Below, piece by piece: positions 1 to 64,000 of a DNA stretch of 64,000 nucleotides (positions within the stretch are counted from its first letter, which is position 1; every line of letters begins with the position of its first letter). A program made the translations under genes and the position numbers. Under the pieces are notes generated by a model. The model saw only the letters and a program-made list of their open reading frames with translations. It made no database searches and was not told the DNA's origin. The DNA comes from an uncultured Microbulbifer sp. GTDB lineage: Bacteria; Pseudomonadota; Gammaproteobacteria; Pseudomonadales; Cellvibrionaceae. The stretch is from the NCBI RefSeq assembly GCF_947489355.1, contig NZ_CANLDD010000015.1:1-64000 (forward strand). The letters run 5' to 3'.

Positions 1-62
1 TCTTCCGCCAGATTGAGCAGACCGGTCTTGTGTTTAATGATGCGATCGTTAGTATGAATCAT
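1..62 (-). mobile_element. IS481-like transposase, N-terminal fragment cut by window edge
   Basis: On the minus strand an ATG at 60-62 opens a frame of 20 codons that runs off the left edge. It begins MIHTNDRIIKHKTGLLNLAE, which I recognise as the usual start of IS481-type DDE transposases. AAGGAT, about 9 nt upstream, is a plausible ribosome binding site. Only the first 20 residues are visible, so whether the element is intact cannot be judged. Confidence 0.7.
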
Positions 63-122
63 GGGGTTTATCCTTGGCTTTGGTTTCAGGTTTCGTCACC
101 TTCATCAAAGCCGGTAAACCCC
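63..122 (-). repeat. 8-bp inverted repeat beside the transposase start
   Basis: GGGGTTTA (63-70) and TAAACCCC (115-122) are perfect reverse complements separated by 44 nt. The right-hand arm lies in the transposase leader and the left-hand arm touches the ATG, with the ribosome binding site just beside it. In a read-through transcript the pair could mask translation initiation, a device known from several IS families. The regulatory role is inference. Confidence 0.45.
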
Positions 123-139
123 CTCTTTTCAAGGAGATG

Positions 140-165
140 TGTCAGATTTGGTCTGAACTAATACA
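140..165. repeat. Probable terminal inverted repeat of the IS481-like element
   Basis: Read from the right edge inward on the minus strand, the stretch begins TGTATTAGTTCAGACC and continues to the transposase leader. It contains the imperfect palindrome CAGACC/AAATCTG. Position about 80-100 bp before the transposase start and the TG terminus fit an IS481 end. The other end lies outside the window, so the repeat cannot be matched to its partner. Confidence 0.45.
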
Positions 166-190
166 GTTTAGTATTCTGAACACTACCATA

Positions 191-224
191 AAAAGGGCAT
201 CACTTATAAGGTGGTGCCCTTTTT
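191..224 (-). terminator. Rho-independent terminator after the protease/partner unit
   Basis: AAAAGGGCATCAC (191-203) pairs with GTGGTGCCCTTTT (211-223), with one G-U pair and a 7-nt loop. Read on the minus strand the hairpin is followed by a T run. It lies 40 bp after the stop of the gene at 264-815 and should close the two-gene transcript. The A/T flanks on both sides could let it work in both directions. Confidence 0.75.
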
Positions 225-263
225 CTGTCTCAGATAAAACTTACTAATTTAGGTAAGTTTTAA

Positions 264-815
264 CTATTGTGCTTTGTGCATAGTCTCTGTAACTTCAACT
301 CGGCTTTCAACCGTCAAGCCAGACTGTCTTATCGCATTGAAAGCTTCTAACAAGTCATTGCCTTCTCTAACTTTCAAAATGGCAATGTCAGTGCCTGGAA
401 ATGTCGATACTACTTCCATGCCAGCAGCAGCTGCTACTTCTGATGCGCTAACATTTTCACCTAATAAAATTGTGATATTACCAGTTAAAGTTGTTAGTTC
501 ATCGGTCAGTGTATTTCGTACTATTGTACCTTTAGCAATAACATCTGTTACTGCATCAGCATCGATATTCACTATGGCCATTTCACCTTTAATTGCAACA
601 ACCTGTTCTGGTGCAGCAATCGATGATGGGACACTTGCCATTGATCGTTCAACCTTAAAGATACCAAACTCAGTAGAGTTCGCTCTTGCTTCGGATATCG
701 TTCTTAGCTGCTTGACCTTTATATCTTTCTTTTCCACGCTATCAATAGTGCTGGCCTGTGCCATACCTGATAAACACAGTGCGGCAGTTAAGATCATTAA
801 TGTATTAAACTTCAT
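264..815 (-). CDS. Secreted propeptide-like partner of the adjacent subtilase
   Basis: A protein of 183 residues. The ATG at 815 was chosen over one nine codons upstream because it begins directly with a Sec signal peptide (MKFNTLMILTAALCLSGMAQA, cleavage near residue 21-22) and has AAGGATAG about 7 nt before it. The last ~75 residues (GNITILLGENVSASEV..., PGTDIAILKV, near-C-terminal VESRVEV) resemble the prodomain fold found at the N-terminus of many subtilases: a beta strand, a helix starting SxxE/A, and a strand ending in a LKV-type motif. Here it is a free protein. It starts 4 bp after the stop of the S8 protease, so the two are co-transcribed. In Aeromonas, the kexin-like protease ASP needs a downstream secreted chaperone, ORF2; this is the closest analogy. 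Chaperone or inhibitor function is inference. Confidence 0.6.
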   Translation of the reverse strand: MKFNTLMILTAALCLSGMAQASTIDSVEKKDIKVKQLRTISEARANSTEFGIFKVERSMASVPSSIAAPEQVVAIKGEMAIVNIDADAVTDVIAKGTIVRNTLTDELTTLTGNITILLGENVSASEVAAAAGMEVVSTFPGTDIAILKVREGNDLLEAFNAIRQSGLTVESRVEVTETMHKAQ

Positions 816-819
816 TGTA

Positions 820-3168
820 CTATCCTTCTTGTTGAGAGGCACGCCCGAACGCTCTTAGTGATACACCTTCTAGAACACTCTCTACAGGGTTATTAATCAT
901 GCCTGTCGCCTCCCACTGGTTTCTCGTGTTTGAGAACTCAATGTTAGTCTCACCGGTATCAAATGCTCTGATTGTCCAAGTTCCCATAGCATTTTCACCA
1001 TAAAATGCATTCGAAAGGATTACGGCACCATCCAGGATGTAACCTTCGCTAAGAGTCCCATCGGCGAAGCTAAATGAAGCATCTAATAATGCCTGCTTAG
1101 AAGAAAGTAAAACACTTCTAGTGCCTGAAGGAGAAACCACTTCAAGCGCTAAGTCGTTACCAGCCGAGGTTAATAGACTATCATTTAAAAGGGGGCCACC
1201 TATATGTTCATTGCGGACATCAAACTCGAACTGCATGGCTTCAATAATAATATCTTCCGCCACTTCAATTTGTTGGCTCACACCAGTCGCACTATTGTCT
1301 GGAATAATCGCTTCCATGGCGTCGTCACCAGCGGTGGATCCCACACCTTGCCATTCAGTGATAAATTGTTCACCAAGGTTCTCTGGGTAATCTAAGGCCA
1401 TAGCAACAGCTGCACCTGCATCAACTCGACCAAAGCCATAGAGATTGTTAAAGCGATAACCAGCTGCGTTTTCAACCCAGCCGTCGTGAGCAACAAAAGA
1501 TCCTTCTCCAATTTGCAGTTCAACTTTTTCGTTTTCAGGGTCAACTATAGTGCTGGTTGAAGCTAAAATGTGCCGAACATCCCGCCAGGTCAACTCTGGG
1601 TTTGCTGATAAGATTAGAGACACAACGCCTGATGCATTCGGCGCAGCAGAAGATGTACCATTGAAGGTTGAAGTATAGTTACAAGTTGCGTTCTCTGGAT
1701 GGCCTGGATAATTGAACGGGTATTGGCTGATTGCAAAGGCTTCACCAAAAGCTTCGCTAAACGAACTTATTCCGCTACCATTAAAGCCAGAATAACCATT
1801 AATACAGGTCATTTGGTCTGTTGTTACCATCGCTGGCCGATAACGTCCAAATTCACCGGCAGGAGCGGATACCATTATGCTTGCGCCTGCTGTTGAGTAA
1901 CTTGTATGTTTGCCGTCAGCATTCACCGCCGCAACGTTCAAGTAATATGGGTGAGAGTGACTGGGCTGGAACGCTGAGTTGTAGCAGGTTAAACCTAAAT
2001 CATTAGCGCCATTATCAGCACAGAAAGAACCCTCAAGAGTACTTCTTCCAGATCTAAAGGCATTACCACTGGACTTCATGTTCAAAGCGCCTTTGCCGCC
2101 TCGAAGCATAAGATTCGGGTAAGACTCAACAGCTACATCTAAAGCAGAGGGTGCGATAGCACTAGGGTAGGTAATGCCGTAGCTACGGTTAAATGCTGAA
2201 ATTTCTTCATCCTTAGAAATACCACTTCCCGGAAACCCGTGAGCCAATAGGTCCGTTTGCTCTATTTTATCAGAGCCTAAATAGTTCATACCTATTAGCC
2301 CTGTATCTGGGGCTACACCACGGCTACCTATGTTGTTCCAGCCTGTAGCTGCAATTAAGCCAGCTACACTAGTACCATGATCACCGTCAATGGAGGTGCT
2401 CGTTGGGTCTGTTCTGTCAACTGCTGATGCGTTTAAGTTGATAGAGCGATTTGGTAATACATTATTTATCAAGTCTTCATGGCGAATTTCTACGCCTGAA
2501 TCTACAACAACCGCTGTCACACCTGCACCAGTGACACCTTGAGCATAAGCAGCTGCAACATTCATGTCTTCGCCAGCAATAAGCTCTTCGGCTTCAAGTC
2601 TTTCAAATAGGGCATCAGCTTCCTCAACTGTATAAACCTCATCATCGACAAGGCCTTGCTTCATTTGATCACTTAATGCGTAAGCTTTTTGGCCTGTATT
2701 GCGTAGGTGCCATTGTTGATACGCTAGAGGGTCATTTGCAACCTTCATGATCTCAATGGTCGCAGAGGCTGAAACATCATTTGCTGTTACAGTATAAGCA
2801 ATAGAAGCGGCTTGTCCTGAGATCGGAGTATATTCAAACTGATTGCCATTTAATGAAAGCTGACCATGACTAAAAGTATAAACGCCATCAACTGGATTAA
2901 TAGCCTCACCATTTTCTGAAAAACCATAGGTTAAAGCATCACCATCTGGATCGCTGCCCAATAGTTCTCCAGATACAGGAATCCATTGCTTTGCTCCATC
3001 TACAGTTACATTACTTGCAGTTGGCGGAGTATCAGAAGCAACAGGATCAGAAGCAACAGGATCAGAAGCAGGATCGGAGGAAGACGAATCATTATTGCTC
3101 CCACAGCCTGATAATGTTAATAAAAGCGCTGCTTGAATCGCAGAAAGTTGGAACATTTTTCTAATCAT
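820..3168 (-). CDS. Kexin-like S8 serine protease lipoprotein with P-domain
   Basis: A 782-residue subtilase. Residues 1-22 form a lipoprotein signal ending in the lipobox LSGC (Cys22), followed by a Ser/Asp linker with the repeat DPVAS. A cadherin/Ig-like region covers about 47-145. The catalytic domain opens with the kexin-type DPLAYQQWHLRNTGQ (146-160). The triad is visible as Asp223 (VVDSG), His264 (DGDHGTS) and Ser506 (NGTSSAAP). About 610-765 is a proprotein-convertase P-domain, including WTIRAFDTG. No N-terminal propeptide is present between the lipid anchor and the Ig-like region, which is unusual for the family and fits a partner supplied in trans by the next gene. Probably exported and outer-membrane anchored; substrate unknown. 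Local AT content and IS remnants on both sides suggest horizontal acquisition. Confidence 0.88.
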   Translation of the reverse strand: MIRKMFQLSAIQAALLLTLSGCGSNNDSSSSDPASDPVASDPVASDTPPTASNVTVDGAKQWIPVSGELLGSDPDGDALTYGFSENGEAINPVDGVYTFSHGQLSLNGNQFEYTPISGQAASIAYTVTANDVSASATIEIMKVANDPLAYQQWHLRNTGQKAYALSDQMKQGLVDDEVYTVEEADALFERLEAEELIAGEDMNVAAAYAQGVTGAGVTAVVVDSGVEIRHEDLINNVLPNRSINLNASAVDRTDPTSTSIDGDHGTSVAGLIAATGWNNIGSRGVAPDTGLIGMNYLGSDKIEQTDLLAHGFPGSGISKDEEISAFNRSYGITYPSAIAPSALDVAVESYPNLMLRGGKGALNMKSSGNAFRSGRSTLEGSFCADNGANDLGLTCYNSAFQPSHSHPYYLNVAAVNADGKHTSYSTAGASIMVSAPAGEFGRYRPAMVTTDQMTCINGYSGFNGSGISSFSEAFGEAFAISQYPFNYPGHPENATCNYTSTFNGTSSAAPNASGVVSLILSANPELTWRDVRHILASTSTIVDPENEKVELQIGEGSFVAHDGWVENAAGYRFNNLYGFGRVDAGAAVAMALDYPENLGEQFITEWQGVGSTAGDDAMEAIIPDNSATGVSQQIEVAEDIIIEAMQFEFDVRNEHIGGPLLNDSLLTSAGNDLALEVVSPSGTRSVLLSSKQALLDASFSFADGTLSEGYILDGAVILSNAFYGENAMGTWTIRAFDTGETNIEFSNTRNQWEATGMINNPVESVLEGVSLRAFGRASQQEG

Positions 3169-3338
3169 TTAAATTTCCCATTATAAGTAATTGTCGGGTG
3201 TGAGAATTATAAACCACCTCAACGATGTCTGGCCACTAATCGTAGATATTCCAATAACTTCAGCACACAGACCGGGGAAGTCAATATTGTGCGCAATTTT
3301 ACAGTGATTTACAGGAGGAATTTGGTATGGTTTCTTGA

Positions 3339-3541
3339 GTGTCGCGTAAGGAGAACTACTCCGGCAACGCACCACACGAGAATTTCTGGGGAGCTCTGAA
3401 AAATGAGTTTGTGCACCACCGCCGCTTTTTCACCCGGACGGAAGAGCAAGCAGCTATCAGGGAGTACATCAAGATTTTTTATAACCGCCAGTACCGCTTG
3501 GCAACCTGGCTCCGGCCGAATTTTCCAAATGGTATTTGTAG
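3339..3541 (+). pseudogene. IS3-family transposase (orfB) C-terminal remnant
   Basis: The frame from 3339 encodes SRKENYSGNAPHENFWGALK and continues through a region ending FYNRQYR, the conserved end of IS3 DDE transposases that contains the catalytic Glu (HENFW). An in-frame TGA sits directly upstream, so everything before this is missing. Near 3496 the homology shifts by one base: the typical ending (G)NLAPAEFSKWYL followed by TAG at 3539-3541 is read in the next frame. This is a truncated and frameshifted relic, not an active element. Confidence 0.8.
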
Positions 3542-3995
3542 TCAGCCAAAGTCGCTTAAAGCTGATTGTCCTATATTGTCAAAAAATAACAGGATAGTTA
3601 CAGCACAGACGGATTATTTTTCTGTGATGGAAAATGAGACAGGCTCGGTTGGAAATTTTTACTTGGATGATGACCAAGTGCTACCTATTGGTCTGCAAGT
3701 TAACCTTGGTCGAAGTTTAAATCTTTATGGAGAGGGTGCCAACCGTTTAGTGTCAATAATTGTGGGCTATCCAAAATGTATTGAGCGGGCACTAGCCTGG
3801 GCGATACCAAATATTAACTTTTCCGTTTTCAGTACAGAGGTTCTAACGGTTGACAGTGACGAAGATGGCATTAGTAATGGTGAAAAGACCCGGGCTGGTG
3901 AGGATGGTTTTATTACAATACCCTTGCTTTACGATACAGGCGGTGTTGGTCTCAACGATGGTGTTGAACTGAAAGTAGGCTCGGACCCAACTTAA
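3542..3995 (+). pseudogene. Remnant of a calcium-binding (TSP3-like repeat) protein
   Basis: The open frame of the IS3 relic reads on to a stop at 3993-3995. Its C-terminal part contains VDSDEDGISNGEKTRAGEDG and ends LNDGVELKVGSDPT. The Dx(D/E)xDGxxxxxE pattern is typical of thrombospondin type 3-like calcium-binding repeats of large secreted or surface proteins. There is no independent start or signal peptide, and the reading frame runs through the IS junction. I therefore read it as the tail of a gene interrupted by the insertion, not a functional gene. The middle section (about 3600-3830) has no recognisable family. Confidence 0.5.
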
Positions 3996-4087
3996 GAGGG
4001 AAGCACTTCGCACGCAGCGGTGCGTTGTTGGGTTGGCGATAGGTATTCGTGCGTTATGTGCATCTCTTAACCCCTTGCCTGAGCTTA

Positions 4088-4711
4088 CTATGAAAATCGA
4101 AGCGTTTTATCCAATGCCTGTGCGCTGTTGCACTGCTGTATTTCCAGGTGGGAAATCCCGAATAGCCGCAGTTTTTGACGAATCTGGTCCAGTTCGCTGT
4201 CGCTTGTGAGCCGGGGGTGTCGGGTCAGGCGCACCTGCAGGGGGAGGCCGGCTTCTGCCAGGAGTTTTGCACATTGCCAGGGTGCAGCTCCACTGCGGGC
4301 CACACCGGAAATAGCCGGGTAATTTTCCGGCAGGGCTTTGATATCAAGGCCGACCCAATCCAATCGGGGGATCAGGCGGCGCAGGCGGCGCGGGTAGATG
4401 CCGGCGGTGTGCAGGCCCACCTTGAATCCCAGTTTGCGCACCCCGGTTATGGCATCCTCCAGGGCTTCCTGGGCTGTGGGCTCGCCGCCGGAGAATACCA
4501 CCGCATCCAGCAAACCGCGCCGATCAGCAAGAAGGTTCAGAATCTGGCCCCAGTCGTAGGCACTGGCGGCACGGGCGGGCAACAGATGGCCGTTGTGGCA
4601 GTAGCGGCAGCGCCAGGGGCAGCCCTGGCAAAAGACCACCGCGGCCAATTCGCCGGGGTAGTCGATGGCGGTAAATGGTGTAAAGCCGCCGACCCGCAGG
4701 CGTGCAGTCAT
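4088..4711 (-). CDS. nrdG: Anaerobic ribonucleotide reductase activase (NrdG2 type)
   Basis: A radical SAM protein of 207 residues that cleaves S-adenosylmethionine to place the glycyl radical on class III ribonucleotide reductase. The cluster motif CxxxCxxC is Cys31-PWR-Cys35-RY-Cys38. FTAIDYPGELAAVVFCQGC and the FSGGEPTAQ glycine-rich motif fit the activase subfamily that pairs with the Bdellovibrio-type NrdD. The ATG at 4711 is preferred to an upstream ATG at 4747, which lies inside the preceding small ORF; the stop of that ORF is only 4 nt upstream. Last gene of the nrdD operon. Confidence 0.9.
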   Translation of the reverse strand: MTARLRVGGFTPFTAIDYPGELAAVVFCQGCPWRCRYCHNGHLLPARAASAYDWGQILNLLADRRGLLDAVVFSGGEPTAQEALEDAITGVRKLGFKVGLHTAGIYPRRLRRLIPRLDWVGLDIKALPENYPAISGVARSGAAPWQCAKLLAEAGLPLQVRLTRHPRLTSDSELDQIRQKLRLFGISHLEIQQCNSAQALDKTLRFS

Positions 4712-4715
4712 GATT

Positions 4716-4883
4716 TTACACCGAGCCCGGTTTGTTGTTAGCGACAAAGAAGCGGCGCTCCCGGTGTTCGGACTGCTTGCCGGGGTTCCAGAATGACACC
4801 GGGCGGTGGTAGCCCATCACACGGCTCCAAACTTCGCAGCGGGTGCGGTCTTCCTCTTTCATTATTGGGGCTTGTTTATGCAT
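4716..4883 (-). CDS. Separate glycyl-radical segment of class III NrdD
   Basis: A 55-residue ORF. It contains RTRCEVWSRVMGYHRPVSFW followed by NPGKQSEHRERRFF. The block RVxGYxRP...WNxGKQxE...R is the C-terminal glycyl-radical motif of class III ribonucleotide reductases, with the radical Gly in VMGYHRP. In most NrdD proteins it is the end of the same chain; here nrdD stops at 4885 and this ORF starts at 4883 in another frame. AAGGAG at 4891-4896 lies 7 nt before its ATG, so it has its own well-placed ribosome binding site. nrdG follows after 4 nt. The enzyme is therefore expected to be made of two chains, unless ribosomes shift frame at the junction. Confidence 0.82.
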   Translation of the reverse strand: MHKQAPIMKEEDRTRCEVWSRVMGYHRPVSFWNPGKQSEHRERRFFVANNKPGSV

Positions 4884-4884
4884 G

Positions 4885-6975
4885 TCATGTCTCCTTGGTG
4901 GTCAAGTGTGAATTACTGCAGCGGCCCTGCTCATTCGCGAGCAGCGCCTCGTCGCAGCGGGGGCAAAATTCGTGCTCACCGCTCAGGTAACCGTGCACCG
5001 GGCAGATGGAAAAGCTGGGGGTCACAGTGATATAGGGCAGGCGGTAGTGCTCCAGTGCGCGCCGCAGCAGCCGGCGGCAACTGTCGCTGTCCGGCAGCTG
5101 CTCGCCCAGATACAGGTGCAATACGGTACCGCCGGTATAGCGGGACTGGAGGGACTCCTGCCGGGCCAGGGCTTCGAAGGGGTCATCGGTAAAGCCCACG
5201 GGCAGTTGTGTTGAGTTGGTATAGTAGGGCGCTTCTTCGCTGCCGGCCTGGATGATATCTGCGAAACGCCTGCGGTCCTCACGGGCAAATCGGTAGGTGG
5301 TGCCCTCGGCTGGCGTCGCCTCAAGGTTGTAGAGATGACCAGTTTGTTCCTGGAATTCCGTCATGCGTGCGCGGATATGGTCCAGCAGCCGTTCCGCCAG
5401 GCGGGTTCCTGTTTCAGTGACAATGCTCTCGCGGTCGCCGCTGAAATTGCGCAGCATCTCGTTGATGCCGTTTACCCCGATGGTGGAAAAATGATTGCGC
5501 AGAGTGCCCAGGTAGCGGAGGGTATAGGGAAACAGCCCCGCATCCATATGCTGCTGGATAATTTTGCGCTTGACCTCAAGTGAGTCCCGCGCCAGTTCCA
5601 GCAGCCGATCCAGGCGGATGACCAGGGCATCCCAATCGTCGCGGTACTGGTAGCCGAGACGTGCACAGTTGATCGTCACTACGCCGAGAGAGCCCGTCTG
5701 TTCCGCGGAACCGAACAGGCCGTTACCGCGTTTGAGCAATTCGCGCAGATCCAACTGCAAGCGGCAGCACATGGAGCGCACCATATTCGGACTCAGGTCT
5801 GAATTGATAAAGTTTTGGAAGTAGGGCAGGCCATAGCGGGCTGTCATGGCAAACAGGCGCTCTGCGTTGTCGCTGTGCCAGGGAAAATCCGCAGTGATGT
5901 TGTAGGTGGGAATCGGAAAGGTAAAAACCCGGCCACGTGCATCGCCCTCACTCATCACTTCGATATAGGCGCGGTTGATCAGGTCCATTTCTTCCTGCAG
6001 AGCGCCATAGGTGAACGGCATCTCCTCGCCTGCGATCACCGGTACCTGATCGCGCAGATCCTGCGGGCATACCCAGTCGAATGTGAGGTTGGTAAAAGGG
6101 GTTTGGGTTCCCCAGCGGGACGGTACATTGAGGTTGAAAATCAGCTCCTGCAAACATTGGCGCACGGTGGCGTAGCCCAGCCGGTCCTTGCGCACATAGG
6201 GGGCCAGGTAAGTGTCGAAGGAACTAAAAGCCTGGGCGCCAGCCCACTCGTTTTGCAGGGTTCCGAGAAAATTGACAATCTGGCCCACGGCGCTGGACAG
6301 ATGTGCCGGCGGCGCGGATTCCACCTTGCCCGGCACGCCGTTCAAGCCTTCGTGCAGCAGGGTGCGCAGCGACCAGCCAGCGCAATAACCCGCAAGCATA
6401 TCGAGATCGTGGATATGCAGGTCACCATCCCGGTGGGCTGCGCCGATTTCTTTTGCATAGACATGATTCAGCCAGTAGTTGGCGATCATTTTGCCGGCAC
6501 TGTTCAGGATCAAACCGCCCAGAGAGTAGCCCTGATTGGCGTTGGCCGCGACACGCCAGTCCGCCCGCTGCAAATACTCATTGATCGAGGTCTCCACATT
6601 CACCAGGGATTGCCGATGACTGCGCAACCGCTGATGCCGGCCCCGATAGGTAATATAAGCCCGTGCAGTCTCCACATAATTGCCGCTGATCAACACCTGC
6701 TCGGCAATATTCTGGATCTCCTCAATATCAATTGGTGTGCCGTCATCAAAGCGGTGACCGATCACTTTCAACACCGACTGGGTGAGACGCAATGCGTCCT
6801 CTTCGTCATAAGCCTCGGTGGCACGGCCGGCACGCAAAAGCGCACTGGTGATTCGCCGGGCATCAAAAGCCAGGGTGCGTCCATCGCGCTTGCATACCAG
6901 ATAATCTTCAGGGGATGTGATCGGGTTTGCCGAACTGGGTAGATTAGGGTGGGTTGGAGTGGCAATGCTCGTCAT
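4885..6975 (-). CDS. nrdD: Anaerobic ribonucleoside-triphosphate reductase, main chain without the glycyl-radical tail
   Basis: Reduces ribonucleotides to deoxyribonucleotides without oxygen. The chain has 696 residues. Residues about 24-115 form an ATP-cone allosteric domain (CKRDGRTLAFDARRITSALL). The barrel follows, with the family blocks LHIHDLDMLAGYCAGWSL and TPFTNLTFDW. Near the C-terminus CPVHGYLSGEHEFCPRC is the zinc-ribbon-like region. The chain then ends (CSNSHLTTKET) before the glycyl-radical motif, which is encoded by the next ORF. The ATG at 6975 has GAGGA 6 nt upstream. An FNR/ANR-like site and two NrdR boxes lie 54-110 bp upstream, so control by oxygen and by dNTP status is expected. 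Confidence 0.92.
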   Translation of the reverse strand: MTSIATPTHPNLPSSANPITSPEDYLVCKRDGRTLAFDARRITSALLRAGRATEAYDEEDALRLTQSVLKVIGHRFDDGTPIDIEEIQNIAEQVLISGNYVETARAYITYRGRHQRLRSHRQSLVNVETSINEYLQRADWRVAANANQGYSLGGLILNSAGKMIANYWLNHVYAKEIGAAHRDGDLHIHDLDMLAGYCAGWSLRTLLHEGLNGVPGKVESAPPAHLSSAVGQIVNFLGTLQNEWAGAQAFSSFDTYLAPYVRKDRLGYATVRQCLQELIFNLNVPSRWGTQTPFTNLTFDWVCPQDLRDQVPVIAGEEMPFTYGALQEEMDLINRAYIEVMSEGDARGRVFTFPIPTYNITADFPWHSDNAERLFAMTARYGLPYFQNFINSDLSPNMVRSMCCRLQLDLRELLKRGNGLFGSAEQTGSLGVVTINCARLGYQYRDDWDALVIRLDRLLELARDSLEVKRKIIQQHMDAGLFPYTLRYLGTLRNHFSTIGVNGINEMLRNFSGDRESIVTETGTRLAERLLDHIRARMTEFQEQTGHLYNLEATPAEGTTYRFAREDRRRFADIIQAGSEEAPYYTNSTQLPVGFTDDPFEALARQESLQSRYTGGTVLHLYLGEQLPDSDSCRRLLRRALEHYRLPYITVTPSFSICPVHGYLSGEHEFCPRCDEALLANEQGRCSNSHLTTKET

Positions 6976-7028
6976 GGGCGGTCCTCACAAACAGTGCGGG
7001 AAGCATAACGAGGCAATGGGGGCAACAC

Positions 7029-7042
7029 TTGATCTGGATCAC
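7029..7042. promoter_or_regulatory. FNR/ANR-like binding site upstream of nrdD
   Basis: TTGATCTGGATCAC matches the FNR/ANR consensus TTGATNNNNATCAA at all but one defined position. It lies 54 bp before the nrdD start and slightly overlaps the first NrdR box. Anaerobic activation of nrdD by FNR-type regulators is well established in related bacteria; the site itself is a prediction. Confidence 0.7.
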
Positions 7043-7085
7043 TATATATTGAATATGAAAATTAAAGTCCCACAATATATGGTGT
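7039..7085. promoter_or_regulatory. Pair of NrdR boxes upstream of nrdD
   Basis: Box 1 (7039-7054) has the core CTATATATTG, matching the NrdR core CWATATATWG fully. Box 2 (7070-7085) has CAATATATGG with one mismatch and a TGT flank. Their centres are 31 bp apart, about three helical turns, which is the usual spacing for cooperative NrdR binding. NrdR represses ribonucleotide reductase genes when dATP is plentiful. Confidence 0.78.
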
Positions 7086-7354
7086 TTTCATTATTTTTGA
7101 ACGGAGCTTTGAGTGGAGGTTTTGACGCCAAGGGGGGGGGAGTCAACCTGAAGCTTCAGCTGCCACTGCGACCCTATCCGTACTGATGGTACAGTAACCA
7201 AAAGGGCCTTCTGGCGACGGCCTTTCTGCTGGCTAAGTGGCGCGCTGGCCGGTGCAGGCTGCAGGTCCGATATGCCCTTGGGTGATGAGCCGCGCCTGAC
7301 TGTGACTGCAGTCTTTCAGATCGGCGATTCAGCGGGCCATTGGAAATCTATTGG
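7086..7354. other. Intergenic region between nrdD and the GNAT gene
   Basis: No gene is supported here. It contains a run of nine G near 7132-7140 and the terminator at 7201-7226. Confidence 0.5.
7201..7226 (-). terminator. Terminator after the GNAT gene
   Basis: AAAGGGCC (7201-7208) pairs with GGCCTTT (7219-7225) around a 10-nt loop. On the minus strand it is followed by a T-rich stretch. It lies about 130 bp after the GNAT stop and would end the roxA-GNAT transcript. Confidence 0.6.
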
Positions 7355-7789
7355 TCAGCCGGACGAGAAATCCAGATCCCGCACCATCCTGATATGGGGA
7401 ATATTCGCCTCCGAGAAAATGTCACCTTTGACAACAAAGCCAACCCGGCTGTAGAACCCCTGGGCCTGTTGCTGGGCGTGCAAATAAACACGCTGATGGC
7501 CGAGGGTTTGGGCATGTTCGCAAATGGTCTCAAGCAGCTTCGCGCCATAGCCAAGGCCCCGCGCGGATTTTATTAGTGCTAAGCGACCGATCTTGCCATC
7601 TGCCGTCAGGCGTCCCGTGCCTATTGCCTCGCCATCCTTGAAAACAAGGAAATGCCGGGCGCTTTCTTCCAGGGTGTCCCACTCCAAATCGGCGGGCACT
7701 TTCTGTTCCCGCACAAACACGGCGTCCCGGATAGAGCGGATAGCGCTTCGCTCGCTATGCCAGTTGGCGGTGCGGATAACCGCGGCCAT
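7355..7789 (-). CDS. GNAT-family N-acetyltransferase
   Basis: A 144-residue single-domain acetyltransferase. The family core is clear: FVREQKVPADLEWD (acceptor-side loop), FKDGEAIGTGRL (strand 4), the acetyl-CoA loop RGLGYGAKLLETICEHA, and the C-terminal strand GFYSRVGFVVKGDIF. The ATG at 7789 has GGAGGA 9 nt upstream and begins 1 nt after the stop of the cupin oxygenase gene, so the two are translationally coupled. The acceptor is unknown; the REQ.VP signature is common in small GNATs annotated as ElaA-like or as general protein/amine acetyltransferases. Confidence 0.85.
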   Translation of the reverse strand: MAAVIRTANWHSERSAIRSIRDAVFVREQKVPADLEWDTLEESARHFLVFKDGEAIGTGRLTADGKIGRLALIKSARGLGYGAKLLETICEHAQTLGHQRVYLHAQQQAQGFYSRVGFVVKGDIFSEANIPHIRMVRDLDFSSG

Positions 7790-7790
7790 A

Positions 7791-8945
7791 TCAGAAATCC
7801 TCCGGAGGATAGATCAGCGTGCCCTGGGAAACCAGTTGATCGATCAAGCCATCCGCAACGCCCAGTTGCGGATAGTCGTCGATATCGCGCCAGAGGATTG
7901 CGCGGCTTACGGTAAATTGTCTGGCAAAAGCAAGGGGCACGGGGAGAGCTTCCCCATCCACAAACAGGGTTGCAGGCTGGTGGCAAAAGGCACAGCGCGA
8001 GGCGGGATTCAGTACCAGGGACAGTCCCCGGGGCAGCTGTTGCCGCCAGTCGGCGGCACTGTCCGCATCCAGGGCCACGATATCTGGATATTTTGCCTCG
8101 GTCATTACCGCACCGAACCACCGGGTGATTTTCTCCGGCTGTTGCAGCCAATGGCCTAACTGTTTCTGTAGGCGTGCTACTGAGAGCGCGTCAATTTCGG
8201 CGGGATTCCCTGTGGGCTCCGCGCCTGCATCGGTATAGCGCATGCTGTCTGGCAATCCCGTTGCGATTTCGCTGGCGAGGTCCTCAAGAATCACCGCAGC
8301 AGAGGGCGCGCGAAAGCCGATGGAAATTGTTGTGCAGGGGCCTTCGGCAATACCCCAGTGACTGTACTGTGGCGGCAGGTAAAGCATATCGCCCGGTTCC
8401 AGTAGCCAGTGGTTTTCCGCTTCGAATGCACTCAGGATATTGAGCGGCGTGCCCGCCAGCTGCGGCTCGGTCTCATTGACTTTGGGGCCCTGTTGCCAGA
8501 GACGTTTGCCCTCAGCTTGAAGTAGAAAAACATCATAGTGGTCGTAGTGCGGGCCCACGCTGCCCTGATCGGCGGCATAGCTGATCATCACATCGTCAAG
8601 GCGCCAGTCGGGAATAAAACGAAAGTACTCTTTGAGTTCGGCTACTTCAGATAACCATTGGTCCACGGCTTGAACCAGCAGGGTCCAGCGGGTGCGGGGC
8701 AAAGAGAGGAAGTCCGCTTCGGTGAATGGTCCCGAGCGCAGTTGCCAGGGTCCATTTTCCCCGTGTTCCAGTACCAGGCGCGATTCCACCCTTTCTTCGA
8801 GGGCCATGCCCGCCAGCGCCTCAGGGGAAATGGGGGACTTGAAATCGGCAAAGGCGCTGCGAATCAGTAGGGGCTTTTGCTGCCAATAATCGCGCATAAA
8901 GATGTCGATCGGCATATCACCGAGATGGGTCAGGAGGCTGGCCAT
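7791..8945 (-). CDS. roxA: Cupin (JmjC-like) oxygenase acting on ribosomal protein L16
   Basis: A 2-oxoglutarate/Fe(II) oxygenase of 384 residues, the YcfD/RoxA type that hydroxylates an arginine of ribosomal protein L16. Typical blocks are LLIRSAFADFKSPISPEALAG, WTLLVQAVDQWL, DWRLDDVMISYA and VGPHYDHYDVFLLQ, the last holding the HxD iron ligands. LEPGDMLYLPPQYSHWG supplies the distal His. A winged-helix dimer-type C-terminus follows. The ATG at 8945 matches the family start; a GTG 14 codons upstream adds a non-conserved tail. The GNAT gene follows after 1 nt. Confidence 0.9.
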   Translation of the reverse strand: MASLLTHLGDMPIDIFMRDYWQQKPLLIRSAFADFKSPISPEALAGMALEERVESRLVLEHGENGPWQLRSGPFTEADFLSLPRTRWTLLVQAVDQWLSEVAELKEYFRFIPDWRLDDVMISYAADQGSVGPHYDHYDVFLLQAEGKRLWQQGPKVNETEPQLAGTPLNILSAFEAENHWLLEPGDMLYLPPQYSHWGIAEGPCTTISIGFRAPSAAVILEDLASEIATGLPDSMRYTDAGAEPTGNPAEIDALSVARLQKQLGHWLQQPEKITRWFGAVMTEAKYPDIVALDADSAADWRQQLPRGLSLVLNPASRCAFCHQPATLFVDGEALPVPLAFARQFTVSRAILWRDIDDYPQLGVADGLIDQLVSQGTLIYPPEDF

Positions 8946-9078
8946 AGGAAACTCGCTATTGAAAAACCAAAAAGTGCGCGGACGCACTGTTTCCGGTCAT
9001 TGCCCGCTGGAAGGCGCGTAGGGCGCGGGCGGTGTTTATCCTTGCGGCTACCTGTCGGGTGGCCGCTGCTGAACCTGT

Positions 9079-10467
<1,389 letters not shown>

Positions 10468-11103
10468 CTAGTGATTTGTAGATTCGATGTGTGCGATCAA
10501 TTCATTGGTCGAGCGCAATAGCTTCTTGCGCTGAAACAGCAGATGCAGGCGGCGACCGCCCAGCTGCCGCCACAGGGTTGCGGCGCGGATGCCGGCAAAC
10601 AGCATGGAGCGGATCTGGTTGGCGATGCGTTGCTGCTGCAGGTAATTGAAATCTCCGAGTACCTGGATGCGAAAGCGGAAGGTACCGAGGGTGTCACTGT
10701 AGATACTGGCCAGGTTTGAAAACACATTTTCGTGTGTCGGTGCGAAATGCTCGGCCTGGGCTTTGGCTTTTTGCAGGCGGTTGCCAATGATGGAAAGGAG
10801 CGCGCTCTTTTTGCTGAGCTGCCGCTGCAGATAGAGTATGGAAAGCGCATACCGAAGACAGTCGGTATATTCTGGGTGCTGGCGCGATTGTAGCAGTTGC
10901 CTTGAGACCTGCAGGCCCGGCAGTAGATTGACGGCACCGCCAAAGACAGTGTCGGTGTGGTCGGGATTGAGCTGAAACAGGCTGAACACACCCGTTTCCA
11001 ATTGTACCTGCGGGGCAGTGCCGGTCTTTGCGAGGCGTTCTACCAGTGTTGCAGCTTGAAATATTCCGGCCAGTGCCAGAGCCTGATCCCGCCAGTTATT
11101 CAA
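10468..11103 (-). CDS. hflD: HflD family protein
   Basis: A 211-residue HflD homologue, a helical peripheral membrane protein known in E. coli as a regulator of phage lambda lysogenisation through CII. Family features are the start [24 protein letters not shown], the block [14 protein letters not shown] and [20 protein letters not shown] near the end. The start is TTG at 11103, overlapping the mnmA stop as TTGA. AGGAG about 6 nt upstream supports it. Its normal host role is uncertain. Confidence 0.92.
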
Positions 11104-12257
11104 AATCGCTCCTTAGTGTTTGTTGTTTTTTTCGATACGGCAGAACCGATGCCGGTGGCATTTTCTATCACCGCACCGCCAAGGCAAACCTCGCCATCGT
11201 AGAGTACCAGTGATTGCCCCGGTGTCACGGCGCGCTGTGGCTCATCAAATGCCACAACCAGGTCTCCATTTTCCTGTACATGCACAGTGCAATCCTGGTC
11301 TGGCTGGCGGTAGCGGGTTTTAGCCTGGCAGCGGAATGTTTCACCCGGTGCGGCGCCATTAATCCAGTGTGTCTGGGTTGCTTCTAGCCCTGTTGCATAG
11401 AGCAATGGATGATGCGCCCCCTGTGCAACGATCAGTACATTGCGCCGCAGGTCTTTGCCCACCACGTACCAGGGATCCTCCCCGCCACCTTTGACGCCGC
11501 CGATACCCAGGCCCTGCCGCTGGCCAATGGTGTGGTACATCAATCCCGCATGGTGCCCCATGAACCTGCCTTCCGGCGTTTGCATATCCCCGGGCTGTGC
11601 CGGCAGGTACTGTTCCAGAAAATCCTTGAAACGGCGCTCGCCGATAAAACAGATGCCGGTGCTGTCTTTTTTGTTATGGGTGATAAAGCTGTTCTCTTCG
11701 GCAATACGGCGGACTTCGGGTTTTTCCAATTCCCCGAGCGGGAAGAGGGCACGGGCGAATGCCGCCTCTCCCACCGCGTGCAGGAAATAGCTCTGATCCT
11801 TGTTGCCATCCAGCCCCTTGAGCAGATAGGTGCGCCCCTTACTATCACGACGGCGCGCATAGTGGCCGGTGGCAATGGCATCCGCGCCCAGCACTTCTGC
11901 GTATTCGAGGAAGACTTTGAATTTGATTTCGCGATTGCACAGGATATCCGGGTTGGGTGTGCGCCCGGCCTTGTATTCCGCCAGGAAGTAGGCAAAGACA
12001 TGATCCCAGTATTCAGCGGCAAAGCTGGCTGTATGTAGTTGAATGCCGAGCCTGTGGCAGATGTCCTGGGCATCGGCCAGGTCGGCCCTGGCGGTACAGT
12101 ACTCGGTGCCGTCGTCCTCGTCCCAGTTCTTCATAAACAGGCCCTCGACCCGATAGCCCTGCTGGATCAGGCGCAATGCGGCTACGGAAGAATCGACACC
12201 GCCGGACATGCCGACAATGATGCGCTTGGGCTGTTTGTTGGGTGTGGAATCAGACAT
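11100..12257 (-). CDS. mnmA: tRNA-specific 2-thiouridylase MnmA
   Basis: Adds sulfur to U34 of tRNA-Lys, -Glu and -Gln. The 385-residue chain has the PP-loop ATP motif [12 protein letters not shown] (16-27). The two catalytic cysteines lie in [13 protein letters not shown] and [13 protein letters not shown]. The central domain contains the [15 protein letters not shown] block. It is the first gene of the mnmA-hflD-purB unit and overlaps hflD by 4 bp. Confidence 0.97.
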
Positions 12258-12346
12258 AGAAGGACTGTCCCTACCTCACTGGAAAGGAAAAAGGGGCGAA
12301 TTTTACCTGTGAAAACGCCCCGGACCAAGGCCGTTTTGAGTTTCCG

Positions 12347-12955
12347 TTAGTGCTTACCGCTGTCGGTGCGCGGGATACGCTTTTGTCCGGGCTTTGACCG
12401 GGTCTTGTCAGCGGTGAAAATCTCCTCCATCCGGTATTCTCCGGGCTTAAGCGCGCCGAGCTGCCAGCGGCCGATCGCCATACGCACCAGGCGCAGGGTG
12501 GGGAAGCCGACGGCGGCGGTCATACGCCGCACCTGGCGGTTACGGCCTTCGCAAATGGTCAGTTCCAGCCAACTGGTGGGTATGGACTTTCGCTCCCGAA
12601 TCGGCGGCGTGCGCGGCCACAGTTTAACATCGGGCAGGCGCCGGGTCCTGGCCGGCGCAGAGCACCCCTCTTTGAGAACCACGCCCCGGCGCAGAGCCCT
12701 GAGTGCATCAATGCTAATCTCCCCCTCAACCTGGACCCAGTAGGTTTTTGCCATCTTTTTCTTTGGGTGGCTGATTTGATGTTGCAGTGCGCCATCGGCT
12801 GTGAGCAACAGTAGTCCCTCCGAGTCAAAATCGAGCCGGCCGGCGGGATAGAACCCCTTTTGGCAGATGTAGTCTGCAAGCGTGGGGCGGCACTGGCTAT
12901 CCGTGAATTGGCTCAGGACGCCGTAGGGTTTGTTGAAGAGAACGAGCTTGGCCAT
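12347..12955 (-). CDS. rluE: 23S rRNA pseudouridine synthase E
   Basis: A 202-residue RsuA/RluE family enzyme expected to make pseudouridine 2457 in 23S rRNA. The catalytic block is [17 protein letters not shown] (Asp in GRLD). [14 protein letters not shown] at the start and [23 protein letters not shown] near the end are diagnostic. It lacks an S4 domain, as RluE does. It is divergent from icd, as in E. coli. Confidence 0.95.
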
Positions 12956-13001
12956 GGCAAAAACCCGGTATTGTAATCCAACAACAAAAAGAAGCCGATA
13001 C

Positions 13002-13010
13002 TGCTATAAT
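13002..13010 (+). promoter_or_regulatory. Extended -10 promoter of icd
   Basis: TGCTATAAT is a perfect extended -10 (TGnTATAAT) about 95 bp before the icd start. No good -35 is seen 17 bp upstream, which an extended -10 can tolerate. Confidence 0.6.
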
Positions 13011-13103
13011 CCCGCCGTTTTTGTCCCCGCCCCAAGGGCCCGGGGAAGTGGTGCAAGCAATGCTGGGCCTAAAAAGTCACAGAATTTAGGGAGTTTACGC
13101 AAT

Positions 13104-14354
13104 ATGGGTCATATCCAAGTGCCGACAGACGGCGAAAAAGTTACAGTCAATGCCGATGGTTCGCTGAATGTTCCGGATCGCCCGGTGATTCCCTTTATCG
13201 AGGGCGACGGCATCGGTGTGGATATCACCCCGGTTATGCGCAAGGTGATCGATGCCGCAGTAGAGAAGGCTTATGGTGGCGGCAAAAAAATCGAGTGGAT
13301 GGAAATCTACTGTGGTGAAAAAGCGGCTGAGACATACGCGGGCGACTGGTTCCCGGCCGAAACCCTCGCGGCGATTCGGGAGTATGTTGTCAGCATCAAA
13401 GGCCCTCTCACTACCCCGGTAGGTGGGGGATTCCGTTCCCTGAATGTCGCTCTGCGCCAGGAACTGGATCTGTATGTCTGTCAGCGACCGGTGCGCTGGT
13501 TCAGCGGCGTGCCCTCTCCGGTGAAGGAGCCGAACAAGGTAGATATGGTGATCTTCCGGGAGAACTCCGAAGATATCTATGCAGGCATCGAGTGGAAAGC
13601 GGACAGTGACGAAGCGAAAAAAGTCATCCAGTTCCTGCAAGAAGACATGGGTGTTAAGAAAATCCGCTTTCCGGAGCACTGCGGTATCGGCGTCAAGCCG
13701 GTTTCTGCCGAAGGCACCAAGCGCCTGGTGCGCAAGGCGATCCAATATGCCATAGACCAGGACCGCGATTCCGTCACCCTGGTACACAAAGGCAATATCA
13801 TGAAGTTCACCGAAGGTGCCTTTGCCGATTGGGGCTACGAGCTGGCGCGCGATGAGTTTGGTGCCCAACCTCTGGACGGGGGCCCCTGGCATAGCTTCAA
13901 GAGCCCGAAAACCGGTAGGGAAATTATTATCAAGGATGTGATTGCAGATGCCATGCTGCAGCAAATCCTGCTGCGTCCGGCGGAGTATGATGTTATCGCC
14001 ACTCTGAATCTGAACGGTGACTATCTGTCCGATGCCCTGGCTGCTCAGGTGGGGGGTATCGGCATTGCGCCGGGTGCCAACCTTTCCGACGAAGTCGCGC
14101 TGTTTGAAGCCACGCACGGCACAGCGCCCAAGTACGCCGGCCAGGACAAGGTCAACCCCGGCTCCCTGATTCTGTCTGCGGAAATGATGCTGCGTCACCT
14201 GGGTTGGGAAAAAGCGGCAAACCTGGTCATCACAGGTATGGAGGGCGCCATCAAGGCCAAGACCGTCACTTACGACTTCGAACGCCTGATGGAGGGCGCC
14301 GAACTGAAATCCTGTTCTGAGTTTGGTGGCGAAGTTATCACCCACATGGTCTAG
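13104..14354 (+). CDS. icd: NADP-dependent isocitrate dehydrogenase
   Basis: TCA-cycle enzyme converting isocitrate to 2-oxoglutarate. The 416-residue length equals the E. coli enzyme. [20 protein letters not shown] carries the serine that AceK phosphorylates in E. coli. [19 protein letters not shown] is the isocitrate/isopropylmalate dehydrogenase signature. The ATG at 13104 ([13 protein letters not shown]) has GGGAG upstream; an in-frame extension to 12930 is not conserved. A strong terminator follows. Confidence 0.97.
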
Positions 14355-14394
14355 ATTGCCGCCGGGCTGGTTGTCTGGGCGCCGGCCTTAGACA

Positions 14395-14425
14395 AGCCCT
14401 TCACTGAAAAGTGGAGGGCTTTTTT
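14395..14425 (+). terminator. Rho-independent terminator of icd
   Basis: AGCCCTTCACT (14395-14405) pairs perfectly with AGTGGAGGGCT (14410-14420) around GAAA, followed by a T run. It starts about 40 bp after the icd stop. Confidence 0.93.
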
Positions 14426-14453
14426 GCCTGAGCGTATTGCCGGGTGCGGTTGG

Positions 14454-14744
14454 CTAATCCAGCGCCTCGGCTTCCTTTTCCCGGAGTGCTTCAGAAGGTG
14501 CAGGCTCAGATTCGTGACTGGGGGGGCTGGATTCGCCCGCAGTCACAGAGGAAATGTTGGTGGCGTGATAGCCCTTATCGCCCCTGATGATATCAAAGGT
14601 GACCTGCTGGCCAGCTTTCAGGGTTCGATAACCCTCCATTTGAATTGCGGAATAGTGTGCAAAAAGATCCTCCCCTCCGTCATCCGCAAGAATAAATCCA
14701 TATCCCTTGGCGTTGTTGAACCACTTCACGGTACCGGTAGGCAT
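14454..14744 (-). CDS. cspD: Cold-shock domain protein CspD
   Basis: A 96-residue protein with an N-terminal cold-shock domain (GTVKWFNNAKGYGFI, RNP1; EDLFAHYSAI, RNP2) and an acidic Ser/Pro/Glu-rich tail after residue 68. Position divergent from clpS-clpA and the MPTGTVKWFN start fit CspD, an inhibitor of replication in stationary phase in E. coli. A GGGAG ribosome binding site precedes the ATG. The tail is longer than in E. coli CspD. Confidence 0.88.
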   Translation of the reverse strand: MPTGTVKWFNNAKGYGFILADDGGEDLFAHYSAIQMEGYRTLKAGQQVTFDIIRGDKGYHATNISSVTAGESSPPSHESEPAPSEALREKEAEALD

Positions 14745-15043
14745 AGCGAACTCCCTCTAATTGCCCAGGTGGCCCCCTGGCCACCGTACAGAGTTTTTAT
14801 TTTTATTTGAACTGCGAATAAATCGGCTGCGATCCTGACTGCGATTAACGGCTGCGAATAAGGCAGACAATACCTCTTGTAGTCAACTGGCGTGAGAATG
14901 TCAAGAAACCCAGCTGGTTACTGTGGTATCCCTGTGTCGATGGTCAATTAAGGTTACAATGGCAGGTCATTGATGTTTGCGCGGGTGGCAACATCCGAGC
15001 TCAAAAGACCGAGCTCAAAAGAAAGAATGCATTGATAATTTTT

Positions 15044-15415
15044 ATGAGTGTTGCAAAAATCATTAAACTAAACGCCGATAAAGAGGACGGGGATCGCGAG
15101 TTCTCCGATGGTGGGCTCGCGCTGGAAGAGGCGCCACCGCAGTTAAAGCGACCCCCGATGTATAAAGTCGTGATGCTCAATGATGACTATACCCCCATGG
15201 ACTTTGTGGTTGAGACTCTGGAGCTGTTTTTTGGCGTCAACCGGGAGCGTGCAACGCAGCTGATGTTGCAGGTACACACGCGGGGAAAAGCGGTGTGCGG
15301 TGTCTATACTCGGGATATAGCGGAGACAAAGGCCGCCCAGGTCAATCGATTCGCCCAGGAGAATGAACATCCATTGCTGTGCGAGATTGAGGCGGATGAA
15401 AGTAAAGACCAGTGA
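15044..15415 (+). CDS. clpS: ClpA adaptor ClpS
   Basis: The N-end-rule adaptor delivers proteins with N-terminal Leu, Phe, Trp or Tyr to ClpAP. The protein has 123 residues. The binding-pocket motif [15 protein letters not shown] and the conserved His in [13 protein letters not shown] are present; the first ~40 residues are a flexible extension. The ATG at 15044 ([10 protein letters not shown]) is preferred to a TTG at 15032. The ~300 bp between cspD and clpS holds the divergent promoters but no further gene. Confidence 0.95.
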
Positions 15416-15549
15416 TTTTGGACAGAGCTGCCTTTGAACTAGGGCCCCGTCACCTGAAAGGAATCAGCCAGGATATAGACGCCGGCAAAGGGTGCGCGCC
15501 AACCAGCGGAGTCGGCGGGAACTATTGGCGATTACGGTTTGAGGTTTAA

Positions 15550-17829
15550 ATGCTCAGCAAGGACTTAGAGGTAACGCTTAATCTGGCGTTCAAGGGTGCG
15601 CGCGCAAAACGGCACGAATTCATGACCGTAGAGCACCTGCTGCTGGCGCTTTTGGACAATGAATCGGCAGCCGATGTGTTGCATGCCTGTGGGGCCGATC
15701 TCAGTGCGCTGCGGCGTGAACTGCTGGAGTTTGTGGATTCCACCACGCCGTTGATTCCCGAAGCCGATAGCGATCGCGAAACCCAGCCGACACTCGGTTT
15801 CCAAAGAGTCCTGCAGCGGGCCGTTTTTCACGTCCAGTCCTCCGGCAAAAAAGAGGTGACCGGGGCCAATGTCCTGGTGGCGATTTTTTGCGAGCAGGAA
15901 AGCCAAGCCGTTTATTACCTGAAGCAACAAAGTGTTGCGCGCATTGATGTGGTCAATTACATCACCCACGGGATTTCCCGTGTCGGCTCCAGTGGCAACA
16001 ATCACCACCACAGCCCCGATGCCGCACCGGAGCAGGTCGACGAGGAGATCGGCGGCGGCACTGAAGCCGGTGCCGCGGACCCCCTGGGAAGCTATGCCAC
16101 CAATTTGAACCAGGAGGCTATTCTGGGCCGTATCGATCCCCTGGTGGGGCGCGTCCCTGAGGTGGAACGGGTTACCCAGGTCCTGGCACGCCGGCGCAAG
16201 AACAATCCACTGCTGGTTGGCGAGTCCGGTGTCGGTAAAACGGCGATCGCCGAAGGGCTCGCGCGGCGCATCGTGGATGAAGATATTCCCGAGCCTCTCA
16301 AAGAGAGCACCATCTACTCACTGGATCTCGGCTCTTTGCTGGCCGGGACCAAGTACCGGGGGGATTTCGAGAAGCGTTTCAAAGCCCTGTTGGCCGAGCT
16401 GAGGAAGCGTGAGCACGCGGTGCTGTTTATCGATGAGATCCACACCATTATCGGTGCCGGTGCGGCCTCTGGTGGCGTAATGGATGCCTCCAATCTGCTC
16501 AAACCGCTGCTCTCCAGTGGCCATTTTCGTTGTATCGGCTCCACCACATTCAGCGAATATCGCGGTATCTTCGAGAAAGATCGCGCCTTGTCCCGCCGCT
16601 TCCAGAAGATTGATGTGAGCGAGCCAACCGTTGAAGAGACGGTGCAGATTCTGCAGGGGCTTAGAAGCTGCTTTGAGGATCACCACAAGGTACGTTTTAC
16701 CGAGGCGGCCCTGGAAGCGGCGGCGCAGCTTTCCAGCCGCCATATCACCGAGCGTTTTCTTCCGGACAAGGCCATCGATGTTATTGATGAGGCCGGCGCT
16801 TACCAATCGTTGCTGCCCCTTGAGGAGCGCACGGAGGTCATTGGCGTTGGTGAAATTGAGTCGGTGATCGCAAAAATGGCCCGTATCCCGGCCAAGAGTG
16901 TTTCCGCATCGGATAAAGAACAGCTGTCCAAACTCGACGATAACCTGAAGATGGTGGTATTTGGCCAGGACCGGGCTATCGAGGCACTCAGTACCGCGAT
17001 CAAGCTCAGTCGCGCGGGCTTGGGTGCTGAGGAGAAGCCCATAGGCTCCTTCCTGTTCTCCGGTCCCACCGGTGTCGGCAAGACCGAGTTGTGCCGGCAG
17101 TTGGCGAAGGTGATGGGCATCGAGCTGATTCGCTTCGATATGTCGGAGTACATGGAGCGGCACACGGTCTCCCGCCTGATCGGGGCGCCGCCGGGCTATG
17201 TGGGTTTTGATCAGGGCGGTTTGCTGACCGACGCTGTCACCAAACATCCCCACAGTGTGGTCTTGCTGGATGAAATCGAAAAGGCCCACCCCGAGGTTTT
17301 CAATCTGCTTCTGCAGGTGATGGATCACGGCACTCTGACGGACAACAACGGGCGCAAGGCCGACTTCCGCAATGTGATCCTGATTATGACCACTAATGCC
17401 GGCGCCGAGTTGATGAGCCGCCGCTCAATTGGCTTCTCCAGTCAGGATCATTCCACGGATGGTATGGAGGAGATTAAAAAGATCTTCACCCCCGAGTTCC
17501 GCAACCGCCTGGACAGCATTATCCAGTTTGCTGCTTTGCCATTGGATGTGGTGAAAACGGTGGTGGACAAGTTGATTGTCGAGCTGCAGACGCAACTGGA
17601 TGATTCCCGGGTGACCCTGGCCGTGGACGATGAGGCCCGCGAGTGGCTGGCTTTACACGGCTACGATGAAACAATGGGGGCCCGCCCCATGTCCCGCCTG
17701 ATTCGCGACAAGCTGCGCAAACCCCTGGCCGAAGCCGTTCTGTTTGGAGAGCTGGCGGAAGAGGGGGGGCGAGTGGCGGTGACAATAGAAAATGATGAGT
17801 TGGCAATAAAAACTGCGGTGCCGGCCTGA
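15550..17829 (+). CDS. clpA: ATP-dependent Clp protease ATP-binding subunit ClpA
   Basis: A 759-residue AAA+ unfoldase that feeds substrates to ClpP. The N-domain (about 1-145) binds ClpS. The two Walker A motifs are GESGVGKT and GPTGVGKT, with Walker B LFIDEIHT and LLDEIEKA. The ClpP-docking loop appears as [10 protein letters not shown] near 630. GAGG-type ribosome binding sequence lies just before the ATG. It is 134 bp after clpS and ends at a strong terminator shared with infA. Confidence 0.97.
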
Positions 17830-17850
17830 TTATCGATACGCCATTGCAAC

Positions 17851-17879
17851 AAAAAAAGCCACCTGCGGTGGCTTTTTTT
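17851..17879. terminator. Bidirectional terminator between clpA and infA
   Basis: AAAAAAAGCCACC pairs with GGTGGCTTTTTTT around a 3-nt loop (TGC). The A and T runs on the two sides allow it to end clpA on the plus strand and infA on the minus strand. Confidence 0.93.
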
Positions 17880-17922
17880 GACTGGGCAAGCTGCCGATAA
17901 GGGGCTTCCAGCAGTGCGCAGA

Positions 17923-18141
17923 TTAGCGCGCCCGGTAGGTGATACGTCCCTTGCTCAGATCGTAGGGGGTCAGCTCCACCTTGACCTTGTCACCGGTGAG
18001 GATGCGAATATAGTTTTTGCGCATTTTCCCCGAGATATGTGCAATGATCACGTGCCCATTTTCCAACTTCACGCGGAAAGTGGTATTTGGCAGAGTGTCA
18101 ATCACCTCGCCTTCCATTTCAATATAATCGTCTTTTGCCAT
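17923..18141 (-). CDS. infA: Translation initiation factor IF-1
   Basis: A 72-residue S1/OB-fold protein with the near-invariant family sequence ([37 protein letters not shown], ending GRITYRAR). It follows bpt by 126 bp. Its placement between clpA and the aminoacyl-transferase genes is shared with many gammaproteobacteria. Confidence 0.98.
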
Positions 18142-18267
18142 GCGGCAGCAACCTTAAAATAACTTGATCAGACCTGTACCCCGGAGACACTCTGGTCTAG
18201 CCGCGGTTCGACGGGCGAGCATTTTGCACGAAAAGAGGCGCTAGAGCAAAGGGCGTGTCTGTCAGCG

Positions 18268-18987
18268 CTAGGGGGATTTTAGTCTCCAGCGGTTCTCCAC
18301 GAGCATTTCTATCGGCTGGAACTGGCTTTTGTAGGCCATTTTATGGCACTGCTCAATCCAATAACCCAAATAGAGATTGGCAAGGCCGAGTCGTCTTGCC
18401 CACTCAATCTGATAGAGAATAGAGTAACTGCCCAGACTCCGCCTGTCCTCATCCGGGTCGAAGAAAGTATAGATGGCAGACAGGCCCGCAGTGAGCAGAT
18501 CGGTGACGGCCACAGCGACCAGCACACCCCGTGCGCGCAGTTCGATATAGCGTGTGGCTCCCCAGGCTTGGCACAGGAAGCTGCGATACTGTTCGCGACC
18601 GGGCGGGTACATCTCCCCGTCGGCGTGGCGCTGTTCAATATAGCGCGCGTAGAGGGCGTAGTGCTCATCGGTGTCGATGGTTTCGATATGGAAGATATCC
18701 AGGTCCCTGTTGCGCTTCCAGCAGCGGCGCTGATTGCGGTTGGGGACAAACAGACTCACCGGCACCCGGGCCGGGATACAGGCCTTGCAGGTGGCGCACT
18801 GGGGGCGGTACAGGTAGGCGCCACTGCGGCGGAACCCCAGCTCCGAAAGATGATTGTACAGGCGCTGGTCCACCTCGGTCTGCGGGTCCACGAATACCGT
18901 ATTGGCTTCCCGGTCCGGCAGGTAGCCACAGGGGTGGGGCAGAGTGGCCAGGAGATGGACTGAGTCCAGCTGAGAGTATTTACCCAT
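18268..18987 (-). CDS. bpt: Aspartate/glutamate leucyltransferase Bpt
   Basis: Transfers Leu from Leu-tRNA to proteins with N-terminal Asp or Glu, making them ClpS substrates. The 239-residue chain has the family Cys cluster CATCKACIPARVPV and the C-terminal core AIYTFFDPDEDRRSLGSYSIL and YLGYWIEQCHKMAYKSQFQP. The ATG at 18987 (MGKYSQLDS) overlaps the aat stop by 8 bp. With aat, clpS and clpA it completes the bacterial N-end-rule pathway at one locus. Confidence 0.94.
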   Translation of the reverse strand: MGKYSQLDSVHLLATLPHPCGYLPDREANTVFVDPQTEVDQRLYNHLSELGFRRSGAYLYRPQCATCKACIPARVPVSLFVPNRNQRRCWKRNRDLDIFHIETIDTDEHYALYARYIEQRHADGEMYPPGREQYRSFLCQAWGATRYIELRARGVLVAVAVTDLLTAGLSAIYTFFDPDEDRRSLGSYSILYQIEWARRLGLANLYLGYWIEQCHKMAYKSQFQPIEMLVENRWRLKSP

Positions 18988-19693
18988 AAATCCACGAAAG
19001 CTTCCAGGGCTTTGCAAAGGCGGGTTGTTGTAGCCCGTTTTCCAGCAAGTGTTCGAAATCCCTGCGAGAGATCTCCACTGCCCCCAGGCTGGCCAGGTGG
19101 GGACTGCCCACCTGGCAGTCGATCAACGGGCAGCCCCACAATTCTAATTGCCGAACCAGGTGAACAAAAGCGACTTTGGAGGCGTCTTTCTCACGGTGAA
19201 ACATCGATTCCCCGAAAAACACACGCCCGATGGCGATACCGTAGAGTCCCCCAACAAGGTCACCATTGCGCCATACCTCCACAGAGTGGCTGTGACCGAG
19301 ATGATGCATGTGGATAAATGCCCGGCGCATCCTATCGGTAATCCAGGTGCCCTCCCCATTGGCCCTCTGGGCGCGGCAGCTATCGATAACAGGCTCGAAT
19401 GCGCGGTCAAATGTGACCCGGAAGGTTTTGCGGCGCAATACTTTTTGCAGGCTGCGGCCCACACGGAATGTTTGCGGAAAAACCACACAGCGGGGGCAGG
19501 GGCTCCACCAAAGAATGGGTTGGCCGTTCGAGTACCAGGGGAAAATCCCCCGCCGGTAAGCAGCCAGCAGCCACTCGGGGGTCAGGTCCCCCCCCGCAGC
19601 CAGGAACCCATTGGGGTCCGCCAGTGCCGCCGCTGTGGGCGGGAAGGCGATACGCTGGTGGTCGAGCCACACCAAGCGTTGGGTACTTGCCAT
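18980..19693 (-). CDS. aat: Leucyl/phenylalanyl-tRNA-protein transferase
   Basis: Attaches Leu or Phe to N-terminal Lys or Arg of proteins. The 237-residue chain shows FPPTAAALADPNGFLAAGGDL, the core YRRGIFPWYSNGQPILWWSPCPR and GGLYGIAIGRVFFGESMF, all diagnostic. CAGGAG lies 8 nt before the ATG at 19693. The end overlaps bpt. Confidence 0.97.
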   Translation of the reverse strand: MASTQRLVWLDHQRIAFPPTAAALADPNGFLAAGGDLTPEWLLAAYRRGIFPWYSNGQPILWWSPCPRCVVFPQTFRVGRSLQKVLRRKTFRVTFDRAFEPVIDSCRAQRANGEGTWITDRMRRAFIHMHHLGHSHSVEVWRNGDLVGGLYGIAIGRVFFGESMFHREKDASKVAFVHLVRQLELWGCPLIDCQVGSPHLASLGAVEISRRDFEHLLENGLQQPAFAKPWKLSWIYG

Positions 19694-19764
19694 GGCCTGA
19701 CTCCTGTCTGAGGGGCGGAACGATATCCGGAGGTCTAGCAGCCGGGAATCGGGTTCACTCGCTA

Positions 19765-21038
<1,274 letters not shown>

Positions 21039-22202
21039 CTAAACCCCCATCTGCCTGGAAGCCAAATCCCGCATGATTTCCTCGGAACCACCCCCGATCG
21101 CATTGACACGCACTTCGCGATAGATACGCTCAACCCGGCCGCCGCGCATATAGCCGGCGCCGCCGAGCACCTGCATGGCTTCACGGGCGCAATACTCGAG
21201 GGTTTCTGTGGCCTGAACTTTGAGCAGGGCGATCTCGGCCACCTTCAGTTGCTGCTGTTGTTCAGCCCAGGCACAGAGATCCATATAGGCCTGGGTGGCA
21301 TTAATACGTTGCAGCATCTGTGCGAACTTGTGGCGGATCACCTGGTGGCTGGCGAGGCATTTGCCGAAGGTCTTGCGCGCCTGGGCCCATTCGATCGCAT
21401 CCTGCAGGCAGACGCGGCTGTACTCCACGCAGGAGGCGGCGATACCGAGGCGTTCGCGGTTGAAATTGTGCACTATGGGCAGGAAGCCCTGGTTTTCTGC
21501 ACCGATCCTATTGTCTGCGGGCACACGCACCTGGTCAAAGAAGATACTGGCCGTATCTGAACACCACCAACCCTGCTTTTTGTCCAGTAGCTGCCGGCTG
21601 ACACCCTGTGCGTTTGCCGGTATCAGCAACAGGGAGATACCGTCAAACCCCTCGCCGCCGGTGCGCACGGCGGTAGTGAACCAGTGGGCCCGCATACCCC
21701 CGGTAATATAAGTCTTTTCCCCGCTGACAATGTAGCTGTCGCCATCGCGCACCGCACGGCATTGAAGATTGGCCACGTCAGAGCCGGCATCGGGTTCGGT
21801 GACGGCCAGGGAGATCTGTTTGTCGCCGCGCAGTACTGCCGGTATCACCGCGTCTTTGAGGGCATCGCTGCTGTAATGCAACAACGGGGGCAGGGCGATT
21901 CCGTGCACCATCAGGCTGGCATAGAGACCACCGGCACCGGTGCGCGCCAGCTCCTCGGCGGCAACAATCATATGAAAGGCATCCGTCTCGATGCCACCAT
22001 AGCGCTCGGGGTAACCCATTTGCAGCAGGCCCACATCGGCAGCCTTTTTCCAAAGGGCCTCCGGCAGCAGGCCCTGCTCGTCCCAGTGGGTGATATGGGG
22101 CTGGATTTCCCGCTCGACAAAACGGCGCAACTGATTGCGCCACTGCCGGTGACTCTCGCCGTAGAAAGGGCTGGCCATGCGGGAGGCATCGATATCGTAC
22201 AC
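21039..22202 (-). CDS. Acyl-CoA dehydrogenase of the terpene operon
   Basis: A 387-residue flavin acyl-CoA dehydrogenase. The FAD/substrate blocks LAVTEPDAGSDVANLQCRAV, TYITGGMRAHWFTTAVRTG and QVLGGAGYMRGGRVERIYR are clear. The Glu of the EGT motif that acts as base in medium-chain enzymes is replaced (NAIGGGSEE). A Glu in NRERLGIA sits where isovaleryl-CoA and long-chain enzymes have their base. The GTG start at 22202 has AGAGGA upstream. It lies 11 bp after the carboxylase subunit gene and ends the operon. A saturated branched or shortened terpenoid acyl-CoA is a likely substrate, but this is inference. Confidence 0.82.
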   Translation of the reverse strand: MYDIDASRMASPFYGESHRQWRNQLRRFVEREIQPHITHWDEQGLLPEALWKKAADVGLLQMGYPERYGGIETDAFHMIVAAEELARTGAGGLYASLMVHGIALPPLLHYSSDALKDAVIPAVLRGDKQISLAVTEPDAGSDVANLQCRAVRDGDSYIVSGEKTYITGGMRAHWFTTAVRTGGEGFDGISLLLIPANAQGVSRQLLDKKQGWWCSDTASIFFDQVRVPADNRIGAENQGFLPIVHNFNRERLGIAASCVEYSRVCLQDAIEWAQARKTFGKCLASHQVIRHKFAQMLQRINATQAYMDLCAWAEQQQQLKVAEIALLKVQATETLEYCAREAMQVLGGAGYMRGGRVERIYREVRVNAIGGGSEEIMRDLASRQMGV

Positions 22203-22213
22203 GCTGGAATCCT

Positions 22214-24226
22214 CTAGGAAGAGTCACTGCCGGGAAGCAGGGTGGTTCTGTTGGGGGCAGCTTCTATCTGCACCAGGAGCTGACCGCCGCGCACCTGGTC
22301 GCCGGCGCAGGCCCCGAGCTTGATAACGGTGCCGTCGCGATCCGCGCGCAGGGGGTGTTCCATCTTCATGGCTTCCATCACAGCGAGGGTAGCGCCGCAG
22401 CGCACGGTCTGATTCAGTTCTACCCGCATTTCCAGCAGGGCGCCGTCCATCGGGGCGCTAATATGGCCGCTACCCTGACCGAGATTTGCCTGTAACGGTG
22501 CCTGGCTTCGATCCTCGAACTGCAGTTGGCGGCCATCTTGCAACAGGTAGAGCCTATTGCCCTGTTGCAGGAAAAGGGGTTTCTGGGCGACGCCGTCGAT
22601 CGTTAAGGTGGCGGTCGCGGTGTTGTCGAGCGCTTGTGGCTGCATTTCAATCTGATGGGCCTGCTCCGCCACGCTCACCCGGTAGCGGTGCGGTCCCAGC
22701 GCCAGCAGCTCACACTCGAAGTCTCGCCCTTCGGTACCGAGGCGGTAGTGCAGGGGCACACTGCTATCGCCACTGCGCCAGTTAGTGCGCCCCCCGCGCC
22801 TATCCTGCGGTTTCAGGTGACGCTGGTGATTGAGTACCGCCGCTAGTGCCACCCAATCGCTGGATATTGCTTCGGGTGCAGTGAGGTTGGTGATTGTGTC
22901 CAGAAAACCGGTATCGGCATCGCCGGAAATAAACTCGGGCTGTATCAGTAGTTGGTACAGGAAGCGAATATTGTTCTTTGGGCCAATAAGCTGCAGCTGT
23001 GCCAGCGCTTGCCACAATTTTCTCCGGGCGGCTTCGCGGTCCTGTCCCCAGGCGATCAGCTTGCCCAGCATGGGGTCGTAGAAGGGGGTGATTTCAGCGC
23101 CCTCGCGCAAGGCGTGATCAATGCGCACCCCGTCTCTATCCGGTTCACGCCAGTAGAGGATAGGCCCCGCCTGGGGCAGAAATTGCTGCTGGGGATCTTC
23201 CGCATAGAGGCGGACTTCAATGGCGTGGCCACACTGGCTGACCTGCTGCTGGGTAACCGGCAGCGCCTCGCCGCGGGCTACAGCCAGCTGCCAGGCCACC
23301 AGGTCGAAACCGGTTACCATTTCTGTCACCGGGTGCTCCACCTGCAAGCGGGTGTTCATTTCCAGGAAATAGAATTCGCCACCCGGGCAGAGCAGGAATT
23401 CCACTGTCCCGGCGCCCTCATAACCACAGGCACGTGCCGCGGTTACCGCGGCCTCTCCCATGGTTGTGCGCAGATCTGCATCCACTGCCGGGGAGGGGGA
23501 CTCCTCGACCACTTTCTGGTGGCGTCGCTGTACAGAACAGTCTCGCTCGCCCAGGTGGATGCAGTTGCCGTGTCGGTCGGCGAACACCTGGAATTCGATA
23601 TGGCGGGCGCCGATGAGGGCCTGTTCCAGAATCAGCTCGTCGTTGCCAAAGGCGTTCTTGGACTCGCTGCGCGCGGCGCGCAGCTGCGCTGCCAGTTCGG
23701 CGCTGCTGTGGGCCAGGCGCATGCCGCGGCCGCCGCCGCCGGCGGCGGCCTTGATCATCAGGGGGAAGCCGATACGATCCGCCTCTGCCATCAGGGTGCG
23801 GTCATCCTGGGCTCCCTGAAAGCCGGGGATACAGGGCACACCGGCAGCGGAAACAAACGCTTTGGCGCGTCGCTTGTTGCCCATCAGCTCAATGACTTCA
23901 GCGGGGGGACCGATAAAGCGCAGGCCGTTCTCTGTGCAGGCGCGGGCAAAATCGGCGTTTTCGGCCAGGAATCCATAGCCCGGGTGAATAGCGGTGGTCC
24001 CGGTTTTTCTTGCGGCAGAGAGGATTTTGTCAATATCCAGATAGGATTCCGCGGAAGTCTGGCCGCCGAGGGCGACGGCCAGGTCGGCGCTATTGGCATG
24101 GGGGGCATGGCGATCCGGGTCGCTGAACACCGCAACGGTGCGATAGCCCTCGGCTTGGGCCGTGCGCAGGATGCGCAGGGCAATTTCCCCGCGGTTGGAT
24201 ATCAGGAGCGTGTCTGGTGTGGACAT
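22214..24226 (-). CDS. atuF: Biotin-carrying alpha subunit, probable geranyl-CoA carboxylase
   Basis: A 670-residue biotin carboxylase plus biotin carrier subunit. Biotin carboxylase motifs are GYGFLAENADFARAC, KAAAGGGGRGMR, ERDCSVQRRHQKVVEESPSP and FLEMNTRLQVEHPVTE. The biotinylated Lys is residue 621 in EAMKMEHPL. Architecture equals methylcrotonyl-CoA and geranyl-CoA carboxylase alpha subunits; the neighbours (SDR atuB, atuC, TetR regulator) favour geranyl-CoA. The ATG at 24226 overlaps the upstream stop as TGATG; another ATG lies four codons earlier. Confidence 0.82.
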   Translation of the reverse strand: MSTPDTLLISNRGEIALRILRTAQAEGYRTVAVFSDPDRHAPHANSADLAVALGGQTSAESYLDIDKILSAARKTGTTAIHPGYGFLAENADFARACTENGLRFIGPPAEVIELMGNKRRAKAFVSAAGVPCIPGFQGAQDDRTLMAEADRIGFPLMIKAAAGGGGRGMRLAHSSAELAAQLRAARSESKNAFGNDELILEQALIGARHIEFQVFADRHGNCIHLGERDCSVQRRHQKVVEESPSPAVDADLRTTMGEAAVTAARACGYEGAGTVEFLLCPGGEFYFLEMNTRLQVEHPVTEMVTGFDLVAWQLAVARGEALPVTQQQVSQCGHAIEVRLYAEDPQQQFLPQAGPILYWREPDRDGVRIDHALREGAEITPFYDPMLGKLIAWGQDREAARRKLWQALAQLQLIGPKNNIRFLYQLLIQPEFISGDADTGFLDTITNLTAPEAISSDWVALAAVLNHQRHLKPQDRRGGRTNWRSGDSSVPLHYRLGTEGRDFECELLALGPHRYRVSVAEQAHQIEMQPQALDNTATATLTIDGVAQKPLFLQQGNRLYLLQDGRQLQFEDRSQAPLQANLGQGSGHISAPMDGALLEMRVELNQTVRCGATLAVMEAMKMEHPLRADRDGTVIKLGACAGDQVRGGQLLVQIEAAPNRTTLLPGSDSS

Positions 24227-25029
24227 CAGTGTTGCCACCCCGGTGCGCGTTTTTCCATAAAAGCGCGGGCGCCTTCACGGCCTTCGCTGCCTTGAATGGC
24301 ACTGGAAAAGTGTTTCGCAGCAGTGTCGAGCAGGTGGCTCAGGGCGGACTTGTCGGCAATCTGTGCGGCCTGCAAAAGCAGTTGTTTGGTGGTAGCCAGA
24401 GCGCCCGGTGCGCAGGCATTGATATTGCCGAGATGTTCCCGCAGTGCGGTCTCCAACGCCGTGGAGCTGTCCAGCAACTGGTGAATCAGGCCGATATCCA
24501 GCGCCTCCCGTGCTTCCAGAGTGGCGCCACTCAATGCCAGCCGCCTCGCCTGGGACAGACCCACGCGGGCAACCACAAATGGTGCAATCTGTGCCGGGGG
24601 CAGGCCCAGTCGGGTCTCCGGTAACGCGAAGCGACAGCTGTGATCGGCGATGGCGATGTCGGCACTGCAGGCCAGTCCAAAACCGCCACCCATCACGGCG
24701 CCTTCGAGTACAGCAATCACCACCAGCGGGGTGCTGTTGACTCTCTCCAGCAGTTCGCCGAAGCGGCGGTTCAGTCGATAAAAGGCATCCGTATCGCCAT
24801 CGCCGGCGCCTTGCTGGGCAGTGAGCATGTCGCCGATATCCCCACCTGCGCAGAAGTTGTGTTCGACACCGCGCAGTACCAGAGCCCGGGTTTGTGAAGC
24901 GGTCTCCGCCTCTGTCAGTTTCTGTAGCAGTTCGTCCACCATGTGCAGGCTGATGGCATTGCGCTGCCGGGGGCGGTTGAGGGTGAGGTGCCGGGCAATG
25001 CCGATGGTTTCATCAATGATCGTTTGCAT
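24226..25029 (-). CDS. atuE: Enoyl-CoA hydratase, probable isohexenylglutaconyl-CoA hydratase
   Basis: A 267-residue crotonase-family protein. Oxyanion-hole blocks are LRGVEHNFCAGGDIGDM and EGAVMGGGFGLACSADIAIA; the catalytic-Glu region is FALPETRLGLPPAQIAPF. Its place between a carboxylase alpha subunit and an acyl-CoA dehydrogenase matches atuE in the Pseudomonas atu cluster; the corresponding step in leucine breakdown (liuC) is the alternative. GGAGG lies 7 nt before the ATG. Its stop overlaps the next start. Confidence 0.8.
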   Translation of the reverse strand: MQTIIDETIGIARHLTLNRPRQRNAISLHMVDELLQKLTEAETASQTRALVLRGVEHNFCAGGDIGDMLTAQQGAGDGDTDAFYRLNRRFGELLERVNSTPLVVIAVLEGAVMGGGFGLACSADIAIADHSCRFALPETRLGLPPAQIAPFVVARVGLSQARRLALSGATLEAREALDIGLIHQLLDSSTALETALREHLGNINACAPGALATTKQLLLQAAQIADKSALSHLLDTAAKHFSSAIQGSEGREGARAFMEKRAPGWQH

Positions 25030-25043
25030 ACTGGACCTCCACT

Positions 25044-26210
25044 CTATTCGCCGGACTTGCGCTTGCCGGGCAGAATGCCCATCAACTTGCAGATAATACC
25101 GAGCATCACTTCATCGGCGCCGCCACCAATGGCTGTGAGGCGGCTATCGCGATAGGCGCGGTTGATACGGGTTTCCTCGATATAGCCCATGCCACCCCAG
25201 AACTGCAGGCACTGATCGGGAATGGTACGGGACAGCCGGCCCGCTTTGAGCTTGGCCATGGAGGCCAGCGTGGTGACATCCTCACCCGCCACATAGGCTT
25301 CTACCGCGCGCCAGGTGAGTGCCCGCAGACACTCCACTTCGGATTGCATCTCCGCCAATGCAAAGTGCACGGTCTGGTTGTCGAGCAGCGGCGCCGTGAA
25401 GGCGTGGCGCTCGCGCACGTAGTCGATGGTACTGCTGATACAATTTTCCAGGCCCTTCAGGGTCAGGGCGGCGCCGGCGAGACGTTCCTCCTGGAATTGC
25501 AGCATCTGCAACAGAAAGCCGGCTCCCTCGTCGCCGATGCGGAAGTGTTTGGGAACCCGCACATTGTCAAAAAATACCGGTGCGGTTTCCGAGCAGCGCA
25601 TTCCAAGCTTTTCCAGTTTTCCCCCAATGCGCAGCCCCGGTGTTTTGGCGGGAATAATCAGCAGGGATTTGTTCTTGTGGGCCTTGCCTTCGCCGGTGTT
25701 GACCAGGGTGCAGAAAAAATCGGCGCAGGGTGCGTTGGTGATCCACATCTTGCTGCCGTTGACCAGATAATCGTCGCCGTCACTTTTTGCGATCGTCTTG
25801 ATGGCGGCCACATCCGAGCCGGCGCCGGATTCGGACACGGCGATGGCGCCAACCATCTCCCCGCGAATTGCCGGGGTCAGGAATTGCCCGCGCAGGTCGG
25901 CGCTGGCAAAGTTTGCCAGCGCCGGGGTGCACATGGCGGTCTGTACCGAGATGGCCAGGGGCACACCACCGCAATGGGCACCACCGAGCGTTTCCAGAAA
26001 AACGGTTTCGTAGCTGAAATCCAGCCCAAGCCCGCCATAGTCGCTGGACTTGCTGATGCCCAGCAAACCCAAATCCCCCAGTTGTCTGAAGATGTCGCGA
26101 ACGGGAAAGCTGCCGGCTTTCTCCCATTTCTCTATATGGGGGTTGATTTCCTGCTGGACAAAATGCTCTACCGTGCGCTGTAATTCCCGGTGCTGTTGGC
26201 TGAGTATCAT
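25044..26210 (-). CDS. atuD: Acyl-CoA dehydrogenase, probable citronellyl-CoA dehydrogenase
   Basis: A 388-residue acyl-CoA dehydrogenase. IAVSESGAGSDVAAIKT, MWITNAPCADFFCTLVNTG and QFWGGMGYIEETRINRAYRDSR are the family blocks. EERLAGAA offers the catalytic Glu in the isovaleryl-CoA dehydrogenase position; the medium-chain site is TAIGGGADE and lacks it. Position between carboxylase beta subunit and hydratase genes equals atuD. A ~100-bp gap separates it from atuC. Confidence 0.78.
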   Translation of the reverse strand: MILSQQHRELQRTVEHFVQQEINPHIEKWEKAGSFPVRDIFRQLGDLGLLGISKSSDYGGLGLDFSYETVFLETLGGAHCGGVPLAISVQTAMCTPALANFASADLRGQFLTPAIRGEMVGAIAVSESGAGSDVAAIKTIAKSDGDDYLVNGSKMWITNAPCADFFCTLVNTGEGKAHKNKSLLIIPAKTPGLRIGGKLEKLGMRCSETAPVFFDNVRVPKHFRIGDEGAGFLLQMLQFQEERLAGAALTLKGLENCISSTIDYVRERHAFTAPLLDNQTVHFALAEMQSEVECLRALTWRAVEAYVAGEDVTTLASMAKLKAGRLSRTIPDQCLQFWGGMGYIEETRINRAYRDSRLTAIGGGADEVMLGIICKLMGILPGKRKSGE

Positions 26211-26309
26211 GAATGCTTCATCCTCTCTAGGGGCTTTTATCTGCTGAGTTTTATCCGCAAGCCGACCGCCCTTTGCCCGATTGCGATGTCCGGATCAGGC
26301 GAAACAGGG

Positions 26310-27917
26310 CTAGAACCTCGCCACGCCAAAGGTAATTTTGCGCGTTTGAGTACACGCCGATTCGCGACAGATTGCCAGCAGCATACCCAGCAGTTTGCGC
26401 GTGTCGCGAGGATCGATAATACCGTCGTCCCACAGGCGGGCGCTGCAGGCCAGGGCATCGGAATTTTCCTGCATAAAGGCACTGGTGTCGTTTTCCAGTT
26501 TGTCCAATAACGCAGTGTCTACCTGGCCGCTGCGCGCCATTTTCTGTTCGGTGACAATACGCAATACCTTGCCGGCCTGGGCCGGGCCCATGACCGCCGT
26601 GCGCGCATTGGGCCAGGCAAAAATAAAACGCGGGTCGAAGCCGCGCCCGCACATGGCGTAGTTACCGGCACCGTAGGAGCCACCCACCACGATACTGAGC
26701 TTGGCCACACTGGCGTTGGCGACAGCCTGTATCATTTTGGCTCCGTGTTTGATAATGCCGTGGTGCTCCACCTCGGTACCGACCATAAAGCCGGTGGTGT
26801 TGTGTAAAAACAGCAGTGGCGTGCCGCTTTGTTCACACAACTGGATAAACTGCGCGGCCTTGTTGGCACCCTTGGGGGTGATAGGGCCATTGTTGCCGAT
26901 AATGCCCAGTGGGTTTCCTTCAATGCGGATATGGCCGCAGACGGTCTGCCGGTCAAATTGTGCTTTAAAGTCCAACATCGCAGAACCGTCGGCGATACGT
27001 GCGAGAATTTCGCGTACGTCATAGGGTTTTTTGCTGTCGGCGGGAATCAGGCCGAGCAGGTCGTCGGTGGGGTAGTGAGGATCTGCATACTCCTCTGGAA
27101 GATTGGGTGCGTGCTGGCAGGGAAGGGTGGCGACAATTTCCCGTGCTATGCGGATGCCATCGGCGTCGCTCTCGGCCAGATAGTCACCACTGCCGGACTC
27201 CCCACAGTGCATTTCTGCGCCGCCCAGGTCCTCTTTGTCGGCAATTTCCCCGGTTGCCGCCTTGAGCAGGGGGGGGCCCGCGAGATACATACCGGATTGT
27301 CCACGCACCATCACCACATAATCGGACAGGCCCGGCTGGTAAGCACCACCGGCGGTAGCACCACCGTGTACGACTGTGACCTGAGGAATGCCGGCGGCGG
27401 ACATGCGCGCCTGGTTGGCGAAGCCGAGTCCGCCGGGGGCGAAGGTGTCGGTGGCATACTGCAGGTTGGCGCCACCGCTTTGCGCCAGGGTGATCACTGG
27501 CAGGCGGTTCTCCAGCGCTATTCGCTGTATGCGCAGGGCTTTATCCATACCGGCTGGGGAAATGGTGCCGCCTTTCACTGCGTAATTGTCTACTCGCACC
27601 ATACAGCGGCGTCCGCTGACCTGGCCGATACCGCAGAGGGCGCCGCCTCCGGCACCACTGCCGTCCTGATCATCGTAGAGCTTGTAGCCTGCCAGGGCGC
27701 ACAGCTCAATAAATGGCGCGCCCGGGTCCAGCAACAGGTTGAGACGCTCGCGGGGCAGCAGCCAGCCGCGTTCCCGGTAGCGAGAGGCTCGCTCCCGCTC
27801 GGCCTGTGCCGGTCGCTGTTCGGCTTCGCGAAAGTGGGCGATCCGCTCCATCATCGCGGTGCGGTTGTTGTTGAAATCGCTGCAGCGGTTGTCCAATTGG
27901 GAGTCGATGGGTTGCAT
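26310..27917 (-). CDS. atuC: Carboxyltransferase beta subunit, probable geranyl-CoA carboxylase
   Basis: A 535-residue acyl-CoA carboxyltransferase. The RERGWLLPRERLNLLLDPGAPFIEL opening is typical for methylcrotonyl/geranyl types. SGGANLQYATDTFA and VHGGATAGGAYQPGLSDYVV form the acyl-CoA half; GNNGPITPKGANKAAQFIQL and GGSYGAGNYAMCGRGFDPRF the carboxybiotin half. Preference for geranyl-CoA is inferred from the neighbouring SDR and TetR genes. Its ATG overlaps the SDR stop as TGATG. Confidence 0.83.
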   Translation of the reverse strand: MQPIDSQLDNRCSDFNNNRTAMMERIAHFREAEQRPAQAERERASRYRERGWLLPRERLNLLLDPGAPFIELCALAGYKLYDDQDGSGAGGGALCGIGQVSGRRCMVRVDNYAVKGGTISPAGMDKALRIQRIALENRLPVITLAQSGGANLQYATDTFAPGGLGFANQARMSAAGIPQVTVVHGGATAGGAYQPGLSDYVVMVRGQSGMYLAGPPLLKAATGEIADKEDLGGAEMHCGESGSGDYLAESDADGIRIAREIVATLPCQHAPNLPEEYADPHYPTDDLLGLIPADSKKPYDVREILARIADGSAMLDFKAQFDRQTVCGHIRIEGNPLGIIGNNGPITPKGANKAAQFIQLCEQSGTPLLFLHNTTGFMVGTEVEHHGIIKHGAKMIQAVANASVAKLSIVVGGSYGAGNYAMCGRGFDPRFIFAWPNARTAVMGPAQAGKVLRIVTEQKMARSGQVDTALLDKLENDTSAFMQENSDALACSARLWDDGIIDPRDTRKLLGMLLAICRESACTQTRKITFGVARF

Positions 27918-28810
27918 CAGAGCTTGCCCTCTGCTTCCAGCGCTTCCACCACCTTGGGGCGGCGTTTACGGTGGAAGCCGTTAAAGCGCTTGACGCTGTT
28001 GGCCGCGACAGGGCGCCAGAGGGGGGAGTGGTGCTTGAGGCTGGAGCCGCCATCAATGCGCAGTGTCTGGCCGGTGATATAGCCGGCGGCATCAGAGAGC
28101 AGAAAGCACACGGCACCACTTACCTCTGCTTCCTCGCCCAGACGGTAGAGGGGTATTGTTTCACGAAAGCACGGTAACAGTTCGCGTAGGAATTCGGGAT
28201 CGTAGGTATCCAGGCCGCTGGTGAGGATATAGCCGGGCGCCACGGCATTGACTCTGACTCCGGAGGCCGCCCATTCCAGTGCAGCGGTTTTTGTCAGGTT
28301 TTCCATGCCTGCACGGGCGGCACCGGAATGCCCCATCATCGGCATGCCACCAGCGTTGTCTGCGGTGATATTGACGATGCTGCCACCGTGGGTTTTCATG
28401 GACTGCACATACACTTCCCGGGCCATCAGGAATCCACCGAGCAGGTTGCTGCGCAAAACAGCGTCAAAGCCCTTTGCAGAGATGTGCTCCAGGACGGAGG
28501 GAAACTGACCGCCAGCATTGTTCACCAGTCCGTGAATCCTGCCCTGGGCCTGCACAATCTTGGCGACCGTATCCTTTACACTTTGTTCGTCGCGGATGTC
28601 GAGGCTGTAGTAGCTGCATTCGCCGCCGTCGCTAACGATCTCCCCGGCAACACGTTCCAGTTTGTCCAAGCTGCGCCCGATTAACAGAACGCGGGCGCCG
28701 AGGCTGGCCAGTTCATGGGCGATACAGCGGCCGATACCACTGCCGCCGCCGGTAACGATATGGGTCTGTTCACTGAAGCTGCCGGGACGCAGCTGGCTGT
28801 GATAGCGCAT
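27917..28810 (-). CDS. atuB: Short-chain dehydrogenase of the terpene operon
   Basis: A 297-residue SDR. The cofactor motif is VTGGGSGIGR, followed by NNAGGQFPSV and ADNAGGMPMMGHSGAA. The usual YxxxK catalytic motif is replaced around here by HSGAARAG, as in 2,4-dienoyl-CoA reductase-like SDRs, which lack the classical Tyr. It is the first gene after the divergent regulator, the place of atuB. AAGGAAA precedes the ATG. A role in oxidising a terpenoid alcohol/aldehyde or reducing a dienoyl-CoA is possible; neither can be settled from sequence. Confidence 0.75.
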   Translation of the reverse strand: MRYHSQLRPGSFSEQTHIVTGGGSGIGRCIAHELASLGARVLLIGRSLDKLERVAGEIVSDGGECSYYSLDIRDEQSVKDTVAKIVQAQGRIHGLVNNAGGQFPSVLEHISAKGFDAVLRSNLLGGFLMAREVYVQSMKTHGGSIVNITADNAGGMPMMGHSGAARAGMENLTKTAALEWAASGVRVNAVAPGYILTSGLDTYDPEFLRELLPCFRETIPLYRLGEEAEVSGAVCFLLSDAAGYITGQTLRIDGGSSLKHHSPLWRPVAANSVKRFNGFHRKRRPKVVEALEAEGKL

Positions 28811-28902
28811 GAAAATTTCCTTTTATCAAGCTCTTCTGGCTTGTCAGTTTTTATCGTTGCTGCTTGCACCCGCGCGACTGAATACGCAGAATACCCTAAC
28901 GC

Positions 28903-28922
28903 TACCAAGCAAGCGCTTGGTA
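28903..28922. promoter_or_regulatory. Perfect palindrome, probable TetR operator of the terpene operon
   Basis: TACCAAGC and GCTTGGTA form perfect 8-bp arms around a 4-bp spacer (AAGC). The site lies in the intergenic region between the SDR gene and the TetR-family gene, 93 bp and 76 bp from their starts. Size and symmetry fit a TetR-family dimer site controlling both directions. Confidence 0.75.
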
Positions 28923-28997
28923 TTCAACCATTGTCACCCGTTCGATGAAAAATTCATTCAGCCGTTACTAAGTGCGGATTGTTTTGGGGAAGGTTCA

Positions 28998-29642
28998 GTG
29001 CACAAAGGCACCACAAGTCTGGCCAGGCAGCAGCAAAATCTAAGCCCGCAGCAATTGATCGGTGAATTGGTAGAGCGGGGCGAACTCACCGATCCGGGCT
29101 CTCCCCGCGGGCGCCTGCTCAATGTGGCCGCGCGGCAGTTTGAGCAGAAAGGTTTTGCCAGAACCACGGTACGGGATATCGCTACCGAGGTCGGTATTCT
29201 GTCCGGCAGCATCTTCCACCACTTTGCCAGTAAAGAGCAGATTCTCTGTGCGGTGATGCGGGAGGTCACTATTTTTGCCAGTGCGCGAATGCACAGTGCG
29301 GTGCAAGAGGCCGAGTCACCGCGGGATAAACTGCGCGCCTGCATTCAGTCGGAGCTGGAGGCGATTCACGCCCAGGCAGTCCCAGGCTTTTCCATTCTGG
29401 TATTGGAATGGCGCAGCCTATCCAAAGAGAGTCGCAAGGAAGTGCTGCGCTTACGGGATGAATACGAGCACATTTGGCTGGGTGCGATTCGGGCGGCCAG
29501 TTGTCGCGGTGGGGATGCGGCACTGGTGCGACGCCTGTTGGTGGGCGCCCTCAGTCATACCTACAGTTGGTTTAAGCCGCGAGGCAAAGGGCTCTCTATT
29601 GCCGATCTGGCAGATCGTATTCTGCTGATTTTTGCTCCCTGA
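28998..29642 (+). CDS. atuR: TetR-family regulator of the terpene operon
   Basis: A 214-residue regulator. The helix-turn-helix is visible in FARTTVRDIATEVGILSGSIFHHFASKEQIL; the rest is a helical ligand-binding domain. The GTG at 28998 was chosen because GGGGAAGG precedes it and because the frame upstream to 28809 would add a hydrophobic 63-residue piece foreign to the family. Divergent from atuB with a palindromic operator between them; by analogy to AtuR it should repress the operon and be released by an acyl-CoA intermediate. Confidence 0.78.
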   Translation: MHKGTTSLARQQQNLSPQQLIGELVERGELTDPGSPRGRLLNVAARQFEQKGFARTTVRDIATEVGILSGSIFHHFASKEQILCAVMREVTIFASARMHSAVQEAESPRDKLRACIQSELEAIHAQAVPGFSILVLEWRSLSKESRKEVLRLRDEYEHIWLGAIRAASCRGGDAALVRRLLVGALSHTYSWFKPRGKGLSIADLADRILLIFAP

Positions 29643-29902
29643 TGTTGTCTGGCGTTACACAGGCAGAAGCGGTTTGCCAATCCAAGGCCGCACTATACAG
29701 CGCCTTGTAGTGACACCCACTGGCAGTGCAGCTGGAAGATATGCCGGCAAAACTGTGCGCTTTTCCTCCTTTCCTGACAAATTTTCAATTGACATGGGGC
29801 TCCTGAGAACTAGGGCTCACCGGCGTTATCCTGAATCTTTTATTCTGCGCGAAAAATGCCACAAATTTGACATTTTGTGTCACTTGGTGACGGGAGAGGG
29901 AG

Positions 29903-32437
29903 ATGCCAGGTCAGGGGTTATTCCAGATAGTCTCCATGGGGCGGACGCTGTACGGCAAAAAACCGGATCTGGTGATACAGGATGCAGCCAGGCTGTTTTC
30001 CATCCCCGAAGCCCAGGCCGGCAGGCTCTTGTTGAAAGGCTGGGTCATCAAAGATCAGCTGGTTTCTGCACAGGTACTGAAATATCGTGCCGGTCTGCAC
30101 AACATCGGTTTGCGTGTAAAAGTGTACCCAGCGGGGCAATTTGACAACCTGCAGCTGATTGCCAGGATCAAAGTGGCCCAGAGGCGCAGAGCCCAGGGCA
30201 CCAAAACAGACCGCGGCGAGGTGCGCGGGGCAAATATCCCGGCCATTAAAGGCAATCGTACCAGCGCAACGATGCATCGCCAACAAAGTGCAACAAGACA
30301 TCAGCCAGCAGCTTTCCCCAAGGGGGCTGGGCTTAACACTGTGCCACCCTGCAATACCACCGATGGGGTGGAACACTTATTCAGTGGCGACAAAACTCTC
30401 TCCCCTGCCGGGGTCTCCGGCGCTGGCCCGGTGTTGCTGGGTTTGATCCCCGCCGCTGTATTGCCGGGGATTTTTATCCTGTTGCTGGGGTTTTGCCTGT
30501 ATGGAGCTGGCTATGCCCTTTGGCAGATCCCCTTGGCCATTTGGCATGGGGGGCTGAACGGGGCTGTTGTGGCCCTTAGCCTCATTTCGACGGCCTTTTT
30601 CATTGTTGTCCTGCTGCTTGCTTTGCCTTATTTCCGGCTTCCCCGTGATCTGCAGGGTAAACCCGGTGTGCGCGGGTTGAGTCGCTCCGAGGGCCGGGAG
30701 CTATTGCGCTTATTCGAATTACTTTCCGTCAGCGCTGGCCTGCCGAAAGTACAGCGGGTATGGGTTGGGCCAGGTGCCAAAGTTTTCTCCGGGCCGAGCC
30801 TCTCCCAAGTGTTAAGCCAGGTGCTGACCTTAAATCTGGGGCTTGCCTGCGTGGTCTCCCTTCCGGGCAGTGACGGTCTGGCGTTGGCGGCGCGGGCGCT
30901 GGGCCTCTATCGCGGAAGGATGAGTGGGTTTTTTGCCTGGCTGGTGCTGGATGGGGGTCGCCGTTTGGAATTAATGCAGTGGGCCCTGGAAAACGAACGC
31001 AGTGCAGTTTGTATCACTGGCACGCCCAGGGGGCTGCAAAAGCCGGTGCATCGCTTACTGGTGATTTGTGGCCATTTTTTACTGCCGCTGATTGAACGCT
31101 TGGACAACCTACATCGCGCGCTTACCGGCCGTGCTGCACAGCATCTTGAGACCCGCGCGGATCTCTATGCAGCGGGGGTGATTGGCAGCGAGGCTTTCGC
31201 GGAATTTGCTCAAAGGTGGCACCGTCTGGTACATGCGGACTTACTTGTTGCCGGAATTAACCGCGATGCCTTGGCACTGGGGCAGTGTCTCGAGAATATT
31301 CCTGCGGCAGTGCAGTGGACGCTGGAAAATCTGGATGGGGAAACCTGCAAGGCCATTGAGCTGGCCATGGCACAGGCGAGTGACCCCTGGGACTGCGGTC
31401 AGGCTGCGGATGACGCGCGCATCGCTGCGGTCAGTCAGCAGCGATTGCCGGCACGGGTTACCAGGGCATTTTCCCTGGGGGACTTTTTCAGCGATCTGGA
31501 TACGTTGACGCGGGGGGTGAGTGCTGCCAGCGCCGGGCCCGATTGCCAGATTGTGCCAAACCGGCAACTGTTGCGTTCAAACTGCGGGGCGCAAGAGGCC
31601 GCTGGTGTACTGGATGTCTATTTTAACCGCCTGCCACCGCACACACTTTTGCCTCTCGACCGCCCCGTTACCGAGCAAGTGCAGGGTATGGATCTGCAGG
31701 CCACGATCAATTGGTTGCGCGGCAAGCTGTTTGAGCTGCGAGGCCTTCGCGGGCGTCGGCAAGAGTTACTGGGGTGCCTTGTGGCCATGCAGTTGGGTGC
31801 GGGATTGATCAGGGTTAAGGTGCAGATCAGCCCACAGGACTACTGCCTGGAAAGCACAAGCCTAGTCGCTGCCCAGGAGATGGCTGCGGTGAAGCGGTCT
31901 GATCTGGAGGAAACGGAGAGGCAGTTACAGCAAATTTATGCCGTTTTCTACCAGCGCCTGTGCCTGGCAGTGGCGTTGATGCCATCCAAAGTGCGACAGG
32001 CGGCGCAGATCCAGTTGCGCGGTCTGTCGGCCTATGAACCCCTCGCACCCCACCTGGAGCAGCTCGCTAGCTACAGCAAAAGTCTCGCCCTGTTCGCCAG
32101 GCATCTCACACCTGAACTGGTGGAGCGCGAACTGGTGAAGAAATATCTGGCGCTCAGCGCCAGGGCACTCAACGCTCTACAGGCTATTGTACGTTCATCG
32201 GAATCGCTAAAAGCGCAAGGACTGCATAGCGTACTGGATATCAAGGCCAAACCCGACCTCCCGCGTCATCACCGGGAGATGCGGGCAGCGCTTGAGGTGA
32301 TGGAATCCCGCTGCAGATATGCCGCTTCAGTGATTATGGAAGGTTACCGGGTGCAGTTGGGAGCCCTGCTGGGCCCCTGCCTGGAGCAGGAGCAGCAGTT
32401 GGGGGTGAATCCTCTGCGTTTGCTGCGCACAGTTTAG
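29903..32437 (+). CDS. Large membrane protein, M48 peptidase homologue without HExxH
   Basis: An 844-residue protein. Residues 1-90 resemble a small domain found at the N-terminus of many gammaproteobacterial membrane proteins (LFSIPEAQAGRLLLKG, then VLKYRAGLHNIGLRVKV). About 177-247 contain two or three membrane segments. About 270-450 follow the M48 metallopeptidase layout: VLTLNLGLACVVSL, then the place where M48 has HEFGH, then HLETRADLYAAGVIGSEAF. The third zinc-ligand motif survives as E416-TR-AD420. HExxH is replaced by ARALGL near 330-335, so zinc catalysis is not expected. The C-terminal ~390 residues are helical with no known family. A strong GGGAG site precedes the ATG. It overlaps the convergent SUI1 gene by 4 bp. 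Confidence 0.6.
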   Translation: MPGQGLFQIVSMGRTLYGKKPDLVIQDAARLFSIPEAQAGRLLLKGWVIKDQLVSAQVLKYRAGLHNIGLRVKVYPAGQFDNLQLIARIKVAQRRRAQGTKTDRGEVRGANIPAIKGNRTSATMHRQQSATRHQPAAFPKGAGLNTVPPCNTTDGVEHLFSGDKTLSPAGVSGAGPVLLGLIPAAVLPGIFILLLGFCLYGAGYALWQIPLAIWHGGLNGAVVALSLISTAFFIVVLLLALPYFRLPRDLQGKPGVRGLSRSEGRELLRLFELLSVSAGLPKVQRVWVGPGAKVFSGPSLSQVLSQVLTLNLGLACVVSLPGSDGLALAARALGLYRGRMSGFFAWLVLDGGRRLELMQWALENERSAVCITGTPRGLQKPVHRLLVICGHFLLPLIERLDNLHRALTGRAAQHLETRADLYAAGVIGSEAFAEFAQRWHRLVHADLLVAGINRDALALGQCLENIPAAVQWTLENLDGETCKAIELAMAQASDPWDCGQAADDARIAAVSQQRLPARVTRAFSLGDFFSDLDTLTRGVSAASAGPDCQIVPNRQLLRSNCGAQEAAGVLDVYFNRLPPHTLLPLDRPVTEQVQGMDLQATINWLRGKLFELRGLRGRRQELLGCLVAMQLGAGLIRVKVQISPQDYCLESTSLVAAQEMAAVKRSDLEETERQLQQIYAVFYQRLCLAVALMPSKVRQAAQIQLRGLSAYEPLAPHLEQLASYSKSLALFARHLTPELVERELVKKYLALSARALNALQAIVRSSESLKAQGLHSVLDIKAKPDLPRHHREMRAALEVMESRCRYAASVIMEGYRVQLGALLGPCLEQEQQLGVNPLRLLRTV

Positions 32438-32757
32438 CCACCGGCCAGTTTGACGGTGTAGTTGCGCGCTTCCAACAGCGTTTTGATCTCGGCGCGTTTG
32501 TCGCCCTGAATTTCGATAACACCGTCTTTCAGAGTGCCGCCGCAGCCACAGCGCTTTTTCATTTCTGCCAGCATCCGTTTCAGTTCACTGTCGGTGCCCG
32601 CGAGGCCGCGCACGCAAGTCACTCCTTTGCCTTTGCGCCCTTTGGTTTCCCTCTGTATGCGCACGATCGCGCTGCCCTGGTGGCGTTTCTCCTGCGGGGA
32701 TTTTTCTGCAATACGACCGCGGTCGGTGGAATAGACGTGACGATTCTCCCTGGCCAT
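32434..32757 (-). CDS. yciH: SUI1-family translation factor YciH
   Basis: A 107-residue homologue of eukaryotic eIF1. The SUI1 domain is visible as IVRIQRETKGRKGKGVTCVRGL, then MKKRCGCGGTLKDGVIEIQGD, near-diagnostic for YciH. It may help initiation-codon selection; its bacterial function is not settled. GGGAGAG precedes the ATG. It converges on the preceding gene with a 4-bp overlap. Confidence 0.93.
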   Translation of the reverse strand: MARENRHVYSTDRGRIAEKSPQEKRHQGSAIVRIQRETKGRKGKGVTCVRGLAGTDSELKRMLAEMKKRCGCGGTLKDGVIEIQGDKRAEIKTLLEARNYTVKLAGG

Positions 32758-32946
32758 GGCTCTCCCCGGTCGGTGGTTACTCTGTGTGTGCAGGGCGCGA
32801 TTGTGCCTGAGGGGAAGGGGAAATCAAAGGCGCAATACAGACTGCTGCGTGGATTGCGACGGGGTTGAAAATAGAGGGCGACCTGCCTGTGCCCAGGGGT
32901 TAGAATCTCGTCGCAAATTGGCAGCAGCTTGTAGTCGGGGTGAGAA

Positions 32947-33780
32947 ATGGCGTTGACGGGACGTCGAAAACTGCTCAATGAGGTGATATTCGGTACAGAC
33001 ACGCCTGCCGGGCGCAACTTTGATGTTTTTTTGATTTGGGCCATTGTGATTAGTGTGGGCCTAGTGTTACTGGCATCCATCAGCACTGTTGCCGAACATT
33101 ACGGTCCTCTGTTGATCGCGCTTGAATGGGTGTTTACCGGGCTCTTTACGGTGGAATATATTGCGCGTATCTACTGTTCAGCCAACCGGCGCCGCTATAT
33201 TTTCAGCTTTTACGGGATTATCGACCTGCTGGCGATACTGCCCAGTTACCTGGCGCTCCTCTATACCGGCGCTACCTATCTGCTGGTGATCCGCCTGTTG
33301 CGGGTTCTGCGCATTTTCCGCATTCTCAAACTGGTGCGCTATTTACGCGATGCCAATATCCTCCTGCGGGCCTTTGGGCTGGCGCGGAGAAAAATCTTTG
33401 TGTTTTATTCCAGCGTGCTGGTGATGTGCGTTATTTTTGGCGCGTTGATGTTTGTGGTAGAGGGCCCGGAACACGGTTTTACCAGTATTCCCACCAGTGT
33501 CTATTGGGCCATTGTCACCATAACGACTGTGGGCTATGGGGATATCTCCCCGCAAACACCACTGGGACAGAGTATCGCTGCTATGACCATGTTGATTGGC
33601 TACTCCATTATTGCCGTGCCAACAGGCATTCTCACTGTGGAACTGGCTGGTGAAATGCATCGGGAGCGCATTCAACTGACCTGCCATAACTGTAGCCGCA
33701 GCGCCCATGACCCGGATGCGGAATACTGCAAATTCTGTGGACACAGGTTGGAGGATGCGGGAGAGGTGCAGGAAGCCTGA
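32947..33780 (+). CDS. Voltage-gated potassium channel homologue with zinc ribbon
   Basis: A 277-residue ion channel of the Kv/Kch class. Four voltage-sensor helices come first; S4 is the Arg-rich LLRVLRIFRILKLVRYL. The pore has the K+ selectivity filter TTVGYGD near residue 195, flanked by S5 and S6. After S6 a short cytoplasmic tail carries two CxxC knuckles (CHNC...CKFC), a zinc ribbon. The tail is unusual for bacterial Kv channels, which more often end in RCK/TrkA domains. Single gene with no operon partner. Confidence 0.9.
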   Translation: MALTGRRKLLNEVIFGTDTPAGRNFDVFLIWAIVISVGLVLLASISTVAEHYGPLLIALEWVFTGLFTVEYIARIYCSANRRRYIFSFYGIIDLLAILPSYLALLYTGATYLLVIRLLRVLRIFRILKLVRYLRDANILLRAFGLARRKIFVFYSSVLVMCVIFGALMFVVEGPEHGFTSIPTSVYWAIVTITTVGYGDISPQTPLGQSIAAMTMLIGYSIIAVPTGILTVELAGEMHRERIQLTCHNCSRSAHDPDAEYCKFCGHRLEDAGEVQEA

Positions 33781-33805
33781 ATCTTTCTGGTTCGGCGACG
33801 GGTAA

Positions 33806-34270
33806 TTACCACGCCTCCGGTACACGTACAGCAATCACTTGTGCCTCGGCGCACAGGCGTCCGCTGCTGCTCAGGTCGCAGTGCAGCACGGTTTTTCGGG
33901 GGCTGCGTTCGACGATAGAGGCTTCGAGTATCACCGGTTTGTCAATGGCGGCGGGAGCCAGGTAGCGGATTGCGAGTTTGCCGGTGGCGTACCAGATTAT
34001 GCTTCCGGCGCCGATGTCGCGCCCGGTCTGAAGGTAGCCATCTGCGATGGCGGTGCACACTGTATGACAATCGATCACTGTGGCGATGACCCCGCCGTTT
34101 AAATAGCGTGCGGGACCGGCACTGTGATGGGCAGCGGGGGTGAATACGCAGCGGGTTTTATCCTCGCCGCTCCAGTAGCTTTTGATGCGCAGTCCGTGGT
34201 CATTGTCAGGGCCGCAGCCGAAGCAGTGATTGTCGGAAATCATGTCCTGGATGGCGGTTTGTTCAATCAT
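33806..34270 (-). CDS. PaaI-type hotdog thioesterase
   Basis: A 154-residue hotdog-fold protein. CFGCGPDNDHGLRI at the N-terminus and YLNGGVIATVIDCHTVCTA, the hotdog helix region, are typical of PaaI-like acyl-CoA thioesterases. The ATG at 34270 has GAGGGG 6 nt upstream; an earlier ATG at 34297 lacks such a site. It is divergent from the serine hydrolase. Substrate unknown. Confidence 0.82.
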   Translation of the reverse strand: MIEQTAIQDMISDNHCFGCGPDNDHGLRIKSYWSGEDKTRCVFTPAAHHSAGPARYLNGGVIATVIDCHTVCTAIADGYLQTGRDIGAGSIIWYATGKLAIRYLAPAAIDKPVILEASIVERSPRKTVLHCDLSSSGRLCAEAQVIAVRVPEAW

Positions 34271-34370
34271 ATCGGCCCCTCGCTCTAGACGCGCCATACT
34301 ACCGATTTGCGCCGGCGAGGGGAAGAAACTAACCTTGCGGGCTTCCGACAGTGTTACCGGAAATAGAGAG

Positions 34371-35516
34371 ATGGAAATATACGGCTTTTGTGCCCCCGGT
34401 TTTGAGGCCCTTCAGGATGCTTTCGCCAGGAATTTTCGCGAGTGCGGGGATACGGGGGCGGCCTTTGCGGTACGCCAGCATGGCCAACTGGTCTGCTCCC
34501 TGTGGGCGGGCAGCGCGGACCGGGATGCGGAGTGCCCTTTTACCGAGGACGCGATTGCAAATGTATTTTCTGCCAGCAAGGGTGTGCTGGCACTGATGGC
34601 TCTACAGCAGGCGGATGCCGGCAAGTTGGACCTGGACCGTCCGGTGGCGGACTACTGGCCGGAATTTGCCGAGGGCAAAGCGACGGTTACTGCGCGTCAA
34701 TTACTTTGCCATCGAGGCGGCCTGGTGGCTTTCCGCAAGCGTGTGGAAGACAGGTTGATTTACGATTGGCACGCTGCCTGTGCGGAAGTTTCCCGCACTG
34801 AGCCCTGGTGGTCACCGGGTAGCCAGCAGGGTTATGCCCCTTTTTTGTATGGCTGGAGCCTCGGTGGACTGGTTGAACGGATTGCGCAAAAGCCGCTGCC
34901 AGAACTCTATCGAGAATCACTGGCCAACCCCCTGGGCCTCGATGGTGGTTTTGGTGCCAATGGCCACCGTTCACACCGTATTGCGGATGTGGGCCCGCTG
35001 AAACAACCCCTACCGGAACTGCGGGAAAACGCCATAGGCCGGGCGATCAAGGAAGATCGTAAGGGTCCCGTGGCCATGGCATTCGGCAATCCTGTGAGTC
35101 TGGTGATGGGCACCAACGGCCAACAGTGGCGCGATGCACTGATTCCCGCGGCCAATGGCCATTTCAGTGCCCGGGACTTGGCAGCGGTTTACGGTGATCT
35201 GGCACTGGAAGCCCCAACTACCTTGTCGCGAGACTGGGTAACGGAGGCGTCGCGGGAGCAGAGCTGTGGCCATGACAGGATACTGCTGGCCAAAGTCCGT
35301 TTCGGTTGCGGGTTCATTCTGAGTGGTGATGCGGCGGATTTACATTTCGGTGGAGCCCGGGGGTTCGGCCATCCAGGTGCCGGCGGTAGTATTGGTTTCG
35401 CCGATCCGGAACGGGGGCTGGGTTTGGGCTATATCACCACGCGTTTGGGGCAGAGCCTGTTTATGGATCGGCGCGCGGTTGAGTTGGTGCGTGTGCTGTA
35501 CGGTTTGCTGTCATGA
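34371..35516 (+). CDS. Serine hydrolase of the class C beta-lactamase/EstB fold
   Basis: A 381-residue protein. The active-site Ser-x-x-Lys is SASKG near residue 67, following IANVFSASKGVLALM. A Tyr region FLYGWSLGGLVERIAQK and a C-terminal HFGGARGFGHPGAGGSIGFAD, where the third motif is expected, fit the esterase branch of this fold. No signal peptide, so it is probably a cytoplasmic esterase. The ATG at 34371 follows AGAGAG. Its stop overlaps the slyX start (ATGA). Confidence 0.83.
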   Translation: MEIYGFCAPGFEALQDAFARNFRECGDTGAAFAVRQHGQLVCSLWAGSADRDAECPFTEDAIANVFSASKGVLALMALQQADAGKLDLDRPVADYWPEFAEGKATVTARQLLCHRGGLVAFRKRVEDRLIYDWHAACAEVSRTEPWWSPGSQQGYAPFLYGWSLGGLVERIAQKPLPELYRESLANPLGLDGGFGANGHRSHRIADVGPLKQPLPELRENAIGRAIKEDRKGPVAMAFGNPVSLVMGTNGQQWRDALIPAANGHFSARDLAAVYGDLALEAPTTLSRDWVTEASREQSCGHDRILLAKVRFGCGFILSGDAADLHFGGARGFGHPGAGGSIGFADPERGLGLGYITTRLGQSLFMDRRAVELVRVLYGLLS

Positions 35517-35740
35517 CAGAAGCTGTTCTAAAGCTGGTCGAGCGTATTGATGAACTGGAGGCCCGGCTGGCATTTCAGGAAGATACGATCGCCCAGTTGA
35601 ATGATGTGATTGCCAGGCAGGATGCCGATATCCGCCGTCTTTTAATCCATATGCGTGAGTTGATGCAGAAGTACAGTGCAATCAGCAGTGAATTACCGGG
35701 GGGTGTCAGGCCCTCGGGTGACAAGCCGCCGCACTATTAG
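35513..35740 (+). CDS. slyX: SlyX family protein
   Basis: A 75-residue coiled-coil protein (LVERIDELEARLAFQEDTIAQLNDVI) ending in the family's PPHY tail. Function unknown. It overlaps the preceding gene by 4 bp. Confidence 0.93.
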   Translation: MTEAVLKLVERIDELEARLAFQEDTIAQLNDVIARQDADIRRLLIHMRELMQKYSAISSELPGGVRPSGDKPPHY

Positions 35741-36419
35741 TCAACCCGGTAGTCCAAAGGCATTCAGCGACCGGCTTGGTTGTGACTTGTGAATGCTATT
35801 GGCGTGCAGGAAGTTGCCCCTATTTTTGGGACTACCCCTTGTGCGGTCACCTTCACTGACTGGCATATTAAGAAAACATAATGGGTCTGGTGCCACTTAA
35901 CCGGGAGCGTAAGTTCAAAAGTGTCTAAGCAATGTTTGTCCTCTCGCGCCAAGGGTATTGACAAACTTTTCCACATGCCTATGAGGAGAAAGTGGCGCCT
36001 CAAGTTGACGAGGTACAATTGTCACGGTTTTGTTTTACTTTTTATAACTTATTGTTTTTAAAGGAAAAAATAAAGAGTTTAAAAAATGTGCAAAATGCTG
36101 TGAGCCAGGGTTTATGCCGTTTGTCGCTGCCCTTTGTTTATTAATGCACAGAGTTATCCACAGAACTTGTGGAAGAAAAGGGTTTGACCGCTTTCTGTTC
36201 AAAAAATCTGCACGATAGTGCAATTTTGATGTGATTGATGATGTGCAACGGGGACTGGTTAGTGGAACCGGCGATCACTTCGCCGTAGTCTTTGCATGAT
36301 TTTATTGGATGGATTCAGCCGTCAGTCAGCTTGCGCGCTGGATACTCCTGCGACTGTGCAGGAGCACTGTGCACAGTGCATCCCGATACCCATAAAGTAA
36401 AAGTATGTTAGGAGAATCA
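35741..36419. other. AT-rich intergenic region with a DnaA-box-like site
   Basis: About 680 bp without a supported gene. 36019-36230 is strongly AT-rich. TTATCCACA at 36154-36162 is a perfect DnaA box; GTGGAAGAA eight bases further gives a partial inverted copy. No dnaA, dnaN or parAB genes are nearby, so this is not treated as an origin. The last ~100 bp should hold the promoter of the OmpA-like lipoprotein gene. The minus-strand frame at 35764-36018 has no recognisable family. Confidence 0.45.
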
Positions 36420-37070
36420 ATGATGAAACATTGGGTAGCAATTCTCGCTTTGGGCTCAGTGGTGGGTTGTTCCACTCTGGACCCTTACACCGGGGAAAGC
36501 AAAACCAGTAATGCCTCAAGGGGGGCTGGCATCGGTGCGCTCACGGGCGCCATTATCGGTGCGGCTACCGCGAGTAAAAAAGATCGCCGTAAGGGCGCGC
36601 TTACCGGCGCTCTGGGGGGTGCTGCTATCGGCGGTGGTATTGGCTATTATATGGACCAACAGGAAATGGCACTGCGACAGCGCCTGGAGGGCACCGGTGT
36701 GGGCGTACAGCGCGAAGGCGACAATATCCGTTTGATCATGCCGGGTAATATCACTTTCGGTACCAACCGCTCTGATATCCGCCCGGGTTTTTACGACACC
36801 CTGGATTCCGTCACCGTGGTGCTGCAGGAGTTTGACAAAACCGCGATCCGCGTCAGCGGCCACACCGACAGCACCGGTTCAGATGTCTACAACCAGACGT
36901 TGAGTGAGCAGCGGGCTAACTCTGTGGCGGGCTTCTTCAGTCGCAATGGCCTCTCCTCTGGCCGTTTGCAGGCCATTGGCTACGGTGAGCGCTACCCGTT
37001 GGCTGGCAATGATTCCGAAGCCGGGCGTCAGGCCAACCGCCGCGTGGAGCTCGAGCTCCTGCCGCTGTGA
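36420..37070 (+). CDS. OmpA-family lipoprotein with glycine zipper (YiaD-like)
   Basis: A 216-residue outer-membrane lipoprotein. The signal MMKHWVAILALGSVVGC ends at a lipobox Cys. Residues about 33-78 are a glycine-zipper segment (GAGIGALTGAIIGAATA, GALGGAAIGGGIGYYMD). The C-terminal OmpA domain binds peptidoglycan: VSGHTDSTGSDVYNQTLSEQRA, then GYGERYPLAGNDSEAGRQANRRVE. TAGGAG precedes the ATG. Same architecture as YiaD. Confidence 0.92.
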   Translation: MMKHWVAILALGSVVGCSTLDPYTGESKTSNASRGAGIGALTGAIIGAATASKKDRRKGALTGALGGAAIGGGIGYYMDQQEMALRQRLEGTGVGVQREGDNIRLIMPGNITFGTNRSDIRPGFYDTLDSVTVVLQEFDKTAIRVSGHTDSTGSDVYNQTLSEQRANSVAGFFSRNGLSSGRLQAIGYGERYPLAGNDSEAGRQANRRVELELLPL

Positions 37071-37363
37071 TCCATATTGCTTGTGTGTGGGCCATACTGT
37101 CGCCGGTACAGCGGCACTTGCTTCGCGAAAGGGCATCCAGTTGCCCAAACAGGCAAATATCCGGAGTTTTGGCAATTTCTTGATAACCTGGCCTGAAATA
37201 CCGGCCCATCTGTGTAGTGTTGTGTTGATTTAAGAGCCCGTTATGGCCGGCTAAGGCGCTTACCTGGCCGGCTCAACGCCTTTTGCCGAAACAATCACCA
37301 GAGCGTTGTTGTCCGGCCGTGCTGTCAGTCAATCAGCCACTGCAGAAATAATGGAGAATAGCC

Positions 37364-37978
37364 GTGAGACGCCGCCAGCCTGTTAACAATACCCTGCGCC
37401 TGGCGTCTTTTCTTCCCGCGTTGTTTGCCACACTGGCCTTTGCTTGGCAGGACCGCGGCGAAGCGGTGTTTTCGGAAACCGCCGCTCACCTGGAAACGCA
37501 GTTCGCCGAGGCCGCGGTGGTGGCGCAGGTGGAGGTGATCGATATCCACCGGGATGTAGACAGCGCCCTTTCGGCGCCGGGGGTTACTGCGATTTCGGGT
37601 TATGTGTATTCCGCCGCGCCCAGCCGGGTGTGGAAAGGGGCGGTAGCCGAGCAGATCACCTTCCGCCTCGGCCTGGAGTACTGCGACAGGAAACTGGAAA
37701 GAGGTGGGCGCTACTTGATCTTTGCCGGGCGCGATATCTACGGCAGGCTGCAGCTGCTCAGTTGTGAGGCGGTTGTGGTGGAATCTGATGCAGCGGTACT
37801 GTTGGCAATACTCAGTGACTTGACCGCTCGGAGCCAAACCTGTTCACACCGGGCAAAGTTGTGGCGAAGCTGCCCTGGTTTGTTTCTGGTGCAGGGGTTC
37901 CTATCCACTCCGGAGCGGGTTAGGCACGCCACTTCGCGACTTGATTCCCGCAACCCCTTGGTTGCCCGGTTTATATAA
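37364..37978 (+). CDS. Secreted protein with a TIMP/NTR-like core
   Basis: A 204-residue exported protein. The GTG at 37364 has GGAG 7 nt upstream and begins a signal peptide ending near AFA (residue 27). The middle (AEAAVVAQVEVIDIH, then SRVWKGAVAEQITFRLG and ERGGRYLIFAGRD, with Cys in LEYCDRK and LLSCEAV) follows the TIMP-like/netrin-type pattern of bacterial secreted proteins. The last ~50 residues (from SDLTARSQ) do not follow the family and may reflect a frameshift. Function unknown. Confidence 0.6.
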   Translation: MRRRQPVNNTLRLASFLPALFATLAFAWQDRGEAVFSETAAHLETQFAEAAVVAQVEVIDIHRDVDSALSAPGVTAISGYVYSAAPSRVWKGAVAEQITFRLGLEYCDRKLERGGRYLIFAGRDIYGRLQLLSCEAVVVESDAAVLLAILSDLTARSQTCSHRAKLWRSCPGLFLVQGFLSTPERVRHATSRLDSRNPLVARFI

Positions 37979-38293
37979 TCTCCGGTTTTAAGTCTTCCCA
38001 CACTTACAGCAATCCAACCTCTAATAAGGGAGGCGGATTCCTTGAAGAACGCCAATGCCGGGTTATTCTTATCAGTATTGGCGCCACCTTCTTTAGCGAA
38101 TGTGCTTTGTTTTATCGGATTATCTGACACTGCCTTCTGGCGCCAAAAGGGCTCAAGCCACAGGTTTTACCGCAGGGATGCAGGGCGAGCGGCGCATAGC
38201 TACCAACGCTGTCCGCCGCCTGTAAATTGCATGACCGGGCTGGCCTTGCGACGGGTATTTTTCTGATTTTGGCTGGCGTCGAGAGGTCGCAGT
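37979..38293. other. Intergenic region with two GGCGCC palindromes
   Basis: 315 bp without a supported gene. TTGGCGCCA near 38080 and TGGCGCCAA near 38139 are nearly identical palindromes about 60 bp apart that could pair with each other. Their role is unknown. Confidence 0.35.
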
Positions 38294-38758
38294 ATGAAGA
38301 AGCTACTGATTCCACTGATCATTTTGTTACTGATCATCGGCTATTTTATTTCGCGTGGTGGCGAGCACAAGGCAAAAGATGCGTATGATTCGATGAATCA
38401 GCCGCAGAGCGAGCAGATGAATGACAACTCGACGCCATCGGATACTGGCGACGATAGCGACACACCTCCTCCCAGCAACACGCCGACGCCCCCTGATGGT
38501 ATGGGTAACCCGGACATGCAAACGCCACAGGAGCCGGATCAGGCAAACCCCAACCCTCCCGGAGCCAACACCACTACCAGCCCCGGATCTGGTGCCGCGG
38601 TTGCAACACCGGCCGCTGGAACGCCAGATGCCAGCACGCCGACATCCACCGGTGTGGGTGGCAAGCCCCCGCAAGCCTCCACTGGCAACCGTGGTGATTC
38701 GACAGACAATACGGGCAATAAGGCGGACAAGGTTACCGAAGGGGCTTCTGCGGAGTAG
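38294..38758 (+). CDS. Membrane-anchored Pro/Thr-rich low-complexity protein
   Basis: A 154-residue protein with one N-terminal membrane segment (LLIPLIILLLIIGYF) and a long extracytoplasmic tail rich in Pro, Thr, Ser, Asn, Gly and Asp. No domain is recognisable. GAGAGG lies just upstream of the ATG. The codon pattern supports a real gene; the function is unknown. Confidence 0.65.
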   Translation: MKKLLIPLIILLLIIGYFISRGGEHKAKDAYDSMNQPQSEQMNDNSTPSDTGDDSDTPPPSNTPTPPDGMGNPDMQTPQEPDQANPNPPGANTTTSPGSGAAVATPAAGTPDASTPTSTGVGGKPPQASTGNRGDSTDNTGNKADKVTEGASAE

Positions 38759-38924
38759 GGCAGCTGTTAAGCGTTGACAGCCCCGAAAACGGGCATCTCC
38801 GGCAACAGTACCTGGATTGCCGAAGTTGTGAGGCAGCGTTCAGATCAACCCTGGCAGGGATCGCAAAACATTGCGGAGCGCGCACGGGCTGCCGACGGAG
38901 GTGGCCCTTGCCCGTTGTGGAAGC

Positions 38925-39293
38925 ATGATTGAACATCAATGGTGTCGGGAACACGAGATACTCGAAGTCAAACCTGTAGGAAAATTTTCTGCGGGGGATT
39001 TTCAGCAGCTTGCAGCCCAGATAGATCCGGTCATCACGGAGCAGGGCAGGATAGAGGGTCTGCTGATCAATGCGCAGGATTTTGCCGGTTGGGAGAGTTT
39101 TGTTGCACTGATTTCACATTTCCGTTTTGTACACGACCACCATAAACATATCCAGAAAATAGCCGTACTATCCGATAATCCCGTCCTAAGTTTTATGCCG
39201 AATCTGGTCTGCCATTTCATCAGTGCCGAAGTGCGCCCCTTTTCGCTGAGTGAGTATCCCCAAGCCCTGGAATGGCTGGAAAATCCGGGTTAG
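38925..39293 (+). CDS. SpoIIAA-like STAS-fold protein
   Basis: A 122-residue protein of the SpoIIAA-like (DUF3478) type: LEVKPVGKFSAGDFQQLAAQID, then EGLLINAQDFAGWESF and IQKIAVLSDNPV. These are the alternating strands and helices of the lipid-associated STAS-like family. The ATG at 38925 was chosen over an upstream in-frame start because GGAAG precedes it and homology begins there. It precedes rsmJ by 35 bp. Function unknown. Confidence 0.8.
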   Translation: MIEHQWCREHEILEVKPVGKFSAGDFQQLAAQIDPVITEQGRIEGLLINAQDFAGWESFVALISHFRFVHDHHKHIQKIAVLSDNPVLSFMPNLVCHFISAEVRPFSLSEYPQALEWLENPG

Positions 39294-39328
39294 CATTGGC
39301 CGCTTTTTGATTATTGCACGGAGTGTCG

Positions 39329-40132
39329 ATGAGTCCGGCATTGGCTGTGATTGCGGCGACCCCGAAAAACCTCTCCGCTGCCCAACTGTTGTCCAGTCAA
39401 CTCGATTTCCCCTGCCTGGGCGTGGTTGATCCCAGGGAAATAGGCGATTTCCCCCGGGTTCTACGCTGCGCCGAGCGCTTGGAAGTGTGTGCGACTGGTC
39501 CTGGGGCGCCGGGGCCTGTCGCTGTGGATTTTGTGGGCGGAGCCCTGGCGCACCGGCGCAGGTTTGGTGGTGGCAGGGCGCAACCGGTTGCCAGGGCCAT
39601 TGGTTTGCGACCGGGTTTTTATCCGTGTGTATTGGATGCTACTGCCGGACTCGGGCGCGATGCTTTTGTATTGGCGACGCTGGGTTGTGAGGTGCGGATG
39701 CTTGAGCGCAACCCGGTGGTGCGCCTGTTGTTGCAGGATGGCCTGCGGCGGTTGCAGGTGGCGGCTGTTGCCGATACTGAACTGGTCTCAGTCGCCGGGC
39801 GTTTGTCCCTGGTTGATGACGCCATTTCCGCAGCGGACTGGCTGGCACGGCAAGGCGAGGACTCCTGGCAGGTTGTCTATCTGGATCCCATGTTCCCGTT
39901 GCGGGGCAAGAGTGCCAAAGTAAAAAAAGAAATGGTGGCATTTCATTATCTGGTAGGTGCGGACAAGGACGCGGATAACTTGCTGGAACCCGCTATCAAA
40001 GCCTGCTATTACCGCACCGTGGTCAAGCGTCCCAAGCTGGCCCCCCACCTGGCCGGTAAAAAACCCAGCCTTTTTTTGCAGGGAAAGTCCGGGCGTTTTG
40101 ATATCTATACCAAACATGGCATACCAAGCTGA
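39329..40132 (+). CDS. rsmJ: 16S rRNA (guanine1516-N2)-methyltransferase
   Basis: A 267-residue class I methyltransferase that methylates G1516 of 16S rRNA. The SAM-binding motif is VLDATAGLGRDAFVLATLG, the catalytic block VVYLDPMFPLRGKSAKVKKEM, both characteristic of RsmJ (YhiQ). The ATG at 39329 has GGAG 6 nt upstream. Confidence 0.95.
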   Translation: MSPALAVIAATPKNLSAAQLLSSQLDFPCLGVVDPREIGDFPRVLRCAERLEVCATGPGAPGPVAVDFVGGALAHRRRFGGGRAQPVARAIGLRPGFYPCVLDATAGLGRDAFVLATLGCEVRMLERNPVVRLLLQDGLRRLQVAAVADTELVSVAGRLSLVDDAISAADWLARQGEDSWQVVYLDPMFPLRGKSAKVKKEMVAFHYLVGADKDADNLLEPAIKACYYRTVVKRPKLAPHLAGKKPSLFLQGKSGRFDIYTKHGIPS

Positions 40133-40302
40133 TCACGGTCCTTGCGCCATGGCTTAGCCTAGACAGGCTACCCGGACTTGCACAAGCCGAATTCTCCCCG
40201 GGAGGGTTGCCGGCGCACCACATTATTCGCGCTTTTTCCGTAACAATGTCCTGATTTATCTACACTGGCAGGATAGTACCGGGTGAAGGTGCGGTTATGT
40301 TA

Positions 40303-41688
40303 TTAACAGTTCACTGCGTTGACCGCAAGGCCGCCCAGGGCGGTTTCCTTGTACTTGTTCTGCATATCGATACCGGTCTGGTGCATGGTTTCAATCACGC
40401 TGTCGAGGGGAACTATGTGGGCACCGTCGCCGCGCAGGGCGAGGCGTGCAGCGTTAATGGCTTTTACCGCGCCCATGGTGTTGCGCTCGATACAGGGCAC
40501 CTGGACAAGCCCGCCGATAGGGTCACAGGTGAGCCCCAGATTGTGTTCCATGCCGATTTCCGCCGCGTTTTCGATCTGCTGGTTGCTGCCGCCTTGCACT
40601 GCTGCGAGGCCGGCAGAGGCCATGGAACAGGCCACGCCAATCTCTCCCTGGCAACCCACTTCCGCAGCGGAAATGGAAGCGTTTTTCTTGTACAGCATAC
40701 CAATGGCGCCGGCGGTCAGAAGGAATTTCACCACCTGGTCCTTAAGATCACCATGTTTGCTGGGTTTGTGTACAAATTCCACGTAGTAGGCGATGACGGC
40801 GGGGATGACTCCTGCAGCGCCGTTGGTGGGGGCGGTAACAATACGCCCGCGCGCGGCATTTTCCTCGTTTACGGCGAGGGCGAACAGGCTGACCCAGTCG
40901 AGGATGGCCAAACCCTGGTTGCGCTCCTCCGGGGGTTGTTTATTCAGTTCCTGATACAGATCCGCTGCGCGACGGGGCACGTTCAGTCCACCGGGCAGAA
41001 TTCCCTGCTGATGACAGCCCCTCTCAATAGAGGCATCCATCACCTTCCAGATATTCCACAAGCGGTCTTTCACCTCCTGTTCACTGCGAAACGCCTTCTC
41101 ATTTTGCATGGCCAGATCGGCAATGGCCCAGCCGTGCTGTGTGCAGGTCTTCATCAGTTGTTCGGCGTTTTGGAAGTCATAGGGCAGCAGGGTAGCGATT
41201 TCCTCTCTGTGGGCGAAGTCCTCCTCAGACAGTACAAAACCACCGCCGATAGAGAAGTAACTGCGTTCAAATAGCCGTTCTGGGCCCGAGTAGGCCTGGC
41301 AGGTCATACCGTTGGAGTGTTGAGGCAGGAATGTCTCTGTGTGGAAAGTCAGGTCACGATCGCGAATAAATTCGATCTTGTGGTCATTATATAATAGCAG
41401 GGCAGACGCCTGTTGGATCGCAGCCAATCGTTCATCGATACTGTCCACATCGATGGTATCAGGGGATTGACCCAGCAGTCCCATCAATACCGCCATGTCG
41501 GTGCCGTGGCCTAAACCGGTGAGGGCCAGGGAGCCGTAGAGGTGTATTTGTACGCGATCAGTCTGGGGCAGCTGTCCGTGGGCGCGCAGGTCCTGCACAA
41601 ATTGGCGGGCAGCGATCATGGGACCCACTGTGTGGGAGCTGGAAGGGCCCACGCCGATTTTAAAGAGTTCGAAAACACTAATACTCAT
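40303..41688 (-). CDS. sdaA: L-serine ammonia-lyase
   Basis: A 461-residue iron-sulfur enzyme turning L-serine into pyruvate and ammonia. [21 protein letters not shown] opens the beta domain. The cluster cysteines lie in [33 protein letters not shown]. Single-chain SdaA type. About 185 bp separates its start from the cmoB end. Confidence 0.96.
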
Positions 41689-41873
41689 AAATTACTCTTC
41701 GCCGGACTGCACTGTTTCGCAGCCCTCCCTGAGGGTATTGTTGCACCGTTTGGGGGCGAGCTTTGCCCCAGGGGACGCAATAATCAAGATCACAGCGGTT
41801 ATTCCGCACAAAATTCTCCCAGTGGCGGGTTTTTCCAGATTTATGCATCCGCAGAACCGTGGCGTAAGAGAAG

Positions 41874-42851
41874 CTACGGTACTTTCGCGACCAAAACCGC
41901 ACGTTTGGGCGCGGGGTGACCCTCAATGGTTTTCCCCGGTGATTGCGGATCAAGAAAATCCGCCAGGGATTCAAAGCGCATCCAGTCGGTGCGCCGCTGC
42001 TCCTCAGCACTGGTGGTGTTCAGGTCCACGGTTTTTGGGTTTTCGAAGCCACACTTGCGCAGCCAGCTCTCCAGAGTCGCACAGCTGGGGAAAAACCACA
42101 CGTTGCGCATTTTCGCGTAGCGCCCTTCGGGTACCAGGCAGTCCCCCAGTTCGCCATCAATCACCAGGGTTTCCAACACCAGCTGCCCCCCCGGGCGCAG
42201 AGTCCCGCGAAGGTCTCGCAGATGATCCATAGGCGAACGCCGGTGGTAGAGTACCCCCATAGAGAAAGTGGTGTCGAAGGCGCGCAGGTTTTCCGGCAGT
42301 GCCTCGATACCCAGTGGCAGCAGGTCCACCGGTTTCTTATTTCCCAGGTACTTTTTCAGGGCGTAGAACTGAGCAACAGACTTTGCCGAAGGATCTATAC
42401 CGATCACCCGGCACGCACCGGCACCGTAGGCCCGCCAGCAGTGATAGCCATTGCCGCACCCCACATCCAGCACCAGCCTGTTTCTGAGCGGGGCCAGGTG
42501 TGGCCGCACGCGATCCCATTTCCAGTCGGATCGCCACTCCGTATCAATGGATACGCCAAACAGCTCCCAGGGGCCTTTACGCCAGGGGTGGAGTTTTCTC
42601 AGTCCTGTTTCCAGCAGCTGCCGTTGCGCGGGGCTGGCATCGGTCGTGCTACCGACACGAATCCGGTGATTCAGTTGGATACTCGAGGGCGTTATATCCG
42701 GCAGAGCTTCGATTGCGGCGCGCCAATCGGGCAGGTCGCCCCAGCGCTGCGGGCTCAGACCCTCAGCGACCTGTTGCGGTAGTTGTGACAGCCAGGCGCG
42801 CAGGGCCGGGATATGTTGCAGGCCTTGGTAGAGTCGTGTGTAGTCAATCAC
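41874..42851 (-). CDS. cmoB: tRNA U34 carboxymethyltransferase
   Basis: Uses carboxy-SAM, made by CmoA, to complete cmo5U34 in tRNAs. The 325-residue chain shows TEWRSDWKWDRVRPHL, VLDVGCGNGYHCWRAYGAGA and the FFPSCATLESWLRKCGF end, all diagnostic. The start is GTG at 42851, 8 bp after the cmoA stop. Confidence 0.96.
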   Translation of the reverse strand: MIDYTRLYQGLQHIPALRAWLSQLPQQVAEGLSPQRWGDLPDWRAAIEALPDITPSSIQLNHRIRVGSTTDASPAQRQLLETGLRKLHPWRKGPWELFGVSIDTEWRSDWKWDRVRPHLAPLRNRLVLDVGCGNGYHCWRAYGAGACRVIGIDPSAKSVAQFYALKKYLGNKKPVDLLPLGIEALPENLRAFDTTFSMGVLYHRRSPMDHLRDLRGTLRPGGQLVLETLVIDGELGDCLVPEGRYAKMRNVWFFPSCATLESWLRKCGFENPKTVDLNTTSAEEQRRTDWMRFESLADFLDPQSPGKTIEGHPAPKRAVLVAKVP

Positions 42852-42859
42852 AGAGGTAC

Positions 42860-43603
42860 TTACTTTTCGGGCTTGCCTTTAAGAGCCAGTAAAGAGGCAA
42901 AATTAAAACACTGGAACCAGACATCCACGCTGGAAAAACCAATGTCTTTCAGGCGTCCGCGGTGGGTATCCAGGGTTTCTGGAGTCAGGATATTTTCCAG
43001 GGCTGAGCGTTTTTGTGCAATTTCCAGGGTACTGTAACCGTTGGCAGCCTTAAAGGCGTGGTGCAACTCAATCATCAGCTCACTGTGTGCTTTATCGGAA
43101 AAGTGCACCTTCTCCGAGAGAATGAAAATTCCCCCGGGGCGCAGGCCGTCATAAATTTTCTGCAGGATCGGCCGGCGCTTTGCCAGCGGGATAAACTGCA
43201 GGGTGAAATTAAGCACCACCACCGAGGCGTTTTCAATGGCAATAGTTTGCAGGTCGCTGCAGATAAGTTGTACCGGAATTTCACCGCTGTCGGCGGCGAG
43301 TACAGTGCGGGCCTGAGTTACCATTGCGGAGGAATTGTCCACCGCGACAATTTCACAGTTTGCCGCGGGGATACGGTGGCGCATGGCAAGGGTGGCTGCG
43401 CACAGGGAGCTGCCCAGGTCGTAGCAGCGGCTGCCGGCTTGTGCGTAGCGTTCTGCCAGGGTACCGGTCATGGCCACAATGGTTGTATAGCCGGGCACTG
43501 AGCGCTTGATCATATCCGGGAAAACGTCCACAACCTGGCGGTCAAACTCAAAACCAGCCACTTGCCCCAGCGGGTTTGCGTAAAGATCGTCGTGTTTATT
43601 CAT
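42860..43603 (-). CDS. cmoA: Carboxy-S-adenosyl-L-methionine synthase
   Basis: Makes carboxy-SAM from SAM and prephenate for CmoB. The 247-residue chain contains [35 protein letters not shown] and [13 protein letters not shown], typical of CmoA. First gene of the cmoAB pair. Confidence 0.96.
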
Positions 43604-44271
43604 CGGATATTTCTATGTACAGATGGGGGACTGCAGCAACCCGCCAAGGCGGTGTTGCAATGATACCAAGCAAATCAATGCGTTCACTAATAAAGTAAGC
43701 ATCAGAAAAATTTTAGCCCAAGCGCCCGGCGGCTCTGGTGCTGTTTCAATGTTACTAGTAATGCAGGAGGGAAGAATACCCCTCTGCCAGGATCGTATGA
43801 GGCATAAATGCCGATAACGAGTGTACAGGGGTGTATTCACAGCGTGTCCTGGGAGAGTGGGGTTTCTCTCCTTCCGACCCGATAGTAAAACCCCCGCGGT
43901 ACCAAGCGGTGCATTTTGCCCAGCCGAGAGCCTTTTGCTTTGAATCATAACCGTTGGCAGCGAGCGCAGGATCAGCCGAAAACGCGTCTTGAAGGGGTTT
44001 AATCGAGTATATTCTGATATTGCCGCAAGCATTTGCCAGGGAAGTGGATCGAAAAACCGCCGGCGAACCTTCATATTCACCGGCTTGGGTTCATCGGGCC
44101 TGCGCCTTGTGTCGGGGTGGGGCCTGTGCCTGAAAGGCATCTCCGACCTAAGTCTAGTTGCGCCTATTGTATACAGTTTCTATTTTGATCAACAATCGGC
44201 TGCCTGTGAGGGGAAGGGCTTACAGGCAGCGCAGTTTTCACCGGCTCACTACACCAAAAGAGGCGCCAGCT
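43604..44271. other. Intergenic region between cmoA and the depolymerase gene
   Basis: About 670 bp. Open frames on both strands, including 43613-44140 minus, match no family and have no good ribosome binding sites. The right end holds the promoter motif at 44141-44157 and a TATACA -10-like hexamer at 44170-44175, both discussed with the PHB locus. Confidence 0.5.
44141..44157 (+). promoter_or_regulatory. Shared motif upstream of the depolymerase gene
   Basis: CTCCGACCTAAGTCTAG matches 13 of 17 positions of the motif at 52828-52844 before the TonB-receptor gene. A TATACA hexamer starts 13 bp after it, and the gene start is 115 bp downstream, close to the spacing at the receptor gene. A common activator site is inferred. 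Confidence 0.55.
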
Positions 44272-45369
44272 ATGTTTTTTCAACGCCCTGGTAAGCGGGT
44301 ATCGAGCCTGTGGCTCGGTATGTTGTTTGCGGTTTTCGGTAGTATCCCGGCGCTGGCCGATTCCTGGCAGCAAAATGTGGCCATCGGTGGCTTTGACCGA
44401 GTCCATTTGTTCATTCCGGATAGCATTTCGTCCATCGGTAACGGCAAAGCGCTGCTGATCGTTTTACATGGCTGTAGCCAGTCTATCGATGTATTTCTGA
44501 CGGCGGGCCTGGAGGAGACAGCGGAAAATTACGGCATGGTGATCGCCGTACCAGATGCGGCGAATAAAGCGGGGTTTGGCTGTTGGTCTTACTGGCAGGG
44601 GGCACGTACCCGCAGCCACGGCGACTACGCCAATCTGATTAATCTGGCCACCGCCCTGTCTGGCGATGCCGCATACAATATCGATCCCGGGCAGGTGTAT
44701 ATCGCGGGCCTTTCCTCCGGGGCGGCCTTTGCCAACACTGCCGCCTGTATTGCCCCGGATATATTTGCAGGTTTTGGGGCCAGTGCCGGGCCCAGTATTG
44801 GTACCAGCGCCAGTGGGGCGATAGGCAACTGTGAGCGGGCCGACGTTGCCAGCCGCTGCCGCAATTATGCCGGTAGCTACGCCAGCCATTTGGATACCCA
44901 GATTGCCAGCATTGGCCACGGCAGCGCTGATACCACAGTGAATGCCTGCTACAACACACAAAATGCGAAGGGTATGGCCAAGGTATACGGAGTGAAGCGG
45001 ATGAGTGACACCAACCACCTGAGTGACGCAGCCGGTCACACGGCCGAAGAACAATTATGGCAGGATGGTCGCGTGTCGATGCTTTGGTTCAATGACCTGG
45101 GACACACCTGGTCCGGCGGTATTGATGCCAGCGGTTCCCATGTGGATTCGGTCAGTATTGACTATGCCAATTATCTCGGCGCTTTCTTCCAGCGGAACAA
45201 CAAACGTGTCGAGCGCATAGTCGCCGCGCAGGTTGACGAAGCACAAACAGGGTCCACTGGGGCGAAGGGGGCGACAGAAGAAGGTAAAGGGCGTGTTTCC
45301 GATGCCGAGGCGGTTTCCGCAGGCCGAGACAGCCATGCGCTGTCGGGTTCCACAGAGATCGATCCGTAG
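44272..45369 (+). CDS. Secreted poly(3-hydroxybutyrate) depolymerase-type esterase
   Basis: A 365-residue member of the Esterase_PHD/depolymerase family. A Sec signal peptide ends near PALAD (residue about 29). The fold shows LLIVLHGCSQSIDVFL, the oxyanion region, the nucleophile Ser148 in AGLSSGAAFANTAACI, and a His in LGHTWSGG. The last ~55 residues are low complexity with no recognisable binding domain. AGAGG lies about 9 nt before the ATG at 44272. The next gene is a 3-hydroxybutyrate dehydrogenase, which favours PHB or its oligomers as substrate; related family members cleave feruloyl or acetyl esters. Confidence 0.8.
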   Translation: MFFQRPGKRVSSLWLGMLFAVFGSIPALADSWQQNVAIGGFDRVHLFIPDSISSIGNGKALLIVLHGCSQSIDVFLTAGLEETAENYGMVIAVPDAANKAGFGCWSYWQGARTRSHGDYANLINLATALSGDAAYNIDPGQVYIAGLSSGAAFANTAACIAPDIFAGFGASAGPSIGTSASGAIGNCERADVASRCRNYAGSYASHLDTQIASIGHGSADTTVNACYNTQNAKGMAKVYGVKRMSDTNHLSDAAGHTAEEQLWQDGRVSMLWFNDLGHTWSGGIDASGSHVDSVSIDYANYLGAFFQRNNKRVERIVAAQVDEAQTGSTGAKGATEEGKGRVSDAEAVSAGRDSHALSGSTEIDP

Positions 45370-45696
45370 TTTTTTGGTGATCCCCCTCAAGGATAACCGC
45401 GCCGGGACAGTACACCAAGGGTGTTTGAGAGACTGTAACACCGGGGTGTAGGCTCCGCCACTCTGCTGGCTGGAGCCCCACAGATAACCCTTTCCGCTGC
45501 GAGTGATGTCCCCCCTTTAGCGGTCTGCAATCAGTGTTGGCAACCGGGCGGGACGGAAAGTGGTATCTCCGCTGCAACGCGGCTGTTTTTTTGGGGAAGC
45601 GCTTTGCCACAAGCCTCATACCTTGGTCATACAGACGGGCTTTTCGCTCCTTGCTAGGATCATTTTCGATTGACCAAGTTGAGACGGAGAATTGTG
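45370..45696. other. Intergenic region between depolymerase and 3HB dehydrogenase genes
   Basis: 327 bp without a gene. An inverted repeat GGTGTT/AACACC spans 45420-45442. A weak hairpin (CCGC/GCGG, 45569-45582) followed by seven T may terminate the depolymerase transcript. The shared motif lies at 45615-45628. Confidence 0.45.
45615..45628 (+). promoter_or_regulatory. Shared motif upstream of the 3HB dehydrogenase gene
   Basis: CTCATACCTTGGTC is identical over 14 bp to the sequence at 52828-52841 before the TonB-receptor gene. It lies about 69 bp before the likely GTG start. A TAGGAT -10-like hexamer at 45655-45660 follows, one helical turn further away than in the other two promoters. Confidence 0.6.
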
Positions 45697-46491
45697 GTGT
45701 CTGAAGGTGATCACTCCGGCAAGCTGGCCCTGGTGACCGGTTCGACCAGTGGCATTGGGCTGGGTGTGGCTCGGGAGTTGGCGAGCAGTGGCTATCGGAT
45801 CATGTTGCACGGCCTGCTGGATGCCGGTGTCGGAGCTGAAGTTGCGGCCGATTTCACGCGGGAGTTTGGCGTTGACTGTGGATTCAGCAGTGCTGATCTC
45901 AGGACTCTGCGGGGATGCACCGAATTGGTGGTGGCCACACAGGAGTTTGGCGGCAGTGTGGATGTGCTGGTGAACAATGCCGGTCTTCAATACACATCCG
46001 CAGCGGTGGATTTTCCACAAGCGCGCTGGGATAGCCTGATTGCCGTCAATCTGAATGCCCCTTTTTATTTGAGCCAACAGGTGCTGCCGGCGATGTTGGC
46101 AGTCGGCTGGGGTCGCATTATCAATATTGCATCGGTGCATGGCCTGGTCGCCTCCGGCAAGAAAGCCGCTTACTGCGCAGCCAAACACGGCCTGGTGGGG
46201 CTCACCAAAGTGCTCGCTCTGGAGTCCGCCAAGGCCGGGGTAACCGTTAATGCGATTTGCCCCGGCTGGGTGGAAACACCGCTGATCGAGCCGCAAATTC
46301 AAGCCATTGCGCAAGCGCGGGGTATCGATATGGAGAGGGCCAAAATGGTCCTTGTTGGAGAGAAGCAACCGCTACCTGTGGCGACGCAACCTGCGGCGAT
46401 CGGGCAGCTTGTCGTCTTTCTGTTGTCCGATGCTGCAGCCACCATGACCGGCATTGCCCTGCCGGTGGACGGAGGCTGGACAGCTCAGTAG
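45697..46491 (+). CDS. bdhA: 3-hydroxybutyrate dehydrogenase (SDR)
   Basis: A 264-residue SDR that oxidises (R)-3-hydroxybutyrate to acetoacetate. The cofactor motif is VTGSTSGIGLG; NNAGLQ is standard. The active site is Ser146, Tyr159 and Lys163 (IASVHGLV, YCAAKHG). CPGWVETPLIEPQI and the ending GIALPVDGGWTAQ are typical of bacterial 3-hydroxybutyrate dehydrogenases. The start is GTG at 45697 (GGAG 7 nt upstream) or the adjacent GTG at 45694. It heads an operon with the response regulator 34 bp downstream. Confidence 0.87.
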   Translation: MSEGDHSGKLALVTGSTSGIGLGVARELASSGYRIMLHGLLDAGVGAEVAADFTREFGVDCGFSSADLRTLRGCTELVVATQEFGGSVDVLVNNAGLQYTSAAVDFPQARWDSLIAVNLNAPFYLSQQVLPAMLAVGWGRIINIASVHGLVASGKKAAYCAAKHGLVGLTKVLALESAKAGVTVNAICPGWVETPLIEPQIQAIAQARGIDMERAKMVLVGEKQPLPVATQPAAIGQLVVFLLSDAAATMTGIALPVDGGWTAQ

Positions 46492-46525
46492 ACTGGAGCC
46501 AGACAATAACCCCCGGTTTCTGGCA

Positions 46526-47140
46526 ATGAGCAGTACCATTCTGATTGCGGATGACCACCCGCTCTATCGCAGTGCCCTATTCGCCACATTACAGCATGCC
46601 AGCGACGCGAAACTGATAGAGAGTGTCGATCTGGAATCCACACTGGCGACACTCGCTCACCAGGCGGATCTCGATCTGCTCCTGCTCGATTTAAACATGC
46701 CCGGCAGTGATGGCTACAATGGCCTGGCGCGAATTCGCAAGGAATACCCGCAGGTGCCGGTGGTGGTGGTGTCGGGTAGTGACAGTGCACAAAGCGTGGC
46801 GGGCGCCGCACAATTCGGTGCAGTGGGCTTTCTTTCCAAAACCGCACAGCCACTGGAAATCCAAAACTGTATCCGGGCGGTATTGCAGGGCGAAACCTGG
46901 TTTGCCGAGGAGCTGTTGGCAGCGCAGCCACAGAGTCCATTGATTGAGCGGCTGCAGGGACTGACGCCGCAGCAGTTGCGCATCTTTCAGATGATCGCCC
47001 GCGGCATGCTGAACAAGCAAATTGCCTTTGAGCTGGGGATTACCGAGCCCACGGTGAAGAGCCATGTCACCGCGATCCTGCGCAAGACGGGCTTGCGCGA
47101 CCGCAAGCAACTTATCCGTGAGGCGCAAAGCCTAAGTTAA
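46526..47140 (+). CDS. LuxR-type response regulator (CrbR-like)
   Basis: A 204-residue NarL/LuxR-family regulator. The receiver domain has DDHPL and the phospho-acceptor Asp55 (LLLDLNMPG), with a conserved Lys in FLSKTAQP. The HTH domain covers about 145-200 (LTPQQLRIFQMIARGMLNKQIAFELGIT). It lies 34 bp after bdhA. The transporter-kinase hybrid at 49414-52758 is the obvious partner, as in CrbS/CrbR (MxtR/ErdR) systems of acetate or short-acid sensing. Confidence 0.88.
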   Translation: MSSTILIADDHPLYRSALFATLQHASDAKLIESVDLESTLATLAHQADLDLLLLDLNMPGSDGYNGLARIRKEYPQVPVVVVSGSDSAQSVAGAAQFGAVGFLSKTAQPLEIQNCIRAVLQGETWFAEELLAAQPQSPLIERLQGLTPQQLRIFQMIARGMLNKQIAFELGITEPTVKSHVTAILRKTGLRDRKQLIREAQSLS

Positions 47141-47188
47141 TCTTTTCCTGGCAACCCGACAGGCAATGAAGGCCTACCTGAATACCCG

Positions 47189-48136
47189 TCAGTGGTCTGC
47201 GAGCAATTGGGTGATAAAGTCCGCAGTACGCTGGTAGAGGGTTCTGCACGCTTTGGATGTCAGTTGCTCCAGATTCAAAAAAGCGTGAATCATGTCATCA
47301 AAGTTGTGCAGCCAGACCTGTGCACCGGCTGCCTGGAGTTTCTCCACATACGCATGCCCTTCGTCGCGCAGGGGGTCAAACTGTGCAGTGAACACCAGGG
47401 TGGGGGCCAGCCTGGCACTCACCGGCATCGACAGCGGTGACGCCTGCACCCGCTCTTCTCCCCGGCTGAAATAATTTTGGAAGTACCAGCGGATCTTCTC
47501 CACTTCCAACAGATGGCCGCGCCCGTTTTCGGTATAAGACTTGTGGCTCATGGTGTAGTCCAGGCTGGGATATACCAGGATCTGCCCGAGGATCGGTGAG
47601 TCGACGCGGCTCTGGTAGCGCGCGCACAGGGTGGCGCAGAGCGCACCGCCAGCGGAATCCCCCATTAAAATCACTTGGCCGTTGTGGGGAATGTCCCTGT
47701 TCGCCAGTGCCGGGGCAAGGTTTTCCAGCACCTGATTCAGATCGGAGAGGGCGGCGGGATAGGGGTTTTCTGGCGAGCGCCGATACTCAATGGAAACCAC
47801 GCACCGCCGACAGGTTTCAGCAATTCGGCGGCAGATCGGATCGTACACCGTCACGCTGCCTGCCATATGGCCGCCACCGTGCACATAGACTATGACAGGC
47901 CCGCCGCTGGCCCGCTGCGGTAAGTAAGTGCGCACCGGGACCTGGTAGGCGCCGCCGGGAATCACAAAGTCCTTGACGGCCGTGTCGGGGCCGGTTTCGA
48001 CAAACTGGCGCGTGAGGCTGGCGAGGCCCTCGCGTGCATTGATGGGGGTCGGCTCCACTCCTGCTGTCTTTGCCTGCTCGGCCAGTGTGTGAATTTTTGG
48101 CAACCACTCTGCCAGGGTTGGATCAAGTGTTGGCAT
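47189..48136 (-). CDS. Cytoplasmic HSL-family alpha/beta hydrolase
   Basis: A 315-residue esterase of the hormone-sensitive-lipase family. The oxyanion motif is YVHGGGHMAGS and the nucleophile is Ser161 in GDSAGG. FDPLRDEG supplies the catalytic Asp and DDMIHAFLNL the His. No signal peptide, so it acts in the cytoplasm. The ATG at 48136 overlaps the end of the MFS gene by 14 bp. In this setting it may cleave imported 3-hydroxybutyrate oligomers. Confidence 0.83.
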   Translation of the reverse strand: MPTLDPTLAEWLPKIHTLAEQAKTAGVEPTPINAREGLASLTRQFVETGPDTAVKDFVIPGGAYQVPVRTYLPQRASGGPVIVYVHGGGHMAGSVTVYDPICRRIAETCRRCVVSIEYRRSPENPYPAALSDLNQVLENLAPALANRDIPHNGQVILMGDSAGGALCATLCARYQSRVDSPILGQILVYPSLDYTMSHKSYTENGRGHLLEVEKIRWYFQNYFSRGEERVQASPLSMPVSARLAPTLVFTAQFDPLRDEGHAYVEKLQAAGAQVWLHNFDDMIHAFLNLEQLTSKACRTLYQRTADFITQLLADH

Positions 48137-49322
48137 TGACGCTTCTCTCGGTATTGGCGCTGGTCCCTGTCTCGGGCAGCTTGAAGGAGACAACAAATAG
48201 CGATGCTGAACAGGCCACGGCGATCCAGGCAGCGCTGGCGGCTATTCCGCTGGCATCGGCAAAACTGGTAGCACTCCACATCAACAGGGTTTCGATACCG
48301 TAAGAAATGGACCAGAACATCCCGAAGATGACGGTGATACGCGCCGGTGTCATGCCCGGCAGCTCCTGGGGCAGAGTGACTAATGCAGTCATCGGCAGAA
48401 ACATAAAAAAGCCTGCCATTGCCGCGGCACTATAGGCAATAGTGGGAGAGCTGGTGGCAATCATTGCCGTTGCACTGAGCGTCAGCCCAGCACCACCGGC
48501 GCGAATCACTGGTAGGCGCATCGGCAGGCGCTTGGTGGTGACGATGCCGGCCACGGTGCCCACCATCCCCGCGGCAATCATCACCGCGGACAAATGGGTG
48601 CTCTGTACCGCAAAGGTATCGAGCAGTGGGAAGAGCGCAAATACGGCGATATAGCAGAAGAGTACGCCGCAGTAGGCCAGCGGCAGCCACCAGTTGAAAG
48701 GATCTGCCAGCCCTTCGCGCAAGCGGTAGGGCCGGGCCCTTTCGGAATCCGCTGTGCTACCGGCAAGGGGAATGGACTCGGCGCAGAGCCACCACAGCAG
48801 AGCGAGACTCGCGGCCATGGTACTGTAGAGGAATATCAGGTTTTCCCAACTGCCGAGCCATTGCAACAGAACGCTGGTCGTCAGCAGCGCGAGCAAATTT
48901 CCGGTATTGAACGCGGCGGCGTTTATCCCGTTTACCACCGGGCGCTCGCCGGGCCTGAAGTAATGCAGGACCACTGGATTAAAATAAACTATCGCCAGGG
49001 CACCCCCGAGGCCAAGGGCCAATCGGGATAGTAGCCAACCGTTGTAACTGTCGGCAAAGGCCCCCAGGCCGCCGGCGGCAATCAGTAAAATGGCGGCGGC
49101 GAACGCATAGCGAATGCCGAGTTTGACCAGCACGATGGCAGCGGCCAGGTTGCCAAGAATCTTTGCCAGAGTAATGGCATTGCTGCCCCAACTGGCGTTG
49201 GCGAGGCCCATCTGGGCAAACGACTGCTGAATTTCCGGTGTGAGGATGGCCCCGGCCACCCAGGATGCTGCAAACAGCGCGTAGGCGCTGAACATTAAGA
49301 CTTCTACGATAATTCTTCTCAT
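48123..49322 (-). CDS. MFS transporter
   Basis: A 399-residue major facilitator with about 12 hydrophobic segments in two halves joined by a loop near residues 195-215. Pattern and length fit small-molecule transporters of the NarK/cyanate-type branch; the substrate cannot be read from sequence. The ATG at 49322 (MRRIIVEVLMFSAYAL) is preferred to a TTG six codons earlier. It is co-transcribed with the esterase gene downstream. Import of 3-hydroxybutyrate or its dimers is an inference from context. Confidence 0.78.
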   Translation of the reverse strand: MRRIIVEVLMFSAYALFAASWVAGAILTPEIQQSFAQMGLANASWGSNAITLAKILGNLAAAIVLVKLGIRYAFAAAILLIAAGGLGAFADSYNGWLLSRLALGLGGALAIVYFNPVVLHYFRPGERPVVNGINAAAFNTGNLLALLTTSVLLQWLGSWENLIFLYSTMAASLALLWWLCAESIPLAGSTADSERARPYRLREGLADPFNWWLPLAYCGVLFCYIAVFALFPLLDTFAVQSTHLSAVMIAAGMVGTVAGIVTTKRLPMRLPVIRAGGAGLTLSATAMIATSSPTIAYSAAAMAGFFMFLPMTALVTLPQELPGMTPARITVIFGMFWSISYGIETLLMWSATSFADASGIAASAAWIAVACSASLFVVSFKLPETGTSANTERSVNANT

Positions 49323-49413
49323 ATATTGTTCACAGTGCAAAGACTGCCGCGCTTGTGGATACAGTGGTTTTTGTGGCTCTGACCCATACGCTAGCGCACC
49401 CTCTGCGCTCTCA

Positions 49414-52400
49414 CTATTCGACCTTGGTAGGAATGGCTTGCTGGGCGATGCTGCTCAGCAAAGCCCGCAGCGCGGCGGGCCTGATGGGTTTTTGCAAAAA
49501 GTAAAATCCGGCGTGCTGGGCACGGGTGCGTACCCGGTCGGTATTCTCAGCGGAAATCACGATACAGGGACAGCCACAGCCCCACTGAACGAACAACTGC
49601 CGGGCCAGGGCAATGCCGTTAGTGGCATCGTCGAGATGGTAGTCCATCAGCACAACGTCGGGCATGCTCAAGTTCCGGGTGTGCTGGCCCGTGTTGACCC
49701 GGATCGTGCAACCCCACCCCTGCAACAGCGCCTGCATGGCTTGCAGGACCCGCGGTTCGTTATCGATACACAGCACCTGCAGATGTATGGGCTGCGCGGC
49801 CCCCGGCCTGGTCGTCGCAACCGCCGGGGGTCCGGGTCGCGCCCCGGTTCGCGGCAGGCTCAGTGTAAAGACACTGCCGCGGCCCACGCGTGAGCGCAGG
49901 GCCAGCGGGGCCTTGAGCAGGCGACACAGCCGCTTGACGGTGGCGAGGCCCAGTCCGTAACCGTGACCTTCACTGGTGCCACCCAGGCGGGTAAATTCTT
50001 CAAAGATGGCGTTTTGCTGTTCTGGCGCAATACCCACGCCGGTATCCCAGATTTCCAGGCGCAGGTGATCGCCATGGGCGCGGCAGCCGATCAGAATACC
50101 GCCGCGGCGGGTATACTTGATGGCATTCTCCAACAGGTTTTGCACCACCCGGCGCAACATGTTCGGGTCACTTGCCACCCACCACGGACTGGGGCGATAG
50201 TGCAGTTGGAGCGGTGGCCCCGTTTTTTGGCGCAACTGCAAGCGCGCCTCGGCCACCGCCACATCGAGAATACTGGAGAGGGCGAGTGGCTGCAGCTGCG
50301 GCTTGATATCCCCGGCGTCCATCCGCGCCAGTTGCAGCATGTCGGTAATCAGGCGCTCGGCCGCGCGCAGGGCATCGTCGGTACGGCACACCAGTGTGCG
50401 GCTGTCACTGTCCAGGTCGTGTCCGGCCAGTGCGTCCAAGAACAGCCGACTGGCATTGAGCGGTTGCACCAGATCGTGGCTCGCCGAAGCCAGGAAGCGG
50501 GTTTTGCTGGCCATGGCTTCCTGTAAATCGCGGTTGACCAGTTCAATTTCAGCTGTGCGCTGAGACACTTTTTGCTCCAGGGAATTCCGGATGTCTTCCA
50601 ATTCCCGCACCGCGTGCGCGTAGTCGGAAATATCGGTGTAGGTGGTGACAAAGCCGCCCTCTGGCAGTGGCATACCGCGAATTTCCAGCACCGTGTCATC
50701 CCGGCGATAGCGGCGCACCTTGTAGGCGGTGCCGCGGCGCAAATGTGCCACCCGCTTACGTACGTGCTCTTCGACCGCACCCGGACCGCATTCACCCCGT
50801 TCGGCGTTGTAGCGCACCAACTCGGCGACGGGTTGGCCGACATAAATCAGGGGTGCCGGGTAGTGAAACAATGCCAGGTAGCGACGGTTCCAGGCCACCA
50901 GGTTCAGGTTGCCGTCAATCACGCTGATACCCTGCTCAATATTGTCGATGCTGCTCTGTAGCAGGCCGCGGCCAAATCGGTAGATTTCCGAAGCCGCATC
51001 GATATCCGGTGCTTTCGCGCTGCCCAGTTCGCGCAGCAAGCGCTGTGCGCTGGAGGAGCCGACAATACCGGCGAGCACTTTTTCCGTCATGTCCCGGTAG
51101 GGGGTGAAGGGTACCTGGCCGCCACTTTGTCTGTTTTTAACCGTGGCAAAGGTTTTGTGTGCGGCGTCGGCACCGATAAAGCGCGCCAGCAGGCGAAACA
51201 AAGCGTTTTTATCCGGCTGGCGCGGCGATTCGGTGGAGACTGTGTTCGTTGAGTGGCGGTTGTACCATTGGGATACCCACCACAAAAGCAGGGTGTTCAG
51301 GCCCAGGCCCAGTACACAGCTGATGGTGAGCGCACCGAAACCGAGCGCCCTGCCCAAGAGGTCGGGGTATCCCAGGGCAATTGCCAGAGGGGAGACTGCC
51401 CACACAGCGGTACCGGCGAGCAGCCCCGCAGCAACGCCCTCTGCGCGCGCCCGGCGCCAGTAGAGGCTCGCAATCATGGCTGGGGCTAATTGTGCCACCA
51501 GTGCCAGCGACAACAATCCAAAGGTGCCCAGGCGCACCTCCGCCCCCATACTGGCATTCACTAAAAGGGCGCAACCCATAATGCCGGCGATAATAACGCG
51601 GCGCACCTGGCGCAGGTTATGCCCCAAAATCTGCTGCGGGGTTTGCTGCGCCCGCTGCAGCCACCAGGGAACCACCAGGGTGTTGGCAATCATGGTGGAC
51701 AGGGCAATAGTAGCGACAATAATCATACTGGCGCCAGCCGAGAGACCGCCGATAAACGCCAATAGTGCCAGGCCCGGATTTCCGCTTTCGAGTGGCAGAG
51801 CCAGTACGAAGCGCTCGGGGTTATCGTAGTGAGCGGGCAGCCACAGGTAACCGGCGTAGCCCACTGGGGCAATAAAGAGGGTCAGTATGCCCAGGTAGAA
51901 TGGGATCAATTTGCGCAGCGTATGAATATCCTTATCGCTGTCGCTTTCGATCATCAGGATATGAAACTGGCGCGGAAGACAGAACATGGCCGCCATGCCC
52001 AGCACGATGGTGGCAAAATAACCGGTATCTGCCGGGCGGCTCGCCGCCAGCACTTGCAATCGCTCGCTGTTGAGCGCGCTGCGGGCAAGATCCCAGGGGC
52101 CGTCGAACAGAAGGTGGGAGGCATAGTAGCCGACAGCGACAAAGGCGAGGATTTTCACCAGGGCCTCCAGCGCTACGGCCATCAGCATGCCATTGCGGTG
52201 CGCCCCGCTGTCGATATTGCGGGCACCGAACATCAGCGCAAACAGACCCAGGGTGACCCCGATAACCAGGGTGATCGTGGGCGTGAAGGATTCCGAGGCA
52301 TCGGTCAGCAGCAGGAAACTGTCACTGATTGCACGCAATTGGAGTGCCAGGTAGGGCAATACCGCCACCAGTGCGACTACCGCCACCGCCGCCGCCAGTA

Positions 52401-52758
52401 GTTGCGAGCCACCGTATTGGGCACTGATAAAGTCGGCAATAGAGGTGCAGCCCTGCTGTTTGGTGAGCTTGACAAAGCGCTGCAGCAGGGGCGCGCCGAA
52501 AGCGAGCATTAGGGTAGCGCCAACGAAGGTGGGGGGCAGTAGCCAGCCCTCCTCCAGGGCCTGCGCCGGGGTGCCGAAAAACATCCAGGCACTGGTATAG
52601 GTGCCGGCCAGGGCGAGCAGCAGAGGTTTTACGGAACGAATACGGCGGACGGGTAGCCGGTCACCCCAGTAGGCCACCGCGAAAAGCAGCAGCAGGTAGG
52701 CCAGGCCCAGGAAGGCCAGAGTCATCAAGCTAAACACAACGGCATCCGCTTTGGTCAT
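49414..52758 (-). CDS. Sodium-solute symporter/hybrid histidine kinase (CrbS-like)
   Basis: A 1114-residue hybrid. Residues 1 to about 480 form an SSS (PutP-type) transporter with 12-13 membrane segments. After a linker, about 600-715 is a PAS domain (IEQGISVIDGNLNLVAWNRRYL). The HisKA box is FLASASHDLVQPLNASRLF with His761; the HATPase blocks include LLENAIKYT, WDTGVGIAPEQ and GYGLGLATVKR. A receiver domain follows, with the phospho-acceptor Asp1039 (VVLMDYHLD). The layout equals CrbS/MxtR, which sense acetate or related acids and signal to a LuxR-type regulator, here the gene at 46526. It is divergent from the TonB-receptor gene. Confidence 0.9.
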   Translation of the reverse strand: MTKADAVVFSLMTLAFLGLAYLLLLFAVAYWGDRLPVRRIRSVKPLLLALAGTYTSAWMFFGTPAQALEEGWLLPPTFVGATLMLAFGAPLLQRFVKLTKQQGCTSIADFISAQYGGSQLLAAAVAVVALVAVLPYLALQLRAISDSFLLLTDASESFTPTITLVIGVTLGLFALMFGARNIDSGAHRNGMLMAVALEALVKILAFVAVGYYASHLLFDGPWDLARSALNSERLQVLAASRPADTGYFATIVLGMAAMFCLPRQFHILMIESDSDKDIHTLRKLIPFYLGILTLFIAPVGYAGYLWLPAHYDNPERFVLALPLESGNPGLALLAFIGGLSAGASMIIVATIALSTMIANTLVVPWWLQRAQQTPQQILGHNLRQVRRVIIAGIMGCALLVNASMGAEVRLGTFGLLSLALVAQLAPAMIASLYWRRARAEGVAAGLLAGTAVWAVSPLAIALGYPDLLGRALGFGALTISCVLGLGLNTLLLWWVSQWYNRHSTNTVSTESPRQPDKNALFRLLARFIGADAAHKTFATVKNRQSGGQVPFTPYRDMTEKVLAGIVGSSSAQRLLRELGSAKAPDIDAASEIYRFGRGLLQSSIDNIEQGISVIDGNLNLVAWNRRYLALFHYPAPLIYVGQPVAELVRYNAERGECGPGAVEEHVRKRVAHLRRGTAYKVRRYRRDDTVLEIRGMPLPEGGFVTTYTDISDYAHAVRELEDIRNSLEQKVSQRTAEIELVNRDLQEAMASKTRFLASASHDLVQPLNASRLFLDALAGHDLDSDSRTLVCRTDDALRAAERLITDMLQLARMDAGDIKPQLQPLALSSILDVAVAEARLQLRQKTGPPLQLHYRPSPWWVASDPNMLRRVVQNLLENAIKYTRRGGILIGCRAHGDHLRLEIWDTGVGIAPEQQNAIFEEFTRLGGTSEGHGYGLGLATVKRLCRLLKAPLALRSRVGRGSVFTLSLPRTGARPGPPAVATTRPGAAQPIHLQVLCIDNEPRVLQAMQALLQGWGCTIRVNTGQHTRNLSMPDVVLMDYHLDDATNGIALARQLFVQWGCGCPCIVISAENTDRVRTRAQHAGFYFLQKPIRPAALRALLSSIAQQAIPTKVE

Positions 52759-52954
52759 TATTTGAGCGCGTTGGCAGCTAATATACTATCTGTCGCCCCT
52801 GAAGGCACCCGTTGACAGTGGTTCGGACTCATACCTTGGTCTAGCAGGCAAGGGTGATACAAGCCGGTAGAGTCGCAGTCCAGCATCGGTTGTGTTTTCT
52901 CCAGATCACAGCAATACCGAAATAAGAATCATTTGGATCTTGAGGGAGAGGATC
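52759..52954. promoter_or_regulatory. Divergent promoter region of kinase and receptor genes
   Basis: The shared motif CTCATACCTTGGTCTAG is at 52828-52844. A GATACA hexamer starts 12 bp after it. GGGAGAGG just before 52955 is the ribosome binding site of the receptor gene. Confidence 0.6.
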
Positions 52955-55132
52955 ATGGGCCCCAACAGCAAATTCAACCCGCTCGCTGCCGGCATCCTGC
53001 TGGCCAGTGGTGCCAGCTTCGTTTCAGCCGAACCGGTACTGGAAGAAATTATCGTGACGGCTCAAAAGCGCCAACAGTCCCTGCAGGAAGTGCCCGTCGC
53101 CGTGAGTGCATTCGATGAGGATGCGCTGCAGCAAAATGGCGTCACCGACGTTACCGACCTGCAAAAACTTGCACCCAACACGACTTTGCAGGCCAGCCGG
53201 GGCACCAATTCCACGCTGACGGCATTTGTGCGCGGTATTGGTCAGCAGGATCCTCTGTGGGGCTTCGAGCCGGGTGTTGGTATTTATGTCGACGATATCT
53301 ACATTGCCCGCCCCCAGGGCGCTGTGTTGGATTTGTACGATGTGGCTTCCATCGAAGTGCTGCGTGGCCCCCAGGGTACCCTGTACGGCAAAAATACCAT
53401 CGGCGGTGCGGTGAAATATGTTACCAAGCGTCTCACCGGTGACAGTGAACTGAGCTTCAGCGCAGCCCTTGGCAATTACAATCAGCGCGACCTGAAAGTG
53501 TCCGGTCAAACCGCGCTCTCGGATACTGTTTTTGTCAGCGGTGCTATTGCCACATTTCAACGCGATGGCTTTGGCGAAAATGTGATTACCGGGGAAGACC
53601 AGTACAACAAGGATATTGTTAGCGGTCGCGTCTCTGTGGAATTCAATCCGAGTGAGAAGCTGTGGCTGCGCCTGGCTGCGGATCAGACAAAGGATGAGTC
53701 TGCCTCCAAGCACGGTCACCGCTTCGGTCCGGGCTTGGCCGGTGAGCCGGTCCTCGACAGTGTGTATGATACCGAGACCAATCTGCCCAGCGATAACCTG
53801 GTCGAGACCTCCGGTGTATCCCTGGCCGTCGAGTATGAGGTTTCCGGCACGATTACCGTGAAGTCCATTACCGCCAGGCGGGAAGGCAATACCGATACCG
53901 TGATCGATTTTGATAGTACCCAGGGCGCCTGGTTTGATGTTCCTGCGATCTACGACGACGAGCAGTTTACCCAGGAATTTCAGCTCTTGTGGCAGGGGGA
54001 TAGCGCTGATCTGGTGAGCGGTATTTACTACTATGACGGTACCGCATCCGGTGCCTTCGATGCAGTGCTGGGCTATCTTGCGGCGCCAGCCGGGTTTACC
54101 CAGAAAGTGGCCGGCAAGGTCGATACCCAGAGTATTTCCGCCTATGCGCACTACAACTGGCAGTTCGCCGATCAATGGAACTTGAATCTGGGTGGCCGCT
54201 ACACCAGGGACAAAAAACAGGCAGCGGTATTTAAGGGCAACTACCTGGGACTCGGCAGTGATTTTCCCCATGCCCTCTACTATGCCGATACCCCCGAACC
54301 GGTTTTCCTGGCGACTTTGACCGATTACACCGGTGAGAACGACTGGGGCCAATTCTCACCGCGCGTAGGCATCGACTACCAGATCAATGACAATGCCATG
54401 GTGTATCTGTCTTACAGTGCGGGCTTTAAATCCGGTGGTTTCGATATGCGCGGTGATGCGAGCGTGAACCCGGAAACGGTCGACGGCTATGACCCGGAAA
54501 CCGTCAACAGTGCAGAATTGGGCTGGAAGCTGGATTTGTTGGGCAACCGTCTGCGCCTGAATGGCGCTCTGTTCCGGGCCGATTATACGGATATGCAGGT
54601 TACCACGCAGACCCTGGTTCCCGGTGGCGGCTTTGCCAGTGCGGTGCTGAACGCTGGCGAGGCCCGTATCCAGGGGCTCGAGCTGGAAGCGTCCTTGGCG
54701 GTGACGGACAGCCTGACAGCCAATGCGGTCCTCGGTCTTATCGACGCGAAATTTATCGAGTTTCTCAGCGGAGGTGAAAATATCGCCGATACACTCGATA
54801 TGCAGAATACGCCGGATACCACAGCGATGGTGCAGTTGAACTGGTCTATTCCTGTGGCCGACGGTGAGCTGGTGCTGAACCCATCGGTGTCCTACCGCGC
54901 GGATACGCAGATTTTTGAAACGCCGGGCATTCTGGACCAGAAGGCTTATACCCTGGTGGATGCTACTGCGACCTACTATCCGGGGTCAGGCAACTGGAGT
55001 GCGAGCCTGATCGGTAAAAACCTCGGCGATCAAGAATATCGCATTGCCGGTTACGATTTCGGTGCGCCTTTCCAAACAGGCTTCTACGGCGCCCCGCGCA
55101 CCTTGGCATTGGCGTTTAATTACGCTTTCTAG
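52955..55132 (+). CDS. TonB-dependent outer-membrane receptor
   Basis: A 725-residue receptor. A signal peptide ends near VSAEP (residue 27). The TonB box follows at once (LEEIIVTAQKRQQ), then the plug (VAVSAFDEDALQQNG, RGPQGTLYGKNTIGGAV) and a 22-strand barrel ending in the expected aromatic residue (ALAFNYAF). The class is common in marine bacteria for uptake of organic substrates. It is divergent from the CrbS-like kinase and carries the shared promoter motif, which suggests uptake of depolymerase products; a siderophore cannot be excluded. A strong terminator follows. Confidence 0.9.
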   Translation: MGPNSKFNPLAAGILLASGASFVSAEPVLEEIIVTAQKRQQSLQEVPVAVSAFDEDALQQNGVTDVTDLQKLAPNTTLQASRGTNSTLTAFVRGIGQQDPLWGFEPGVGIYVDDIYIARPQGAVLDLYDVASIEVLRGPQGTLYGKNTIGGAVKYVTKRLTGDSELSFSAALGNYNQRDLKVSGQTALSDTVFVSGAIATFQRDGFGENVITGEDQYNKDIVSGRVSVEFNPSEKLWLRLAADQTKDESASKHGHRFGPGLAGEPVLDSVYDTETNLPSDNLVETSGVSLAVEYEVSGTITVKSITARREGNTDTVIDFDSTQGAWFDVPAIYDDEQFTQEFQLLWQGDSADLVSGIYYYDGTASGAFDAVLGYLAAPAGFTQKVAGKVDTQSISAYAHYNWQFADQWNLNLGGRYTRDKKQAAVFKGNYLGLGSDFPHALYYADTPEPVFLATLTDYTGENDWGQFSPRVGIDYQINDNAMVYLSYSAGFKSGGFDMRGDASVNPETVDGYDPETVNSAELGWKLDLLGNRLRLNGALFRADYTDMQVTTQTLVPGGGFASAVLNAGEARIQGLELEASLAVTDSLTANAVLGLIDAKFIEFLSGGENIADTLDMQNTPDTTAMVQLNWSIPVADGELVLNPSVSYRADTQIFETPGILDQKAYTLVDATATYYPGSGNWSASLIGKNLGDQEYRIAGYDFGAPFQTGFYGAPRTLALAFNYAF

Positions 55133-55197
55133 CGCTTGATCCGGCACACGGCCAATTGGATTGAAGGTATTCCCGGTTAGAAACCCGCGCGTTTATT

Positions 55198-55223
55198 GCC
55201 GCTCCCCTGTGAGCGGCTTTTTT
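55198..55223 (+). terminator. Terminator of the TonB-receptor gene
   Basis: GCCGCT (55198-55203) pairs with AGCGGC (55212-55217) around an 8-nt loop, followed by six T. Confidence 0.88.
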
Positions 55224-55409
55224 GTGTCCTCGAAACCGCTTGAATACACTGTCAGTTAGTCGGTTTTCAGCCGTTTCTGGGTCTTTTTGGCGCCTATCCA
55301 AATACGAGGGGATTGCCGGACGGCGAGGGCAGTCACGCAAAATCCATTTCGTGCTCACTGCGCTAAGGCAACCTGGGTTATCCGGTGAATAGCTTATGAA
55401 GATCCACCT

Positions 55410-55826
55410 TTGAGGGTACCCACCGAAGAGCCTCTTTCGAGCCTTGCCCCCAAGCTGGGCCCAGGTTGGCTGCGGTGGCTGTGGGGAGGGTTCGCCTGTT
55501 TTTGTATTTTTCTCGGTGTTATCGGGGCCATACTGCCCGGATTGCCTTCCGCCGTTTTTATCCTGCTTGGCGCCTGGGCCGCTTCGCGAAGCTCTCAGCG
55601 CCTCCATCGATGGATTGAAGAGCACCACCTGTTTGGAAATCTCTTGAAAACCTGCCGCAGCGGTTACCTGAGTCGACGCACCAAACTGGTGGCAAGTCTG
55701 ACAATGACTGTGTCCCTCGCTTTTGCGATTCACCATATCAACAATGGGTATCTTATTTTACTCACCATCGGCGGCCTCGGTTGCGGCGCCTTTTGGAGAT
55801 GGTCACGGTCGGAGTCGAATGGGTAA
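55410..55826 (+). CDS. DUF454 (YbaN-type) membrane protein
   Basis: A 138-residue protein of the YbaN family. IFLGVIGAILPGLPSAVFILLGAWAASRSS, then RLHRWIEEHHLFGNLL, are the family core; a last membrane pair follows. The start is uncertain: TTG at 55410 is the best in-frame option. Function unknown. Confidence 0.82.
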   Translation: MRVPTEEPLSSLAPKLGPGWLRWLWGGFACFCIFLGVIGAILPGLPSAVFILLGAWAASRSSQRLHRWIEEHHLFGNLLKTCRSGYLSRRTKLVASLTMTVSLAFAIHHINNGYLILLTIGGLGCGAFWRWSRSESNG

Positions 55827-56139
55827 TCCGGCAATAGACAGAGTGGTTGGTCGTCTCAATGCCCTGCCGGGTGACAGGGTTGAGTCCTGGCAAAACCAAA
55901 GTCATGCGCCAAACCACCTGCGGGACAGACACTGGTGGGTAGCGAACAGATAATCGGTCTTTCCAGGAGGCAAGCTGGACCGGGCAGTACAGCTTGAAAC
56001 CCGAGCTCAAGGGTCCCTGCCAGGAGTGAAATTCTCCGGGTTGAAATCAGATCTATCGAAATTGCGCTGGCTCCCGGCCAATAGTCAGTGGAAACTCCTT
56101 GGCAAGGCGTGCCTATGCCTGCGGTGAAGTCGGGTTTGG
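55827..56139. other. Intergenic region, nothing recognised
   Basis: 313 bp between the convergent DUF454 and M16 genes. No hairpin terminator or ORF with a recognisable family was seen. Confidence 0.4.
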
Positions 56140-59049
56140 CTAGAGTTCCTCTTCCCGCAGATTCCGCTGTGCGCCGCCGCTGCGGCCCTGAGGGCCGGTA
56201 ACAACGGCGACGCTGGCCGTGTTCGGGTCCAGATAAGAGGCGGCAACCCGCTGCAGGTCGGCCAGGGTCACCTCCGTTACCTGCTTGCGGAACGCCTGAC
56301 GTACCACGTGGCTGCGACCGTACAGGGCAGAGTGAAAATTCTTCTTGGCCTCGCCGGCGGGAGAGGCGGGCTTGTCCAGACCGCCGATGACACCGAGAAT
56401 CGCTTCCTCCACCTGTTCGGTTTTGTGCCTCCCCTCTGCCAGCCACTCCAGGGACGCATTAAAATCATCCAGGGTTTCCCCCAGGCGCGGGTCGCGATAA
56501 GAGAAGAAGCGGAATACGCCAATATTGCTGTCCTGGGCTGCACCACTGCCATAGGCGCCACCCTGTTCGCGGATAGCGCGGTGCAGGAAACCATTGCGCA
56601 AAAAGCCGCCCAATACGGAAAGCGGCGCTGCATCCGGATGGGATAGTGGAACAGTGGCATACGCCTTGGCACAGAAATTTACCTGGCTGTTGACGAGCCA
56701 CAGCGCCTGTATACGTTTGCGTTCAAAGGGCGCTTCGGGGTTGGCTGGCGTTTCACTGGGGATGGCAGTGAGTGCCGACAGGGCCTGGCTAAAATCGTCG
56801 AGTTTCTCCGCCTCGCCAATCAACAGGAACTGGCGCGGGGCGGCGAGTATTTTCCGGTGGATCGCCTGGAATTGCGTGGAGAGTTGCTGCAGCCCTTCTT
56901 TTTGCTCGAGATCGCGCACCAGCCCCTTGAGGTTGCGCAAACCAAGCAGACCGCCACTGGCGTGGTTCTCAAAAGCGGCGCGATTGGTCCCTGCGCTGGC
57001 CGCGGCCATGGCGAGGGCATGGCCGTTGTCGACAACGCCCTGTTCGCGGCGGGCCAAAGTCTGTTGAAGTAATTCCCGCATACGGGTGGACTCATCGAAA
57101 CGCACCTGCTCCATGGTGGCTTGCATCAGGTCGGTCAGTTCACCCTGATTGCGTGCCAGCGCTTTGCCAGACAGGATAAAGTGACCGGATAGAGTATCGA
57201 GGTTGTCGATGGCGGTGCGGCTGCTGGTAAAACCGTGTAGAGCACCGGCCACGCGGGTCTGCCACTGCTGGACTGCCAGGTAGTCTTTGTCCCCCAGGCC
57301 GACTTCACTCAGGATTTGACAATAATAGGGGAGCAACTGGTGTTCCTCCTCGCTGAGTTCCGGCAGGGCACACACCACCTGCTGGTACACAAGGCCGTTG
57401 GTGCCGGCGCTGTAGCGGGACAGTTTCTGCGCGCCCAAGGAGGTCTTTTCACCCTCTACATCTGGCAGTTCCGCGGGAATATCCTCAACGCCAACTTTTG
57501 GCAGAATTGAGGCATCGTCCTCGCGGTTTTGCCGGTCTACCAGAGCTTTGGCGGTCTCGATAATCTGATTTCTGTCTTTTTCGCTGAGGCGCGACTTGAT
57601 CTGCGCAAGCTGGTCTTTCTCCGCCTGCGCGCGGCGTGTCGCCAGTTGGTCATCGGGGCTCAGTACCAGGCGCACGCGGTGCTGGTTTTCCAGCAGCAGT
57701 TCACGGGCCTTGCCGGCAATAAATGTCGGGTCCTTGATCTGCTCGCGCAGCTTCTCCAGGGTGGTATCGATGTTCAACAGGCCGATGGCATCGCCGCGAT
57801 GGGTGGCGCCGGTCAGGGCGGTCAGGATCAGCTGCAAGCCATAGGGATAGCCGTCGCCGCCGATCTCGCGCTGTTGCAATTCCAACTGGTGCAGGCTGGC
57901 GGCAACCTGTTCATAAGGGAGGCCGTTTTGTGCAACCTCCGCCAATACCGCGAGTATCTGTTTCTCCAACTCGTCGGCGCGCTCCCGTTCACTGCCCTCG
58001 ATACCGCAGACAAAGACCAGCTCCCGCTGGGAATCATCCAGCCCCACAAGTGGGGAAGGGGCGCTGCCCAGGTCGGTGGTCTCGAGCAGTTTCATCAGGG
58101 GTGAGGCGCTATTGTCCAGCAGTACACCAGCGAGCAGGTGTGCCGTCAGGGCCTCATCCAGATCGGTGACATCGCCCAGCAGCCAGCTCAGGACGATATG
58201 GGTTTTACCACTGGGTTCCTCGCCGCTCAACGGATAGTGTTCCTCGACCTTGAGCGGTGCCTGGTAGCGGTCTTCGCGACCGACAGCGATGGTTTTTTCC
58301 AGTTGCTCAAACTTGTGCAGGGCCCTTTCCTCGAAGGCCGCCTGGTGCTCTGCGGCAGGAATATCGCCGAAGGTCATAAAGATGGCGTTGCTCGGGTGAT
58401 AGTGGCTGCGGTAAAAGGCCACCAGCTGTTCGTAGCTGAGTTTGGGGATATCAGTCGGTTCACCACCGGAGTTGTAGTGGTAAGTGGTGGTGGGGAACAG
58501 ATACTTGCTCAGGGTGTGCCAAAGCTGGGCGCTGACGGAACTCATGGCGCCTTTCATCTCGTTAAACACCACTCCTTTATACATCAGATCGCTGTCGGGG
58601 TTACCGGTTTCGGTGAATTCCAGTCGATGCCCCTCCTGGGCAAAATCCAGCGGGTCCAGGCGCGCAAAGAAGACCGCATCCAGATACACGCTGAGCAGAT
58701 TGTCAAAATCCTTGCGATTCTGGCTGGCGAAGGGGTAAGCGGTCCAGTCGGAACTGGTGAAAGCGTTCATAAAAGTGTTGAGAGAGCGGCGGATCATCAT
58801 AAAGAAGGGGTCCCGCACCGGGTATTTGTCACTGCCACACAATGCGGTGTGCTCAAGGATATGCGCCACACCGGTGGAGTCCCCGGGTACCGTGCGCAAT
58901 GCCACGAGAAACACATTCTCCGGGTTGTCGGCGGCAATATGCAGGTGCTGGGCGCCGGTGGTGGCATGGCGGTATTCCTCGACGCACACGCCGAGAGATT
59001 CGATTTCTGTGCTGGTAACCAGTTCAAATGCGGGATGTGAATTGCTCAA
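56140..59049 (-). CDS. M16C metallopeptidase, PreP-like
   Basis: A 969-residue zinc peptidase of the presequence-protease (PreP/Cym1) branch of M16. The inverted zinc motif HxxEH is HILEH in GVAHILEHTALCGSDKYPVRD near residue 63. The following SLNTFMNAFTSSDWTAYPFAS block is also typical. Two M16 half-barrels are joined by a long linker. The family degrades short peptides inside a closed chamber. No signal peptide, so probably cytoplasmic. The start appears to be TTG at 59049, with AGGA about 10 nt upstream. Confidence 0.9.
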   Translation of the reverse strand: MSNSHPAFELVTSTEIESLGVCVEEYRHATTGAQHLHIAADNPENVFLVALRTVPGDSTGVAHILEHTALCGSDKYPVRDPFFMMIRRSLNTFMNAFTSSDWTAYPFASQNRKDFDNLLSVYLDAVFFARLDPLDFAQEGHRLEFTETGNPDSDLMYKGVVFNEMKGAMSSVSAQLWHTLSKYLFPTTTYHYNSGGEPTDIPKLSYEQLVAFYRSHYHPSNAIFMTFGDIPAAEHQAAFEERALHKFEQLEKTIAVGREDRYQAPLKVEEHYPLSGEEPSGKTHIVLSWLLGDVTDLDEALTAHLLAGVLLDNSASPLMKLLETTDLGSAPSPLVGLDDSQRELVFVCGIEGSERERADELEKQILAVLAEVAQNGLPYEQVAASLHQLELQQREIGGDGYPYGLQLILTALTGATHRGDAIGLLNIDTTLEKLREQIKDPTFIAGKARELLLENQHRVRLVLSPDDQLATRRAQAEKDQLAQIKSRLSEKDRNQIIETAKALVDRQNREDDASILPKVGVEDIPAELPDVEGEKTSLGAQKLSRYSAGTNGLVYQQVVCALPELSEEEHQLLPYYCQILSEVGLGDKDYLAVQQWQTRVAGALHGFTSSRTAIDNLDTLSGHFILSGKALARNQGELTDLMQATMEQVRFDESTRMRELLQQTLARREQGVVDNGHALAMAAASAGTNRAAFENHASGGLLGLRNLKGLVRDLEQKEGLQQLSTQFQAIHRKILAAPRQFLLIGEAEKLDDFSQALSALTAIPSETPANPEAPFERKRIQALWLVNSQVNFCAKAYATVPLSHPDAAPLSVLGGFLRNGFLHRAIREQGGAYGSGAAQDSNIGVFRFFSYRDPRLGETLDDFNASLEWLAEGRHKTEQVEEAILGVIGGLDKPASPAGEAKKNFHSALYGRSHVVRQAFRKQVTEVTLADLQRVAASYLDPNTASVAVVTGPQGRSGGAQRNLREEEL

Positions 59050-59220
59050 AGGACAGCTTCCTGGAGTTATCTGAAACTTGCCGCCGGCCTTCGCCGCCGA
59101 AAGGGCGCTATTCTACCGCTTGCACACACCGGAAAGACAGTGTTGACAAGGGCGCCGGCATGGCAAAGACTCGGCCGGCCAAGGCCCCGGCATAAATGTA
59201 GACGAACAGGGAGATAGCGG

Positions 59221-59922
59221 TTGTCCTGGTTGGATATTGCCAGTGTCTCAGGATTTTTTATGACCTGGGTGGGCTACACCTTATTTGCGCGAAAAAAAGC
59301 CAGGGAAACCTGGTGCCTTTCCTCCTCTCTGCGATGGTTTCGGGTGGAGTGGATGCTGCGTATGCTGGACCGGGAACTGCGCATGGCGGATACCGCCATA
59401 CTGGGCAACCTCGAGCGGGTGATCGGCTTCTTCGCCTCTACCAGTATCCTGATTCTGGCGGGTCTGGTCACTGCGCTGACGGCCAACAAGGCGGCTATTG
59501 CAATGTTGACCAGCCTGCCTTTTGCTGAACCCACTACGGTTGAGCAGTTTGAACTCAAGGTGATGTTGCTAATCCTGATTTACATCTTTGCCTTTTTCAA
59601 TTTCACCTGGTCTCTGCGTCAATACTCTTTTGCAAATGTGCTCATCGGCGCCACGCCTGCGCAAAATAGCGCGCTTTCTGAAGAGGAGCGGCGGTGTTTT
59701 GCCATCAATGCGGCCAAAGTGATCGACCATGCGGGTCACAGTTACAACTATGGACTGCGGTCCTATTATTTCTCCATCTCTGTGCTGGGGTGGTTTATCC
59801 ACCCTGTCCTGTTTATCGCCGGTTATCTTTTGGTGGTCTATATACTTTACCGCCGCGAATTTCTGTCCCGCTCCTTGCAGTCAATCCTGGCGGCAAGGGA
59901 GGGCATCCTGAAGGGTAATTGA
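59221..59922 (+). CDS. DUF599 membrane protein
   Basis: A 233-residue protein with four membrane segments of the DUF599 family: TWVGYTLFARKKARETW, DTAILGNLERVIGFFASTSILIL, FFNFTWSLRQYSFANVLIG and GLRSYYFSISVLGWFIHP are diagnostic. The start is TTG at 59221 with GGGAG upstream. Function unknown. Confidence 0.83.
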   Translation: MSWLDIASVSGFFMTWVGYTLFARKKARETWCLSSSLRWFRVEWMLRMLDRELRMADTAILGNLERVIGFFASTSILILAGLVTALTANKAAIAMLTSLPFAEPTTVEQFELKVMLLILIYIFAFFNFTWSLRQYSFANVLIGATPAQNSALSEEERRCFAINAAKVIDHAGHSYNYGLRSYYFSISVLGWFIHPVLFIAGYLLVVYILYRREFLSRSLQSILAAREGILKGN

Positions 59923-60092
59923 ATTCCAAAACCCAATAAAAAACAGTGAGTTTCTGGTGGTTCTTGAAGTCATTTCCAAAGTGTATGGTCAGGCGCCTGC
60001 CCTCACCGAAAAATCTGGCCTCTGCCCAGGCAGAGCCCGTTTGGCAGTTGGGTTACTGTCATCTTTCTCTCCGCAAAGCCTGGTAGCGAATC

Positions 60093-60599
60093 CTAAAGTA
60101 TACGTAGCAGAAGCTCCTTGGCGGCGTTGACGCGCGACGCCAGGTAGTCGTTACCACCGCGATCCGGATGCAGCTTTTGCATCAGCCTGCGATGGGCACC
60201 GACAATCTCATCCCGCCCGGCACTGGCGCCAACGCCGAGGATGCGCCGGGCCTCGCACTCGGTGAGAGGGGGCCCCGCCTGTTGCTGTGCAGCTTTTTGG
60301 TGCTGTTGCCCGGGGGATTGGCGGCTGTGTGTATATTTTTGCAGCAGGGGTGATAACCATGGCAGTATGCGGGGGAGCTGGTTGAGCAGGCGTCCCAGCA
60401 CCGGCAGTATCAGCAGGGCAGCTGCGCCAACCCAGTGCAGCCGCCCGCTCAGGGCCAGAATCACCACAATCATGGCCCCACCCAGTACGGTGGCGAGGAA
60501 AATCTGTTTGCGCCGGTTCCCCGGTGCGCGGGACTTGATCTTCTGCCAGGCAAACCAGGCGGCGATCAAAATGAGAAACAGTAGAATTAAACGTGCCAA
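60093..60599 (-). CDS. DnaJ-domain membrane protein
   Basis: A 168-residue protein. Two membrane segments lie near the N-terminus (LILLFLILIAAWFAW and the segment around VLGGAMIVVILAL). A short J-domain ends the chain (EARRILGVGASAGRDEIVGAHR, with the HPD motif in KLHPDRGGND). The start is probably TTG at 60599, because AAGGAG lies 6 nt upstream; the ATG at 60632 would put that site inside the gene. The architecture resembles DnaJ-like co-chaperones that recruit DnaK to the membrane. Confidence 0.82.
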   Translation of the reverse strand: MARLILLFLILIAAWFAWQKIKSRAPGNRRKQIFLATVLGGAMIVVILALSGRLHWVGAAALLILPVLGRLLNQLPRILPWLSPLLQKYTHSRQSPGQQHQKAAQQQAGPPLTECEARRILGVGASAGRDEIVGAHRRLMQKLHPDRGGNDYLASRVNAAKELLLRIL

Positions 60600-60764
60600 A
60601 GGCGGCTCCTTGTATGGTTGACAGGCCAACATTGTAGGGTACGGATCAAATAACTTTCTTATCTATTTGAAAATTCGGTTAATTTAGCCTAAGTATGGCT
60701 CTGGGCGGATAAACGCTTTTTGGCTATCCTGATGGAAGAAAATTTCAGCATTTGAGACAACAGT

Positions 60765-61388
60765 ATGCAATACGACAAATTCCAGATACCGGATGCGGAT
60801 CAGATTTTGCCCGGTCGGCCACAACCGATGGAAATCAGTGGTGTTCACTTCGTCAATGGCAATCCGATCAAGGCGCCGTTCCCCGAGGATACGGAAGTTG
60901 CTTTGTTTGGCATGGGCTGTTTCTGGGGCGCCGAGCGCTTATTTTGGGACACCGAGGGTGTCTTCGCCACCGCTGTTGGCTATACCGATGGCGCTACCGA
61001 GAACCCGAATTACGATGAGGTATGCAGTGGGCGCACCGGGCATGCCGAGGTGGTCAAAGTCATCTACGATCCAGCAGTTATCAGCTATGCGGAGCTGCTG
61101 CATCTGTTCTGGGACCGTCACGACCCCACCCAGGGGATGCGCCAGGGCAATGATATCGGTTCTCAGTATCGCTCCTGTATCTTCTGTTGTTCCGAAGCGC
61201 AGAAAAAGGAAGCCGAAGCCAGCAGAGAGGCGATTCAGGAAGCGCTGGATGCAAAAAATCGCGGCAAGATCACTACCGAAATCAGTATGGCGCCGGAATT
61301 CTATTACGCCGAGGAGTATCACCAGCAGTATATGGCGAAAAACAAAGAGGCGGCTTGTCCGCTGATTCGCAATCCCATGCACGACTGA
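60765..61388 (+). CDS. msrA: Peptide methionine-(S)-sulfoxide reductase
   Basis: A 207-residue MsrA. The catalytic Cys is in GMGCFWGAERLFW. GYTDGATENPNYDEVCSGRTGHAEVV and DRHDPTQGMRQGNDIGSQYRS are standard. Repairs oxidised methionine in proteins. Confidence 0.97.
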   Translation: MQYDKFQIPDADQILPGRPQPMEISGVHFVNGNPIKAPFPEDTEVALFGMGCFWGAERLFWDTEGVFATAVGYTDGATENPNYDEVCSGRTGHAEVVKVIYDPAVISYAELLHLFWDRHDPTQGMRQGNDIGSQYRSCIFCCSEAQKKEAEASREAIQEALDAKNRGKITTEISMAPEFYYAEEYHQQYMAKNKEAACPLIRNPMHD

Positions 61389-61480
61389 AGCCAGAAAAAG
61401 CGGCTCGGCGCTGCCGTCCTGGTTTGCTTTGTGAACTGCCGCTCCCCGGTTCCCCGCTCGCGCCTTTCTCCAGTGGGCTT

Positions 61481-62329
61481 TCAGCGTGATTGATGGGCCC
61501 GCTGGTGCGCGCACCAGTCGCTCCAGCTGCCGGGGTAGAGCAGGGAGTCGCGCCGGCCGGCCAGATATTGGGCAAAAAAATTCACACAGGCGGTCACCCC
61601 GGAGCCACAGTAGTTGAGCAGTGGCCGCCCGTTTGAGAGAGGCTCCCATTGTTTGCGCAGTGCCTCGGGGGCTTTTACCTTTCCGCTCGCAGTTTCAGTT
61701 ATTTCCTGCCAGGGCTGGTTGATGGCGGTGGGAATATGCCCCGCGATGGGGTCGATGGGCTCCTTCAGACCCGCAAAGCGCTCGTGATCGCGCGCATCGA
61801 CCAATTGCCAGGGGGCAGTGCCCAGCCTGGCTTTCACCTGTGCGTAGTGAACCAGCAGGTTTTCCTTCGGCTTGGCCTTGAAGTTGCCCGCCGGGCGCGA
61901 GGCGGGCGCATGGGTTTCCAGGGGTTGGCCCGCATCACACCAGGCCTTCAGACCACCGTTCAGAATGCGGATGCTTTTATGGCCAAAGAAGAAGAAGAGG
62001 AACCAGGCCCGCGCGGCAAAGCCCAGGCGGTTATCGTCGTAAACCACCACGGGCGTAGTGCGGCTGACGCCCAGTGTGCGCGCGAACTGCTGGAATTGAG
62101 CGCTGCTGGGCAGTGGGTGGCGGCCCCCGTATCGCTGCAGGGGTGCGGAGAGGTCCCGGTGCAGGCTGGCATAACAGGCTCCGGGAATATGTGCGGTGGC
62201 AAAGGCCCGTGCACCACGGTCGGGGTCTGATAGTGCGTAGCGACAGTCCAGAATCACCGGATCTGCAGACGCCTGCAGCTGCATGAGCGCCGCCACTTCG
62301 ATTAACGGGTCATCGCTGTCCTTTTCCAT
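61481..62329 (-). CDS. sseA: 3-mercaptopyruvate sulfurtransferase
   Basis: A 282-residue two-domain rhodanese. The active-site loop CGSGVTA (NYCGSGVTACVN) is the mercaptopyruvate type, unlike the CRxGxxR loop of thiosulfate rhodaneses. The N-terminal domain shows VVVYDDNRLGFAARAWFL. Transfers sulfur from mercaptopyruvate to acceptors such as cyanide or thiols. Confidence 0.92.
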   Translation of the reverse strand: MEKDSDDPLIEVAALMQLQASADPVILDCRYALSDPDRGARAFATAHIPGACYASLHRDLSAPLQRYGGRHPLPSSAQFQQFARTLGVSRTTPVVVYDDNRLGFAARAWFLFFFFGHKSIRILNGGLKAWCDAGQPLETHAPASRPAGNFKAKPKENLLVHYAQVKARLGTAPWQLVDARDHERFAGLKEPIDPIAGHIPTAINQPWQEITETASGKVKAPEALRKQWEPLSNGRPLLNYCGSGVTACVNFFAQYLAGRRDSLLYPGSWSDWCAHQRAHQSR

Positions 62330-62375
62330 TGCGCTGTATCCAGTGTTTGTGTTGTCCAGTGAAAATACGGGGTGA

Positions 62376-63998
62376 TCAAAGCCCGCTTTCCGGTGCCGAT
62401 AGTTGCGCTGCCGGCGTCTCCGCTTGCTGCTGTTTCGCCGCCTGCTGGTGGGTCAGTTCCTGTTGGCGACAGGCCAGAGTGGCCTGGGTTTGGTCTTCCA
62501 TCGGGTTGTTGAGGAAGCGGGCGGCGGCCTGTTCGGCGCAGTTGCTCGCCGAAATAATATCGTGGGCCAGTTGCGGGAACAGCAGCCACTGGTGGTTCGG
62601 CAATGCCTTGCGCGCAGTATTGGCGTCCTCCGGGGACAGTACCGGGTCCAGGCCGCCATGCAACACCATGACCGGTGCGGGTGTGGCGATGGCCTGTGAC
62701 TCCAGCAGCGGTGCGGAGGGAATTGCCCAGATGCGGCACTGTAATTGCAGCAGGCTCAGGTCCGCACGCGCAGCGCCTCCCAGGATACCGGTTTTGGCGG
62801 CATTGGTGCGGGCCTGTTCAAAGTCCACAAAGGGGGCTTCCTCGTAACAGAAATGACTGACGCCGGCGGCATCACCGAAGTAAGGGTCCAGCACGATCTC
62901 CATAAAGTGTCCGATGGCTTTCTGTGCGGGTTTGAGGCCTTCATCAGCGGGGTTTTCCAGCCCCTCAATCAGTTTCGGCAGTTCGCTGTAGAAATTCTCA
63001 TTGTACAGTGCCTGAAAGAGGACTCGCAGCAGACGCTGTCCTGTGAGAACGAAGGGGTAGTGCTGGTCGGAATAGCGGTGCCTGATGGAAATGGTACGGG
63101 GTGTTTCGTCCAGGGTCTGCACCAGATTCTCCAGGCGGCGGCGCAGTTCCGGGTAGCGGCTGTTACAGGTTTTATGCTCGATACAATGTTTCAAGCCGCG
63201 CTCATAGGCCGCCAGAGAGTCCTGGGCCAGCTGCTGGGTGTAAACGATATTAGGGAAAACGGCGCTGTTGAGTACCAGGGCGCGCACCGATTCAGGGTAA
63301 TCCCGCGCATAGGTGAGGGCGTAGCGGGCGGCGTAGGACACCCCGTAGAGGTCGAAACTATCGATCCCGAGCAACTTGCGCAACGCCTCCACATCCCTGG
63401 CGATGGTGGCGCTGTTGTACTGGGCCATATCGGTGCCCTTGCTCAGGCGGCTATAGCAGCGCTCCATGCTGAAAGCGAATACACGGGCCTCCTCTTGCGG
63501 GGAGAGGTTGCGCTCGAAGGCGGTGCGGGCATCCTCGATAAATTCCCTGCAGGTGAGACGCGGCTGTGCCATGCCGGTGCCGCGGGGGTCCATCACAATC
63601 AGGTCGCGGCCGTCCTCTACCGACATGGCCGCATAGTTCAGCCACAACCAATCGCTGGCATTTTCCGGCTCCAGGCCCATGCTGGCGCCCGGGCCGCCGG
63701 CGCCCAGATGCAGCAGGGGCGCCTTGCTGGGATTTGGTTCCTTGGCGTGAAAGCGTACGGCGGGGAAGCGGATCTTGCGTCTGGATGGGTGGGCGTAAGC
63801 CTCTGGGACTTCCACCATAAAACACTGGGTCATGGGCCAGGCGTCACCGGTTTCAAACCAGCAGGGTTTGGGAATCAAACGGGTATGGGCCTCACCCTGC
63901 GCTGCCTGCCCGGGCTGTTGCTGGCCGGCCCGCTCACAGGCCCCGACCAACAGGCAGAGCAGAACGGAGACGGCGGTGAACGGACGGAAAGTGTGCAC
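62376..63998 (-). CDS. TAP-family alpha/beta hydrolase lipoprotein
   Basis: A hydrolase of about 540 residues related to proline iminopeptidases and tripeptidyl aminopeptidases. The signal ends in a lipobox (LLVGAC). GGPGASMG is the oxyanion region, VMDPRGTGMAQP follows, the nucleophile is in LYGVSYAARYALTYA, and the TAP-like C-terminal domain has VLHGGLDPVLSPEDA (Asp) and PQLAHDI (His). GVSYA in place of the usual GxSYG is a small deviation. The start is GTG at 63998 at the very edge; an earlier start outside the window cannot be excluded. Confidence 0.85.
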   Translation of the reverse strand: MHTFRPFTAVSVLLCLLVGACERAGQQQPGQAAQGEAHTRLIPKPCWFETGDAWPMTQCFMVEVPEAYAHPSRRKIRFPAVRFHAKEPNPSKAPLLHLGAGGPGASMGLEPENASDWLWLNYAAMSVEDGRDLIVMDPRGTGMAQPRLTCREFIEDARTAFERNLSPQEEARVFAFSMERCYSRLSKGTDMAQYNSATIARDVEALRKLLGIDSFDLYGVSYAARYALTYARDYPESVRALVLNSAVFPNIVYTQQLAQDSLAAYERGLKHCIEHKTCNSRYPELRRRLENLVQTLDETPRTISIRHRYSDQHYPFVLTGQRLLRVLFQALYNENFYSELPKLIEGLENPADEGLKPAQKAIGHFMEIVLDPYFGDAAGVSHFCYEEAPFVDFEQARTNAAKTGILGGAARADLSLLQLQCRIWAIPSAPLLESQAIATPAPVMVLHGGLDPVLSPEDANTARKALPNHQWLLFPQLAHDIISASNCAEQAAARFLNNPMEDQTQATLACRQQELTHQQAAKQQQAETPAAQLSAPESGL

Positions 63999-64000
63999 TG

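Follow-up and report, generated by a model that had tools for sequence, protein, structure and literature searches.

Do the seven genes at positions 44272..55132 of a 64-kb stretch of DNA (the window) from an uncultured Microbulbifer sp. (GCF_947489355.1, NZ_CANLDD010000015.1, positions 1-64,000; genome G000) form a system for the use of polyhydroxybutyrate (PHB), and what would control them? Degradation of PHB is a known phenotype of Microbulbifer, and the parts of PMC9628828 and PMC8659741 available to us name no gene set or switch for it. The sequences support the gene identities, their genus-wide co-occurrence, a common regulator box, the same box before unlinked phaZ genes and the paralogy of the kinase and regulator to CrbS/CrbR, suggesting that the locus is probably a regulon for feeding on the PHB of other organisms, run by a duplicated and re-tuned two-component system of the CrbS/CrbR type.

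Gene content of the locus

All seven genes of the initial annotation were found, in the order given there (Table 1). We found that the bdhA product scored 281.3 bits against NF009093 (cut-off, 258) and 284.7 bits against TIGR01963, under the cut-off of 307.05, and that its closest PDB relatives were D-3-hydroxybutyrate dehydrogenases (1wmb, 256.9 bits). The gene that follows had been taken for a free LuxR-type regulator, a reading ruled out by the receiver domain; its product is a two-component response regulator, for which the best model was ErdR, a model of type 'exception' (192.1 bits, under the cut-off of 390). The HSL-family esterase reached 246.3 bits against the LipP1 model, under the cut-off of 350, and showed no signal peptide by eye; its gene and the end of the MFS gene share 14 bp. 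No PDB relative of the MFS protein was found by sequence. For the MFS and receptor genes, the longest frames are each interrupted by a stop codon in G298, the nearest relative, and we therefore placed both starts further downstream.

Turnover of the bacterium's own PHB, as a reason for bdhA, was set aside: a search with PF07167 for PHB synthases other than class III gave a match in 0 of the 22 distinct genomes, and therefore the PHB substrate should be external.

Table 1. Genes and candidate regulator boxes of the locus, with positions in the window
Feature	Position	Strand	Basis or remark
Candidate regulator box before the PHB-depolymerase gene, TCCGACCTAAGTCTAG	44142..44157	+	13.0 bits; 114 bp before ATG
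Secreted PHB-depolymerase-type esterase (phaZ-like, catalytic domain type 1, without C-terminal extension)	44272..45369	+	NF050058
Candidate regulator box upstream of bdhA, TCATACCTTGGTCATA	45616..45631	.	20.4 bits
(R)-3-hydroxybutyrate dehydrogenase, bdhA	45697..46491	+	NF009093 over cut-off; GTG start 45697, TTG 45670 possible
CrbR/ErdR-like response regulator	46526..47140	+	Response_reg and GerE; aligned with canonical CrbR; 34 bp after bdhA
HSL-family esterase	47189..48136	-	PF07859, 184.5 bits
MFS transporter	48123..49322	-	PF07690, 75.5 bits; predicted from family match
CrbS-like hybrid histidine kinase (transporter-like N-terminus, PAS_7, HisKA, HATPase, REC)	49414..52758	-	Domain matches; homology to CrbS
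Candidate regulator box for the MFS-HSL genes, TCCTACCAAGGTCGAA	49417..49432	-	Within the last codons of the kinase gene
Candidate regulator box between the divergent kinase and TonB-receptor genes, TCATACCTTGGTCTAG	52829..52844	.	18.7 bits
TonB-dependent outer-membrane receptor	52955..55132	+	PF07715 and PF00593

Distribution in the genus

The genus-wide core consists of the genes for the TonB receptor, the hybrid kinase of putative SLC5 type, the MFS protein and the HSL esterase, plus the pair of bdhA and the response regulator. The kinase is present in 36 of the 48 genomes of the genus and the 3-hydroxybutyrate dehydrogenase in the same 36; in each of these the receptor gene adjoins the kinase gene and the regulator gene lies directly downstream of bdhA, so that the receptor and kinase are indeed conserved with bdhA, as the initial annotation had asked. 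Genomes of M. elongatus and M. agarilyticus are among those that bear the module. The PHB-depolymerase-type esterase occurs in 35 of the 36 kinase-bearing genomes and in 0 of the 12 others; in M. halophilus (G275, also labelled G245) the module is present and the esterase matches are weak (25-32%). The description of the locus as self-contained holds for two genomes only, that of the window and its nearest relative (G298/L225), where the phaZ-type gene lies beside bdhA and joins the core; in 33 others the gene lies elsewhere, mostly with the same box, and one lacks it. The esterase gene is thus a variable member of the locus. On a tree of InfB, the co-occurrence amounts to 3-4 gain/loss events, and three independent pairs cannot reach significance.

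The InfB tree placed G000 and G298 among genomes that lack the module, and their kinase falls outside the other Microbulbifer kinases, grouping with Biformimicrobium (86-91 support). The whole locus may have been transferred into the G000/G298 lineage. Its GC content is unremarkable, and a plasmid search with the regulator returned 13 of 72,556 records, all at less than 60% identity, with no sign of a mobile cassette.

Candidate regulator boxes

Four candidate regulator boxes, which link the genes, were absent from the initial annotation. We found that a 16-bp palindrome with the core KAC-N4-GTC, built like the ACTU motif of CrbR (a likeness judged by eye against the sequences in Table 4 of PMC5715377), precedes phaZ, bdhA, the MFS gene and the TonB receptor/kinase pair, and that these are its only four matches in the 64 kb. 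The phaZ box has identical letters in G298, and the MFS box, which sits in the 3' end of the kinase gene, was examined by codon comparison.

Using a matrix built from the bdhA, MFS and TonB receptor/kinase promoters, with phaZ excluded from training (where 2, and perhaps another 3, of the 38 bdhA sites were apparently chosen wrongly), we located the box before 37 of 39 phaZ genes that do not belong to the locus, versus 7 of 483 control upstreams; 17 of the 58 phaZ-type matches lie outside this examination. A reversed control pattern was commoner than the box genome-wide (27 versus 14 in G000), and the signal rests on position, not number.

In other genera, canonical-type clusters (L073, L074, L087, L101) likewise have boxes of 14-21 bits ahead of their kinase, porin or acs genes, suggesting that canonical CrbR may read similar sites. 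Because strong boxes occur at such clusters, we hold the reading of the locus as a PHB regulon to be probable and no firmer.

Relation of the kinase and regulator to CrbS/CrbR

The kinase aligned with its canonical paralogues at 37-41% over about residues 12-486 and at 42-47% over 557-1108. The Pfam SSF model gave no match among the kinase hits at 1e-3, and 'Na+/proline symporter' is the source name of two relatives. In the kinase tree, window-type kinases formed a clade separate from canonical CrbS with 100/100 support, and 27 of the 36 module-bearing genomes contain canonical CrbS as well, as a separate gene; judged by sequence, the kinase/regulator pair is for this reason a paralogue, not an orthologue, of CrbS/CrbR. 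The gene neighbourhoods differ in the same way: at the three canonical loci inspected (L097-L099), CrbS lies next to an acetyl-CoA synthetase gene and to a regulator of its own, whereas the window-type kinase adjoins the receptor, MFS and HSL genes, with no acs or actP within the module.

These observations bear on one alternative, that the pair is a plain acetate switch, with the PHB genes either mere neighbours or under its control since acetyl-CoA/acetate is the end product. Both proteins are clear homologues of CrbS and CrbR, the box resembles ACTU and has strong counterparts at canonical-type clusters (L101, L073, L074), and a search found no second, canonical CrbS in G000, where the pair could have assumed acetate control. 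An acetate switch is nevertheless unlikely, in view of the separate clade, of the genomes that hold both kinases beside different neighbours, and of the boxes at phaZ and bdhA, in contrast to the acs-side promoters of L097-L099, which carry other variants, such as TTAGACATTGGTCGAG. The kinase tree, the two-kinase genomes and the boxes back the initial proposal of a dedicated PHB/3-hydroxybutyrate (3HB) set with a CrbS/CrbR-like pair of its own, apart from the acetate pair.

Possible substrates of the esterases and the receptor

The window esterase passed NF050058 (179.2 bits; cut-off, 150), has a signal-peptide-like N-terminus, as judged by eye, and retains a lipase box and triad (S148, D220 and H278) unchanged across 38 sequences. 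Its structure model fitted solved PHB depolymerases best, and its catalytic domain and fold resemble those of type 1 extracellular short-chain PHA depolymerases (e.g. 8daj, Lihuaxuella). Unlike most of its genus relatives, it does not have a long C-terminal extension: frames of 649-788 aa with the extension were found at 27 of the 35 fetched phaZ loci, whereas the window esterase has 365 aa, of which residues 319-365 fall below pLDDT 50 in the predicted structure. We found no C-terminal substrate-binding region, as known from extracellular PHB depolymerases, in this protein, and its action on solid PHB is therefore doubtful. In addition, the genome-wide box scan revealed a second secreted esterase with a box, which is PhaZ7-like (37.5-39.7 bits over about 126 residues).

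The set might instead serve other esters, such as other polyesters, acylated polysaccharides or lipids, with bdhA linked to it through general ketone-body metabolism. After PHB depolymerases, the window esterase matches feruloyl and acetylxylan esterases most closely in both sequence and structure, the HSL family is broad, and a Microbulbifer isolate also cleared PCL, according to the portion of PMC9628828 available. We regard this as improbable, however: the regulator gene is tied to the dehydrogenase gene in every module-bearing genome, the depolymerase model is passed, and the second boxed enzyme is PhaZ7-like, though over the short match given above. Iron uptake by the receptor and MFS protein, for example of a siderophore with 3-hydroxybutyrate units opened by the HSL esterase, is very improbable, since the receptor promoter has its box in common with phaZ and bdhA and no iron gene lies within the window module, even though the best models and PDB relatives of the receptor are siderophore receptors, below cut-off (TIGR01783, 168.2 of 223.5).

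Proposed pathway and comparison with known systems

For a PHB regulon, we infer regulator-box contact, the kinase ligand, the transported species and the substrates of both esterases as follows. The secreted depolymerase(s) would release 3-hydroxybutyrate and short oligomers from PHB. The oligomers would cross the outer membrane via the TonB receptor, their putative carrier, and the inner membrane via the MFS protein; inside, the HSL esterase would split them and BdhA would oxidise (R)-3HB, yielding acetoacetate. The product or its flux may be reported by the kinase through its SLC5-like domain, and the phosphorylated response regulator would bind the TCATACCTTGGTCnTA-type box, jointly switching on phaZ, bdhA-regulator, MFS-HSL and TonB receptor/kinase. 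More tentatively, a predicted SLC5-type transporter-kinase may have shifted from sensing acetate to sensing extracellular 3-hydroxybutyrate or its oligomers, and may control secreted PHB depolymerases together with TonB-dependent uptake of the oligomers and their hydrolysis inside. The system would then be for polyesters what polysaccharide utilisation systems are for polysaccharides, and one of its operators would lie within the kinase's last codons.

The system resembles CrbS/CrbR (MxtR/ErdR) of Vibrio and Pseudomonas in its transporter-like hybrid kinase with PAS, HisKA, HATPase and REC domains, its NarL/LuxR-type regulator and a 16-bp imperfect inverted repeat ahead of the target genes. 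It differs in that CrbS/CrbR targets acs/actP, whereas the window boxes lie at phaZ, bdhA, the TonB receptor and MFS-HSL, and in having its regulator gene within the bdhA operon. RpuS/R (pyruvate, Sinorhizobium fredii) and CbrA/B (histidine, glucose) are SLC5/STAC kinase systems that each serve a carbon source, and the accessible text of PMC9100948 names no secreted hydrolase or TonB receptor as a target of either; the window system has a different predicted ligand class and different targets. In Pseudomonas aeruginosa, dedicated control of (R)-3HB catabolism is exerted by HbcR (PA2005), according to PMC8694187, where the title of a cited paper describes it as an enhancer-binding protein acting with RpoN. 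Control in the window lies instead with a two-component pair. To our knowledge, the HbcR system is without depolymerase or outer-membrane receptor genes.

No paper was found that links TonB-dependent uptake, polyhydroxybutyrate oligomers and a depolymerase, in a search outside which most subscription journals fall. 3-hydroxybutyrate dehydrogenase combined with histidine kinase, two-component and depolymerase returned, in the text covered, only a species description; among the matches listed, no paper linked CrbS to hydroxybutyrate by title or start of the abstract, and a term find for hydroxybutyrate had no occurrence in PMC8402216 or PMC9927547. If the kinase does sense 3HB, the ligand classes of SLC5-type kinases, few of which have been characterised, would grow by one, and the switch may let a marine bacterium that has no PHB synthase time the secretion of its depolymerase. 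The common operator provides a ready list of candidate regulon members, and TonB-dependent uptake of polyester fragments becomes directly testable.

Outside the genus, a partly similar arrangement occurs in L082-L084, three genomes from a different family, where the neighbours of a CrbS-like kinase are a regulator, a TonB receptor (40-42%), a permease, a ligase and an esterase. We do not claim one system with these loci, because long branches meet, as the tree tool warns, where their kinases group with the window kinase (96/90), and because their boxes are weak only. Of the neighbouring genes there, the permease is GntP-like (a weak match, 40.5 of 292.75 bits), the ligase is an acyl-CoA ligase and the esterase is MetX-like.

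Gene content and distribution of the locus

All seven genes that the initial annotation had placed in the locus, encoding a PHB-depolymerase-type esterase (phaZ), 3-hydroxybutyrate (3HB) dehydrogenase (bdhA), a response regulator, an HSL esterase, an MFS transporter, a CrbS-like hybrid kinase and a TonB receptor, were confirmed in the window, and we take the locus to be a PHB-scavenging regulon controlled by a re-tuned CrbS/CrbR paralogue. The predicted regulon and its metabolic theme are strongly supported by sequence comparisons; the ligand, the contact between regulator and box, and oligomer transport are what we infer for it.

A kinase search returned 27 loci, 22 of which encode full-length relatives (L017-L038, recorded as Microbulbifer; L029 is elsewhere assigned to Biformimicrobium ophioploci) and five distant kinases. 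The kinase closest to that of the source assembly (G000; 4.79 Mb, 264 contigs) was that of its nearest relative, G298, with 93-94% identity. Among 48 genus genomes, a kinase ortholog (at least 1400 bits) and bdhA occurred in the same 36, and a phaZ-type esterase in 35 of these (exception, G275); none of the three was found in any of the other 12 at the thresholds used (1e-50, 1e-40 and 1e-40), G283 and G294 having the canonical CrbS paralogue only. Mapped onto an InfB tree that covers 47 of these 48 genomes, this distribution requires four changes, three of them forced by well-supported branches, and phaZ changes in the same direction in 2.9 of 3 independent pairs on average, which falls short of significance because there are only three. 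The PhaC model PF07167 had no match in the 23 handles searched (22 distinct genomes), so that bdhA is probably not there to use PHB stored by the cell itself. In the portions of PMC9628828 and PMC8659741 considered here, PHB-degrading isolates are nearest by 16S to M. taiwanensis (95.8%), M. salipaludis (96.9%) and M. elongatus (97.0%); the module is present in genomes of all three species (L034, G284 and L025, respectively), which is consistent, if indirectly, with PHB scavenging.

In all 36 module-bearing genomes, including one with the cluster split across two contigs, the TonB receptor gene is divergent from the kinase gene, the MFS and HSL genes come after the kinase gene, and the response regulator gene is directly downstream of bdhA. 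Past the HSL gene, 27 genomes have bdhA and the regulator gene, with inserted genes in a few; the two form an intact pair elsewhere in nine (G144, G209, G271, G278, G284, G287, G291, G297 and G303). When flanking sequence extending at most some 10 kb was inspected in these 36 genomes, a phaZ-type gene adjoined bdhA in just two cases, the window and G298 (L225). These two genomes fall among module-less genomes on the InfB tree, and their kinases branch outside the other Microbulbifer kinases; the locus (44142-55132) may have moved as one unit or may be an old copy that was retained. In both, the module is flanked by genes that, on visual inspection, encode an L-serine dehydratase and methyltransferases resembling CmoA/CmoB.

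Relation to CrbS/CrbR

The kinase and regulator resemble those of the acetate system CrbS/CrbR (MxtR/ErdR), but the kinase forms a clade separate from CrbS (support 100/100; six rows). Canonical CrbS, 42-47% identical to the module kinase across the kinase half, is also present in 27 of the 36 genomes, and at the three loci inspected (L097-L099) it adjoins its own regulator gene and an acetyl-CoA synthetase gene. The other nine, including G000, in which the second-best regulator match shares 34% identity, have the module kinase without it. The module regulators keep the phospho-acceptor region, whereas they diverge from canonical CrbR in and after what we take to be the DNA-recognition helix (window, ITEPTVKSHVTAILRK; L097, VTEATVKAHLTALFRK).

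As far as the consulted part of PMC9100948 goes, the SLC5/STAC kinase inputs characterised by then were acetate, histidine/glucose and, by that study itself, pyruvate; in P. aeruginosa, a passage of PMC8694187 places 3HB under the control of HbcR. In another family of the order (L082, L083 and L084), a CrbS-like kinase and regulator adjoin a related TonB receptor, an acyl-CoA ligase, an esterase resembling MetX and a permease with weak similarity to GntP. This may be a parallel system that handles some other short acid or ester.

A palindromic box at the promoters

A 16-bp palindrome of the type TCATACCTTGGTCnTA / TGCGACCAAGGTCGTA was nearly invariant upstream of receptor/kinase, MFS and bdhA, being present in 40/40 receptor, 39/40 MFS and 38/38 bdhA upstream sequences, which are the matrix-fitting sequences themselves, with several genomes counted twice. 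Its layout is that of the ACTU motif, which CrbR of Pseudomonas fluorescens needs according to the part of PMC5715377 consulted. The pattern TNMNACYWWRGTCNHR matched four times in the 64-kb window, once per promoter, and 14 times in the whole of G000; the reversed control pattern was commoner there (27), the genome therefore not being enriched in the box, and the evidence for the box is where the boxes sit. In 36 of 37 distinct kinase genes it fills the last codons (ACC AAG GTC, one further codon, TAG), the ten preceding codons varying; in the exception, Biformimicrobium L029, the box is kept with a TAA stop within it.

Receptor, MFS and bdhA promoters served to build a 16-bp matrix, which was then tested on the upstream sequences of phaZ genes, none of which had been used in it. 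Of 58 phaZ-type matches, 41 upstreams were scored, and 39 reached at least 8 bits, L257 and L271 scoring 5.8 bits; excluding the two linked phaZ genes, 37 of 39, from 33 genomes, did so. Among 483 upstream sequences taken from other genes, 7 reached this level, two of which belong to TetR-family genes that are inserted near the module and have perfect boxes; for shuffled phaZ upstreams the figure was 2%. As the phaZ genes are homologous, the 37 boxed upstreams are not 37 independent events; the boxes lie at varying distances (-68 to -141), and both copies were boxed in the neighbouring phaZ pairs examined (L246, L247, L254, L273 and L274). A genome-wide scan matched the phaZ promoter directly in G118 and in G304 (5.8 bits).

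Further boxed genes

Ten box matches in G000 lie outside the locus, seven within predicted open frames and three outside, namely before a Lipase_2 gene, before another TonB receptor and near a contig end. Boxes of 14-21 bits also occur outside the genus, at clusters of the canonical type (L073, L074, L087 and L101), which counts against specificity of the box; its CCWWGG centre extends beyond the PHB module.

Coordinates of boxes and associated features
Feature	Location	Remark
Box pattern, window	44142; 45616; 49417; 52829	
L-serine dehydratase, CmoA/CmoB-like genes	window 40303-43603	outside module
Secreted Lipase_2 gene, PhaZ7-like	L314:2102-2944 / L391:4901-5743 (G000); L324:3189-3950 (G298)	predicted regulator box
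Box-like site, TonB receptor frame	L316:3193 (G000:C17)	105 bp upstream
TetR-family genes (PF00440)	L038:15861-16505; L236:9462-10172	perfect regulator box
Boxes like those of TetR genes	L023:15742; L036:15859; L226:7794	
Strong boxes, canonical-type CrbS clusters	L101:7251 and 12019; L073:7924; L074:7931	other genera

The eight best PDB relatives of the Lipase_2 protein were all PhaZ7 PHB depolymerase (37.5-39.7 bits over about 126 residues), making it a candidate second PHB depolymerase; its box is present in G298 too, and no related neighbour was recognised around the gene. In some Microbulbifer genomes, either the HSL gene or the pair formed by bdhA and the regulator gene has a boxed TetR-family gene nearby, perhaps representing a second control layer.
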